Assembly (NCBI GenBank): GCA_961205875.1
Contig: OY540809.1
Location: 10,304,267-10,368,266, forward strand
Length of the DNA: 64,000 bases
Direction: 5' to 3'
From: Sialis fuliginosa
Lineage: Eukaryota; Arthropoda; Insecta; Megaloptera; Sialidae
Each line of letters opens with the position of its first letter. Position 1 is the first letter of the stretch. This document shows positions 1 to 64,000 of the stretch, piece by piece. The notes below the pieces were generated by a model, which was not told the origin of the DNA, searched no databases, and worked only from the letters and a program-made list of their open reading frames with translations. The position numbers and the translations under genes are program-made.

Positions 1-602
1 AATAATAAAATAATATATGATAATAAAATTAAAATAAGTAGATACCAAATTCTAAACCAAAAAAAAATTTTAGAACGGCTAAAAAACGTATTTAAAAAAC
101 AAAAATGATATGTTAATAACCTGTGGACAACATACCAATTCCATATGCAAGAAAATTTTCACTAATATTACTGTATGTATTGTAAATGTCAATATTTCAA
201 AGTAGATTTATCTAAAGAAGATATAGCAAATAGAATGGTTTTTTGGCAAAATGTCAAAGAATTCATTGCATCTATTATCTATGCAATTATAATTATATAA
301 AAGAAATTAAAAGTGCAAAACAGCAAAATTATTTTCATAGAACAGCTAGTTTTGAATAATCAAACAATAGAAGTCCAAATTTTAATATTAAAGAATTAAG
401 AACTACGGCTGAGTAGAAATACCGGTAAAGAAAAAAATTATAATCGTAAGACATAAATATACATTTTACGTAGGTATTATGATTTATGTTGATACATTGA
501 ACAAATCCTGTTTGCTATTTCTAATATGAAGTCAATTATTGTTTTTTGCAATGACATCCTTAGATGAAAGTTTTTTTTGTTATTTACATCAAATATACAT
601 AC
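1..602. other. Left-edge intron sequence of Rtnl1
   Basis: AT-rich sequence 3' of the last visible reticulon exon on the minus strand. It reads as intron leading to exons outside the window. The plus-strand open frame overlapping 603-811 is only the antisense of the exon. Nothing else is recognisable. Confidence 0.6.
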
Positions 603-811
603 CAATAATAACTAGCGTCATGCCATTGAACCATGCACCAACATATGTAAGACACCATAGCAGCACTCCAAACTTAATTGAGTCAACGAGATCTTCTACG
701 AGGAACAGACGTCGCAATTCTGTGAGGGCACCGTTGATGTGCGCTGTCACCAATTCGCTGATCTGTTGTACTCTGTCTTGTGGTAATGTCAGATCCAGTT
801 CTAACAGTTCC
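603..811 (-). CDS. Rtnl1: Reticulon-like 1, shared internal coding exon (reticulon domain, part 2)
   Basis: This exon encodes the middle of the reticulon homology domain. It begins by completing a Lys codon, continues ELLELDLTLP, and then runs through the hydrophilic loop (VQQISELVTAHINGALTELR, RRLFLVEDLVDSIKF) into the start of the second membrane hairpin (GVLLWCLTYVGAWFNGMTLV). Reticulons are ER proteins that insert two hydrophobic hairpins into the membrane and curve ER tubules. On the minus strand the acceptor is a pyrimidine-rich stretch ending in AG before 811, and the donor GTATGT follows 603. Length is 209 nt, entering in phase 2 and leaving in phase 1, so the reading frame fits the upstream exon. 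The second hairpin is incomplete, so at least one more exon with the C-terminus lies beyond the left edge. The motif match is strong. The symbol assumes the single insect reticulon gene. Confidence 0.93.
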
Positions 812-981
812 CTGTTCAAAATAACCATATTTATTTACATGTTTATTTAATCAATATATTAGTTATGTAGCCAATTTAACATTAATTATTTAAGTTGTTA
901 ATTCAGAGATTTAAATTAATTCAGAAAAAGAGCAGCATTTCCTACTGAATTTTGCGGTACTGATATATAATATATACATAC
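812..981 (-). other. Intron between the two shared reticulon exons
   Basis: A short 170-bp AT-rich intron with donor GTATGT (minus strand, just after 982) and an acceptor ending CAG before 811. It joins AA|G into a Lys codon, giving the continuous reading HPFK-ELLELDL that is typical of reticulons. Confidence 0.85.
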
Positions 982-1189
982 TTGAATGGATGTCCATCGG
1001 ACGTTTTCTGTACAGCCTGCATGACATTTTTGTAAATCCGGAAGGCGATAGTTCCAACAAGAGTCAATAACGATGCGTATGCCATGACACTGATTAGGCT
1101 GAAATATGCTAGCGATAAAAGAACTGCCAATCCTCCTCCGAACACAATTCCGGAGCGGGTTGGGTCACGCCAGTACACCAGCGCTTCCA
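982..1189 (-). CDS. Rtnl1: Reticulon-like 1, shared internal coding exon (reticulon domain, part 1)
   Basis: This is the exon that opens the reticulon domain: EALVYWRDPTRSGIVFGGGL, then the first hydrophobic hairpin (AVLLSLAYFSLISVMAYASL, LTLVGTIAFRIY), then a hydrophilic stretch ending SDGHPF. The YWRD...SGIVFG signature is diagnostic of the family. On the minus strand the acceptor is TTTTTTACAG before 1189; the exon starts with TG, which completes a codon opened by each upstream first exon. The donor GTATGT follows 982. Length is 208 nt, phase 1 in and phase 2 out. A Met read in this frame at the acceptor would be a TTG-type start within intron sequence, so the true N-terminus comes from alternative first exons further right. 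The protein is expected in ER tubule membranes. Confidence 0.95.
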
Positions 1190-2060
1190 CTGTAAAAAAT
1201 ACAAAAAAGGGTTAATCATTTATTATTAACCACTGAACGCAATTTGATTTGAAGGTGATTTATACAAACAAACCTATTTTACATGAAATAAAGATTATAC
1301 GCACAGATGTGTCAGTTATTCACATATTTTCAGAAAGATTAAAACAATGTGCTTTGTAGTGAAAAAATATATTTTTCTGTCCGAAAATTAAATGTTAAAT
1401 ATATATTTTTTTTTTTTTATATTATATTCTAGGATTGTCTATGAAACTTGTTGGTCTCTTTAGACAGCTTGTTTATGTTGTTTTTATTATTATAATGTTT
1501 ATTTATTCATTTATTTATATGTTAAATAGGTATTAAAAGCAAAATTCAATCAAAATTGCATTTTGTAAAGACAAAAAATATATTTGATATCTTTAAAATG
1601 TTTGCTTACATAGTAAACTGCAATAGATTTTTGCGAAATAACGAAAAATATGTGTTGAACTAATTAAAAATTAAAACACGAAAGAATTATTTTCCTAAAA
1701 TGGCGAGTCGAATTCCATATAAATAAAAAAATAAAAATTCACATTCACACAATATTACGAATTTTTCTACATTTTATAACTACATATAAGATTATAAAAA
1801 ATATGTTTTTGATTTCTAATTTCTCATAAAAAAATCCAATCAACTGCTTTTAACAGAATTGCTCTTTCGAGTATATGTTTTTTGTCAAAAAAGAAAAAAA
1901 CGTGATCTATTTTAAACAGAACAAATTACAAGTAACATAATTACTCTTAAACGAGTTCTCGTAATTGGGAGTGAAATTGATGAGAATTCAGAGTACAAGT
2001 AGAGCAGTTGCCAACAGAAGAAAGGGCAACAGTGAAATATACAGTCATTTTATGTACACG
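1190..2060. other. Intron sequence, no recognised feature
   Basis: AT-rich intron of Rtnl1 with T- and A-runs. I see no repeat pair, exon or hairpin of note. Confidence 0.6.
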
Positions 2061-2125
2061 TATGTGCATGGGCGTCCGCAAGGGGGAAAATGAAGCACTT
2101 GTCTTTTCTTGGGATATGACCTAAC

Positions 2126-2302
2126 CAGTGACGCGTTAAGACTTCATGGAGTTTCATACAAATTTTAGATAAAATGCAAAAATAAAATTAATAAGCAAAT
2201 AATTAAATAATACAAGCACCAAATTTAAATTTCGATATTCTTATAACTGTTGGTGGGGACTACAGGCAATTGCCCTTTTGCCCATAGGATAACACGCCAC
2301 TG
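2126..2302. mobile_element. hAT-type MITE, 177 bp
   Basis: Terminal inverted repeats CAGTGACGCGTTA / TAACACGCCACTG bound the element. Flanking 8-mers GACCTAAC and GATTTAAC match at 6 of 8 positions, consistent with an old 8-bp hAT target duplication. No coding capacity. A related end occurs near 32616. Confidence 0.6.
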
Positions 2303-2424
2303 GATTTAACCTAACGTAAAAAACTATTTTTTTATTTTTGACAAATTATAATCAACAGAAACGTTATATTTACTACTGGAAAAACGGAGAAACTGGTTTA
2401 TTAGTCACTTAAACTAAAAATTTA

Positions 2425-2520
2425 ACCACAATAAAACACTCACTCGAAACGTGTTTCGACTTCACAAGAAGTCCTCATCAAAAGCCGAAACACGTGTCGA
2501 GTGGCATCTTTTTATTGTGG
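2425..2520 (-). repeat. Palindrome with a hammerhead-like core
   Basis: Inverted arms (CCACAATAAAA ... TTTTATTGTGG) enclose, on the minus strand, TGATGAG, a 6-bp stem GACTTC/GAAGTC with a TTGT loop, and GAAAC. This is the order of hammerhead ribozyme core elements. The base expected to be C before TGATGA is T, and the outer sequence also folds as a plain hairpin, so activity is doubtful. Confidence 0.4.
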
Positions 2521-2579
2521 TTATGTTTTTTTTTATAAACTTTGCTCCCCGCTTGGTAAATTCTCTGCGGACGCCGCTA

Positions 2580-4059
2580 CGTATTCAGTTTTCGTTTTAC
2601 TGTTTGAGATAAGACTGTCGACAAAATGCGGGTGCGGTTAAGAGAAACCATAATCTCCCCCTACGCAAAACAGTACGACTGTATTTTTGTTACTAAATAT
2701 ATTTACGTTTTCGGCTTTAATTTTTATGTTTCAAAAATATTTTAAAACCAAAGAAAGGCTTGAATAAAAGCTAACATACTAATTTTGTCGACCTGTGGCT
2801 GTTAATATTATTAGAATCATGTGTCTATAAGTCTTAATTTAATTTTGAATAGTACGAACAATTTTTAGGATTTTTACGCAGGATATTAAATTAAAATTGA
2901 CAGTTGTATGGTATTAATTAAAGATTTAGCAATACGTGATCTCAAAGAAGTGATGATTGGTGTACACCATAGAAAGGAAAGTAGCTTTACATTATTATAA
3001 AATAACCACTGCTCTAGAAGTTATTTTAGTGTGCAACTCTAGCTTGTTTGCACAGTTTTAAAATTGAAATGTGCAGTTCAAAAAATTATTTTGAGCAGGA
3101 GTAAAAATACGCTCTTATGGATCATCGTGGAGTAAAAAAAATGTACAGTTCTAAAATTTAATTAAAATAACTCCTGCACTATCTAAAACCCAATGCAAAT
3201 TTATAACGATTTAACACCCTGTAGGAAGCATTTGGTTAGGTTACTAGGTTTCGGTCTAGAATTAGACCTAATTATTTTTATTACAAAAACGTGTTAATCA
3301 ACATCGTATTTAAGCATGCATTAATAATATTACTTAAATTAAATGTAAATATTATGATGTATTAAGATTTTATAATCTTTTTATCTTAGAATGACACATG
3401 AATACCTGAAAACATGTTTGTCAAAAACTTATTTGTCCTTGCAAATCTCAGGTAACTTGAAATAGACGATTGAGAAAATGTCATGAAATTCAAGAATAAC
3501 AAATTTCGTTCACGTACAATAAAAAAAACGTAATTTTTCATAAAAACTAATTTTAAAAGCAATTTGAAAATGTATTAATTTTAACTCATTACAGGTATTC
3601 ATTGCCAACAAATTACACGTAAATACGTATATGATTGTGTATGATGTAAGCATCACAAAAATCGATGACACATCCAAATAAAGTACATACAGTCAATAAT
3701 AGCGCAATAAATGCGCAACACCCAACATAGAAATGAGACTCCACAGAAGCTGTTGTGTGTTTGATTATTTATTCTACAAACGTACAAAAGCAATTTTCAT
3801 CTTTGTTATAATTTTATTAGGAATTATTTGTTTAGTTACAAATTGATATCAACAGAAACAGAATCAATTAAATTATTTCATAACAAAATGTACATACCTC
3901 ATTTTGTTTTTCTATATATTCTAAACTATAGTCTGTTTCATTTAAGATTGCAGCGGTAGCTAACATAGAGAGCATAATACGCCAGGCAGATTCACAATAA
4001 CACAATTTTCACTGACGCAATCTTATACAAGGAAAGATAAAGGACAAATAACACATTAC
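2580..4059. other. Rtnl1 intron sequence, no recognised feature
   Basis: AT-rich sequence without a recognised exon or bounded element. Several poly-A and poly-T runs are present. Confidence 0.55.
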
Positions 4060-4075
4060 CTAGCGTTGTTACCAT
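4060..4075 (-). CDS. Rtnl1: Candidate 5-codon alternative first coding exon of Rtnl1
   Basis: On the minus strand ATG GTA ACA ACG CTA G is followed by GTAATG, a usable splice donor. The 16-nt coding part ends in phase 1 and, joined to the common exon at 1189, would read MVTTL-V-EALVYWRD. This has the same phase as the three stronger alternative first exons and would give a minimal N-terminus, comparable with the short isoforms known in reticulon families. The open part is tiny, the surrounding sequence is AT-rich, and no clear promoter was seen. It could be a chance match; transcript evidence would settle it. Confidence 0.4.
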
Positions 4076-4452
4076 ATCGCTCCACGAGTCATTCCAATTT
4101 TAAAATAAATATCAATTGTTTTGAATTATAAAATTAATTAATAATTAATGTTTCATATTGTCTTTAAAAGTATGTAAGCGATATGATTAACAGAGAAACG
4201 TCTATTTGGAACTATCATCTCTCGTACATACCAAATTCAATTGTAATTTAAATAACGAAAGTGACATTTAAGAAAAGATGGCCGCCGTATAATTTTTGTA
4301 ACAATTTCATATACGGACTAGCATTGGTTGTTATTACTTGTTATGTATCCATAGTCTTTCCTAATCTAATTGCAATTAAATTCAAATTGACAAATTAGTT
4401 ATTCTAAAAATGTGTATTATATTATCGACATTAAGATATTAGAAAACTAATA

Positions 4453-4485
4453 ATGACGTCATGATACCCATAGAATGTATATAAA
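4453..4485 (+). promoter_or_regulatory. CRE-like palindrome plus TATA box
   Basis: A perfect ATGACGTCAT palindrome (4453-4462) is followed 15 bp later by TATATAAA (4478-4485) on the plus strand, antisense to Rtnl1. Spacing is promoter-like. No open reading frame follows, and downstream sequence near 4640 resembles repeat-derived text, so this may be a transposon promoter. Confidence 0.35.
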
Positions 4486-6140
4486 AACAATTGCCATTTT
4501 TTAAACATAAAGTATCGCTTCTTACTATCTTTATTCTGTGGGCTAGCCTAGTGCCTGTGTGAATCGTACTGTCTAATCCTCACTACAATCTTAAATGAAA
4601 CAAACTATAGAGTTTCGACTAGAATTAACCAGAAATCGATTCGCGCTGTCTAAACTCGCGACTTCGCCCACGTTGTATTAGTTTTTATGAATATTTATGT
4701 AATTTATAAAATCTAGTACCATGTGTACTGTTTCATGTTTATAGATCTAGAGGTTTGAGCTAAGCGTTGATGAGTCAGTCACTCAAGATTTCTTTCTTTA
4801 TAAATACAGATTTGTAGGCTCTAATTATATTAATATTTGAGACTTTAATTTATTTTGATAGTTAGAACTTTTCTATCAATTAATTTAACTTGAAATCTAC
4901 TGATATTTACTGTTATATAACCTAAACTCATTTAATTAGGAAAAATCAGGGGTTCCGCGTATTTGTTGCTGTTACATTGATTATTTTTAGAACGTTTAAA
5001 TCACATCACTTAATTGAAATATAAATATGGTTTCGCAATTTGTTTAAAGTCATGTATGGGTTCTGCAACAAAATAAGTTTGGTAACCGCTGGAAAGGGCT
5101 GAGCGGTGCAGGTGGTAACAAGTGTAAGGCGGCAGAGATGTGCCGATTAAAAGCCGAAAGTCAACCACTATACGTATTCAATATTTTGTCATACATTACT
5201 ATGGACTCGGGAACTTTCTATTGGCGATTCGGCTTACGCATAAACACAATTAATATAACTTATTTTATAAACACAATAAAAATTCATTAGCATATTTTAC
5301 TTTCATAGTTATTTACGCATATTAATTGTAAAAACAAGTAATCTATTTGTCATCATATTAATTAATATTTTTGCATTGACATTTGTGGTAAAGTTATAAA
5401 AATAAGTTGCATTTCTTGTTTACTTAACAAATAAATATTTGTATACGATAACAGAAATTTTCTGTCTACAGTAGCGTTTATGAATGATTTATATTAAAGT
5501 TAATTGAACGTAATATATTTATGTTTTCATTATACCTATAATTTTTTATTAAAATTTATATGCATAAAATAAAGTCGATTCATTCTGTAATAAATACAAT
5601 TAATTAATACCTATGTATTCAACCTTTCCATTAAAATAATAACTGAACTTCAGAAATTAACTTTCAAACTACTTTAATTTAGGAATTTTTTTAGTTTAAT
5701 TTTACTTTAATGTTATTTTTTTAAAATATACTTAATTAAATTATTCACTCTATAATTGTTACGGTTGAAAACATTTCCGAATCTGATGGACCTAAAGAGG
5801 CGGTTATTGGTTCTCCAAATAAAACTTCACAAAACCTGTTCTTCGACGTTCATTTGCATTTTGATATTTACTATCCCATTATACTTGAAGTAAGAAACTG
5901 GTGAGCAAAATTATGCATGTCTGAGAGATATCCACTGAATTGTGAAGAACTTTTTAATTCAAATTTTATCAATTCATAATTACTTTATTAAATGTACTTC
6001 ATATCTATAAAATATGGAATATACTGCGAAACTTCTTCGAAAAACAGGATAATGAATATTTAACCTCAAAACTTATGTTCTACAAGACAACGAAAAAACA
6101 TTCTTAAATGTGTATAAAATTTATCAGTGAAATAACTATA

Positions 6141-6175
6141 CAGTAGAACCTCGATAAGTCGAATAAAATGTCCAT
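6141..6175 (+). mobile_element. Left end of a pogo/Tigger-like element
   Basis: TA followed by CAGTAGAACCTCGATAAGTC resembles the terminal repeats seen at 54825 and 34413. No matching right end was found nearby, so it is a fragment. Confidence 0.4.
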
Positions 6176-6632
6176 ATTAACCCTTTATAACCCGAACTAA
6201 TTACGGTTTCCTTAGGAGACACAACTTTAAAAACATTATTCCCAATTTTATCAAATTCTGTTATTGATACCAGTCATATAAATTTCCAAATATACCAATC
6301 AGAATCCAGCATTTGATATTTAACAGATGTGTACTAAGCTGTCAATACAAACAAACTGATAACATAGATAAAAGAAATCAGGTATTATACTCTTTATAAC
6401 TCGATACAACATAACATAGATGTTAAACCAGTGCAAGTGCCTGAAACCTCTCGAAACCTCTTGACCTAGAATCTTATAACTGGGTTATTAATTGAAGTTG
6501 TAGTTCTACAAAAGGACCAAAACGATATGAGCCAAAATTGCAATCCAGATATTTCTTATTATTTTAATTTTTTCTAATTTTCTTTGTATTACGCTTTTTG
6601 GATTTTTAAGGGTTACGCTTTATGCTCTAGAC

Positions 6633-6812
6633 CAGCGATTCTAAAACTTATGTAATCTAAGGACCCCCTTTTGAACAATTATTTTTCAGGGACCCGTCGT
6701 TAGATACTAATTAGTCACTAGTAAATAGAAATGTAAAAGTACTTTAATTTATGCCAAACATGTTTCACGGACACTCGGTAAAAGTTCAGCGGACCCTAGT
6801 TAAGAACCACTG
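6633..6812. mobile_element. hAT-type MITE, 180 bp
   Basis: Ends CAGCGATTCT / AGAACCACTG are imperfect inverted repeats. The flanks CTCTAGAC and GTCTAGAC match at 7 of 8 bases, a near-perfect 8-bp target duplication. The interior contains 'ggaccccc' and 'ggaccc' motifs common in non-autonomous hAT elements. Confidence 0.65.
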
Positions 6813-7663
6813 GTCTAGACACCGTCGATATGTTCCATAAACAATACATTACTACTTATAATCAATTTAAAACATTTTATGATCAATACAAACAAGAAAC
6901 AAATAAATACAATTATAAATAAAAATCCCACGCATAATTCTACAATATTATTTCACAGTGTAAGAAACAACCCGATATAAACAATAGTACACACTTGTGT
7001 ACAACAGACGTATGAATGGGACAATCAACCGGCATTATTGTCACCATATGGTCTATATTTGTATTGACCACGTGCTACCGCATGTCCATATGTTTGTGCA
7101 AAATCCGTGACAACAAGGCGCCGCGTTTTCAAAAACTGGATCACCGGAGACGCACGAATTACTCCGAAAACGTTCCCAAAAATTATATTACACGTACTTG
7201 AACTATTTATTTTAAAGAATTGGATGTAAATTATATATATTTTGAATCAGTCAAATTAGCATTTATGCACTGATAACCTTATTTCTCTTTTGTGTATATA
7301 TATATATGTAAGATTAACATTCTAATTAAATGAAATCTGCCACGTATCTTCATAGATAATATTAATTAATTTATTATATACACATATATATTATACCATT
7401 TTATCCTCAAATTATAAATTACGTAAAAACCACAATTACTAATCATTTTAACATACATTAATACATCCGTTCAAACATAAAACGTTATACATATTATAAC
7501 AAAAACATTATTTGTATATAAATAATGCATTATATTCGATTTAATCCTTTTAAAACATTAGAAGAACAAAACTATACACGTGTACTGGTCAAGGTTCGTT
7601 GTAAGAGATTATTGAACTCGAAACTATACGAAGAAATCAACTACGGCGCTAACTAAGACTCAC

Positions 7664-7733
7664 CGGGTCCCCTTTCGGGAAGTACCGTGTCCTGGTACTG
7701 AGCACCAGATCGGGAATTCTGTTTGCGCACCAT
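7664..7733 (-). CDS. Rtnl1: Rtnl1 alternative first coding exon (23-residue N-terminus)
   Basis: The minus strand reads MVRKQNSRSGAQYQDTVLPE then RGP before G|GTGAGT, a consensus donor. The 70-nt coding part ends in phase 1, and the split codon with the exon at 1189 gives Val (G|TG): ...RGP-V-EALVYWRD. The start is the first in-frame ATG after an in-frame stop near 7838; the frame stays open upstream but has no other ATG. Upstream sequence (7734-7960) is clearly less AT-rich than the surroundings, as expected of a 5' UTR or promoter. The residues are hydrophilic and basic, suitable for the cytosolic N-terminus of a reticulon. I do not recognise a domain in them. Confidence 0.75.
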
Positions 7734-7960
7734 CACAACAGCTGCACAAAAACACACAAAACCAAAACACGACAAAAACGACCAGCTGGCGGCCGCAGAG
7801 TAAGCACGGTGAAGAAAGGTGCTCGCGGTTCTCAACTAACAGATACGGTGGGGCAGTGAGCGAGTATGTGAGCGTGTTTACGTGTGTTGATTTGTCAGTG
7901 TGAACCTCTTTTTACGTGGTGTAGATGTCGCTACCGGAGTATCGATTTTATTTTCATGAT
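7734..7960 (-). promoter_or_regulatory. 5' UTR/promoter island of the 7.7-kb Rtnl1 first exon
   Basis: A GC-richer island (for example GCGGCCGCCAGCTGG on the minus strand) lies directly upstream of the first coding exon. No TATA box is obvious. The transcription start was not located. Confidence 0.45.
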
Positions 7961-8055
7961 ACGATGACACTGCAATCAATTATTATTGCCTTATCAGCGA
8001 TTTATAGACCACTGCAATACTGATTCTAATAGGAAAAAACATCTGCCTAGTAAAT

Positions 8056-8183
8056 GCACAGTGCTTCCTCGTGCTAAATTCATCAAATATAATTAATCAT
8101 TGAACAATTTAAATAAAAACCGATGGTCAGATAAATTGCTTAGAATTGGTTAACCATTTAATTTTTATACAATTTTACTAAAA
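8056..8183. repeat. Dispersed repeat, copy 1 of a pair with 56540-56672
   Basis: About 125 bp starting ACAGTGCTTCCTCGTGCTAA and ending near ATATTAGTTCG matches 56540-56672 in the same orientation with scattered differences. Family unknown. Confidence 0.6.
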
Positions 8184-8583
8184 AAATATTAGTTCGAAAT
8201 TTCGCTTCGCGTCACCTATTCTTTACCTAAGACTGGACCAGCCTTGGTACGACAAGACTTGGTCGAGTCTTGAACGAAGTTATCATTTGTATTTTGGCCA
8301 AGTGTTGGTTAGCATTGGCGCAAGCCTGTGCTAATCGTAGCCCTTTTGTAATTTCCTATAAGGGTAGTAGCGAAAATTAAGATACGATAAAATGTCTCAG
8401 GGTTTTTTTGTATAGCACAATAGTAGATATGTAAAAGAAATGGTTATATTTTAATGTATTGACCTAATGTACCGTGACTTTTATGATTATATTTTATCTT
8501 CTAAATAGGAAAGACCTGTGTGATCTTTTGTATAAACGGATTTTGTAAAGAATCATGATACTAAAAGAACTTTATATCTCATC

Positions 8584-8700
8584 CAGGGCCGTAACTACCA
8601 CCAGGCAGCCAGAGTATAGGGGACGTCAGAAAGTGAGAAGATAAAGGTTCTTTCGATCACTTGCTGCCCCGGGGTCTCAGAGCCTCTAGTTACGGCCCTG
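8584..8700. mobile_element. hAT-type MITE, 117 bp
   Basis: Terminal inverted repeats CAGGGCCGTAACTA / TAGTTACGGCCCTG are perfect over 14 bp. The flanks are a perfect 8-bp duplication, ATCTCATC (8576-8583 and 8701-8708), which is the hAT signature. No coding sequence. Confidence 0.88.
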
Positions 8701-9059
8701 ATCTCATCTTCTATTTGATGTGTTTACTAAACTTAAAATAATAACCTTATAAACTAAAAATAATCGTGAAAATTTAAACCTTTGCTAAGTAAAAATAATT
8801 AAATATTAAACTCAACTATTATTACAACAATTTAATCGAATTTTTATTCTATGGAAGTTTTTTTCAGGGAGGTTAGGTTTAAACATATGTGATGCCATAT
8901 AAAAATCCCAAAAATAGAACTTTCAATTACTAAATAAATATAAAAATAGACAATTAGAATATTATTATCGACAGTATTAATAAATTTAATGTACGTATAT
9001 TTATCTTTTCAATCTATTCTTTGCACCTCTGGAAAACGGGGACCTGAATCGACAGCTTC

Positions 9060-9370
9060 ATAATAAAACCGCTACTCTCTATATATACACACACACACGT
9101 AACATGTGTATATAAAGTGCACCTGTATGCAGTTCAACACGTCACGGTGACGGCTAGCACTCGTGGAAGTGCGTTAGCCACTTCCACCACCACGTGGCCG
9201 ACCGACCGGCGGGCCCCAGGTTATCTAACGGTCACGGATACACTCCCCCCCACCAGTCCCCCTCCCCCTCTCCAGAGTGCACAGAGCAATGCGCTTAATT
9301 GGTTACAATCAGACAATGTACACTGGTACAGCAGCGGCAGTACTACTAACCCAAGTTCATTGTGAAGGAG
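9060..9370. other. GC-richer island with CA repeat
   Basis: A less AT-rich patch with a short (CA)n tract at about 9088-9100 and C-runs near 9247-9272. A short open frame crosses it on the plus strand but has no recognisable domain. It may be an unrecognised 5' exon or a repeat; nothing decides. Confidence 0.25.
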
Positions 9371-9599
9371 TTATGATAACAAATAAATATTCTTTAACAG
9401 CTGTTTAATATTACAGGTTGGTAGTAAAATATACATTTGGATAGATGTATGTATATACAATACAATACTTGGATATTTACCGTACATTGTATCGTTGTTG
9501 AAACAATTGTATCTTTATGTATGTATAACATTGTATCTTTATGTGTTTTTCGGATTTCTATGTCTCCCCTCTTTGAGTTTAGTCTTATTCATTTATAAG

Positions 9600-10240
9600 G
9601 TACTGCTACCAGATTGGCCCCTTTAAGAACAAGGTATACTGTTTATTGAAATTGATGGGCTTCTTTTTTTGTAATTCTCATTAACTCTTGTTACTAATAA
9701 AACAACTACCTTTTAGCTATCGGAAGAGGAGAAGACCTAGCCGACATAGATGTTAAATAATAAAAATAAAAAATACAACTACCTCTTTATTAAATCAATT
9801 TAATTACGAAAGTCCGCAAATATAATTTGTTTCTTCAATTATAGCCTTTTATTTTGATTATATTTTTTCTCCAGTAATGGGTAAAGTAAAAACAGTAATG
9901 GGCATTCAGTGATGGCCACTTGCTAATGATTACAAAATGATAAGTACTACGATACAAAAGTTATAAAATTGAGAATTGTAAAATTTGAAACAATGTAAAG
10001 CAGATGCTATGATAATATCATAATTAATAAATAAATTACACTGATAATAATTAGTTTAAATGACCAGCATTTTAACTCATTGGCCGATTGTCATTAAATT
10101 AAGCTGTTTTACAGTTAAGTGTATGCATGGATTATGATTCAGTAATGTAATGGCAGTAATAAAGTATCAACAAATATTTCTAATTTAGTACCTACATTTA
10201 ATTAAACAAGAATCCAACACTGGGGTATGATCCAAGACTG
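9600..10240. repeat. Dispersed repeat, copy 1 of a pair with 38380-38885
   Basis: Long matching stretches with 38380-38885 in the same orientation include the 'ttttttctccagtaatgg' segment, the 'gcagatgctatgataat' segment and 'ggccgattgtcat'. It carries no open frame. Likely a non-autonomous transposon or the tail of one; class unknown. Confidence 0.65.
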
Positions 10241-10959
10241 ATGTCTTTCAGTCACGAAGTGATTTCTGATTGCTGATATTATAATAAATCATGTCCTTCT
10301 GTCTATGATCTAAGACCTAAAACTACATAAACTAATAGATAATAAAACTGTATAAACTAATAGAAAAGTAGACTAAAATGTCTGTTGGTTAACACGAAAC
10401 CGAGTTACGTCATACGAAGAAAATCAAGACAACTCATTTTGCTTGATTTTGTATTACACATTCCCAATTTTAACCGGTACAGTCAAACCGAGCTAAAAAC
10501 TTAATGTTGTATGGGAGATCTTCAAAGAGTTAATTCTAATGATCGAGAAATATGGCTATATTGTGACACCCCACATTTTTTTATTATTTTAACCTTAGCT
10601 CTGAAAAATATATTTTTCCAAAATATTTATGACTTAATACAAGTTCAAGATCCTAGCTTATATAGTTTACGAGATATTTTGTTGTGACCGGAAAGGACAG
10701 ACGGACAGTCGAAGAAGTGAGATTAATAGGGTTTCTTAACCTTAAAAATTGAAATGAAACTCGCATATTTCAGGTAGAGGTTGGCAAATTCGAATGTATC
10801 ATTAAAAAATATTCGATTGCGAAAACTCAGTATTCGAATAATTCGAATAGAATTTTAAATTCTAATGATTTTAGATAGGTAGTAACTATAATTAATATCT
10901 GCTAAATTTCATTAAAATGATAAAATAATACAATTCAAATTTGAAATTTACAGACAAAC

Positions 10960-11163
10960 CATTTGAATATTTCAACTGTTTTACAACACACGGTAATCCG
11001 TATAAGCGATAGTTGTAGCGGCAACAACCTCAGCCGCAGTTCATCGATTGCGCCAGCTACTACATACATACACTGTGGGTGCTGCCCGGCGCCAGAAATA
11101 AGCGTCGCGACGCTCTGCCGTGCACGTCATCAACATGCCCGGCTTTGATTCACGCTTTGTCAT
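10960..11163. other. GC-rich island split by the foldback transposon
   Basis: Roughly 150 bp of unusually GC-rich sequence ends exactly at the foldback insertion and resumes for about 30 bp at 15105-15140. On the minus strand, with the insertion removed, the flanks join across the 9-bp duplication. A short open frame crosses the junction, but its possible donors do not have the phase-1 form of the Rtnl1 first exons. It could be a promoter or non-coding first exon of Rtnl1. Confidence 0.3.
11155..11163. repeat. Left 9-bp target-site duplication of the foldback element
   Basis: CTTTGTCAT here and again at 15105-15113, immediately outside the inverted termini. Identical over all 9 bases. Confidence 0.9.
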
Positions 11164-11407
11164 ATGTATATAAAGTTAGCAGGGTACTTTTAGCAGGATC
11201 AAAAAAAAAGTATTTGTCATTTTGTCACTTTTTTGTCGCTATTTTGTCCCGCCAGAATTAATTTTGTACCTTGAGCCATTTTCAAAAAACTAAGACCCTG
11301 CTAACTTTAATCTAAAGTTAGCAGGGTTCGCGATATCTCAGCCGCTATTAAAGCTAGAGTAAAAATTTTTGTGTCCGAATTTGTTACTTGGGCAGTTCTT
11401 TCGGCTC

Positions 11408-11410
<3 letters not shown>

Positions 11411-11470
<60 letters not shown>
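11411..11470. repeat. T60 homopolymer in left foldback arm
   Basis: Sixty consecutive T. The mirrored tract in the right arm is A72. The exact lengths may be assembly or sequencing estimates. Confidence 0.9.
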
Positions 11471-11472
<2 letters not shown>

Positions 11473-11570
11473 GTTATAAATATAAGTAAATGAAGGTTAT
11501 AGCCAATGTATCTAATACACATTTATGAGTGAATTCTGATGAAAATTAGTGACTAATTACAACTAAACTT

Positions 11571-13758
11571 AAATTGAAGAATATTCTATCTATTTTACAT
11601 AAAACCTCCATAAAAATAATATGATTCCGGAAACAAATTATTTCAGGCTCTCGACTATTTAAATAAGGTCTAAATAAGACAATGACACTCATTTGAGTAG
11701 GGTCTGCTGAAAGTAACAAATTAAAAGTTCGTTTTAATATTTAAAATTGAAGAATATTCTGTCTATTTTACATAAAACCTCCATAAAAATAATATGATTC
11801 CAGAAACAAATTATTTCAGGCACTTAACTATTTAAATAAGGTCTAAAAAAGACAATGACACACATTTGAGTAGGGTCTGCTGAAAGTAACAAATTAAAAG
11901 TTCGTTTTAATATTTAAAATTCAAGAATATTCTGTCTATTTTACATAAAACCTCCATAAAAATAATATGATTCCGGAAACAAATTATTTCAGGCTCTCGA
12001 CTATTTAAATAAGGTCTAAATAAGACAATGACACTCATTTGAGTAGGGTCTGCTGAAAGTAACAAATTAAAAGTTCGTTTTAATATTTAAAATTGAAGAA
12101 TATTCTGTCTATTTTACATAAAACCTCCATAAAAATAATATGATTCCAGAAACAAATTATTTCAGGCACTTAACTATTTAAATAAGGTCTAAAAAAGACA
12201 ATGACACACATTTGAGTAGGGTCTGCTGAAAGTAACAAATTAAAAGTTCGTTTTAATATTTAAAATTCAAGAATATTCTGTCTATTTTACATAAAACCTC
12301 CATAAAAATAATATGATTCCGGAAACAAATTATTTCAGGCTCTCGACTATTTAAATAAGGTCTAAATAAGACAATGACACTCATTTGAGTAGGGTCTGCT
12401 GAAAGCAACAAATTAAAAGTTCGTTTTAATATTTAAAATTGAAGAATATTCTGTCTATTTTTCATATAAACCTACATAAAAATATTATGATTCTGGAAAC
12501 AAATTATTTCAGGCACTTAACTATTTAAATAAGGTCTAAAAAAGACAATGACACACATTTGAGTAGGGTCTGCTGAAAGTAACAAATTAAAAGTTCGTTT
12601 TAATATTTAAAATTGAAGAATATTCTGTCTATTTTACATAAAACCTCCATAAAAATAATATGATTCCAGAAACAAATTATTTCAGGGTCTCGACTATTGA
12701 AATAAGGTCTAAAAAAGACAATGATACTCATTTGAGTAGGGTCTGCTGAGAGTAACAAATTAAAAGTTCGTTTTAATATTTAAAATTGGCGAAAATTCTA
12801 TCTATTTTACACAAAACCTCCATAAAAATAATATGATTCCGGAAACAAATTCTTTAAGGCTTTCGACTATTTAAATAAGGTCTAAATAAGACAATGACAC
12901 TCATGAGATTAGGGTCTGCTGAGAGTAACAAATTAAAAGTTCGTTTTTATATTTAAAATTGACGAATATTCTATCTATTTTACATAAAACCTCCATAAAA
13001 ATAATATGATTCCAGAAACAAATTATTTCAGGGTCTCGACTATTGAAATAAGGTCTAAAAAAGACAATGATACTCATTTGAGTAGGGTCTGCTGAGAGTA
13101 ACAAATTAAAAGTTCGTTTTAATATTTAAAATTGGCGAAAATTCTATCTATTTTACACAAAACCTCCATAAAAATAATATGATTCCGGAAACAAATTCTT
13201 TAAGGCTTTCGACTATTTAAATAAGGTCTAAATAAGACAATGACACTCATGAGATTAGGGTCTGCTGAGAGTAACAAATTAAAAGTTCGTTTTAATATTT
13301 AAAATTGACGAAAATTCTATCTATTTTACACAAAACCTCCATAAAAATAATATGATTCCGGAAACAAATTATTTAAGGCTCTCGATTATTTAAATAAGGT
13401 CTAAAAAAGATAATGACACTCATTTGAGTAGGGTCTGCTGAAAGTAACAAATTAAAAGTTCGTTTTAATATTTAAAATTGAAGAATATTCAGTCTATTCT
13501 ACATAAAACCTCCATAAAAATAATATGATTCCAGAAACAAATTATTTCAGGGTCACGACTATTGAAATAAGGTCTAAAAAAGACAATGACACTCATTTGA
13601 TTAGGGTCTGCTGAGAGTAACAAATTAAAAGTTCGTTTTAATATTTAAAATTGACCAATATTTTATGTATTTTAAATAAAACCTCTATAAAAGCAATATG
13701 ATTCCAAAAACAAATTATTTCAGGCTCTCGACTATTGAAATAAGGTCTAAAAAAAACA
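11571..13758 (+). repeat. 173-bp tandem array, forward arm (about 12.6 copies)
   Basis: The marker AAATTGAAGAATATTC recurs at 11571, 11744, 11917, 12090, 12263, 12436, 12610, 12783, 12956, 13129, 13302, 13475 and 13648, a period of 173-174 bp. The first units alternate between two variants (CCGGAAAC with CTCTCGAC, and CCAGAAAC with CACTTAAC), so the higher-order period is 346 bp. Confidence 0.93.
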
Positions 13759-13767
13759 TAAGACATC

Positions 13768-14686
13768 ATAATATTTTTGTGGAGGTTTTATGTAAAATAG
13801 ATAGAATATTCTTAAATTTTAAATATTAAAACGAACTTTTAATTTGTTACTCTCAGCAGACCCTACTCAAAAGAGTGTCATTGTCTTTTTTAGACCTAAT
13901 TTCAATAGTCGAGACCCTCAAATAATTTGTTTCTGGTATCATATTATTTTTATGTAGGTTTATATGAAAAATAGATAGAATATTCTCAATTTTAAATATT
14001 AAAACGAACTTTTAATTTGTTACTCTCAGCAGACCCTACTCACATGTGTGTCATTGTTTTTTTTAGACCTAATTTAAATAGTTAAGTGCCTGAAATAATT
14101 TGTTTCCGCAATCATATTATTTTTATGGAGGTTTATATGAAAAATAGATAGAATATTCGTCAATTTTAAATATTAAAACGAACTTTTAATTTGTTACTCT
14201 CAGCAGACCCTACTCAAATGAGTGTCATTATCTTTTTTAGACTTTATTTAAATAGTCGAGAGCCTTAAATATTTTGTTTTCGGAATCATATTATTTTTAT
14301 TAAGGTTTTATGTAAAATAGATAGAATATTCGTCAATTTTAAATATAAAAACGAACTTTTAATTTGTTACTCTCAGCAGACCTTACTCAAATGAGTGTCA
14401 TTATATTTTTTAGACCTTATTTAAATAGTTAAGTGCCTGAAATAATTTGTTTCTGGAATCATATTATTTTTATGGAGGTTTTATGTAAAATAGACAGAAT
14501 ATTCTTCAATTTTAAATATTAAAACGAACTTTTAATTTGTTACTTTCAGCAGACCCTACTCAAATGAGTGTCATTGTCTTATTTAGACCTTATTTAAATA
14601 GTCGAGAGCCTGAAATAATTTGTTTCCGGAATCATATTATTTTTATGGAGGTTTTATGTAAAATAGATAGAATATTCTTCAATTTA
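13768..14686 (-). repeat. 173-bp tandem array, inverted arm (about 5.3 copies)
   Basis: The same unit as the forward array in opposite orientation; it runs to the unique segment of the right arm. It is shorter than the forward array, so the two arms are asymmetric. Confidence 0.92.
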
Positions 14687-14783
14687 AGGTTAGTTGTAAT
14701 TAGTCACTAATTTTCATCAGAATTCACTCATAAATGTGTATTAGATACATTGGCTATAACCTTCATTTACTTATATTTATAAC

Positions 14784-14860
<77 letters not shown>

Positions 14861-15104
14861 GAGCCGAAAGAACTGCCCAAGTAACAAATTCGGACACAAA
14901 AATTTTTACTCTAGCTTTAATAGCGGCTGAGATATCGCGAACCCTGCTAACTTTAGATTAAAGTTAGCAGGGTCTTAGTATTTTGAAAATGGCTCAAGGT
15001 ACAAAATTAATTCTGGCGGGACAAAATAGCGACAAAAAAGTGACAAAATGACAAATACTTTTTTTTTGATCCTGCTAAAAGTACCCTGCTAACTTTATAT
15101 ACAT

Positions 15105-15113
15105 CTTTGTCAT
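15105..15113. repeat. Right 9-bp target-site duplication of the foldback element
   Basis: CTTTGTCAT, identical to 11155-11163. Confidence 0.9.
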
Positions 15114-15159
15114 CGTGCATTTGCGGAAGCGCCCGTGAATAATATCGTTCTTTTGAACG

Positions 15160-15860
15160 TGATTGAAAAATATACAGGGTGGAACGTGATTGAAAAATAT
15201 ACAGGGTGTCCGGTTTATTATGGCCACCTCTGCTATATGGATATTCAAGATTTTTAACAAAATAACTAGGGATTTTTGGAGTTTCAAGTTTTTTTTTACT
15301 CGGAAAACATTAGAGAAAAAATGTTATTGTTTATTTTGGTCTGATAAAATTTGGAGAGTTAAAAAAAGTTTCTGGAATAATTTTCCTCAATTAAAGTCTA
15401 CAACAAAATTTAAAATATTTTTTTCTTTTCAAAATATTTCAAGAACGATGCATATTACGTGAAAGTTCTGTGCAATATTTTTGTCGAAGATTACATTTTC
15501 TAAAAGTTCATTAAAATTTTTGTAGTAAAATATTCGTTTACGAAGAAATATTTCCTTTTACGGAATTTTTTTACTCGGAAACCATCAACTTTAGAGAAAA
15601 AATGCTATTGTTTATTTTGGTCTGATAAAATTTGGAGAGTTAAAAAAAGTTTCTGGAATAATTTTCCTCAATTAAAGTCAACAACAAAATTTAAAATATT
15701 TTTTTCTTTTCAAAATATTTCAAGAACGATGCATATTACGTGAAAGTTCTATGCAATATTTTTATCGAGGATTACATTTTCTAAAAGTTCATTAAAATTT
15801 TTGTAGTAAAATATTCGTTTACGAAGAAATATTTCCTTTTACGGAATTTAGCATGAGAAA
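15160..15860. repeat. Tandem duplication with 281-bp period and 'acagggtg' motif pair
   Basis: GTGATTGAAAAATATACAGG occurs twice (about 15159 and 15187). It is followed by two direct copies of a roughly 280-bp AT-rich block (AGAGAAAAAATG at 15312 and 15593). The 'tacagggtgtcc' motif is common at ends of dispersed arthropod repeats. Open frames across it are AT-rich and show no domain. Confidence 0.7.
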
Positions 15861-16900
15861 GCAATGTGCAATTATTTTTTAATGATGGCTTTATCATTAA
15901 GGAATTTATCGGAACATTAAAAAATATCACGAGTTAAGCCCAAATTTTGTAAATAACTAAAAAAAGAATATATTAAATGATTCACTACAAGTGAGCAAAA
16001 ATATTGTCAAAATAAAATCAATAAAAACAATGCGAGCGTAATCTCTACACAATGTTATTGTTGATTTTTGTTTTGACGATATATTTGCTCAAAGGTGGTG
16101 AATCATATCAAAATTTTGTTTTAGATATTTACAAAATCTGGTTTTTCGTAAAATTGCACGAGTCGCGTAATATTTCTCTTTTTCTAACATACAGCGAACC
16201 TTATTGCTTCTCGATAAATACCTTAAGCGTACTTATCTTAATAAGATTAGCTAGTAATACGTAAATCAATTTTCATATTAGTAACATAATGGAAAATTTA
16301 CAAACTTAATTTAAAATAAATAAATAATTTTTTTTATCGTTAAACCTAATTCTATGAAGCTAAAATGAGATCATATAACAAGTTGTTCATTGTATGTCAG
16401 TATAAGAACTTTTTGGTATGAACAACTAATATGAAGTGTAAATAAAGTCAAAAAAAATAACGAAAAGGATCTATTTATAAAACATTGTTTACCAAACTTC
16501 TACAAATCAATCATCTCAAATTATCATTATTTTGATTCTCTTGAGGTTCAGCTTGTTAAAATGAAGTTTCACTAAACTTTTATTAGGAATAAAACGTCAG
16601 AAAGCTCTACGTCTTGCGATCAATAATTCATTGTGGTTTGTTGTTTGTTTTCACGAAAGAAAATACATGTTTGGAAAAGGGCCAACAGTAAAACTGAAAC
16701 ATAATATGTATATCCACATATAAAATTTAGGAACCGTATAGTTTTATAAGGAACTAGCCGTTTTTGCGAGTTTGTTCGCATGGAATTTAGGTTAGTGAAA
16801 ACAACACCATGAAGATAGGTTAGGTAAATAATACAGATTTCTGTATAGTAGCCGATAAAACAGGTTTTTAACAAGGTTAGTAAATACACAGGTTGCTTCA
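15861..16900. other. Rtnl1 intron sequence, no recognised feature
   Basis: AT-rich; short open frames here have no domain resemblance or splice context. No bounded element was seen. Confidence 0.55.
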
Positions 16901-16903
16901 GTA

Positions 16904-17090
16904 GCTTTTGACCAATCAGCTTGGGCATCCCAGATGACGTATTTTCCCCTTCTCGCAATGAGTAACAAGGCTACATTTGTTATGATTGGACACACCATTC
17001 CCCCTCCCAACATTTGGCCACCTCAGATGACGTATTTCCCTCTCTTGCGCCGAGCTACTGAGGCTACCTTGTACTTTACATACCTGGGTT
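16904..17090 (+). repeat. Dispersed repeat with internal duplication, copy 1
   Basis: Matches 32228-32398 in the same orientation. Each copy contains twice the motif CAGATGACGTATTT followed by a 'ccttctcgc' and 'gagttac' block, so the unit is itself an old duplication of about 100 bp. Confidence 0.65.
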
Positions 17091-17154
17091 TTTAATTTCG
17101 ATTGCACTCTAGATGTCACTAAATTAACCTCACTTATCGCGCGTACAAAAGTAC

Positions 17155-17305
17155 ACACAACCATTTTTTTCTAATCAATTTTCGGGATACAAAGTAGCAT
17201 AACTTCCTCATAATACAAGCTATCTCCCAGCCAAATTTCATCAAGATCGGTTCAGCGGTTTAGCCGTTATAAGGTAACAAACAGTCAGAGACATTATACG
17301 TTATA
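17155..17305 (+). repeat. Retroposon-tail-like dispersed repeat
   Basis: Contains 'aaatttcatcaagatcgg' followed by 'ttcagcggtttagccgt' and 'aacagtcag'. Related copies are at 48241-48440 (same strand) and 31916-32100 (opposite strand). In lepidopteran and other insect genomes such text is a very common repeat, probably the 3' part of a non-LTR element or SINE. The class is from memory. Confidence 0.65.
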
Positions 17306-17731
17306 TTTGCGTTTCAAAAATTAAAAAACTCATATTTTTATTATTCCAATAATTTTCGATAAATTGATTTAATGATTATCATATTTTATAAATCCATTAT
17401 CAGTACAGTAATTTTTTAATTACAAAATGAAAAAACCATTGTTACAAATTAACATATTTGTAACATGCATTCGACAATTTATGTTTATCATACAATACAA
17501 TAGTAACTACCTACTATGGAAATTTTGTTGCTGACTAAAATAAATAATTATCTCACGTTAATTACTGTTTCAAGGTTAAAACGCATATCAAAATTTTCAG
17601 CACTTCACTAATAGATGGAACCACACACTAATATAATTAATTTGTTCATTCCAATTTTATTTTAAAATATTTTAACTCGCATTCTTCAAAAATCATTAAA
17701 AATACTATTTATTTAAAAATAATATTGACAC

Positions 17732-17920
17732 CATGGACCGCGCATCTGACTCGAAAACAGAGCCGTGTCAAAAGAGATAGAAAATTATTTGGGATATACT
17801 TGTCCTTATTTAAACAGTAGTATAATAATTATTTCATTCAAAGAGAAAGATATATCCCAAACGCCACCGCAGTTCTCTCACTGTTTTGAAGAAATGTTAC
17901 ACAATTATGCGCGGTCCATG
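17732..17920. mobile_element. Short inverted-repeat element, about 190 bp
   Basis: CATGGACCGCGCAT and ATGCGCGGTCCATG are perfect 14-bp inverted ends. The flanking duplication is not clear. No coding sequence; probably a MITE. Confidence 0.55.
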
Positions 17921-18000
17921 CTCTATATCTCTGATTGACACTATAAAATAATGCTCTTGCAGACATCTGCCCTTCATAGCACCTGCTGTATTTTTATATA

Positions 18001-18590
18001 GGGTCGAGCGGGGTAAATATGAAACACCAAAAAATGTGGTAAAAGTAAAACAGGCTTGCAACTAAAAAACTAATTTGTTTATAGGAGAATTATAAAAACT
18101 GAAATCATCATTAAAGGTTTGTTAAAGCGACCTGAAAATATGAATCGCCTAATAAGTGATGTGTCACCCCTCCCTTTGTCAATGTCTGTTAGTCGATGTC
18201 AAAACGTGTCAATTAAATTTTAATTCTTTGCACATAACTTTCTGTATAGCTCAGATATTAATTAAAGTTACAATTTCACATTGATATGCCTCAAAGAAGA
18301 TAAATCAAAGTTGCCTTTGTAGCTTTTCTTTTAATTTTTTGATAAATATTTTCCATTAGAGGCCTGTTTCACTTTTTCCCAAATTAGAGGTTAAAAATGA
18401 AACACACTTTTTTCATTTTTAATGTCCGTGTTGTATCGTACAGTTCAAATGACGTAAGTATTTAAAATGGTTATACATAAGCGCATCTAGTAGAAAAAAT
18501 TAAAGTATGAATTTGTATCGTTAACCGTCAAAAAACATGAAAAATTTGTATTTTGTTTCACTTTTACTCCAGTTGATCCTACATATTTAT
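18001..18590. mobile_element. Probable MITE with GAAACA-rich termini
   Basis: Ends GGGTCGAGCGGGGTAAA and the complement of GGATCAACTGGAGTAAA match imperfectly in inverted orientation. 'TGTTTCACTTTT'-like segments recur inside. Target duplication unresolved. Confidence 0.45.
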
Positions 18591-18610
18591 ATACAGTGAA
18601 ACATCTCCAA

Positions 18611-18880
18611 AAAAACGGCCAAGTGCGTGTTGGGCACGCACATGATAGGATTCCGTAGTCATTCCCACTACGATTTTTTATAAAAAAAGTGTTATTCTAA
18701 AATGTTTCATAAACTATTTTTGTTATAATGTTCGTTATTATTTTTTTAAAGTACATTCTGAAATTTTCTCAGATTTTTTTCTGACAACCACATTGAAAAG
18801 CAAATATATCATGACTGAAGGGTTAAAATTTAAAGGTCATTTGGCATTTTTTGTTACATTTTAGGAGACATGGACATATA
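18611..18880 (+). repeat. Lepidopteran-type GGCCAAGTGCG repeat, copy 1
   Basis: Begins AAAACGGCCAAGTGCGTG and continues to a 'ggattccgtag' motif. A related copy in opposite orientation ends at 43424. This wording is, to my knowledge, typical of a very abundant repeat in moths and butterflies. Confidence 0.6.
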
Positions 18881-20618
18881 ATAGACATACCTTTATGGAG
18901 ATGTTCCTATAATTTAATTAGAGCATTATTAATATTATAATATTAATAATATAATATTATAATATTAATCCAACCACTAATACCACGTAAATATTATATA
19001 TATAGACAAATGTCATCGCACTTATAATGAACTAAATTATTTTAATTAATATGTTCATAATTAAATGAAATTGACGATTAGTTTGAACGCGGTCCAAAAA
19101 CCAGGCGTATTTTGACAACAAATTTAAAAATAACTTAACATCATATAGAGACACGTTTTCATACGAAATGATTTTCTATTTCTTTGTGTGTGAATAATTT
19201 ACACACGTACATAATATTGGCTCACAAAGAAAAGGGCAAATACCTACATATTTTCTTCTCTAAATAAAGCCACTCTAGACAATGGACAATATTTACAGAG
19301 AATAATGTCAATAGTTTTTATTGTGTCTGACAATTTTTCTGGTAAATAAGACTCGTGTTAAACAAAAGAAAAGTCGATATATTTAGATACAATACAAATC
19401 AGTAGGTTCTGAACAATGCACTTTTTTTTACTTTATTTACGTCGTTTTATAAGAAATATAATCTATTTTGATCGTTTTTAGAATTTTTGTCTCTGTCTGC
19501 TTGTTTGAACTACAGAACCGATTTTGATGAGTTTTTCTCAGTTCGAAAGTCAATATCCTAAATATGATAATTTATTTACAGTAGAAAATTAAATTTGATA
19601 TTTTCTAATAAAAATAAATAAAAATGAAAAGAAACATCAAAGGTAATTTTGATATTGATGTAATTAAGCCGTCAACACTGCCGGAGGGGGGTATTTTTAT
19701 AGAGAAGCCAAACGAGTGGGCGTTTTCTGATTTTGAAATATATAAGAAATCATAGTAGATATGTAAACAAATCTTTTATTCTGGGTTTCTAAAATTAATT
19801 AATTCAATAATATTAAAACGTTGACTTAATCTTTTTGATATAATTTGAACGGCTCAAATCATTCACCAAAAACAAAAGCTTATTTGTAATTTTATCTTGT
19901 TAGTATTCAAGACTTATATTCGAGAAAAATTACCTAAGTAGAAACGAAAAAGTATACTGTTTTTCTTTGCATAAAATTACTGATGAATTTTATTAATTTC
20001 ACTGTAAATTAAGAATCTAATGCAGTGAAAACAACAGCGGTTTATAAGATTAGATTAATAGACTGAATTTTTATAGCTCATTATTACGTTCAACATCTGT
20101 AGTCAAGCTTGGAAATGCAATAAAACATAACCAGATGAAAATTAATAACAAAATGTATACGTACACACAGAAATTAATCTATTAATAAATAGACATTTGC
20201 GTTAGTCATTAAGATGATTAATTTTACCTATTTATAGATAGAAACATTACAAATGAAGAATTGTTAATACTCATTGTATTTTCAATAAACGTCATATGAC
20301 AATGCACTTATTATTGTTATGACTAATATTCGGAAAAGCCATGAAGTTTTCAATATATTGTATATTGTAAAATCAATCAATTTCTTTATAATAAGGGGCA
20401 TAAGAATTTTGTAAAATTCAAGAAGAAAAGTTGGATTACTTGACAACATTTTTATGAGAAAAAATATAAGCTTTTTTTAATAATAATATGAACGTTTTAA
20501 CTCCCCAATTATACAGTTTAGACAATATTGAAAAGCGAAGAAATATTTCATGCTATGCAAAAAATAAATAAAATAAAGCTATTCACATATCTCGAACTAA
20601 GAATAAAACAGCTATTGG
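18881..20618. other. Intron sequence, AT palindromes only
   Basis: AT-rich. A dense run of TTAATATTATAA-type palindromes lies at about 18930-18970. No exon or bounded element was recognised. Confidence 0.5.
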
Positions 20619-20912
20619 GTCAGTCAGCTTCCACACATGCTTCGTTTAAATATGTGCAAGAATTCAGTAGCGTATCCATTTCAATGAAAGGGGAGTGTGT
20701 ATTATCAATAAACATTAATTCAACAATTTAGTAATAAAAAAACTTTACAAATGTATAATGGGGAATTCCAGTCATTTTAGGGGGGGGGGAGGTCAGTCAG
20801 CTTCCACATATGCTTCGTTTAAATATGTGCAAGCATTCAGTATGAAAGGGGAGGGTGTACTACTTTACAAATGTATAATAGGGGATTCCAGTCATTTTTT
20901 GGGAGGGGGGGG
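20619..20912 (+). repeat. Tandem duplication with G-runs
   Basis: GTCAGTCAGCTTCCACA starts one copy at 20619 and another at 20792. Both continue through a 'tgcttcgtttaaatatgtgc' block and end in a run of G. The second copy is shortened by about 50 bp. The two short open frames are products of this duplication. Confidence 0.7.
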
Positions 20913-22740
20913 TGTATGTTTTTGGTTTCCTAAAATTGATTTGATGAACCATGAGTAACTGATTAACAGTATCAATCAAAAATTTATCATTCTAAAATAT
21001 TAATCGAAAAGGTAAATGGTATGAAAATCTTAAATGACGGTCATAATATCTTAAAATATATCTACTCGTTAAGTACTCGATCGACTGACTTCAAATATGA
21101 TGTTTATCATTCAGCGCACATGTTATATCGACGATAGCAAAACTAAGTACATCAACATTAATGTTTTAGCTCAAAAAAAAAAAACCAATTTTCAAAATTT
21201 TTATTATTATTTTTTTGGTAGAGATCGGAATTTTTTCACAGATAAGCAGAACAACTGAAAGCATGGCAGCCATTTGAAAAATAGCTTTTCATCTATGCAC
21301 CTGATTAAATAGCTCAATTGTAATTTTGTTTTAAAAAAATGTATATATTTTTTCAATAGACAAATAAAACTGCTGTCTAAGTACAAGAAAGATAGACAGT
21401 AAAAAAATGCCGCACAGGATAAAAAATATTCATATAATAATTACAAAACGCATATTGATAAAATGCAACAAATTATAACAAGGTTAAATAAAATAAAAAA
21501 TTATCTAAATTTGGTTGCGATGATAAAAAATAAATATATAGATAAATGTATTAATTTAACACATACAAGGTTACGAAAATAGATTTTAATAATCTATATT
21601 AATTCAAAAAGGATAATCAAATTACAACTCATACGACACAAATTAAATTAATGTACATACATTAAGTATATAAATAGAAATTTTATAACATGTACAATTG
21701 TACACACTTCTGAAATATTACAGAATAAATTGTTTATAAAGTTGTACACAAATTCAATAAACATATAATTAAAATGTGCCATTTTGTACAAAATAATTTG
21801 AATTCTGTTCAAATTAAGTGAAATATAAAATTCAATCAAAACATACACTAATGCATGCATTAAATAATATTTTTTAATATTGTTTTAAAGAGAAACAATA
21901 ATAGATTATATATTAAGAAAATGTTGCATTTTGATAAATTAAATAAGGATTGTCTTGACCCAATGCATTTTTTTTCTGTGTAGTCAGGATATTTGTAAGG
22001 AAGGGATGAGTACATAAAAAAATATTAATAATTGTATTGTAGTTTAGGTAATATACCAAAAAATTTGAAAGTTCGGAAATTCTTTAAATGGTTATAACTT
22101 TTTTATCAAAATAGATAGATACTTTTTGTTTGCGGTTTCTTAAAGCACTTTTTGTGTAGAATTGATTGGTGTATTTAGAATTTTTAGTTTCCGAGTTACA
22201 AGCCCTAACTTTAGTTTTTCTTATGGGCCACCAAGTTGGCTATAGTATATTTGAATTTTTTTTTTACTCTACTTTAAAACGATGTGTCACTTGTTATATT
22301 TATTTTCGAAAATAAGTCGAAGTACTAAATACTAGTGATAAATGATTAAAGTATTTTATTAAATAGACAATAACAAATGAATATTTGAAAACAATAAACT
22401 ATAACAAAAAAAATGTTCATACTTTTTTTTCGAAAATAAATATGACAACCCTGTATATAAACAATCATACTACTAATGATTCGAATTATACCCTTAAAAT
22501 ATCTGTCATCCAACCATAAAAAAACTTGTTTATAATAAAATATTAAATAATATCAGTTTATACTTCAATTTCTCATTTGTTTCATTACATAATGTATTCA
22601 GGATTCACTGATCATTTTCATACATTTCAATAGGTATCAATAAACTATTTTACAAATAACAATAATACGTATCCTAATTACATCCAAAATCATGCAATTT
22701 GTCAACATACTTGCAATAATAACGATATATTTAACCAAAC
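20913..22740. other. Intron sequence with a diverged repeat shared with 31230-31345
   Basis: AT-rich. The segment near 21860-21980 (AAGAGAAACAATAATA ... CCCAATGCATTTTTTTCT) resembles 31215-31345. Otherwise no feature. Confidence 0.45.
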
Positions 22741-22940
22741 ACTGAAAACTAATCACTCGACACTAAAGCCGGCACGTACAGTGTGTAAGCTAGTTTCCCG
22801 ACAGCTGAAAATATTCGGATGCAATGGTTGGAAACAGACTATTTTAAACGTTGGATGGACCGCGGATCTAACAAACATTCACACACACATACACGGCGAG
22901 AACTTGGCGTGCGCAAACGTCCAAATTACACATCATGCTA
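22741..22940 (-). other. GC-richer island, possible untranslated first exon
   Basis: A less AT-rich stretch between the 7.7- and 27.6-kb first exons, containing a short CA repeat. On the minus strand an ATG-ATG frame of 22 codons is present, but its GTATGT donor would give phase 2, which does not fit the phase-1 junction at 1189. It may be a 5' UTR or regulatory region. Confidence 0.25.
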
Positions 22941-23248
22941 CTGTAAGAATATATGATGATAATTCTTTTCAGAATCAAGATTTAAAATGAATATTTTCTG
23001 ATTCATTTATGTATACTAAACATTTCTTATTATTTTAGTTTATTAATATACAGTGAGGCACCGTGACATTTAATTGTTATATGTTCCAGACAACCCCCAT
23101 TGTAGATTCAAATTAGTTATTGCAATTGGTACATTCATCGATATCTAAAATGAAACCCCATAAGGGGTTACATCTAATGTATTAATTAATTTTTAACTAT
23201 TTTTTTTATTGGTTTAAAATTTAAATGATGTCTTAAAAATTATATTCA

Positions 23249-23583
23249 AAAGGAATTATTGCCAACTTAAGAATAGTAAAAATGACCCTTCCCGAATAAA
23301 TAAAGGAATTAGAATATCAATTACAACAAATTCCTTTATTTATTCTTGTTTTCGTATTTTTTAATATTTTAACAACACATACAATCAAATAAGTACAAAT
23401 TCGACATTGCAAAGTCATAATGTCAATTTGGTCTACAAGTCTTGAGGCTTCCGCGGTGGTCTTGATATGGATCTTGGCTTCTGGGTGTAAGCCGCGTCGG
23501 TTTGGTCGTGTTATCGGCCAGATTTGGTCTATTCAGGAAGTGTCATTTTTACTATTCTTAAGTTGGCAGTAATGCCTTTTGAA
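23249..23583. repeat. Inverted repeat unit around a stem-loop
   Basis: GCCAACTTAAGAATAGTAAA (about 23263-23282) is repeated in inverted orientation at about 23556-23575, within longer imperfect arms. Inside sits a stem-loop at 23294-23345. A segment at about 23470-23525 resembles the complement of 52265-52330, so at least part is dispersed. Confidence 0.55.
23294..23345. repeat. Perfect stem-loop, loop GAATATCAATTACAAC
   Basis: 17-bp perfect arms (23294-23310 and 23329-23345) flank an 18-nt spacer whose core is GAATATCAATTACAAC. The same core is the spacer of a second stem-loop at 23580-23677. Confidence 0.85.
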
Positions 23584-23677
23584 TTGACCTCACTTGGTGG
23601 TTGTATTCAAATGTATAATAGAATATCAATTACAACTATTATACATTTGAATACAGCCCCCAAGTTACGTCAATTCC
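23580..23677. repeat. Second stem-loop with the identical 16-nt loop
   Basis: An 18-bp perfect inner stem (23603-23620 and 23637-23654) extends to about 41 bp with mismatches. The spacer 23621-23636 is GAATATCAATTACAAC, identical to that of the stem-loop 300 bp upstream, while the stems are unrelated. Confidence 0.85.
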
Positions 23678-23800
23678 CACGCGGCCGCTGATTGGTCATG
23701 GAACTGATGAGACTACTTTGTCTTTATATACCTTGCACTCATTGTCAGTGTAACAACGCTAAAGTCATTATTATATATTTCATTAATGTACAATAAACCC
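23670..23800 (+). promoter_or_regulatory. Promoter-like segment with TATA, initiator and AATAAA
   Basis: A GCGGCCGC-containing patch is followed by TATATA (23725-23730), TCAGT (23745-23749) and AATAAA (23792-23797). The compact order resembles the U3-R-U5 of an LTR, but no TG...CA ends or target duplication were found. Weak support. Confidence 0.3.
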
Positions 23801-26800
23801 TACAAATTTCATTTGATTGTTTATTTTATTATTCTAGAAAAAAAATTTCTAAAAAAGTATCATTTTCCGAAGTAATGATTAGGTGTAATCCCATAAGTGT
23901 TGTCAAATGAGTAGCTCGTGATCCACGTGTGGTTTACGTAACCTTGTAACATATTCTTCACGATGACTTTTAAATTTGAAATATATTATATTATAATTTT
24001 TCCATAAATATTAATTTTGTTATCGAAAACATTCCGAGGTATTTCCAATGTGACTGACAGTTGTGTTATGTTATCTACATATTAATTCTCAAAGTTTAGT
24101 TTTTACATACATAGATCAAATCCATAGATAGTATAAAACAATTCGCTAGCCTGTAGAAAACTTTTAGTCAAATTATTTGTAATACAGAGAAATAAAAATT
24201 ATTTTAACCTCAGTTTCCTTCAAAAAGTTCAATATTTATCTATAAAATCATTTTTTGTTAAAATAATAATAGACAAGGTTGTAGACAATTAAATTATCTG
24301 TTTAAAATGCGATAGACGAGGTTGATCGGATATTCCGTTCATTAGATACAAAGTGTTGACAAAATCCTTGCAGGCCAAAATTCTTTTGGCTGGGGACTTT
24401 TCAGGAAAAATACATCTCAACGTGTTCTAGCGACTGACAAAATTTGGCACCTCATACATTTTTCCAAATTTTACACCAATAAAAATTTAAGTTGAGTGGA
24501 CTATTAGTCATTAGTCATGGCATCCAATTTTATTAGTTATAAAATATGATATAAATCAACCGAAAAATAAAAATTCATAAATATTTACGTGCCAAATTTT
24601 TAAAGCTCACAACTTTCTGTGTTTAATGATTTTTTTTAATTTATACAAAAAAAAAACATTTAATTGACGATTTGGTAGAAGCCCTCTTATAGTGGTACAG
24701 GCCTTAGTCCCCCTGTCTCATTTTGTATCGATTACCTATATAAAATATATATAAAATGGAGAAACGTCGTAAAGAAATTCCTATTTTTAATGAAAATGTT
24801 TGTTTTCTTTTTATAATTTTTGTATTATAATATAATTATATTTTAATTATAATATTTTAATTTAATGGTGTAGCCAACTTATGGCTTGCAGTGTGGAAAG
24901 ATATATATATATTTAAATAATACCACGTTTCATTGTTATTAAATTTCAAACATATGTATATAATTAAGTAGGTATAAAATGTAATTTACACCGCCACTAT
25001 AAAATATAATTATTTCACTTTACTTGACTGTGTAGGTGTTTGTTTTAATTAACTTAATGGATCAATTAAATGATTTAACTTTGTGTGTATATACAAAATT
25101 CTCAGTTCTGGTAGCTTTGTAAGATAAGATCACTTTTAACGGAAAAAATTGAGCTATTGGCAATTAAAAAATTACTCAATAAAACAAGTAGTGGAGAAAA
25201 TAATAATAATAAGTGAAAACAATTATATTTTAGCTAATTTTATGAAAACAATAGGAAAAATGAGTTAGTTTATTTTATTTCTAAGCAACTGACTGATCAA
25301 CTAAATTTCTAGACAAGGAAAGAAATGGGACTCATACAGCGGTGTATCATTCGGGTCTTTGGAATTAAAAAAAAACTAATTGATAATAAATAGCCTTTAA
25401 AAGTATTTCATTCATAATTCATTAAAAAGTCTTGTGGTGGCCGCAGCACTTGATTTTTAATAAATTACAAATGAATAATATAAGTGCATTTTGTTATTAT
25501 ATAACTGCCATTTCTGACATATTTGTAATAGTCACCTGATACCAATTGATACTGACAATGTATTATTATAGATTATTATAAAAAGTTCGTACTAATAGAT
25601 AGATAAGTATAAATGGGCAGTTATGGAACTTGATAAAGTTAAAATATAGTTCATGCATACATGCACACATTATGAGATAACAAATAATAGGAATACGCCT
25701 ATTGCATTTATTATTAATTTATACTACATGCATGAAAAGGTGAACTTAAAGTCTTAAAGGAAGAAAAAATATTGTTTAAAACAGAGAATTTATTGTTTTC
25801 ATCCGATTTCGATTTAACAACACGAATTGCTTTGCTACAAGGCAATTTTTTAAATGAACATATTTTTCTTGTGTCCTTTAATAATTTTAATATATTCTTG
25901 CCCGTTATTACAAAGAATTCCTCACAAGCAAAATATATTTATTCTGTATAGAAACTAAATTCCTTAAATCCATCATAGACAGTATTGGAAATAAATCGTA
26001 AGAAAACTGCAATTTGTTTTACTTGCGACCAAATTCTTTATAATTAAAATGGCTGAACATAAAATCTCTGTATTAATTTAAATTTTCATTATACTGATTT
26101 AAAGAAAAACTAACCCGAATGTATGAAAAACTTAATTATCAGCTCCGATATATTCTCATAAAAATTTTGACAATCTGGGATTCTCAATCTCAGTGGCGCA
26201 CCAATGGCCCCTCCCCATCAGTTTGAATTACTTAGTTTAACAATTATTGTAGATAAAAAAATCAAAATTATTAATTATATATATGTACATAATTACAAAA
26301 AAAATTAAAAGCTCCCCCCATTTTGGGTGCGTCGCTGCCTGGTCTATATATTCATCAAAATAAGAAAAAAATACATAATTAAAAAAAAAATTTGATTCTT
26401 GCGGCCACTACGTAAGATTTTTTTTCAACCTAACATAAAAATGAAATATATTTTTATCACAATCCAGACAAAAATGTGGTCGGAAATTGTAACACATGTT
26501 TAACCAACCACATGTGGGATTCAGGGACTTATATACATACATGTATAAATGTATATATATTTACATTGTGTTTTTGTTGCAATGATAAATATTTTTATCT
26601 ATACTAACTGTAAAAAGTACATAGTTCAAATACCTATGTACAAAATAATATATTATGCTCACAATGAAGTTAACTATATAGTTCGATGGAGGTGATAATA
26701 TTTTTTACAGATTAATAAAATAGCTAATTCGCGCATGCGTGTGAAAAAAATTTAGGTTATGTACGTCACCCCCGTCATATTTCTAAAGAACTTATTGATC

Positions 26801-26919
26801 TTTAATCAAATGATATGCTATTTTTTTAAATATAGTTTCCGACAGTATTTCTATCAAGGTATATCTACACAAATAACCTACTTAGATACATATTACTGAT
26901 ATTATATTAATATATACAG
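23801..26919. other. Rtnl1 intron sequence, no bounded feature
   Basis: AT-rich. A weak inverted pair at about 26190-26340 (CAGTGGCGCACC and GGTGCGTCGCTGCC) may be a degraded hAT MITE, but flanks do not match. Nothing else recognised. Confidence 0.4.
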
Positions 26920-27150
26920 GATGATTTATAACGAATGTAAAAAAATACCCCATAAGGTCTTGTGCTCAAAAATTATTGATCGATACAGTCAATAACACTA
27001 ATCACAATGGACTCTTCAGATATTAAATAAAACTACTCTTTGTGGGGGGGAATGGGTCAGTAGCTCCTTCACGAAAAATTTCCAGACACATGTTCATAAA
27101 AAGTTGTTTGCTTAAAATAACATTCTCGATCTTCCTGTATAACGGTTACA
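26920..27150 (-). repeat. Dispersed repeat, inverted relative to 30500-30985
   Basis: The complement of this segment matches 30510-30680, including 'ggaaatttttcgtga' and 'atttaatatct' blocks, and both copies have a 'acagg(g)tgatt' terminal motif. Probably one transposon family. Confidence 0.55.
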
Positions 27151-27571
27151 AAGTGAAATAAGGAATTAGTCATTTAATACTAAAATATTTCAAAAAGTAT
27201 CTAAAGACTACCTGATTGATACTCTGCCAAACAAATTAATGAAATTATGTAAATTACCATATTTTTTTTAACTTTTTGTACCCCATTTTTAGGGCTAAAT
27301 TTTTATTATTATATTCAATTCTTACAATAAATGGCTCACAATTATACAAAAAATTATATATCCCATGGCTTCAGTACAATAGTATCTTTTTAAATGAAAT
27401 ATTATCAGTTAACAAAAATTATTCGTAAAAATACAACAGTGGTTTTAATGTGAAACCATAAAAACACACCATCTGTCTCTATTATAATGTTTTTTTAACC
27501 AATCAAAAACCACCTTCCTCCAAATTCAACAAATCAAGCAACACTGTAGATAATAGAAAAAGAAAACTTAC

Positions 27572-27605
27572 ACTGTTCGCGTCGTATAAGGTCGAAGATA
27601 CTCAT
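27572..27605 (-). CDS. Rtnl1: Rtnl1 alternative first coding exon (11-residue N-terminus)
   Basis: The minus strand reads ATG then SIFDLIRREQ and T, followed by GTAAGT, a consensus donor. The 34-nt coding part ends in phase 1 and with the exon at 1189 gives MSIFDLIRREQ-L-EALVYWRD. The ATG context is ACAAAATG, and an in-frame TAA lies about 14 codons upstream, so this is the first usable start. Upstream 27620-27965 is a clear GC-rich island. The very short N-terminus resembles the shortest reticulon isoforms, in which almost the whole protein is the membrane domain. This exon requires a 26-kb intron to reach the shared exon. Confidence 0.75.
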
Positions 27606-27619
27606 TTTGTCGATCCAAG

Positions 27620-27965
27620 CGTTTTGCTTCTTGTTTCGTAATAATTAATAACGATCGGAAATGTGGTTACCACAACAAGGGGAGTATGTACCCCACACAC
27701 ACACAAAAACACTGTGGTTATTGCGCGCGGTATTTCGCGTGGTTCACATCCGACGTTTCGTCCACACTAACAAACACACACGGCCACAGTCCTACAGGAA
27801 CTGCTCCCGGGTCTAACACACCATAGCGCGCGCACTGGCAGACGGCCCAAACAGAAAAACTCCGATCGGGAAATGAACGGGATGCCGATGGCGGTCCTCA
27901 AACAGGGACAGAACGTCGCGCTGTAACGGAACCCACGTTGCACTGTCTCTGTTGCGGTTTATACA
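27620..27965 (-). promoter_or_regulatory. Promoter/5' UTR island of the 27.6-kb Rtnl1 first exon
   Basis: GC-rich stretch (GCGCGCGC-like text near 27825, CCGATCGG near 27865). On the minus strand TATAAA (27958-27963) is followed by GACAGTGCAACG, an initiator-like sequence, though only about 20 nt away. The exact start site is uncertain. Confidence 0.5.
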
Positions 27966-29203
27966 GAGATAGACCCGTTTTAATGCGAGCACCCTATCTG
28001 CTATATTTAAATGTAGCTATTTCTTTTAATACAGTGACCGGCACAGGTGACAATATATCGAATAATTCGTTGGGTCTCTAGGTTTTGTTGCAACGGTCAA
28101 TTTTTGTCTATTTTTATATGTATTATCTATTTTTAGAACGACCTTGATACAGCCTTTTTATACTCATTAATATTATTATATCTAAGTATCTATAATATAT
28201 GAATGTGTTTATATAATTGATCAAATAGTTAAAACGTGTAGAATTCTGATGGTTTTAAATAGGACAGGTGTGTGGCAGACAACAACTGAATCTTTATATA
28301 TGCAGAAGCTTATTATACAAGGTAATTCTAAATAAATGTCTAGACTTACTTACATTATGTTCTAAAAAATTTATAAATCTGTATATATAGCGTTTTATAA
28401 AAGTACCTAAAGGAATACATATTAAGAAACCTTTAGCAAGGTTTATATGATACATCTACAGAAATAATTTTATTTTTTTTATTTGATTAGGAATCGGAGT
28501 CAAAATGAAATATCATATTTCATTTTGGCTCCTACTCTTAATTTCTATTATATTTTTGGTGTCTTATTTCAAATATCACACTAAAAATATAAAAGAAAAA
28601 AACTCCAACTAAAATCAATAAGTAACATTATAAATACCTACTGCACATACGTCTACAGGATGAAGAATTTATTATTAATTTAAAAAAATTCGTTGTCGAG
28701 TTTGGTCATAGACACCAACAGAATAATTAGTAGGGGCCATACAATAATTACGTAAGAATGATATTTGAATTTTTTGATCCCCCTCCTTGTAAGGATTCGT
28801 AAGTTAGTTGACCCCCATCACGTTTTATTTTGTAAGGTTTTTTATCGTTATTTTTTTAATAACACAGTCGTACATTAGTCAAAAACATTTAATTGGCTTA
28901 ATATATGAAACAAAAATTTCAACGACCGAAACTGGTATCAATTAACGTATTTAAAACACGTTTAATAAGTAACACTTTGACCCCCCCCTCCCACAAGTAA
29001 TGATTTGTACGGTTTTATAGCCTATGATATTTTTGATTGTTTCATAACTTTACAATTTTTTATACTGGAAAACAGATAAACTGGTTTCTTAGCCATTTTT
29101 TGCCATTTGATAATTTTTAAAACTAGTTTTTTGTTAATTAAAAAAATACTTAAATTCTATTGTAAAGCATTCAAATGTATCATATGTTTCATTTTGTTAA
29201 TAA
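27966..29203. other. Intron sequence, C-run segments of a possible degraded repeat
   Basis: AT-rich. A 'ggggccatacaataattacgt' segment near 28734 and C-runs near 28780 and 28980 recall the element at 59826-60232, but ends were not defined. Confidence 0.4.
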
Positions 29204-29708
29204 CACAGGTCCACAAAAAAAAAAAAAACTTTTTGTTTGCGGGAACTGAACCACCGTACTATAGTAATCAAACATGGTGGAACCGAATCCGGAGTCCAAA
29301 TAACCCCATCACGTCAGGTTTTTTTCCTAACCTCAAAAAATAAAAAAGTCATAAAATTCGATAATAACCTCAAAAATCCCTTAACTATATAACTCCATCA
29401 ATAGGGTTATGGGGTTTTTGAGATTATTATTGAATTTTATGACTTTTTTATTTATATAACCTCAAAAACCCCATAACCCTATTGATGGAGTTATAGGGTT
29501 AAGGGATTTTTGAGGTTATGAGGTTTAGGATTATAGGGTTTTAAGGATTTAAGGTTATGGGGCTGTGGTGTTGATGGGATAGATGATAATAGGGTTTTGT
29601 TGAGGAGTTATTTGGATTCCGGATTCGGTTTCAGCATGCTCGATTACATATAGTACGGTGGGTCCGATCCCCGCAAACAAAAGTTGTTTTTTTTTTTGTG
29701 GAGCTGTG
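29204..29708. mobile_element. Nested palindromic (foldback-like) element, about 505 bp
   Basis: Outer inverted arms of about 100 bp begin CACAGGTCCACAAAA and include A/T tracts and TTTGCGGG. Inner arms (about 29368-29423 and 29461-29516) form a second long hairpin rich in AACCCTA-like text. Almost the whole element can fold on itself. No target duplication was resolved. Confidence 0.65.
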
Positions 29709-30499
29709 ATAATTGGTAAAAACTTATTTTGATATGTACGACCAAACTTGACTACGTTTAAAACCAATGATGAAAAATTATTATTTATGAGTTTATCGTA
29801 ATAAGAGGAGAGAAAATATTTGCATGTATAGTACTAAATGAAATAACATTATTCCCTATGTACCGTAGTTAAATTCTACACAGCCTGTATATGTCACAAA
29901 CACGTAGATACGTGTGTCTAGATTCCCTGTCTGGACAATATAAAACAACGAGCTAGTATTGATTATAAATCGGAAATGTGGCGCAGACTTAATTTAAACG
30001 CTAGCCAAGCGAACATTTATTATTAAAGTCCTACAACTACTCAATTGCGAGTCTACAAGCTGCAGGTCAGTGATAAGGGATACAAAAAAACAACACATTT
30101 TATATACGACAACTAAAGCAATCAATTTCAAATTTAATCAAGTAAATAAAGCATTTTTTACTCGGAAAATGAAAGAGACAATAATTAGATTCAGTATCTC
30201 TCGTATTAAATTAAAAATAAATATAAATTGAATATAACATTACTAAAAAAAGTTTAAATCGGAAATTTTGAAAATAATCCCATAAAAAATAAGGTTGGGC
30301 CGTTACATAACTTAATGTAAATGTTTCTAAACTATTTTTGTAGATTTCGATATAAAAAAATTATTAAGGAACTCAAAATGATCAGGAGGTTGATTTTTGC
30401 AGAAAAAATTGTTAACATTAAAATGTACATTTCAATAATTTTCAAAACTATTTTATACACGAGTCAAAAAACTCAAAATACAGGTTGATTAAGCACTCT

Positions 30500-30985
30500 C
30501 GTACCAAACTTGAACAGTAAATTAAGAAAAATCTTTTAAGCAAAAAACATTATATGAGAATGTGTCCGGAAATTTTTCGTGAGGTGGCTACAGTCCTCCA
30601 AAGATTTTACTCAAAATTAGTTTTTATTTAATATCTTGAGAACCCACTGTGCTACAGTTATGAAATTTGCTACAGGGTTTAGTATTAATAAGTGTTATCT
30701 ATTTCCAGCATCAACCAATAGTAATTTAGACCAGGGTTATATAAAGTCAGTGGGTCCGTCGATTTTTATCCAGTATTTTTTTGTTCATTATTTTATTCCT
30801 GAGTTAGGCACTTGGATAAGATACCATGACACAAAATACACAAAAAATATACTTTGAACATATGTCATAAGAAAAACTGTTTATGAGAAATGTCGATGCA
30901 AAAGAAAGCATGCTCATTTTCATATAATGTTTTTTACTAAAAATATTTTTTCCAATTTATTGTTCAATTTTTAACAACAGTGCTG
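30500..30985 (+). repeat. Dispersed repeat, partner of 26920-27150
   Basis: Shares 'ggaaatttttcgtga' and downstream text with the complement of 26920-27150 and ends in 'tgaatcaccctgtata', a frequent transposon terminus. The short open frame within has no domain. Confidence 0.5.
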
Positions 30986-31915
30986 AATCACCCTGTATAA
31001 TTATATTCCCCTAGTTACAAAAAACCAGAATAACTAGACATTACTTAGACCAACCAGATGAATTAAAACTAAATGTAAATAAAAAATTTAATCCCTCGTC
31101 ATCTTCTCACTTTACTAGTTACATTCTTTAGACTTTAGATGACTGGGATATAAAATAATATGAAACGAAAGAAACATATGGAACTGAATATTAACGAATA
31201 AAAACGTTTATTTAAATCAAGAGAAAATATTGCTTTGAAGAGAAACAATAATATATATGGATTAAGATTATTCTAATATTAAGAAAATATTGTTTTTGAT
31301 ACATATAAAAAACAAGGATTTTCTTGGTCCAATGCAATTTTTTTCTACGGTTGAATATAAATCATTATAAATAACATCTGATTTTGGAATGCAACTACAT
31401 AGCATAAATTAAGTTTGCTATTATGATTTTAATCAAATTCAATTAATAATAACAAGACAGATCTAAAAATATCATGTAAAGCGTAAAAACCTTTCTATAG
31501 AATATCAAATTATCTTACGTAAAAAATTGGTTAAAAGTTAAAACGCAATAAAATCAAATCAAAATTTCCGATTTGAAACATAAATAACCAAAAAAAATAA
31601 TACATAAATTACAAAATAAATAATCAATACATAAACATAATTACTTGTGTTATAGTAAAATTAAACAACGACAAACGTGCGAGGTTCGGTTGTGTCCACG
31701 ATGTTCACTAAACGTCACAATGTACACCACGTAACAATAGTACTATATCTAGTTCATATCAAACGCACACATACACTCTCTTTGTTCTACTGTTACTGCG
31801 CAATTAACCCTCAGAACAGACTTGCGCATAAGCCAAACAAAAACTACCCCCTCGTGTCAGACGTAATAAACACAAACACCAGCGTATCTCAAACATTTTC
31901 TTATCCATACTAATA

Positions 31916-32100
31916 CAGCGTGTCTGCCTGTTTGTTATCTTTTCACGGCTAAACCGCTGAACCGATCTTAATGAAATTTAGCAGGGAGATAGCTTGCATC
32001 CCGAGGAAGGACATAGGCTACTTTGTATCCCGAAAATGTATTAGATAAAAAAATGTATGACTTTTGTATGCGCGATAGGTTATACTTTTTTGACGTAGGC
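31916..32100 (-). repeat. Retroposon-tail-like dispersed repeat, inverted copy
   Basis: Contains 'cacggctaaaccgctgaa' followed by 'ccgatctt', 'ggagatagcttgcatcccg' and 'ggacataggctactttgta', the complement of the family at 17155 and 48241. Typical insect repeat text. Confidence 0.7.
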
Positions 32101-32227
32101 ATCTAGCGTGTAAATGCGAAACTAAAAACATGTTTTATCGACTATAATAGTATATTAAATCTGTATTAACAGCTAGTACTATAGTACTATATATTATAAG
32201 TTATTGAGATTTATTTTATTTTATTAG

Positions 32228-32398
32228 GTTAGGTAGGTACCCCAGATGTATTTTCCCCTTCTCGCGCCGAGTTACAAGGCTATATTTGTTGTGATTGGAC
32301 ACATCATTCTCCTTCTCCACATTTAGGCACCTCAGATGACGTATTTCCCTCATTCGCGCCGAGTTACTAAGGCTACCTTGTACTTTACATACCTTGGA
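32228..32398 (+). repeat. Dispersed repeat with internal duplication, copy 2
   Basis: Matches 16904-17090. The pair and the adjacent retroposon-tail repeats co-occur at both sites (17155 and 31916), which suggests a composite element. Confidence 0.65.
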
Positions 32399-34070
32399 TA
32401 GTGATTATATCAAAATGTATGTAATGTTTATTATAAAGTACCACTGCTTCTCAAAGATTTGTTGTAAATTATCTGTTAAATTATATTTGATATTTTGTAT
32501 AGATAAAATTACAGTTGCATGAAATAATAATCTACAATTCTGGTCATGTATAACAAAATGAAAGAAATAGCATTAGTGCTTCGTAATGAAACACTTGTTT
32601 TCAATTAAAAGGTAGGTCAGTGGCGCGTTATTCTATGGACAAAAAGGAGGAAAAAGATGCCTGTTTTTCATAAAATTTTATCGAAAATTGTTCTTAATAT
32701 ATTTCCCCTGATATCTGAATTCAACTCTGTACATTGGGTTCCAAACTGAAATATACTATAAAGTTATAACGTGCCAGAAAGGTAGGTATAATTAATAATA
32801 CCTAATTATATTATATGTATGTTATCATATATACATACAGGATATAGAATTTAACTACAAAACGTAAATAAATCAATGTTAATTCAGATATATGCAAATA
32901 CAGTACAACCGTACTTATGGTATAAAATATACCTCTTTAAACATATATTCTTCTCCCCTTTCTCCGTCACTAGACGCTAGTTTATAATTATATTTAACTT
33001 TGAATTCTGTTTGTAACTGTCACATACGTTTAAATCTTTCTACATATATTAAAATGTGGAATAAAATTTTATTTGGAGGTAGATATAAATATAAACAAAA
33101 TATACTTTTAAAAAGTGGTCAGGTCCCAAGTGTATACGTTTAGGAAGGTTTTACTGCATATGTTCTCCTATTAATGTTACGACAAACTGGTAAATTAAAT
33201 ATATTTTTCTTGTAAATTTTTTAATTTACAATTGTAAATATTCAGGCCCTCGAAAAACTATAAATTATTTTATTTTTGCAAAAATATGTAACAATTCCAC
33301 AAACTTATTTTTCTAAATAAGTTCTGTGTGGATTGATACATTAGTGCATAACAGTATTCATTTAAGAAAATACCCTGAAGTAGACAAGTTAGGTATCATT
33401 CGATAGGTCTTGGCTTGAAGTTGTGCCTTTCCAAAGTTTCAGGTCTCCCCCTCTTCCGGTTCAGAAGTTACTAATTTTGTTGTCTTTTATTAATTTATAT
33501 ACTCACTCTTTCAGTCATATAGTACAAATAACTGCTGCTGCTTGCTAGTTATGATTTAACACGAACAGTTTATTTTTAGCAAAATGTATCTGCCAATCAA
33601 ATAAAATTTAACTGTACTAATTAGTTTATTCTGATCTAAATACATAGAAAGATAAATACAGATATTTGTTCAGTCTAGTTATTAATATACTATTCAGAAG
33701 TCAAAGCGATTAATTCAATTTTTCCTAGTTTTGATGTACCTAAACGAAAATAAAATTATTCCTTATGTTAGGTACCTAACATAACAAAATAAATATTAAA
33801 ACCTGGGTTCTCGAGTGATAAACGCACTAAACGACAGACAAACAGGCGTTGCGTTTTATATTATACATAGATAAATAAAACAGGTTTTAAATTAAAAAAT
33901 ATTGCAAAATAATACTAATTTTTTTTTGGCGTACTTAACCCGAAATCGTTGCCTAAATTGTTCCATCACATTAAGTTCCTTTACAAGATATTCCAGCCTA
34001 CAGGTTCAAAAATTGATTGTTTTGGCTATATTTATTATTACCAAATAGAAATTTTTTTCTAAAGTTTTTG
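32399..34070. other. Intron sequence, one MITE end only
   Basis: AT-rich. Near 32616, CAGTGGCGCGTTATTCTATG resembles the terminus of the hAT MITE at 2126-2302; no partner end was found. Confidence 0.45.
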
Positions 34071-34413
34071 TCCTCGACTTACGCGATTTGAAAAAATAGT
34101 TTTTTTTTTATTTCACAACATTGTGTCAACCGAGATTGTCAAACACCTAACCCATTCCTCATTCTCCGCTTGTCTATATGCGCAAAGTTTAATTGACACA
34201 ACAGGGAATTTATATCTATATTTTTTTAGAGTTTTTAGTACTAAGTTGGTGCATTTTGTTTACAATTTTAAACATTTTTCTCTGCTGTGTTCACTTGTTT
34301 TACAAAACTGATTGTTATATTTTTTGTTACAGTAGTACTTTCGACTTACACGATTTTTCGACTTACATGAAAACCTTTGGAACGAATTAATCGCGTAAGT
34401 CGAGGACCTACTG
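34071..34413. mobile_element. pogo/Tigger-like MITE, copy 1
   Basis: TCCTCGACTTACGCGATTTG at the left and GCGTAAGTCGAGGACCTACTG followed by TA at the right are inverted ends. The left CAGTAGG is missing. Interior shares 'accgagattgtcaaacacct' and 'acaacagggaattt' with the copy at 37246. TA-flanked CAGT...ACTG ends are a pogo/Tigger hallmark. Confidence 0.6.
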
Positions 34414-35528
34414 TACTATCTTTCCCCTTGAAAATAAACGTTTACTATTGATTTTACGATTTTTTTCATCGAGATACATTAGTTTGAATATGTGTATAGC
34501 CCACTGTGTCTAGCCCGCACTCTCATTTCTAAAAAAAAAAACACAACTTCAGGCTAGTACAGTGAAACATTTGTTTTCGTGAACGAAAACTTTAGAAAAA
34601 AATATCTGTTTTGTATTGAATTCATAAATAAGACTAAAACCGTCATTTTTACACTTTTAAGTTATAGTATAACTAAAAAAATTGACGTGATGGAGTAATT
34701 TGTGCAACAGATACTATTCCAGCACGCAAGAAACCTTCAGAATTGTTTATTCAATACTTTGGTATAAAAACGATGTCGACCTGTCTCAAATTATTTAATA
34801 ACGGATGTAATACTTAACCTAAAGTACCTAAAAACCTGGTTTTCGCTTCTTCACTAATTGCACCATTCCCAATTAAATTGTAATCTAAGTACAGTATAAA
34901 ATGCATACTACATTTATTAAAATATTATTTGATTGACACTTACAGTTTAAAATATCCTACTTAAGTAAATATTATTACTGACAATTGTTTCAAAACCGCT
35001 ACCCTCAAATTACACACGCACCGTTTGTCCTTGTCTCGATCAATACGTAAACCCATAAACCCATATATGTCTATCGTAGACGTTGGCTTCCAAGAGAAAG
35101 AGAGAGTTATATATTTTTTTGATAAAAATGAAGATAAACTATGTTTATCGAACGACCTCTATGCCCGACTTTCAACGACATTCAAGAGAGTAAGATAGAC
35201 TTTGTTGACTTAGGGTAAATATATTTATATTAGATATTTTATATAAGGTAATATACATTTTCTTATTTTCTTATTATAATCGAGTTATTGATTTATTAGT
35301 TTATATTAAATTTAGCTATGTATTTATTAATACAATTGAAAACCAATGCAATACATTTTTTTAATTAAAATAATATAATATATACCTACTTGAAAATTAA
35401 TAAAAATATATTAAAAATATTCCGCCACGTTTTGCAATACTTATTGGTATCTATCTTTATCGTAAAATTTCTAGAAAATACGATATAATAACTTAAGTTC
35501 ATAACTGATTAAAGATGAGTGTTTTAAG

Positions 35529-35785
35529 CAGGGCCGGAGGAAGGCGGGTACGATGCGTTATTTTCACGACTAAATTTTAATAAAATGTATGAGAATAGCA
35601 TTATCAGGATTAAGTAAAAAGTGATGTGAGGAGACAAAAAAAAACAAAAGAGAACGCAAAAGGAAATTTAAGGGGCGGTAAAATCGTAATGACAGCCAAA
35701 AAAATAACAGGGGCGCAAAAGTGTGGAAAAAAAGGTGGCAGTATAAATTTTCCACACACCATCTGAATCCCTAGCGCCGGTCCTG
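35529..35785. mobile_element. hAT-type MITE, 257 bp
   Basis: Ends CAGGGCCGG / CCGGTCCTG are imperfect inverted repeats. The 8-bp flanks GTTTTAAG (35521-35528 and 35786-35793) are identical. The overlapping open frames on the minus strand are incidental. Confidence 0.8.
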
Positions 35786-35793
35786 GTTTTAAG

Positions 35794-37245
35794 TAAACAC
35801 TTATTTTTCTCAATTGTTTTGATATTAATACTTTCGCATAGAATAATTTATAGAAAAGATTTAAAAATATAGTACCCAAAACAAAAATCTAAATCTACCA
35901 CTAATTGAACATGCAAAAGTACAAAGTACATTTTTGTTTTAGATTTGACATTCCGTGTATTATAAAAACAAGAAAGCTGAATTATTTTTAACATACAATA
36001 ACACATGATTTCCGCACATTGTGAACATATATTTATATCATAAGTATATAGGCTTCGTTCATTAATAAAATATTATTTAAATTCATTGAAAATTTTTTTA
36101 AATTGCTATCCATTTAAATGAATTATATAAATATACATTTGACGTGTCACATGCCATAGTATAAAAAATATATATTTTTTGTCTTGCTTTAGCCCCTTTG
36201 CGTCCCCTCTGAAAAATTGTTTTTTCAAAAAATTTGTACATAGTTTCCTAGAGGGCATCATTTTAAATGTTCAATAAAAATTTCAAGTATCTAGCTTATA
36301 TAGTTTACGAGTTATTTTGATTTGGCTGAAGAGGTCAGACGGACGAGGTTTCTTCAGAACCCTAACAAACGTGCATACAAAAACTGAATAAAAAATACTG
36401 GAAAGAGTAAAATCTAGTTGGTCTAGGAAACTTGTGGCCTTATCTATACAAGTTCACAAATCTGAAAGGTTATATTACAAGATTAAAAAGAAAAAAGAAA
36501 AAAACAAGAATAGATACAGAAAGAACTTAAAAACGGTTCTGTAATTGCATTTAAAATGCCAGCAAAAAATCATCCCGAGGGATGACTCCTGGGCCATATT
36601 CGACTTTATAGAATTTTTAAGATAAAAAAGTTAATTAATTTTCAATTCAATTGAAATTGAATGATTAAATTTAAAAAAGTACGAAATATAAGTATCAAAA
36701 TATATTTATTTCGAGTTTTTTTACTAACCAAAAAATATCCCTAAGGTGTAAAAAGGTGGGCTAGATATTACCCAGTCTTTTATTCGGAGTATATAAAAGA
36801 GCCTTAACAACTTAATTTTATTACTTTTTTGAAGTTAATTAATTTTTTTTTCATAAATTTTTCTTCCCTTTTGTTTCTTATATTTAACAAATGTTTTCAT
36901 TTTTATACAATCCTATATTTCAAGGTCGTTTCCTCAAACATATGCGACTTAATTTTTTGTATCAAAACGTTTACAAAAGTCAGGTAGAATTGGACCGAGT
37001 GAAAAGGTTTCAGGATACGCACACCTGTATGTATTTAACTAAACAGCTGACAAATTCCGTTATTATAAGCACACATTTTTATACAACAATTATAAGCCGC
37101 AAAACTTTTAATATAATTTTTTTTTATATATTTCGAAAATGTATACTGTATACGAATGCATTAATCAAACATCTTCAATAAATTAAATTAATAATTCAGT
37201 AACTATACTACAAATATGTACTATAGTAGTGTTTGAATTACTGGT
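35794..37245. other. Rtnl1 intron sequence, no bounded feature
   Basis: AT-rich. A 'gacggacgagg' with 'cttcagaaccctaac' stretch near 36340 resembles the tail of the GGGTTCCG-type repeats. Open frames are AT-driven. Confidence 0.45.
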
Positions 37246-37520
37246 AGTCCTCGACTTACGCGAATTCATACTTACGCGATTTGAAAAAAAAGTGTTTTTT
37301 TTCGCGGTACTTTGTATCTCTACGGCTATTGTGCCAATCGAGATTGTCAAACACCTCAACCTTTCCTTGTTCCCCCCTTGTCGATATGTTCAAAGTTTAG
37401 TTGGCACAACAGGGAATTTTTGATAATTTTTAGGTTGGTGCATTTTGTTTACAATTTTAAACTTTTTTCTCGACATGAAAACCAATGGAACGAATTAATC
37501 GCGTAAATCGAGGACTTACT
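37246..37520. mobile_element. pogo/Tigger-like MITE, copy 2
   Basis: AGTCCTCGACTTACGCG at the left and CGCGTAAATCGAGGACTTACT at the right are inverted ends. The interior is closely related to 34071-34413 in the same orientation. Confidence 0.6.
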
Positions 37521-38038
37521 ATAATTAAATAATTTTCAACTTGGAATAGTATCACATTAAACTCTCTGGAGAAAAAGAAACCTAACAAGATCATGAAAAT
37601 TGAAAGTACCTATAATATATATTCAGAAAGAAATTGAAAACCTATAAAATACCACGTAAATGAAAACATATGAATATAAAAAATATCAATTCTATAAATT
37701 AAAATATACACAGTAAAAAGAAACTTGAAAATTTTACAGAGAAAAAAGAAAAATTGAAACTGTACTATATTTCAACATAAGATAATTTGATTCTATAATT
37801 ATAACCGCGGCATAACTAAATAAACTAAATACTGAAAATTTTGCAGATAGGTACGATAATTTTATTTCCTTGCGACGAATTTACATATATCTTAAAAATC
37901 ATTTTAAAATTACCTTACGTAATAATTTAAGGGTGTTTCTTTCTTATAACCTTTACAAAAATGCTAACTCATTCACAACACTAACAAAAACTACCTGGCT
38001 GTTGATTTTAAAACATACAAAGACGAATGATATAATTC

Positions 38039-38323
38039 AGTGATCTTCAAACTTTGTTGACTCACGGACCCCTTATACCGTCTTTAGATCAAAGAAAGCA
38101 ATACGGTGTTTGAAAACACTTCGTATTTAAAAATGTATAGAGTTTATTGCACTTTTGTTGTTGCTGTTTTGTTTTTTTCGGTCTAAACACGGCATAATGC
38201 CGTGTTTAGATCGAAAAAACAGAACAGCAACATCGTGTCTTTTTGACAAAAGTGCAATAAAGTCTATGCATTTTTAAATACGACGTGTTTTCAAACACCG
38301 TGTTGCTGTTTTGTTTTCTTTGG
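38039..38323. repeat. Long near-perfect hairpin adjoining a hAT-like end
   Basis: Arms of about 100 bp (38090-38192 and 38200-38323) are complementary around CGGCATAATGCCG. The left side is preceded by CAGTGATCTTCAAACTTTG, a hAT-like terminus with 'cggacccc'. No right hAT end was identified. Confidence 0.7.
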
Positions 38324-38379
38324 TTGAACACCGCATAAGAAATACAAGGTTTATTCGACGAACCCCTTCTTATCCTCAG

Positions 38380-38885
38380 AAAAATATAAGTCTTAGCCCC
38401 TTTAAAAGCAAGGTATACCTACTACTTTTGTTTTTGGGATTGATGGGCTTATTTTCTGTCAATCAATTTAATTACCAGTCTGCAAATATAGTTTTTTTTT
38501 TTAATTATAGCCTTTTATTTTTTATGTTTTTTCTCCAGTAATGGATAAAGTAAAACCAGTAATGAGCATTCAGTGATGGACACATGCTAATGATTACAAA
38601 ATGATAAGTACTACGACACAAAAGTTATAAAATAAAGAATCGTAAAATTTGAAACAATGTAAAGCAGATGCTATGATAATAATTAATAAATAAATTACAC
38701 TAATAATTAGTTTAAATGTCCACCATTTTGACACCCATTGGCCGATTGTCATCAAATTAAGCTGCTTTACAGTTAAGTGTCTATAGATTATGATTCAGTA
38801 ATGGCAGTAATCAAATATCAACAAATATTTCTAATTTAATAGTAGAACACTGGGGGTATGACCCAAGAGTGGTACCAGTACCTTA
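38380..38885. repeat. Dispersed repeat, partner of 9600-10240
   Basis: Same orientation as 9600-10240 with shared long segments. Present directly after the hairpin at 38090-38323. Confidence 0.65.
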
Positions 38886-40614
38886 AAGTAAATCAATGTT
38901 GGCTCTAGGTACTTTATGTAGAGATTTATTTTTATTTATATGCTATATGCACACTAGTGACTTTTTGGAATGCATTAATTTTCTAATTTTTATTTTGACC
39001 TAATGGAATCCCCAGAGAGAAATGTATCTTTATATTTTTTAGTTAACGAGAGTGCTTTATAATTTTTTTTTTCGAATTTTTATTCTGACTCGCAGAACCC
39101 CCAGAGTTACCCGCAATACATTTTGAAGACATCAAATATAATTCTATATCCTTACCTGTGGGGTGTAGCCTGTCTGGATTAAACCATGTATCTGAAAATA
39201 AAAAATGAAATTTATTTTGGGTCATTTTTTACATACAATAAAAAAAATTAATTTATGTTATCAATGCCTTATACACTGTTAACCCAATCGTGCCCAGCGT
39301 TACATATATGTAACAGAACGCTTTTGTTAAGATTTTGCGTTTGATGTAATATTATTTTAATAATTTTTGGACTGAATATACATCAACAATGCAATTACCA
39401 ATGTTCTGGAGTTTTAGTATACATAGAATGGTATGAATTGATGACAGAAAAATCAGCAATATCGGTACCAAAAAAAAACCTCGGGACCGATTGAGTTAAA
39501 CTATTTCTTTTGGTTTTTGTTTAATATCTATATCACGATTTTCGGTTTAAATATTAGCAATACTTGGAAAAATTTAAATATCAGTTAATTAAATCGCTTT
39601 TTTTATTTATTAAATTAAAATAATTAATTTCGTTTTTGGTAGCCCCAATTTAAGAAAAGAAATTGAGAGTAAACGTTAAAGGAATACCCTACTATTAATT
39701 TAATATAATAATAATAAGCAATAAAAATTTGTTACAACATATAACACAATAGAAATAAAAAAGGTACTTGGCACTGATTGTGAATATTTTAAATATTTAA
39801 CTAAATATCTATTTTTAAAAGGTAAATCTAGACTTAACTAAATACAAAAGACAAAGATAATAGAGGAAATGGTCCTAAAAAGTCATACTAAAACTATAAA
39901 GTGGTACAAACTATTCCTACATTTATTAAATACAATTTTTTTTTTATCTCTTTAAAAATCATTTAATCAATCAGTGACCGGGAGTAAAATGATTTATTTA
40001 TATACCTCTCAAATACACAGTTCATAAAAAATTAAAAATTGTCATTGGCGTACGCTTAATGTCCGAAAAAAATATTATTTATTTAATTAATCTCATAAAT
40101 AAGTTAATTCATTAATGCACTTGTTTAATATATTTAATATACATATATTATGACTGTTCTATGATTGGCAACATTACAGTATTCTACTATTTTTGGAAAG
40201 CTTGTTTTCAATATTTTTTTTTATTAAAATTTATAAATTTAAAAAAATCAACTAAAAATAATCTCATAAATTAAAATAATTTTCAAATAATGTATTTTAA
40301 CATTTATTTTTTAAATTTTGTATGTATTAACTTTTAAAGAAGTGATTTGATAAAAAAAATTGGTGCATTTAAGGTATGTATGGTTCTATAAATTCTATAA
40401 ATGTATTATGATAGAAGCGAAACCACAAATAGTATATCGTTTTAGGACAGTTACCCCTAATACCTACACGTCAAACATGGATCTTCACTTAAAATCGTTT
40501 CGTTGTTAAGGAGACTGTTAATTAAAAATAGTAAAATGCGACAAGTAGATATTTATTTATTACTTTTAAATCTTAAAACAATATTTCATGTTATATTTAC
40601 ACCTATATAATATA
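38886..40614. other. Rtnl1 intron sequence, no recognised feature
   Basis: AT-rich with no bounded element. The short open frame near 39043-39225 has no supporting splice or domain context. Confidence 0.5.
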
Positions 40615-40622
40615 AGTAATAC

Positions 40623-40799
40623 CAGGGCTTTTTTGTAATGTAACGCGGTGGAACGGCGTTCCGGCACTTTTTTTTCGTGATATAAGAAAAGCTGCTTTAA
40701 ATTTAATTTAAATGATATTTGAATATAATTTTCTTTACTAAAAAGCTTGACAAGAACTGAGTTCCGGCACCTTTAAGTATGTTTTAAAATAAATCCCTG
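40623..40799. mobile_element. hAT-type MITE, 177 bp
   Basis: CAGGGCTTTTTTG / AAATAAATCCCTG ends, flanked by AGTAATAC and GGTAATAC (7 of 8 identical). Contains GTTCCGGCAC twice. Confidence 0.7.
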
Positions 40800-41268
40800 G
40801 GTAATACTATCAGATTTTGACGTAAAAACTGTATAAATTAGGTAGGTATACATAAAATGTACAATAGATAGGTATACTATACATGCGATACTTAAACCAA
40901 TTATCTGATTTTCATGAAAATCTCAACGGAATAACTTTTACAATGTCAGTTTGTCACATCATTTGACAGTAATTGAACATGTAGAATTTCTCTTGTTTCC
41001 TATTAAAAATCGATATTCTAATCAATCACTGCTGTCCTTTTCATTGATAGGAAACATCAATATACACATAATGTTATTTATAGGAAATAATATAATTTAA
41101 TTGGACATATTTTATGTACTTATGTACAAGCTGTCTAATTTAACTATGGTCATGGGTTCTGTAATTTTTTTAATTTTGTACCTAACGAAGGAACTCGCAA
41201 TGTATCTCACTCGTTTTGATAGAACTAGATACACTTGCAGTTCAATCGAACCTAAGAGACACACTTAA

Positions 41269-41552
41269 GGTGACCAGGTCTCCGGTTTTGACCCGGAGTC
41301 TCAGGGTTTGCACACTGGATCTCCGGGCTCCGGGTTTGGGTGCAATTTCTCCGGGTTTTGCAAAAAATGACGACGACTAAAAAAAAAAGGTCGTCAAAAA
41401 TAGAGCAGGGGACATAACAGTGCAGATTATGGTAACAAATTTTATGAAAATAAAAATAAAAAGAATAAAATAAAAATAAAATAGATAAGATAAAATAAAA
41501 AAGGGGTCTTCATTTACATCTCAGGGTTTACCAAAACTAAAATCTGGTCACC
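41269..41552. mobile_element. TIR element with GGTGACCAG ends, about 284 bp
   Basis: GGTGACCAG at the left and CTGGTCACC at the right are inverted. Flanks TTAA and CTAA hint at a 4-bp TTAA-type (piggyBac-like) duplication with one change. CCGGGTTT-like motifs repeat internally. A lone right end of the same family is near 44465. Confidence 0.5.
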
Positions 41553-41724
41553 CTAAACACACTATCCCAAAGCTTGTAAATCTATTTTAAATAGATTTTA
41601 AAATTTTGTTCTTTTTTTTGACATTTAATTAATGTCGACAGACATGAATCTAGTCCGACAGAATTTTACTCTTAATTAATAAAACATTTCACATATTGTA
41701 TAAACTTTCGAATTTTCGATTATT

Positions 41725-41915
41725 AGGTTTTATTCCGCGTTGCACTATATTGTCACTTGACGTTTCGACCAACATCTCGTGGTCTTCTTCAAACGTCAAC
41801 GCTTATTTAATTAAGCAGCTACACATTTTGTACTCAACACTTCACTTCTGAAGAAGACCACGAGATGTTGGTCGAAACGTCAAGTGACAATATAGTGCAA
41901 CACGGAATAAAACCT
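41725..41915. repeat. Palindrome made of two hammerhead-like units
   Basis: AGGTTTTATTCCG / CGGAATAAAACCT arms of about 67 bp flank a 58-bp spacer. Each arm carries GAAGAAGACC ... GGTCGAAACGTC when read outward. Similar terminal repeats with hammerhead motifs are known from Penelope-like elements. Confidence 0.7.
41842..41887 (+). ncRNA. Hammerhead-ribozyme-like motif (type I, minimal stem III)
   Basis: In order: TCACTT (stem I, 41842-41847), CTGAAGA (core, 41848-41854), one extra A, GACC/GGTC stem II with a 10-nt loop (41856-41873), GAAAC (41874-41878), GTC cleavage triplet (41879-41881), AAGTGA (41882-41887) which pairs perfectly with TCACTT. This order fits hammerheads known in Penelope-like retroelements. 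The unpaired A next to stem II is a departure from the consensus. Self-cleavage is not shown. Confidence 0.5.
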
Positions 41916-42287
41916 TATAACGCGAAAGTCTGCGTTCAAAAATATTTCACATATTTTTTATTCTATTCTATCATCTCTAGATCAAATATAAAATGCGTAG
42001 AAAACTAAAAATAAGTAGTGAATAAATCTAGACACATTAAACGTAATTATTACAGCAATGACACATGCATGCTCAGTGAAGTGAATATGATATTATGTAT
42101 TTAACAATGTCACGTGAAATTTACTCTGAACTTTGTTTCTTTATTAATATCGCGTAACAACTCCAATCGTCCAACGATATTACGTGTAATTGTGTAATCT
42201 AATGTAATTAATTTCTACTTGCACGTAGACGCCTCGCAGTAACCAGTTTTTGATTTGATTTTTAGGGTTGCAAAGATAACTAGGAAC

Positions 42288-42905
42288 CAGGGACTTGAAC
42301 CGGTATTTATTTATAGTTCGGGTTCAGTTGGGTTCGGTTCGGGTTCAAACATAAATTTCGGTTTGGGTTCAACATGTTTGGGTTCAAAAACCGTTATTTT
42401 TTTAGGGTTCAGGTTCGGGTTCGGGTTCAAGTTTGTAATTGAAAGAAAATTATTTTGTTCGAAAAATTAAATTAACAAATAAAACATTTTCTGAATCAAG
42501 AAAAAAAACATTAATAACCATTAAAATATTACTAGAAAAAAAGGAAAAAATTACATTTTAAAGATTGACATTTCAATTTTCAGATTTTTTTTTGCAAATT
42601 GAAATGTAATTCAGTTCTAGAATTAAAAAATAAAGTGAAAAATATGTAAATTTCAGTAGTTGACTTGATAAGTCACATCATACATTTTATAATCTCTTTT
42701 AAAAATTATTGGAGGAAAATATTAAAATATTAAAAATAATTTATTAAACCATTTAAAAATATATGGTTACCGGTTATCCATGAAAAGGTTCGGGTTCAGA
42801 TTCAGGTTCGTTGACTTTGAGATATAGCGGTTCGGTTCGGGTTCAGGTTAATGAAAAATACGGGGTTTTTCGGGTTTACGGTTCGGGTTTAGGTTCAAGT
42901 CCCTG
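42288..42905. mobile_element. hAT-type element with GGTTCG subterminal repeats, 618 bp
   Basis: CAGGGACTTGAACC / GGTTCAAGTCCCTG are perfect 14-bp inverted ends, flanked by identical CTAGGAAC (42280-42287 and 42906-42913). Both ends are packed with GGTTCG/GGTTCA hexamer repeats. It is inserted into a GGGTTCCG-type repeat. No transposase. Confidence 0.88.
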
Positions 42906-42913
42906 CTAGGAAC

Positions 42914-43424
42914 CCTTATAGTTTCGCTCTGTCCGTCCGTCCGTCTGTCTGTCTATATAAATTTTATACCGATTAAGATGAAATTTGGTATACGAACGTA
43001 GATTGATAACCCAAATACAGAAATGATGATCTTTTTGAAAAAAATATTTTTTTTGGACCTCCTTCCCAACGACTGAAAAGTAGGTATATTTAAAAATAAA
43101 ATTCACTTAATCCATTTATTTAGATAGATCTCCTAAAATGCAACAAAAAATGTTAAATGACCTATTGATTTTAACCATTCAGTCACGATATATTTGCTTT
43201 TAAATATCGTTATCAGAGCGTCCCTCCCTTTAATTTCTAAATTATGAATTCAAAAAATCTGCAAAATTCCTGAATGTAGCTTTTAATTAGTACTTTCAAT
43301 GAAAATTATAACGAACACTAGCAAAAATAATGTATGAACATTTTTTAAGTATTTTTTATAAATCGTTGTGAGAATGACTACGGAACCCTATCATGTGCGT
43401 GCCCATTACGCACTTGGCCGTTTT
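42914..43424 (-). repeat. Lepidopteran-type GGCCAAGTGCG repeat, copy 2
   Basis: Runs from 'ccttatagtttcgctctgtc' with CCGT/CTGT repeats to 'cgcacttggccgtttt', the complement of the family at 18611. Its left part was split by the hAT element at 42288. Confidence 0.6.
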
Positions 43425-45617
43425 ATTTTAAATATAAGGTGAATATAATTTGTTCAATAATGCAGTTGTTTGACTTGTTCATTCAAAGTTAGTCATATTT
43501 TGACTTATATTAGGGAAGGGCGCCATGGGAAAACCTTAGTACAAAAAGGGCGTCGTGAGTCGAAAAAAATTGGGAACTGAAATCCCCCTCTATTTTTTTT
43601 GTTGACATCTTAATGTGGATGCCCCTGGAGTTTGTGAAGGTCATTTTTTTTAGTCCTTATGCTACTTTTTAATCGTAATAAAGCTTTTCTACCCCTTCTA
43701 GCGGAGACCAGTTTCGCCTACCCCTAAGTATGCCCCTGTATTAAAGCAATGTGAATTTGTTTATATGGGTTTTAAATATAGACTGTTAAATGATCCGGGC
43801 TATGTGTTACATGTATAATATAATCTATTAATACAAATTTATTTTTGATTTAGTGTTTAACTGTCTATCTATGACACCACCACCATACCATATAACAAGT
43901 TAAAAATAGAAGAAAAATAATAATGATGATATTAGGTATATAATTTTATATCAATTTACAGTGTTGCATTCACTAAAATGACTAGGGCTACACACGAAGT
44001 CTCGTCTCGTACAAGTGACCGAGATCGAATCCGAGAAAAGTTTCAGTATCGTGGGAACTTATTTCTAAATTTTCAATTTCAATATTATTCATATTAATAA
44101 TTAAATGATAAGTAATAATTAATACCATCATTACAGGAATAAAAAGTATAAAAAAGTGGCCAATATAATGTGTTCTAAAATGACAATTAATACTATTAAT
44201 TAAATTATAAAAAAAATTGATTTCAAAAAGTAAATTTTAGATTTGACAGAGTGAATGGATATCTGGAAAAAAATCTATTTTTAACACTATATGCATTTTT
44301 GAACTTTGCATTTTATAATTAGAGTGATCACGAAGATATCTAGTTCACCTTCATTATTTTTGGAAATGTTTTCTTATTGACAACAGCACGTGGCTTAATT
44401 TAATACAATTTTCATGTTTTTTCCTGACTCTAATTGTATAATTTTTCCAAGTTTTCCAGTTTTCTGGTCACCCTAATTTGACCTGGATACATCCCTGATG
44501 TATCACTAATTACTTAGGTCATACTTATTTACATCGAAGATAATTATGGAATAATATGCATTCTTATAGTAACAAGTACTTACATCTTTCATTGTCAGTA
44601 CAAAATACATTTAATTTAAATGTAAATATTTTTCGTAAGTAGCCAAAAAAAATCAGTGTATCAATACATAAATCTGCTATTCAAAATGGACTTACATTAT
44701 TCAAATAATCTAATTTGATTTTACAATACAAAATTTTAGACTAAATTATAAAACTATTTTACTTTTCACTTGTCGGGAATATTTAAAATACAGTATGCAA
44801 TTAATAAAATTAAAATTTGTGCACTTATGTACCTAAGATAAAATTAAAAAAAAAACCTACTATGGACTAAAAATTCAATGTGGTAAGATAGTATGTAGAC
44901 ATTTTTTATCTACATATTTTATTATCAATGTTATCTTAAGCATATTTTAAAATATTTTAATTAAATTATCATTTACACTTATGTTACAGTATGTTAATTT
45001 AATTGTTAGATTTATTTTTAAACAATTGTACTATTATATAACTGACAATCAGTTGCTGTCATTTAATAACTATATGAAACAATTTGTAAGTAGACACTAA
45101 TATCACACATATAAAGCAACAATTCTTGATTCTGAGATTTCAAAATGAATAATGTGTATATTAATAATGCATAATAAAATAGGGTGAGTAATTGCAAAAT
45201 CCCATTAAAATAAATGTTAAATAACTTTTATCTCAATTTATAAATTATCGATTAATTACCCATTACTATGACTGAAATTAATACAAGAAATTGTACTTTA
45301 GTTGAATTATATTTTCAATTATCAATAAACGATGGGTTTATAATGTTTTGTGTTATGAAAGCAAACAGTAATTTCAGGACGTCTAATCTGAATGTTTAAC
45401 TAGTCCATTTCCTAAACTATAAATAGGTACCTATATCTGACCTTAAATAAAACCGCATTTTAATCTCAACGTACGTACTGCTATATTTGAATGACATATG
45501 ATAAAAATGTATTAAAATAATTGTCAACAAAGTAGGTAGATACATTTAAAAATACGATATTTGAATATGTAATAATAACCATAATAGAATCAATAATTAT
45601 ATTCATAAAATACATAC
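43425..45617. other. Rtnl1 intron sequence, one element end
   Basis: AT-rich; TCTGGTCACCCTAA at about 44460-44475 is a lone end of the GGTGACCAG family. Nothing else bounded. Confidence 0.45.
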
Positions 45618-45795
45618 GAGGGTTTATAAATGTGCAGAGGGCAAAAGCACACAGACATCCCTTTTTCGATGACGAGACAGGGCATGTCTTGGTGCAAGTT
45701 GGTCCAGTTCCAGTTTTGGATGCTGCCCCACTTAGGGTATCTCCGAGGAGATCATCCACGAACTGTTGTGCGGTTGACGTTATTTCTGGATCCAT
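45618..45795 (-). CDS. Rtnl1: Rtnl1 alternative first coding exon (59-residue N-terminus)
   Basis: The minus strand reads MDPEITSTAQQFVDDLLGDT and continues through a Gly/Ser/Thr stretch and a Cys-rich part (six Cys between about residues 34 and 53) to ...FINP, then C|GTATGT donor. The 178-nt coding part ends in phase 1, and C|TG makes Leu at the junction with 1189: ...FINP-L-EALVYWRD. An in-frame TAA lies 5 codons upstream of the ATG. The acidic AQQFVDDLLGD start resembles N-termini of longer reticulon isoforms, by my recollection. It is the farthest upstream first exon, with about 44 kb of intron. The Cys cluster could be acylated or metal-binding, but no family is recognised. Confidence 0.78.
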
Positions 45796-46250
45796 TTCAC
45801 AAACACTTTACCACAACAATTCTACCTCAATTTAACACCAAACAACACAAGAGAACCACAATAGCGTGTGCTATCAAGGTCGCGCCAACAAACACACTGA
45901 CTGATCAACTGTCAACTGAAACTAAACAGCGCTATCTTCTAATTGGTCAACTTAAAGAATCCTACTTCAGGTTTGATTAGTAGACGACTACGTTTTATCG
46001 ATGTGAACAGAACTTTTTTCAACGACGATTTCAAAGTCCGAGGCTGGCTAGCATCAAAGGTTTGAGTGGCTGTGTGCATTCAGTGAGCAGTTCTGACGCG
46101 CCGGTCGATAGCAACGCGAGGAAAGTGCGCAATAGGGCCCGATACCAAAGACGACCCTGACGGGTGCAAAGGGGAGAGGACGGACGATTTCCAGCGACAA
46201 CTGCTGACAATGGTAGCAGGACTCAGTAACCGCGCGATATTAGGTTTATA
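45796..46250 (-). promoter_or_regulatory. 5' UTR and promoter of the 45.8-kb Rtnl1 first exon
   Basis: GC-rich island at about 46020-46230. On the minus strand TATAAA at 46245-46250 is followed about 30 nt later by GTTACTGAGTCC, a plausible start region near 46220. The TATAAACC sequence also occurs upstream of the 27.6-kb exon. Confidence 0.5.
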
Positions 46251-46892
46251 CATTTAAAATTACAAAGGTAATCTCTGACGTTTACGGAGGAAAAACATTG
46301 CAACAATTAAAATATTCAAATTATATTTTTGTAGCACATTTATGTGGAAATGATACTTTGATAATACTGATCAAAAGTTATTATTGTCATAACATGATCC
46401 TATGGGCCGTTTTGTGGCAATGATAACTTATTTATTCCGCAAATTTGCATCCTATTTAATTATCAATTAAAAAATATTGAAATTAATAGTACACACTTTA
46501 CACACATTGGCGCTGATCGAATACACTTCCACTTCATGTCACTTGCCAGTTGTAAATGCCGGGGATATAATAGACGAATATCGAAATATGTATTATATAA
46601 AAGAACTCAAAGGGAAAAACAAAATTCATTGTTATATTTAAGTATACAAAAGCTCTGACGTGACATCAAACCAGTCGAGATCTCTTATCCTTCGATTGTT
46701 CACAAAACTGCTGAATTGCTGAATAACGGCTTATTTATATATATGTATATACGTATTAATTGATGACAGTGTAATATATCACGACACCGATATCTAAACG
46801 TGATACAAAACTCTACATGCGTGAACAAAACATAAAATATTTCTCAATTACATGGACAAAGCATAATTTGCAGTACATAAATATTAATACTG
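46251..46892. other. Upstream intergenic sequence, no recognised feature
   Basis: AT-rich sequence beyond the most distal reticulon promoter. Nothing bounded is visible. Confidence 0.5.
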
Positions 46893-46895
46893 TAA

Positions 46896-47207
46896 TACCC
46901 GGTATTATAAAGAATTTGCACGCAAATTTTCTTTCAGCTAACGCTATCTGCCAGGAGTCAAATTATTATGAAATTGCTCGATATTTTAAAGCAAAGGTAA
47001 TAAATGTATAATAATGTAAATGCTATGCATGCACTCATTTTATGTCGCTAATTTCTAATTAATACGCATGCGTCAAAGTCATTGTATGTACGATTTCATT
47101 GGCTACATCTGTCAGTGGTTGTAATTTATATTTAATACCTAGCAGATAGCGTTAGCTGGGAGCTAATTTGCATTTGCACTCAAGCAAATTCTTTATAATA
47201 CCGGGCA
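46896..47207. mobile_element. Palindromic MITE, TAA-type family, copy 1
   Basis: TACCCGGTATTATAAAGAAT / ATTCTTTATAATACCGGGCA ends; the inverted homology includes GCAAATT and AGCTAACGCTATCTGC. Flanks TAA and TTA/TAA. Related to 59549 and 62655. Confidence 0.7.
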
Positions 47208-48240
47208 TTAAAGTACCTACATATATTTGTATACGCCGACAGGGTTGGCGCAACAGGATTAAAGGCAGTGGCGCCAATCTATGGGGCCTTACTAATATTA
47301 ATAAATAAAATAAAAAGTGGATGGTAGTCTACCATTGTTGTTAATTATTAAAAATTAATTTAACGACTATAAAAAATGTGATGACTCGCTGCCCTTTCCC
47401 CTATCTCTGGGCCAATAGGTTAGAGTTCTGTCAATCCCCCATCCCTTTTTGGTCCATGTATTAGACACCGAGAACAAATCATTTTATAATTACTATCTTC
47501 AAATATCATTTTCTTTAAAAAAAACCTAACTAAAAAATGTGTGTACGTGCATGAACCGGTTGTTACAAGTACTATTATATTTTTTGGATGTTATATTAGT
47601 CCAAGGTTCATTACATTTTTCATTTTTTTACAAACCAAACAGTGTTCGTTGTTTTGAAAAAAAAATTTATAAAAAATATGAATAAAATATTTTATTGATT
47701 TGGATCGCAAGGGAAATAAGTACTGAACTGATCTTAGTGAGATTTACGTTGTTATTCACACATACACTATTCGAAAGACACAAACGGGCTGACACCCAAC
47801 AAAAAATAAAGCGTATGAATCCCCTTTTTGGTTATTTAAAGCTTTCAGGGAATTCTATAAGGAGGGACAGTTGTCCAATTTATAAAAAAACTAGAGCCCA
47901 CCGATCTTTTTTTGTAAACATTAAGGGTCGATCCAGATTATCGTGCCGGTCCCGATCAGGTCTCAGTCCGGTCTCGCTCCAATCAAATATAAATATACAA
48001 TAAACAATTAAAGCATTCACACTATAGATATCGTGCCAGTCTCGGTCCAATCACGCTCCGATACAGTATTTTATATAATAATATATTGAACAAATAGATA
48101 GACAGGCAACAAGTTTTAAAAGTAACAAAATAAAATTATACTCTCTGTTATTCAACGCATGAACTCCAAAATCCCAAAATAGGGAGTAAAAGCAAAAAGC
48201 ATATTCATGTCCTGTACAAATTTATAAATTATAATTTACT
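47208..48240. other. Intergenic, one GC-richer repeat patch
   Basis: Mostly AT-rich. At 47930-48065 a 'cgtgccggtcccgatc' type segment is present twice in diverged form. The open frame nearby is incidental. Confidence 0.4.
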
Positions 48241-48440
48241 ATAGTTGTTACCCGCGACTTTGTCCGCGTGAAATTTGTATTTTTTTATCTAGTCAATTTT
48301 TCGAGATGCAACGTAGCCTATGTCCTTCCTTAGGAAGCAAGCTATCTCTTTACCAAATTTCATCAAGATCGGTTCAGCGGTTTAGCCGTGAAAAGGTTAC
48401 AAACAGACAGATAAAGTATTTTCACATTTATATTAGTATG
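48241..48440 (+). repeat. Retroposon-tail-like dispersed repeat, copy 3
   Basis: 'CCCGCGACTTTGTCCGCGTG' is followed by the 'catcaagatcggttcagc' block and 'aacagacagataaa'. This wording is a hallmark of a very abundant insect, especially lepidopteran, repeat. Confidence 0.72.
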
Positions 48441-48548
48441 GAATATACTGTTATAGGTAGTATAGAATAGTTTTAATACTACTACAGCTAACGTAATAAT
48501 TGATCTTATTATAACATAAGTATGTAACAGTTAACGAACTAGTATATA

Positions 48549-49273
48549 TCTATATATATAAAAATGAATGTTCGTTTGTGTGTGGCATATAGACTCCGAA
48601 ATTACTGAACCGATTTCAATGCGGTTTTCAGCAATAGTCAGATAATTTTTACGAGCAGTATCGTGGCTAATAATATTTTATGAAAATCTAAAATTTAACA
48701 TCGAAAGATGAAAAGGAATCTTTTGCACAGCGTCTTTTGTTTCTATGATGTCAGAGCTTAGAACTGTCATTTATAGAAAAACACAGTAGCCATGGAATAT
48801 AAGACGCTGAAAACAATTACTATAGGTATGTGAATGTCAGTTTGAATCATGATACCTACAAATATATATCTTTCCACCATGAGTTTGAATGAAAAAATAT
48901 GCATTGTACAATATAAATAAACGGATTTTTATAAATTACAATAAAGAACGTCCAAGAAAGGTAACCTATTTATTTATTTTTGATTTTCATACAAATTCTA
49001 AGATAAGACCTGGTGTTTCCTGGGAGAAAATATAATTTTACACGATTTTTTCAATAACTACTGAATGGATTTTATTCCGGTTTTCACTAATGGATAGGTT
49101 AAGTTTAGGTGTATAATTTGTGGATATTTTGGGTAAATTTTATGAAGTCGGAAAGAAACAATTTGTGGTGAACTGTGTGTTGTTAGCATGTTGGGTGGGC
49201 ATGTCGGGTGGGCATGATTACTTTATGTTTAATTAAATTAATATCCCCGGGTAACACCGGGCCAATGCGCTAG
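48549..49273 (+). mobile_element. Non-autonomous Helitron (Helentron-like), 725 bp
   Basis: Begins TCTATATATATAAAAATGAA and ends CTAG (49270-49273), with a hairpin CCCGG GTAACA CCGGG at 49246-49261 just upstream of the terminus. There are no inverted repeats or target duplication. The 5' TCTATATATATAAAA start and CCGGG hairpin closely resemble lepidopteran Helitrons. No Rep/helicase sequence. Confidence 0.8.
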
Positions 49274-50038
49274 TATATAATATAATCAATAGAACATAAC
49301 TAATGTATATCTATATATAAGTACGAATAAAAATTTTGCCAAGGACAAAATTATTGCTAATATTTCTTGTAATTCAAGAAGGTTTAAACGCACGTTACTT
49401 CAAGGCTACATGTTCCTAGCATTTTAATGTTGATAAAATCTGCAAGTGCCAAATTAGTTCTAATTTGTAATCCTTCCCTTTAACATCTATTTATAAAGTG
49501 AATATGAACTAGTCCTATTATTGAAGATTGTAGTGTATTTTAAACATCAGTGATTGTAAAACTACTATATATCCTACTAAATTAAAGGATACACTGAAAT
49601 GTAAGTGATCTTTATAATATAGTATTTCAAGATCAATTGAAAGCAAATTATTGAAATAATTTTAAAATAATGTTAAACTGTATTTTAAGTTTAGAAATAT
49701 TATACACGTTTTTTATAAATATTTTCTAAATGAGAAGCAACAATTTTTTTGAAGAAAAAATAAACGAAAAAAGACATTAGATATTTTGTATGTTTAAAAT
49801 TAATTTAAAATAATCAACTAGTGCCCTCTAGTAATAAAAATTTGAACGAATATTCTCGCGCTCTATGTACGGATACATGAACTAACACATTGCATATATA
49901 TTTTATGTCGGTAAGGAAGATAGCAGCTTGAAAAGGGAATTTTATCAATCATACACAATTATGATTATAATTCGTATTTAATTTAAATGAAGCATCTCTG
50001 AGTTTAAATACAACAATTAATAAAAAAAAGGTAGTCAA
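49274..50038. other. Intergenic, diverged repeat shared with about 51980-52080
   Basis: A block near 49860-49935 ('gaactaacaca', 'gtcggtaaggaagatagca') recurs at 51985-52050, and more weakly near 50780-50830. It may belong to the repeat unit that includes the TATA modules. Confidence 0.5.
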
Positions 50039-50440
50039 CAGTCGCTTCTACGGTAGTGGCGGGAGAATATGAATATTCGTCCCATGTTTTTGCTTTTATT
50101 ATATTTGCATATTTTTTGCATCTTACTGCAACTTATCATTGTTGATGAACAACTATATCTTTTGCCCGGTAGGGCTTTATCTTTTATCATATGATTATAA
50201 ATCATTGCAACTTATCATTGTTGATGAACAACTATATATTTTTTGCCCGGGGGCTTTATCTTTTATCATATGATTATAAATCATTGACAATATACATCTA
50301 AGGTCAATTTCGGTCAACCTCGGGACCGTTTTTCCGAGAAGCATCAGACTACCCAGCAGAATGATGCCTGCTTTCGCGTATATATACTGTATCAAAGTGA
50401 AATCACACCGTTAGTGAGAGTTACTTTACAGCATAAATCA
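50039..50440 (+). repeat. TATA/initiator module, copy 1
   Basis: Starts CAGTCGCTTCTACGGTAGTGG and includes CGAGAAGCATCAGACTACCC. TATATATA (50379-50386) is followed 32 nt later by TTAGTG (50411). Copies are at 51297 and 55984. A 79-bp segment is tandemly duplicated inside (50128-50206, 50207-50285). The TATA-to-initiator spacing fits an arthropod pol II core promoter, possibly in an LTR, but no LTR ends were found. Confidence 0.6.
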
Positions 50441-50889
50441 ATATTTTATTCATAAAGTTCCAAAACATTTTATCAGTTGACTGTCTAGTACGTCGTAGAA
50501 TTTTGTTAATATAATTTTCAAATAGCATTAAAAATTAATTATTGACTCAATATATACATTTGTTGTATGTAATAAAAATAATATATAGATTATTAAAGTT
50601 AGCTAAACGATACTCTGTTTTGGTTGTAAAATTTGTGTAGAAATCGTTCAAAATAAACATATTATATACGTGATATATAACATTATAATTTAATATAATA
50701 TTTATTTAATTTTTAAAAATTATAAATAAATTATAGATAAAATGTATTTTTGAAATTATAAATTTCTAAGCAGTGCAAATATGTGCACATCACGTTTATT
50801 TTATGTCGTAAAGACAATAACAATTTGAAAAGAAACAGAAATAAAATATGATATTAAAATTTAGGGTTGCCAGGTCTGCTTCCAAAAAA

Positions 50890-50925
50890 CCGAACAAGCG
50901 GAAGGGGGGGGGGGGGGGGGGGGCG
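50890..50925. repeat. G-homopolymer tract
   Basis: About 20 G in a row starting near 50906. Exact length is unreliable. Confidence 0.7.
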
Positions 50926-51296
50926 GTTAAGTAGTAAAAAACAAAAATTTACAAATTAATTATATATTTTCATTTTTCTTACAAACTTTCTTACAAAACT
51001 GCGCAGCTTTGATCAAGTAAATTTAAAAAATGGCCACTATTTTGTGAAAAAAAATAGTGAAAATAATGTGAAAAAAGCGGACTGTCCGCTCAAATAGTGG
51101 ACACCGATACATATATTATAAATTTTTTTAAATATCAAATTTTATGATTATTTCATATATCAACTCCTTTATTGGGTTAGATTTTGACCACAAGCAATAT
51201 TTAATATGGGGCATAGCCATTTAAAATATTCATAAAAATTTAAGAACCGTTGATTTTAAAATAATTAACTATAATCACAACAAAAAAAGGATCGTC

Positions 51297-51640
51297 ACAG
51301 TCGCTTCTACGGTAGTGGCGGGAGGAATAACTGAATATTCTTTTCCCAATGTTTTTGCTTTTATTATATTTGCAACATTTTTCGTACACTGCTGAATGAA
51401 CAACAATGCTTTTACCCCGTTGGAGAACAACGGATTTTTTGCCCGAAGGCTTTTCCTCCTTGAATCACATGATTATAAAATCACTTTATGATAACTTCTT
51501 GTAAGGTCAATTTCGGAAAACCCTGAACCGTTTTCCCGAGAAGCATCAGACTATCCGAAAGACCAGCGTCTAATTCGTGTATATATACTGAACCAAAGTG
51601 AAATCACATCGTTGGTGAGAGCTACTTTATAGCGCAAATC
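51297..51640 (+). repeat. TATA/initiator module, copy 2
   Basis: Same order as copy 1: CAGTCGCTTCTACGGTAGTGG, then CGAGAAGCATCAGACTA, then TATATATA (51580-51587), then TTGGTGAG (51612), the same 32-nt spacing. Homology to copy 1 continues weakly for about 200 bp downstream. Confidence 0.6.
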
Positions 51641-52259
51641 GATATTTCATTCATGCAGTTCTAAACATTTTATCATTTTTTTAAGGATACATTTTGCTAT
51701 AAGATCAGAGCGCCTAAATTCGTTGTGAGTTAATATATTTTTCAAATAACACAAAAAATAATTAAATAAAGCTTATTTATTAATTCAATATAAAAACATT
51801 TATTGTGATACTATATAATAAATACAAATTGTAAATTAAAATATAATTATCGGCAATTATGAACATATTTTATTTTTCATTACTTTCAAGATAGTATGTA
51901 CTTAATTTTATTTTAATTTAGTAGTAATTTTAAGTAGAGCATTCTATATAATACAGCAATAACAATTAAAATCAATTTTCTGGCTCTCTATGAACGGTTA
52001 TGTGAACTAACACAGACATGTTTTGTGTCGGTAAAGAAGATAGCAATATAAATAGGAAAATACGGTATTAATTTGATAGGAACATAAATAGGTATGTAGG
52101 TACCTAAGTATATCTTATAGGTGTACAATCAATTCATGTTTCTTTACATAAAATAAATAAAACTATTTAAACAAATATAAAATTACTTAATTTATTACTT
52201 TTATTTTAAAATCTGATATCTCTGATTGTAAAATTATTAATACACACAGATCACTGCAA

Positions 52260-52335
52260 TGTGTGACGAAACGTTGGCCGATATCACGGCCAAATCGACG
52301 CGGCTTACACCCAGAAGCCAAAATCCACACAGATC
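52260..52335 (-). repeat. Fragment shared with 23470-23525
   Basis: GCGGCTTACACCCAGAAGCC and neighbouring 'ggccaaatcgacg' match the complement of about 23480-23520; a shorter match 'acccagaagccaag' occurs near 58160. Probably a common retrotransposon fragment. Confidence 0.5.
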
Positions 52336-53265
52336 AACTATTTTTTTATTCAAATTAAACGTTATAACTTAGTTTTCAACATTGTTTAGACCTGATTTTA
52401 TGCTTAATAATATCTACTACTCTAAACAAAAAAATCGAGCTAATCGTAGATCTTTTATCTCAAATTTTGAACTCAAAAATATTTTTGCTAAACTATTTTG
52501 AAATGGCGCATGGCGCTCCGGTTTGTGATATTTTTCGTTAAACAAATACTTACATTGTATTTTCAAAATGCGTCACTATTTCAATTTACTGTTAATAAAA
52601 TATTGATTTCTCAATTCCAATACTATTGTATTCTATTTTGGTGTATTATGCCATATTGATTTTATTTATAACACAATATAAACAATAATACCCTGAATAG
52701 TTACCAAATTATAATCACTACATTTTGTACATTTGTACACAGGGGCGCGGATTTTAGACTAGAGCCCGTAATTTTTGATGACCCGGATTTTCAAAATTTG
52801 AAGCGAATAAAAAAGGCCATCAGATATTAATACGAATAACTTTATAATTTTTACATAAAAACATATTTTGGATTTTTTAACGGGGTCTTTTAATGGGGAC
52901 TTTGCATAGGGTCGTATTTTCCCTTAATCCGACGAAAATGGATGCAATTTTGCATACAGATAAAGGTAAATGCTTCTCAAATAATATTATTTAAAAAAAA
53001 GTTAAAATGGAGTAACCGCTACTTGCCGAAAATTGTAGGTACATATTACATATATAAACAATATTAAATTTTCCTTTTAACGTATTCAAATATTTACTTT
53101 AATAAAATTTAATTGCTTGTAAATTAATATATAGCATTTTTTTAGATATTCCCTTTTTACAAGCTACCATTATATAATACGATACTTTTAATTGTGCAGT
53201 ATCACTGTTTAAACATAGAGTTACATTCTAAACAAAAATAACAACGCACATAACGAAAGTATATT
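52336..53265. other. Intergenic AT-rich sequence
   Basis: No bounded element, except a possible lone end CAGGGGCGCGGATTTTAG near 52740 that resembles the MITE at 53274. Confidence 0.45.
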
Positions 53266-53273
53266 AGTGTAAA

Positions 53274-53479
53274 CAAGCACGGATCCAGGGGGGGGGGTCA
53301 TGGGGGACATGATCATCCCCCCAAACCTCAAAAATTAAAACAAATTAAATAGAAAAATGCTTATTAAATATACTAAAGCAACTTTTTTGTCCATTTCACA
53401 GACCATGACCTCCCTTCAAATAAAATGTCATTTCTCAGATCATGACCCCTCCCAAATTGTAAACCTAGATCCGCGCCTG
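53274..53479. mobile_element. hAT-type MITE, 206 bp
   Basis: CAAGCACGGATCCAGG / CCTAGATCCGCGCCTG imperfect inverted ends, flanked by AGTGTAAA and ACTGTCAA (6 of 8). Contains a G-run and a C-run near the left end. Confidence 0.55.
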
Positions 53480-54824
53480 ACTGTCAACTAGAATGGAATG
53501 TTATCACAAATTTTCAATAATTCAATAATCTTATTTTTTATTGCATTTCACCAATCGTACAATCATTATGAAAAACCCAATTTATTCAAAACTATTTTTT
53601 AAACATGCATTTTCCTATGCCTTATATAAATAACGGTTTTTAGTTCTTATAATACAACAAAGTTACATAAAAATATGATTTGATTTTAGATTCAAATCGA
53701 TTTTTTTTGCTAGATTCTTCAAAATATATAATTTAGTGGTATCAAAAATATTCGAAATTCTATTTGATTTTTATAATAAAAACATAAAATAGAAACATAT
53801 GAAATTTTATTATAAAATGAGATTTAAATTGTTAATTAATTAAATTAATTAAATTCAACACAGCTCATTGTCAGGGGAAACGCACTAAATAATTCCCATA
53901 CCTCCCATAAACATGCCATTATATGTATATAGTTTATTCAAAAATGTAACTTCAAAAAGTAACTGATTTTTTATCAATTCTCAGTATTACCAACAGAATA
54001 AACACTGAAATCAATGCAATCAGTAAACAAAATGTTGTAGAGAATTTATAATGTCAATTCCAAGAATTTAATTCACAAAAATTCTAAAAAATCAACGCAC
54101 CATAATTTGTATGACGTAAGTATAAAAGTCAGAATTGTACATATTCATTATTATAAGTTTCTTGGGTGTCGTACTTCTTTACTTGACGTATCGCTTCTAA
54201 TGTCAGAGTTTTTTTCAGAAATGCCTCTGAAACTCTTCTGAAAAAGACTGTGACATGAGAAGTTGGATGAAAAAATTTAATAATACGTAATATTTCTGAT
54301 ATCGCATTCCAATAAAAAATAATGCTATGATTAAAAATATCGCTACCCATTATCTTAAGAACATACCTGACAACATTTTTGTTAACATATTTTTTTTTAT
54401 CGATAAGATATGAAAAATATATAAACAAACGTATTTAATACACTCACATAGGTACAATACAAATATACTGATCAGATTTTTTATTTAACTTTATCTTTAC
54501 TAACTACATAATACACTAATTATAAGACAATGTAAGATCCTCAAAACGTGAGTTCGATTTTTTTTCATATAACTATACCTACTGTATGTATTAAGCATTA
54601 AAGGATTTTATCACTCACAATCAGCAATTTTTGTTTCGATTTTTTTTATTGGCTTAAAAAACTATCTAAAAATGATGTTCCATCACATTTATGAGTGGGA
54701 AGCAAAGTAAAGGTAAAAAATCAGCAAACTTTAAAAAAAAAATGTTTTTCAAACTGGTGTGCAACCTAACTCGACCCATTTCTATCCGATTAACTTGTAA
54801 ATTTAACTGTAGCTTCGTCAATTA
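53480..54824. other. Intergenic AT-rich sequence, no recognised feature
   Basis: Includes an open frame at 54129-54428 on the minus strand with no recognisable domain and AT-driven composition; not supported as a gene. Confidence 0.45.
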
Positions 54825-55290
54825 CAGTAAGACCTCGTTTATCCGGCCTTCGATCAACCGAGTCTCCGTGTTATCCGAGGCAACGGACTTATTTATTTCT
54901 TCCCAGTGGCGTAGATAGGGGGGTGATTGAGATGATCAATCACCCCCCATGAGTTTAGTTAGAGAAAATTCAAAAATATTTTTTTAAACTTCGCAAGTAT
55001 GAACAAAATAGTAGAAGTAAATGGGAAAAATTTGGTAAATTAAGAGTAAAAAAAAAGTCTTCAATTATTTTAAAATTTTTAATTATTTTTTTTGTAATAA
55101 AAAGTAAACTAAAAAGAAAAGGTCATTCAATTTTAAATTACATTAATCATTTTTTTTTCTCATATTTCAGAGGCCCCTCAGTCACCACTTGTCATATCGC
55201 CCCCCATCGTAAAAAGTTATCTACGCCACTGTTTCTTCCGTGTTATCCGAGTTTATGTACACATTAGCTCGGATAATCGAGATCTTACTG
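54825..55290. mobile_element. pogo/Tigger-like MITE interrupted by a hAT MITE
   Basis: CAGTAAGACCTCGTTTATCC at the left and CGGATAATCGAGATCTTACTG at the right are inverted ends, each flanked by TA. Without the nested element and its duplication the MITE is about 130 bp. A related right end lies at 55544. Confidence 0.75.
54904..55231. mobile_element. hAT-type MITE nested in the Tigger-like MITE, 328 bp
   Basis: CAGTGGCGTAGATA / TATCTACGCCACTG inverted ends. Flanks TTTCTTCC (54896-54903 and 55232-55239) are identical. The host sequence resumes after the duplication and matches text at 55465 that lacks the insertion, which confirms the empty site. Confidence 0.9.
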
Positions 55291-55439
55291 TACATACATG
55301 CATAAACTTGTTACAACACGTTTTGTGTGCTCTTCTGTTGCGAGCTAAAAATTAACAGTTGGCCTTTAACAATCAATGAAAGAACATTGCCACATTGCCT
55401 ACCATTTCAAATACATATATGTATGTACCTACATAAAAA

Positions 55440-55544
55440 ATGATTAAAATTTTCGAATTTTTTATTTCTTCCGTGTTATCCGAGTTTTCGTTTATCCGAG
55501 GTACCTCCTCCCCACATTACCTCGGATAATTGAGGTCTTACTGT
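55440..55544. mobile_element. Tigger-like MITE, truncated copy
   Basis: Contains 'ttatttcttccgtgttatccg' and ends CGGATAATTGAGGTCTTACTG followed by TA. The left end is missing. It preserves the uninterrupted target sequence of the hAT insertion upstream. Confidence 0.6.
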
Positions 55545-55983
55545 AGATACATAATCTGTCGATATACCAAAGATTTTTGCGATCAATAAACAACAACATT
55601 TTTTATAAACAATCTAATTTTTTCATTATAAAAAAAAAAGTTTAAATGTATGTCAAATTTATAAAAATTTATATTTTTTAATAATCTCAGGTACTTCCAA
55701 AAAAAAACTCATATAAAATAAGATTTTTTTTTGTATTGCTGTAGGTGCTGTCTGGACATTACTACACCGTTTACCTTCTAAAAAAAAGAAGTTCTCGATT
55801 GTCCCACTGCTACGATGCTATTTCGTATTGTAAATCAAAATAAAACATATTTTTGTTTACCCTAAATCATGTATAATAAACCCTCTACTTTGATTGCTTT
55901 ATTAGTGTAAAGAAAAAAATTCTTAAAAAAATTTTTTAGCACGCGAGTGATATAATAACTAAAAGAAGTAAAAAATAGGTAGT

Positions 55984-56275
55984 CTCCTAGTCGCTTCCAC
56001 GGTAATGGCGTCACCCGTCCCCCAGGACGACGGGTGGGTATGCCGCTTGTGTGTGCACACACAAGACCAAACATATGACTGCGTAGAACTTTCTTAAAGT
56101 TCTCCCAGTCTATATGTAGAAGCATCATCGACAACAATCACTAATAGTGACTCTTGAACGACGAAGTTCGTTTATCCGAGAAGCATCAGACTACCCAGTA
56201 GAATACATCATACTTTCTGTATATATACTGTATCAAAGTGAAATCACACCGTTAGCGAGAGTTACTTTTTAGGAA
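55984..56275 (+). repeat. TATA/initiator module, copy 3
   Basis: TAGTCGCTTCCACGGTAATGG start; the middle differs from copies 1 and 2, but the block CGAGAAGCATCAGACTACCC, TATATATA (56220-56227) and TTAGCGAGAG (56252) are retained with the same spacing. Confidence 0.6.
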
Positions 56276-56539
56276 ACTAATACTCATTCCACATAATTCA
56301 ATGTTTCACAATCAGAAATTTTTGGTTCCTTTGTGCCATCAGGTTGATAGACGATAGTTAACTGCGGCATTAAAAAATATCGGTATGGAGAATCATACAT
56401 GACTTCTATGTTCTTTCTATCTTTTTAAATAATTTTTAAATATAATTTTTTTTTAAATGTTTTATTTATATAACCTACTACTATGAATATAAATTTCGTA
56501 ATACATAAAAATACATAAAATACTTACGACGGTTACAGC

Positions 56540-56672
56540 AGTGCTTCCTCGTGCTAAATTCACCAAAGGTAGTTAATTATTGAACAATTTAAATAAAAAC
56601 CGATAATGTTGAGATAAATTACCTGGAATTCGTTAACCATTTAATTTTTATAGAATTTTACTAAAAAATATT
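56540..56672. repeat. Dispersed repeat, partner of 8056-8183
   Basis: CAGTGCTTCCTCGTGCTAAA start and 'ttaaccatttaatttttata' segment shared with 8056-8183. Same orientation. Confidence 0.6.
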
Positions 56673-56879
56673 AGTTCGCACACCTGATTATTTTTTCGTA
56701 TATTTTTAATTTTTTGACAAATGTCAAAATGACATTTGAAACGTCAAAATGACATTTAAAACGTCAAAATAACATTTAATATATCCAAGCAAATATCAAT
56801 TTAGAAAAACAAAACACGAATTTTTAAAATAAATTGAAATAAATCTTCGTTCTTGAGATATCTTGAAAAAATAAATATT

Positions 56880-57070
56880 TTGGGGTGTCACCCCTCGCTC
56901 TTACACACGATTTTGATGATTTTTAAATGGGACCGTCCTCAAGCCAGATCCAACCATCCGACCAAGTTTCAATAATATCGGTTCAGTGGTTCATGAGTTA
57001 TGCGTGTGACAAGGATTCAGAGGACAGACGGACGGACGGACAGACAGACAGACACGGAACGAAAAGTGTT
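56880..57070 (+). repeat. Retroposon-tail-like segment with GGAC/AGAC microsatellite
   Basis: 'atcggttcagtggttcatga' followed by a CGGA/CAGA tetranucleotide run (about 57023-57051). Typical of insect repeat tails; the open frame across it is incidental. Confidence 0.5.
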
Positions 57071-59548
57071 TGCCTTGACGTGAAACGGATAAATCAATTT
57101 AAAATTTTGAAATCGGAGAACATTTATTTTGTCTCAATCTGAAACGATCACATAGCTTCTCGTATCTTCGATATTGCGAGGAAGCAAAATATAATCTAAT
57201 GTCCTAATGTCAAAAACATAATACACATTCGTAGAATAACTTATTTGACAGTTTGAATTTAGTTGCATTTTTTTCCAAGGCAACATAAATTAATGACATT
57301 AATTTGTATTTAAAATTTAAATTTTGAGGGTGGTTTTTACCCCTTCAATAGCTGTCTAGGCACGTACAAATAGTAAATGTCCCTAAGGTTCAATTGAACT
57401 ACAAATGTACCAAGTCTTATCAAAATTAGTGAGATAATACTAGCAACGTTCACTTTTTAGACGAAAATAGTTACAAAATTTCGAATATTTCTAAAACCCC
57501 TAATCCGATTAGCATCCAAATCAATAGATCTGGAGTACTCACTGAGCCAAACATTTTCCTCAAAAAGAATTCAGATCGGTACATTTTTACATTAGTTAAC
57601 GTGAACGAAAGAAAATTCTACATCTAGACACACGCACAGCCGTCATGCGGAAATTAACTTTTCTTTAAGTTTTGAAGTTAGTACATTCAGAATTTGTCAT
57701 TATCTCGGACACGATTTTTCGATGGTAATACAATACTTCCATTTCTTTCAGAACATGATAGTAAAAATCACTTCTACTGTTTATTTTCCAATTTAAAAAA
57801 CGTTCTTGACCTTAAAGATAACTATTGTTAGCGTTAGCAGGTTAATTAGGAACTAATAAATAGTAAAATTAATGCTTCATTATTCGTTACTATAACAATT
57901 AGGGACCCCTATTTAATTTTTAAATTATTTATTTAAACATTAAAATGCGCGAATATCAAAAAAAGAATATCGCTTATGCTCACGTCGGGTCACGACTGTG
58001 ACCCGAAAAATTTATGACCTGCACCCAGATATACACTGAATTCAATTAAGAAAAATATCGCAATTACAACGAAAATTTAACAAAATAATATGTACTTCAT
58101 ATAGGTACATATTAGATTAGAAAAATTAGATTTATTAATAAAGAACTAATAATCACGGCTATACCCAGAAGCCAAGAGAAAATGGCATATACGTAGTTAT
58201 GTTAAGGTATATTATTATATTATACGTACCATATATTACATTATATTAGGTATATTATATTTTTCAAATTCTGGATTTTGATGGAATTATCCATTTTGTC
58301 TATGCGTCTGTCGGTCGATCGGGTTTTCTGTCTGTAAACCCTGCATGTTTTCATGTTAAATTTACAAAGCTATACTTATTTCACATTTCCACCAGTCCTA
58401 GTTCTATAATGAGTATACTCGTATATGACTATCATACATTAAAACCTATGTTTATCTCTGGCAATCAAATAGGACCCTCGACATTTTGTGTATTATGTAA
58501 ATAATTAGATTCTAGATGTGAATGGCTAAATTGCAAGTGCATCAAAAATTTACATTTAATTGTCACGTACTAAGGGATCATTACTATTTGTAAACTTCGT
58601 TATACATAAGTATGTATTTAACAATTAACACAAGAATTTTTTTTTAAATGGTTCGAACTTATGCATGAATCTAATAATAATTATTTAGTGCAAAAAATCT
58701 GAAAATTTTTAAATATAATTTTCGATCTTATTTTTATTATTCAATTTAATGCGTAATGTTTAGTAAAGATAAATAAATTGATAAACTCTGGTTTAGATAA
58801 CATCTATGCATGATATATTGTGGATATGCAAATCTTAGGAGCAATATTAGCTCCGAAACACGAAATCAGTTGATTTTCTGTCATAATAATAAAAAATATA
58901 TAGGTTATATATTTATAAGTAGAAGCAGGCTTAGATAGAGTGAGGGCTAAAAAGGCTATATGGCTCGGGCCCCTGTCTTTTACACTTTTATTTAATACTA
59001 AAATAATATTAGAAAGTTATAAAAAGCTTACGAGTTCAAACTTCATTTAAGGATAATAGGTTTGTTATGAATTTCCTTAGGCTCGCGAAACGGAGAAGTA
59101 TGGGGGCCCCGAAATGAGTAAAGGCATACAGATATAATAGTACATACTGGAGTGATAACTTCAATAGGAGTACGCCAGCTCTGGTAGAAGTATAAACAAC
59201 GTACCACATTGCTCCTTCTATACTATTCAACCTAAAAATGTTTCAGGAAGTGGCTAGTTTCGACTAAGTTTTTTTTAAATAGCGGCTCAAAATTTGTATA
59301 CCGATTCTTGTTTTCCATCAAACTGATCAATTATCAGATAATTAATTCTAGAGGTTTTGAAAGCTAATTAAAAATTTACAAGTTAACTTTATTTCCACTA
59401 AAAATAGGTAAATAGTAAAAGTACGTTCTAATAATCAGCACAAAAATCATCATAAAAATTCATAAAAAAGCCTATGGAAGGGGAGCTTTGGAGGGGGGGG
59501 TACGAAATTATAAAAATCAAAAATTCAGTTTAGTTTTACTTAATCTAG
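57071..59548. other. Intergenic AT-rich sequence, no gene recognised
   Basis: No bounded element with target duplication. Open frames are short and without domains. Confidence 0.45.
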
Positions 59549-59819
59549 TGTCCGGTATTATAAAGGAGGTAACATTTGTTAGATAACAAGCACTTTCAAA
59601 TAGGATATCAAATCTATAATATGACAGTTCAGTTTCTCGTAAGTAAACACCATCGATATTAGTTAAAACCGTAATGAACATTATTTTGTACAATCAGAGC
59701 CACCAACTGCGTTATAATAAGTTCGAAAACTAATCAATAGATAATATCACATAATTAATACCCCATTGAAAGTGCTTGTGTGCTAACAAATTTTGTTAAC
59801 TTTTTTATAATACAGGACA
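59549..59819. mobile_element. Palindromic MITE, TAA-type family, copy 2
   Basis: TGTCCGGTATTATAAAGGAG / TTTTTTATAATACAGGACA ends, then AGATAACAAGCACTTTCAA mirrored by GAAAGTGCTTG near the right. Flanks TAG and TAA. Confidence 0.7.
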
Positions 59820-59825
59820 TAATTA

Positions 59826-60232
59826 GGGACCATTCATTAATTACGTCACACTAATTTCATGATTTTTTGCCACAGGTTGTCACATTTGTGTGACCCCCCC
59901 TCCTCTGTTGTGACGTTACACAAATTTCAAATCAATAATTAGGTACTCAAAATCAACGAAAAAAAAAATATATTGCTGTTAATATTATTTTTATTTATAT
60001 ATGAAAGTTTTCCATACACGTCTGAAATTTTCCTAATAGTTCTTCACAGGTCTCAAGTTACTAACAACATACTTTTTCCTTTTTTCCTCACATTTTTGCT
60101 TTTCAAATTCATATAATATTCATTGTTTTGATATTTTAGATGTGACATCACGAAGCTTGTGACTCCTTTCTCTAGTCACACTTTGTAGACCCCCCCTGCC
60201 CCTTAACGTGTAACGTAATTTATGGATGACCC
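59826..60232. mobile_element. TIR element, 407 bp, ATTA flanks
   Basis: GGGACCATTCATTAATTACGT at the left pairs with ACGTAATTTATGGATGACCC at the right. Flanks ATTA (59822-59825 and 60233-60236) are identical. C-run plus 'tgtgac' motifs repeat inside. Superfamily not assigned. Confidence 0.6.
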
Positions 60233-60236
60233 ATTA

Positions 60237-61281
60237 TTTTAATTGTGAATTCTTAAAAATGATTACATCAGATACGTTAGTTATTATCGCTATCAATAAG
60301 AAAGATTAATTATTATAGAAACAATAATGATACCATGTGAAAAACATAATAATTTTACGCTTATTGAACAAATTAGCACCTCGTTCTGTTGTAACCTGCC
60401 ATTAATTTCTAATTGTGGAACTCGGCTTTCAATCAATATAATGGATACTTTAATCGCTATTATTTCAGCAAACGTACTAAATGTTACCTATTTCGATACC
60501 AGAAACGTAATTGAATTTTACTACTGTACAAATAACTTAAAGCTTTTATAATGATACAGGTTTTCACGTATTTCCATTCAATAACTGGATTTTATATTAC
60601 CGATAATCAGCAACACTAAATTGAAATTCATTAATTTTATTACAAAATATTAAATCCGTCCTTTTCAGTCAAAGCAAAATATCTCGTAAAGTATACAAAC
60701 TAGAAACTATAAATTTTTACTGAACATGCAAAATGATGCCCTCTAATAAAAGATGTACAAAATTGTTGAAAAAATAAATAGGGGGCACTAAGTAGCTACA
60801 GCTAAATAAAAAAATATATTTTTTTATACCAAGGCATGTGGCACGTCAAAATGTATAACCAAACCAGTGAAATTTGAATTTATTTTTTATTTAAATGGCG
60901 CCTGCAGGGGGCTCCAAGCAGTAACATATTTTGCCCCCCCCCCCCTCCTCTAACTCGGTAACTACTGTCTCAAAAAATCTGAAGAAGAAAATTGGTAATG
61001 AGGCTTGGGTAGGACACCGACAACAAATACTAAAGTCAACAATATAAATTCAAATTTTAGAGAAATAAAAAAAAAATATTTTTATGTTCATAAAAGTGGG
61101 GTGTCAAAATATAAATCTCAATTAGTAGAATTTGACACTATTTTTATATTTTATCTAACTCAAAAATGCACCTGTAAGTGGCTCCAAACAGTCCACGTAG
61201 TACTTTACCGAATTTTTTAAATAAATATATCCATGAATGTAAATAATTTTTATTCACATTCCATTACAAAACGTTTTGACT
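60237..61281. other. Intergenic, with a diverged internal duplication
   Basis: 'GGCGCCTGCAGGGGGCTCCA' near 60897 and 'TGCACCTGTAAGTGGCTCCA' near 61167 are related, suggesting an old duplication of about 270 bp. No gene. Confidence 0.4.
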
Positions 61282-62578
61282 TTGTAACTATATAAAATTA
61301 ACTTTAAAAAAAAAGTTGAACCGACTTCAAAAATAAAGCACTAAAAAGTATGAAATAATATTTAAAGAAAATTAATATCATCTACTAAATGCAATAGTTT
61401 TTAAGTAAATAGTTATTTACAATAAGATCAATTTATATATTCTTCTATTAATTAATTTTTAAATAATATTTTCTTTACGATATTAATGAAAATGAGTACT
61501 TAACATGTAAGGAATGTAAGGATTTATTTATAAAATATTAAAAGTTAACTACATAATCAAAATTACGATACATTTTTTGATGTCGGGGCGCAAATTTATA
61601 TAAGTACTATTTTTTCTTTATTATTATAAAATTATGGTAATTTAATTAAAAATTTTTTGAGTGCGCGTGGTATTGATTAGATTTTAATTTCAGAAAAGAT
61701 CACATGTACACATATTCCTCTCATCCTTTGGATAGTACGAAGAAGAAATTATTTTCACCCCATTTGTTTATGAACATATATGTAGATACCTTTTGAAATA
61801 TTAAAAAGTAACGTCATTATTTAACTAAAATAAAAAGACATTTATAAAACATATATAGTATTCAAATCTTATAGCTTATATTATTACTTGATATGTTCAC
61901 TTTCAACTAGTGTTACTTATTGTGAGGAATAAGTTTGTTTTCTCAATTGATTTAATTAAAAAACGAATTTCGATTTTTTCGTTATAGGTACCTATAAATA
62001 ATTACTATCTAAAATAACGTAAGTATTGATTTTCTTCGTAGATAATACAAAATATTGTTTTGCATTTGTGTAATTTGTCATTTATATTTATAGATCTATT
62101 GGTACTATACGTTAAACGTAGTATTGTTTTAAGAACGAAAACGATAGTTCCTTTTTTCTATAGTAAGTGTACTGTACCTATTGTATTTTAATTACGAAAT
62201 TTACTTATTTTATAGTTATTATTATAACTTCTTTTCCGAAATTATATTGTAGAAATTTGCGCCCCGACATCAAAAAATGTATCGTAATTTTGATTATGTA
62301 GTTAACTTTTAATATTTTATAAATAAATCCTTACATTCCTTACATGTTAAGTACTCATTTTCATTAATATCGAAAAGAAAATATTATTTAAAAATTAATT
62401 AATAGAAGAATATATAAATTGATCTTATTGTAAATAACTATTTACTTAAAAACTATTGCATTTAGTAGATGATATTAATTTTCTTTAAATATTATTTCAT
62501 ACTTTTTAGTGCTTTATTTTTGAAGTCGGTTCAACTTTTTTTTTAAAGTTAATTTTATTTTTCATTTTTTAGTTACAA
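61282..62578. mobile_element. Large inverted repeat (foldback-like), 1.3 kb
   Basis: Arms of roughly 310 bp (61282-61597 and 62253-62578) are almost identical in inverted orientation, including AACCGACTTC near each outer end and GTCGGGGCGCAAATTT at each inner end. The spacer of about 655 bp has no open frame. TTGTAACTA is shared at the extreme ends after an indel. No target duplication found. Confidence 0.8.
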
Positions 62579-62654
62579 GGAACTACATTAGATAAAACCG
62601 TAATTGATCATGGCAAAAAAGTGTTTGCCAAAGGCCAAGCATATGTCTCTCTAA

Positions 62655-62986
62655 TGTCCGGTATTATAAAGGAGTTCGCAAATTTGCTAGCTTGCAAGCA
62701 CTCTCAAATAAGATATCAAACTTATATGACAGTTCTTTTGGAGTTTGTTGAAGACTTTGACAAATTTCGCGCACGCGTTGTAGGTAAATACCAACGGTAT
62801 TAAAACAGTGGTATTATTATGAAAATTATTTTGTACGGTGAAAGATGCCAACTGTGTTACAATTAGATGAAGTGTCACTGCTCTAAATTCCATAGCTAAT
62901 CCATAGATACTAATACAGAATTAATACCCCATTTGAGAGTGCTTACAAGCTAGCAAATTTTGCAAACTCATTTATAATACCGGACA
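62655..62986. mobile_element. Palindromic MITE, TAA-type family, copy 3 (best preserved)
   Basis: TGTCCGGTATTATAAAGGAG at the left and TTTATAATACCGGACA at the right, with inverted homology over about 55 bp (TTTGCTAGCTTGCAAGC..., ...GCTTACAAGCTAGCAAA). Flanks TAA (62652-62654 and 62987-62989). A 3-bp TAA duplication suggests PIF/Harbinger. The two short open frames lie entirely within it. Confidence 0.8.
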
Positions 62987-62989
62987 TAA

Positions 62990-63838
62990 ATCGGATAAAG
63001 AGTTTGAAAGGATTAGCGTTTTGTGACTTAGAGCTAAATAAATTTTTAAATAAACCACACGATGAAAAATTACTTTCCGAAATGCAAAGGTTAAGAGTTC
63101 TTTCATTAAATATAAAATAAAATTCAAAAAATATTTATATATATATAACTACTAAAACAAATATGAATAGACAAAGATTATTATAAAATTTATTATTAAT
63201 TCTTTAAAACTGTATTTTACTAGATCTAAAACCTACCTGTCATATTTAATTTTAATTATTATTTATCATTATTTTAGTCATAATGTAATATATTCTTATT
63301 ATGTATTGACTTAATCAATATAAAAGGATATAATATAATCCAAGGAATTAATAAAATTATTATAATTAATATACATTTAGACAATAATTATTAGAAAACG
63401 CGTAAATAAATAATCTCATATTCAAAAAAATAAAGAAACTGTCATTTGCCAAATACACAAGACACCTGTCAAAATTTAAATGTTATTTGTATTTATTATA
63501 ATAATTACTCAACCGATTTTAATCGTTTGTACCTTGATTGAAAGATCTTACACTCCATATGTTATATCAGTAATAAAAATTCTACATTAGAAAGGTTTAT
63601 CACTAAAAATTAGTAAGAGCTTTTGCTTTTTATTATTCCATAGATAACTAGAAATGTAAAATCGCGGAATTTTTGAGGTGTTTCGTTGTATATCTTCCGA
63701 CTATATCATTAGATCCTGACAAAATTTACAAAAGGACCACCTGGAGAGTATTCTCTTTCAAACCAACAAAAAATTATCAAAATCGGTCCACGTAATACGA
63801 AATTATTCGTGAACATCGCTAAAAAATGAACATATATA
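62990..63838. other. Intergenic AT-rich sequence
   Basis: No bounded element. The segment from about 63480 to 63830 ('caaccgattttaatcg', 'aaaatcggtccacg') has the wording of insect repeat tails leading into the microsatellite. Confidence 0.4.
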
Positions 63839-63841
63839 TAA

Positions 63842-63883
<42 letters not shown>

Positions 63884-63930
63884 GAGTTGAATTGAGAACC
63901 TCCTCCTTTTTTTTGAAGTCGGTTAATAAA
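63838..63930. repeat. (AT)n microsatellite and GAAGTCGGTT repeat end
   Basis: An AT dinucleotide run at about 63838-63882 is followed by GAGAACCTCCTCCTTTTTTT and GAAGTCGGTT, a frequent end of a dispersed lepidopteran repeat by my recollection. The same AACCGACTTC motif occurs at the ends of the 61.3-kb palindrome. Confidence 0.55.
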
Positions 63931-64000
63931 AGGGATTGATATTTACTTTCACTTCATCCCCTAAATCTGTATTCATCGTAGGTTTCCGCTTTCTTGTGAA

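Follow-up and report, generated by a model that had tools for sequence, protein, structure and literature searches.

The window, a stretch of DNA of 64,000 nucleotides, contains one complete copy of a dispersed element that we designate F1. Judged from its sequence, F1 is a genuine multi-copy transposon family, and it is near certain to be a foldback cut-and-paste transposon. It is a previously undescribed family within the known foldback architecture, and the growth of its arms is recorded with unusual clarity. The reading that we prefer, with a probability of roughly 0.85, is that F1 is a non-autonomous foldback-type cut-and-paste DNA transposon dependent on a transposase acting in trans, with arms that have expanded and are copied onto one another. 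Under this reading, the transposase, which the 9-bp target duplication suggests is most likely of Mutator type, would bind the AAAGTTAGCAGGGT cores at the ends of the element and excise it, and the cut for reinsertion would be staggered by 9 bp. The arms would have begun as one or two units each in a short inverted element and lengthened through tandem duplication and unequal exchange. Copying from arm to arm inside the element, by gene conversion or fold-back repair, would keep their outer parts similar. The same process would have acted on a different segment in a sister family, F2.

Anatomy of the window element and its surroundings

The element spans positions 11164-15104 (3,941 bp), is complete and is flanked by a 9-bp target duplication. 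The original prediction had placed a complete foldback transposon at exactly these coordinates, with identical termini, mirrored homopolymer tracts and opposed arrays of a 173-bp unit. All of these features were recovered (Table 1): CTTTGTCAT stands on both flanks, the termini form a perfect inverted match over 124 bp, the poly-T and poly-A tracts oppose each other, and 12.6 direct units face 5.3 inverted ones. A single base differs between the ends right after the perfect match. The outer 307-nt arms are 100% complementary (a rounded figure), and complementarity is still 97% for a longer, 713-nt pair of arms. We propose the AAAGTTAGCAGGGT cores of the terminal domain (T) as candidate transposase recognition sites. 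The element was also said to encode nothing, in agreement with a longest stop-free frame of 75 aa, and an Rfam search of the window gave no match. Relationships of T to the unit, T to the subterminal segment (SUB) and SUB to the unit were considered and rejected, as 25, 167 and 60 out of 200 shuffles, respectively, scored as high.

Table 1. Features of the F1 element in the window (positions are those of the window)
Feature	Position	Strand	Remarks
Left 9-bp target-site duplication CTTTGTCAT	11155-11163	.	same as 15105-15113
Left terminal domain T (247 bp)	11164-11410	+	first 124 bp form a perfect inverted repeat of the right end
Core motif AAAGTTAGCAGGGT, copy 1	11172-11185	+	candidate transposase recognition site
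Core motif AAAGTTAGCAGGGT, inverted copy	11295-11308		candidate transposase recognition site
Core motif AAAGTTAGCAGGGT, direct copy	11314-11327		candidate transposase recognition site
Poly-T tract, 60	11411-11470	+	begins at element position 248
Subterminal single-copy segment SUB, left arm	11471-11570	+	also in other copies
Direct array, 173-bp unit, 12.6 copies	11571-13758	+	
Central fold-back junction	13758-13765	.	unit position 117 abuts inverted unit position 55; common to 18/20 elements
Inverted array, 173-bp unit, 5.3 copies	13765-14685	-	
SUB, right arm	14686-14785	-	within inverted repeat
Poly-A tract, 72	14786-14857	-	mirror of poly-T tract
Right terminal domain T	14858-15104	-	mirrors left T
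Right 9-bp target-site duplication CTTTGTCAT	15105-15113	.	same as 11155-11163
Element ends, paired			GTATATAAAGTTAGC

Two exons matching the reticulon domain were detected on the minus strand at 598-813 and 981-1181 (E 4e-21 and 4e-22, with a human reticulon domain as the query), and the Rtnl1-like gene announced by the original prediction is therefore real. The element lies 5' of both exons. Its predicted location inside an intron of this gene is likely, the exon upstream of it being putative.

A dispersed family with its own target duplications

We searched the home genome (392,097,322 bases in 20 contigs) for the first 30 bases of the element. With up to three mismatches, 83 matches were retrieved (42 forward and 41 reverse), compared to none for the reversed control, and sorting of these termini gave 33 inverted pairs, with 17 ends left single. 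An exact 9-bp duplication was present at the expected edge in 28 out of 33 pairs, namely the window element, 17 long ones, L025, a 17.4-kb copy, L032, L035, L036 (the last two read by eye) and five more. Among the other pairs, L031 has a 9-bp duplication 4 bp outside the called end and L019 an 8-bp duplication, and none was found at the ends of L030, L033 and L034. The end C5:30929798, counted as single, has a possible partner 6.8 kb off, and the single ends C1:33078407 and C1:33102485 face one another with 24 kb between them.

The 29 listed 9-bp target sites are all distinct and share no fixed motif (AT 0.67). Among the 20 long elements, 19 carry their own perfect 9-bp duplication, L019 being the one with 8 bp, and their flanks (about 160 bp per side) have no 16-mer in common. 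Because so many dispersed copies have distinct flanks and their own duplications, an assembly artefact or a segmental duplication is ruled out. The search for inverted terminal pairs with 9-bp duplications that had been suggested as a check thus yielded 28 exact cases in 33 pairs, and the two outcomes that had been named as fatal, a lack of any second copy and arms created by misassembly, are excluded by these duplications and the 83 termini.

The copies closely resemble each other at their ends. The 40 places scored, out of 117 candidates, match the first 237 bp of T at 98% or more. Both ends of the 20 elements are 97-100% identical to the left end of the window element (237 bp aligned in most); the lowest value, 97.0%, belongs to the left end of L023, and the right end of L027, an element with 32 differences between its two arms, aligned over 193 bp only. 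Two diagnostic sites split F1 into two subfamilies, with concordant arms in 20 out of 20 elements. In 37 of 40 arms the first base of the homopolymer tract falls at positions 243-250, and in one at 236; no tract of at least 12 was found in the other two, and lengths range from 12 to 74. The arms vary in length across copies and between the two ends of a copy, and among the 20 elements an arm may hold anywhere from 0 to 38 full units. F1 thus displays long inverted arms of tandem units with little or no middle domain, dispersed insertions with target duplications, and variable arms, which are the traits of the foldback class. Its many copies, 9-bp duplications and opposed arrays, together with the absence of coding capacity in the copies read, bear out the foldback transposon that had been proposed.

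This near-identity could have another source. Transposition might have ended, leaving fossils whose likeness is maintained by gene conversion between loci, as the lack of an autonomous copy among those read and the short copies without duplications (L030, L033 and L034) might suggest. We regard this as improbable, given that the flanks share no 16-mer and nearly all long elements own a perfect duplication; for ends that are this similar, recent movement is the simpler explanation.

The 173-bp arrays make up most of the element, which would also be expected of satellite DNA captured and inverted by chance, or of an assembly artefact. A tag from the unit (up to one mismatch) gave 827 matches genome-wide and none in the control, 634 of them within the loci read and the window element. 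No free array of the unit was found among the loci read, and the 100 unit-tag places among the matches listed are all at F1 elements; 193 of the 827 tags lie elsewhere. This distribution, together with the exact 9-bp duplications that flank copies at many separate sites, largely refutes a satellite or artefactual origin, which we consider extremely improbable. An escape of the F1 unit as a free satellite was likewise considered, and no sign of it was seen in the loci read or at those 100 places.

Growth and likeness of the arms in F1 and its sister family

The flip point between the opposed arrays is the same, within 3 bp, in 18 out of 20 elements, and it occurs in both orientations, as random insertion would produce. 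In L024 the junction is altered and in L027 one array has been lost; L014-L017 carry an additional piece at the centre. In this mapping, matches shorter than 31 bp were excluded, and false flips caused by a self-complementary stretch of the unit (positions 43-73) were disregarded by eye. Since 18 elements share the same asymmetric junction, the simplest reading is that one founder inversion would lie behind all of them.

Units were compared using the 558 full-length ones only. Per approximately 173 positions, they differ on average by 16.3 within the same arm, 16.4 between opposite arms and 17.6 between different elements. The units are therefore diverse, yet the ends are 97-100% alike, indicating that each array is a long-standing mix of unit variants whose reshuffling outpaces the divergence of the ends. 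A different picture emerges for the outermost units: left and right ones show a mean of 9.9 differences within an element (n=19) versus 17.1 between elements, and none of 5,000 shuffles of arm partners gave a value as low. They are within one difference of each other in 7 out of 19 elements, compared to 19 out of 722 between-element comparisons, and those 19 close pairs all link members of three groups of evident relatives. The likeness wanes inward, with 16.4 versus 17.9 differences at rank 5 and 15.1 versus 16.9 at rank 6 (within versus between elements). In L015, ranks 1-7 of the opposite arms differ by 0-1. L015 and L017 also have 13 consecutive near-identical units in common. Of the 40 arms compared over their terminal 236 bp, 19 count the opposite arm of their own element among their closest matches, a weak signal beyond that of the diagnostic sites.

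Arm-to-arm copying of the outer part would best account for the likeness of the outer arms, and inheritance from a parent whose arms already matched accounts for part of it. Several observations stand against copying: the inward fading, the small overall contrast (16.4 versus 17.6), the figure of 19 out of 40 for terminal arms and the 19 of 722 between-element comparisons that are equally close.

Short copies offer a view of what looks like an earlier state of the arrays. Two of them, L032 (986 bp, flanked by a 9-bp duplication) and L033 (902 bp), are made up of T and SUB, followed by a diverged unit plus one to two units. In L034, a nested insertion bordered by TTAA sits between arms of about one unit each. 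These three copies are probably older, because they are more diverged (T identity 85-94%). This series would most simply be read as an expansion that began with one or two units and reached about fifty, as in L011 with 36.2 + 13.5 units.

A search with the terminal 22 bases, allowing three mismatches, retrieved 136 matches against 18 for the control, and single weak ends from this search were not trusted on account of that control. It did reveal a second family, F2, with ends ACGTATATAAAGTTAGCGGGGA, whose termini number 56 (up to two mismatches; control 0). Exact 9-bp duplications flank four of the six F2 pairs checked (L081, L082, L083 and L087); the duplication of L089 matches at 8 of 9 positions, and none was found for L085. 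Twelve further F2 pairs, of 0.8-2.7 kb, are present among the termini listed. The F2 arms are tandem arrays with a period of 148-160, and their unit is homologous to T of F1 (71-83% identity over matches of 34-127 bp, best E 1e-17). The F1 unit gave only 17- to 28-bp matches to F2 elements (E 0.002-0.008), which were judged to be chance. As the F2 unit is homologous to T of F1 and the F1 unit gave no more than chance matches to F2, the two related families have expanded different segments.

Tandem units have been proposed to serve as extra transposase-binding sites in Galileo (PMC3573991, partial text) and Tetris (PMC4079207, partial text). This idea could fit F2, whose unit holds an inverted partial core, GCTAACTT. 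It is unsupported for F1, because no core motif occurs in the 173-bp unit at up to four mismatches.

The mobilising transposase and known foldback systems

No transposase gene was found between F1 termini in the copies read, which comprise the 20 long elements and seven shorter pairs over their whole length, L025 up to 27 bp from its end, five pairs at their ends and middle 1 kb, and the 17 single ends to about 1.5 kb inward. Open frames reach at most 96 aa among the F1 pairs read (L027) and 114 aa among three F2 pairs scanned (L082, inside its array). The 17.4-kb pair L022+L029 was considered as an autonomous copy and proved to be an F1 copy with a nested insertion (longest frame 95 aa). The two longest frames of each of the 17 single ends contain no recognised Mutator-like gene. 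Four single-end frames were checked against Pfam, one of which, from L052, is C-type-lectin-like; among three frames checked from L044/L054, one is PIF/Harbinger.

The Pfam MULE profile (PF10551) retrieved ten loci in the genome (16/16 candidates scored; the search control rang in 4/14 genomes). They include the ZSWIM/FAR1-like L072, L073 with FLYWCH and MULE domains, L076, which is 95% identical to L073 over 2.9 kb, and L077. Neither the core motifs nor F1 termini were found in the approximately 3.2 kb read at each of the ten, and all ten are more than 100 kb away from any F1 or F2 terminus listed. Matches to T at L072 and L075 (E 0.002 and 0.006) were rejected, being short and AT-rich and, in L072, misoriented.

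We infer that F1 is probably mobilised by a Mutator-like transposase, on the basis of the 9-bp duplication, the usual placement of foldbacks in Mutator and the MULE genes in this genome. Its duplication falls within the 8-11 bp given for MULEs (PMC6446971, partial text), and most foldback elements are placed in Mutator (PMC4079207, partial text). As ten MULE-domain loci were found, a Mutator-like source of transposase may exist in this genome.

The F1 arm at C8:183912 runs directly into a PIF/Harbinger-like gene (DDE_Tnp_4, 90 bits, E 1.7e-25), and no Harbinger terminal repeats were recognised at the junction. This arrangement would be in line with a transposase from outside Mutator (P/Galileo-like, Merlin-like or PIF/Harbinger-like). 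The foldback form is convergent, Galileo being a P-superfamily element (PMC3573991, partial text), and no Mutator-like gene with F1 or F2 ends was found among the copies and loci read. Such a source is nevertheless unlikely. PIF/Harbinger transposases make 3-bp duplications and P transposases 7-8-bp ones, as opposed to the 9 bp seen in 28 out of 33 F1 pairs. Given these duplications and the absence of a mirrored F1 arm within 6.5 kb of the C8:183912 end, nesting or later rearrangement would be the simpler explanation for the adjoining gene.

The original prediction had compared the element to Drosophila FB elements (MULE-NOF). FB elements have long inverted arms of tandem units, are mostly non-coding and make 9-bp duplications, and their units are far shorter than 173 or 148-160 bp. 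The likeness of F1 to FB and FB-NOF holds for architecture and duplication length; the units of F1 and F2 are much longer, and no NOF-like gene was found in the copies read. Membership in the FB / MULE-NOF family is putative, as no copy carrying a MULE or NOF gene was found among those read.

Besides FB, the published systems nearest to F1 are Tetris, Tm1 and Galileo, and Rehavkus shares some of its traits. Tetris of Drosophila virilis is, like F1, a non-coding foldback with 8-10-bp duplications and tandem units in its arms, for which an autonomous copy was not found; it has only three structurally complete copies and its units also form free satellite-like arrays (PMC4079207, partial text), whereas no free F1 array was seen in the part checked. 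Tm1, a Mutator/Foldback family of root-knot nematodes, likewise has composite arms and 8-10-bp (mostly 9-bp) duplications and is mostly non-coding, but one of its elements, the only coding one, carries a MULE-like transposase, and its arm motif is about 14 bp (PMC3169594, partial text). In one subfamily of Drosophila Galileo, arm length shifts by tandem-repeat expansion, as in F1; Galileo makes 7-bp duplications and is described with up to three repeat copies per arm (PMC3573991, partial text), compared to up to 38 full units in F1. Rehavkus, also from arthropods, resembles F1 in making 9-bp duplications and in having terminal repeats (26-400 bp) and a minisatellite; it encodes a PHD-finger transposase and has its minisatellite before one end (PMC6446971, partial text), whereas the arrays of F1 are opposed and the copies read hold no gene.

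As far as its listings show, the literature on Mutator-like elements with terminal inverted and tandem repeats and 9-bp duplications describes no F1-like family, the one paper combining most of these terms concerning a yeast. Three strings of 13 to 14 bases from the F1 and F2 ends occurred in the literature only in an unrelated paper on microRNA. The original prediction spoke of what seems to be a moth or butterfly, and Lepidoptera-like repeat tails would be the basis of this putative placement. Titles and opening lines of abstracts on foldback elements in Lepidoptera describe no such element there, which is relevant only if the host is lepidopteran; in the available text of a monarch transposable-element paper, 'foldback' appears in the reference list only. 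Complete MULEs are reported from 88 lepidopteran species by a survey whose available parts count transposase-bearing copies only (PMC13359780).

The origin, growth and upkeep of foldback arms are little resolved, and at least one published case, that of Tetris, rests on three complete copies. A tentative extension of our preferred reading is that transposition itself builds the arms in this lineage, with excision or repair copying arm onto arm and expanding any duplicated segment, so that each family would act as a mobile satellite factory. If this were true, F1, with its inner 173-bp unit, and F2, with a unit of 148-160 bp from the terminal domain, would each have come independently out of one process that started from related ends in one genome. 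That one genome holds dozens of near-identical copies, from about one to about 50 units, with a common founding junction, short diverged copies and a sister family, and arm growth and arm-to-arm copying thereby become directly testable.

Repeats in the window

Directly outside the window's element of the foldback family F1 lie two tandem duplications, and the window also holds a second inverted-repeat element (see the table). The arms of the latter are separated by 643 nt, and its edges carry no recognisable 7-11-bp duplication. The adjoining frame reads QGTTLDKTVIDHGKKVFAKGQAYVSL, which we take to resemble the end of a Helitron/PIF1-type helicase.

Coordinates of the repeats and insertions observed in the window and at loci elsewhere in the genome
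Feature	Location	Description
Tandem duplication	window 15155-15208	27 bp, two copies; just outside F1 element
Tandem duplication	window 15306-15849	263-bp repeat at 281-bp spacing; just outside F1 element
Second inverted-repeat element	window 61292-62558	312-nt arms, 99% complementary
F1 arm with transposase gene (L044/L054)	C8:177450-183960	arm of three units
F1 copy with nested insertion (L022+L029)	C3:33342340-33359788	17.4 kb
Nested element in old F1 copy	L034, about 730-1434	TTAA at flanks
Foldback miniature (L090)	C14:13933868, minus	~100 bp

Sequences joined to or nested in F1 copies

At the single-end locus L044/L054, the F1 arm leads straight into a PIF/Harbinger transposase gene, and no terminal repeat of Harbinger type could be recognised where the two meet. 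The gene is accompanied by an opposite-strand frame resembling the usual partner of this transposase, for which no Pfam match was found. The nested insertion in the copy L022+L029 contains internal duplications, with similar frames repeated at 6.7 kb and 3.7 kb spacing. The one in L034 has ends like GGGGG(A/C)AGACCCA.

MULE gene pair and F2 copies

One MULE gene is present in two copies that are 95% identical, L073 (open frame of 482 aa, with FLYWCH and MULE domains) and L076 (479 aa). Repeated minisatellite blocks rich in AAACAAACAAAC adjoin this gene, and no terminal repeats were identified at either locus.

The foldback miniature L090 has hardly any interior, and its ends resemble those of the sister foldback family F2. 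L083 and L089, copies of F2 located on separate contigs, have the target sequence GTTATTCTA in common; its duplication is exact in the former, and in the latter exact on one side and 8/9 on the other. This may reflect either chance or a shared target repeat.
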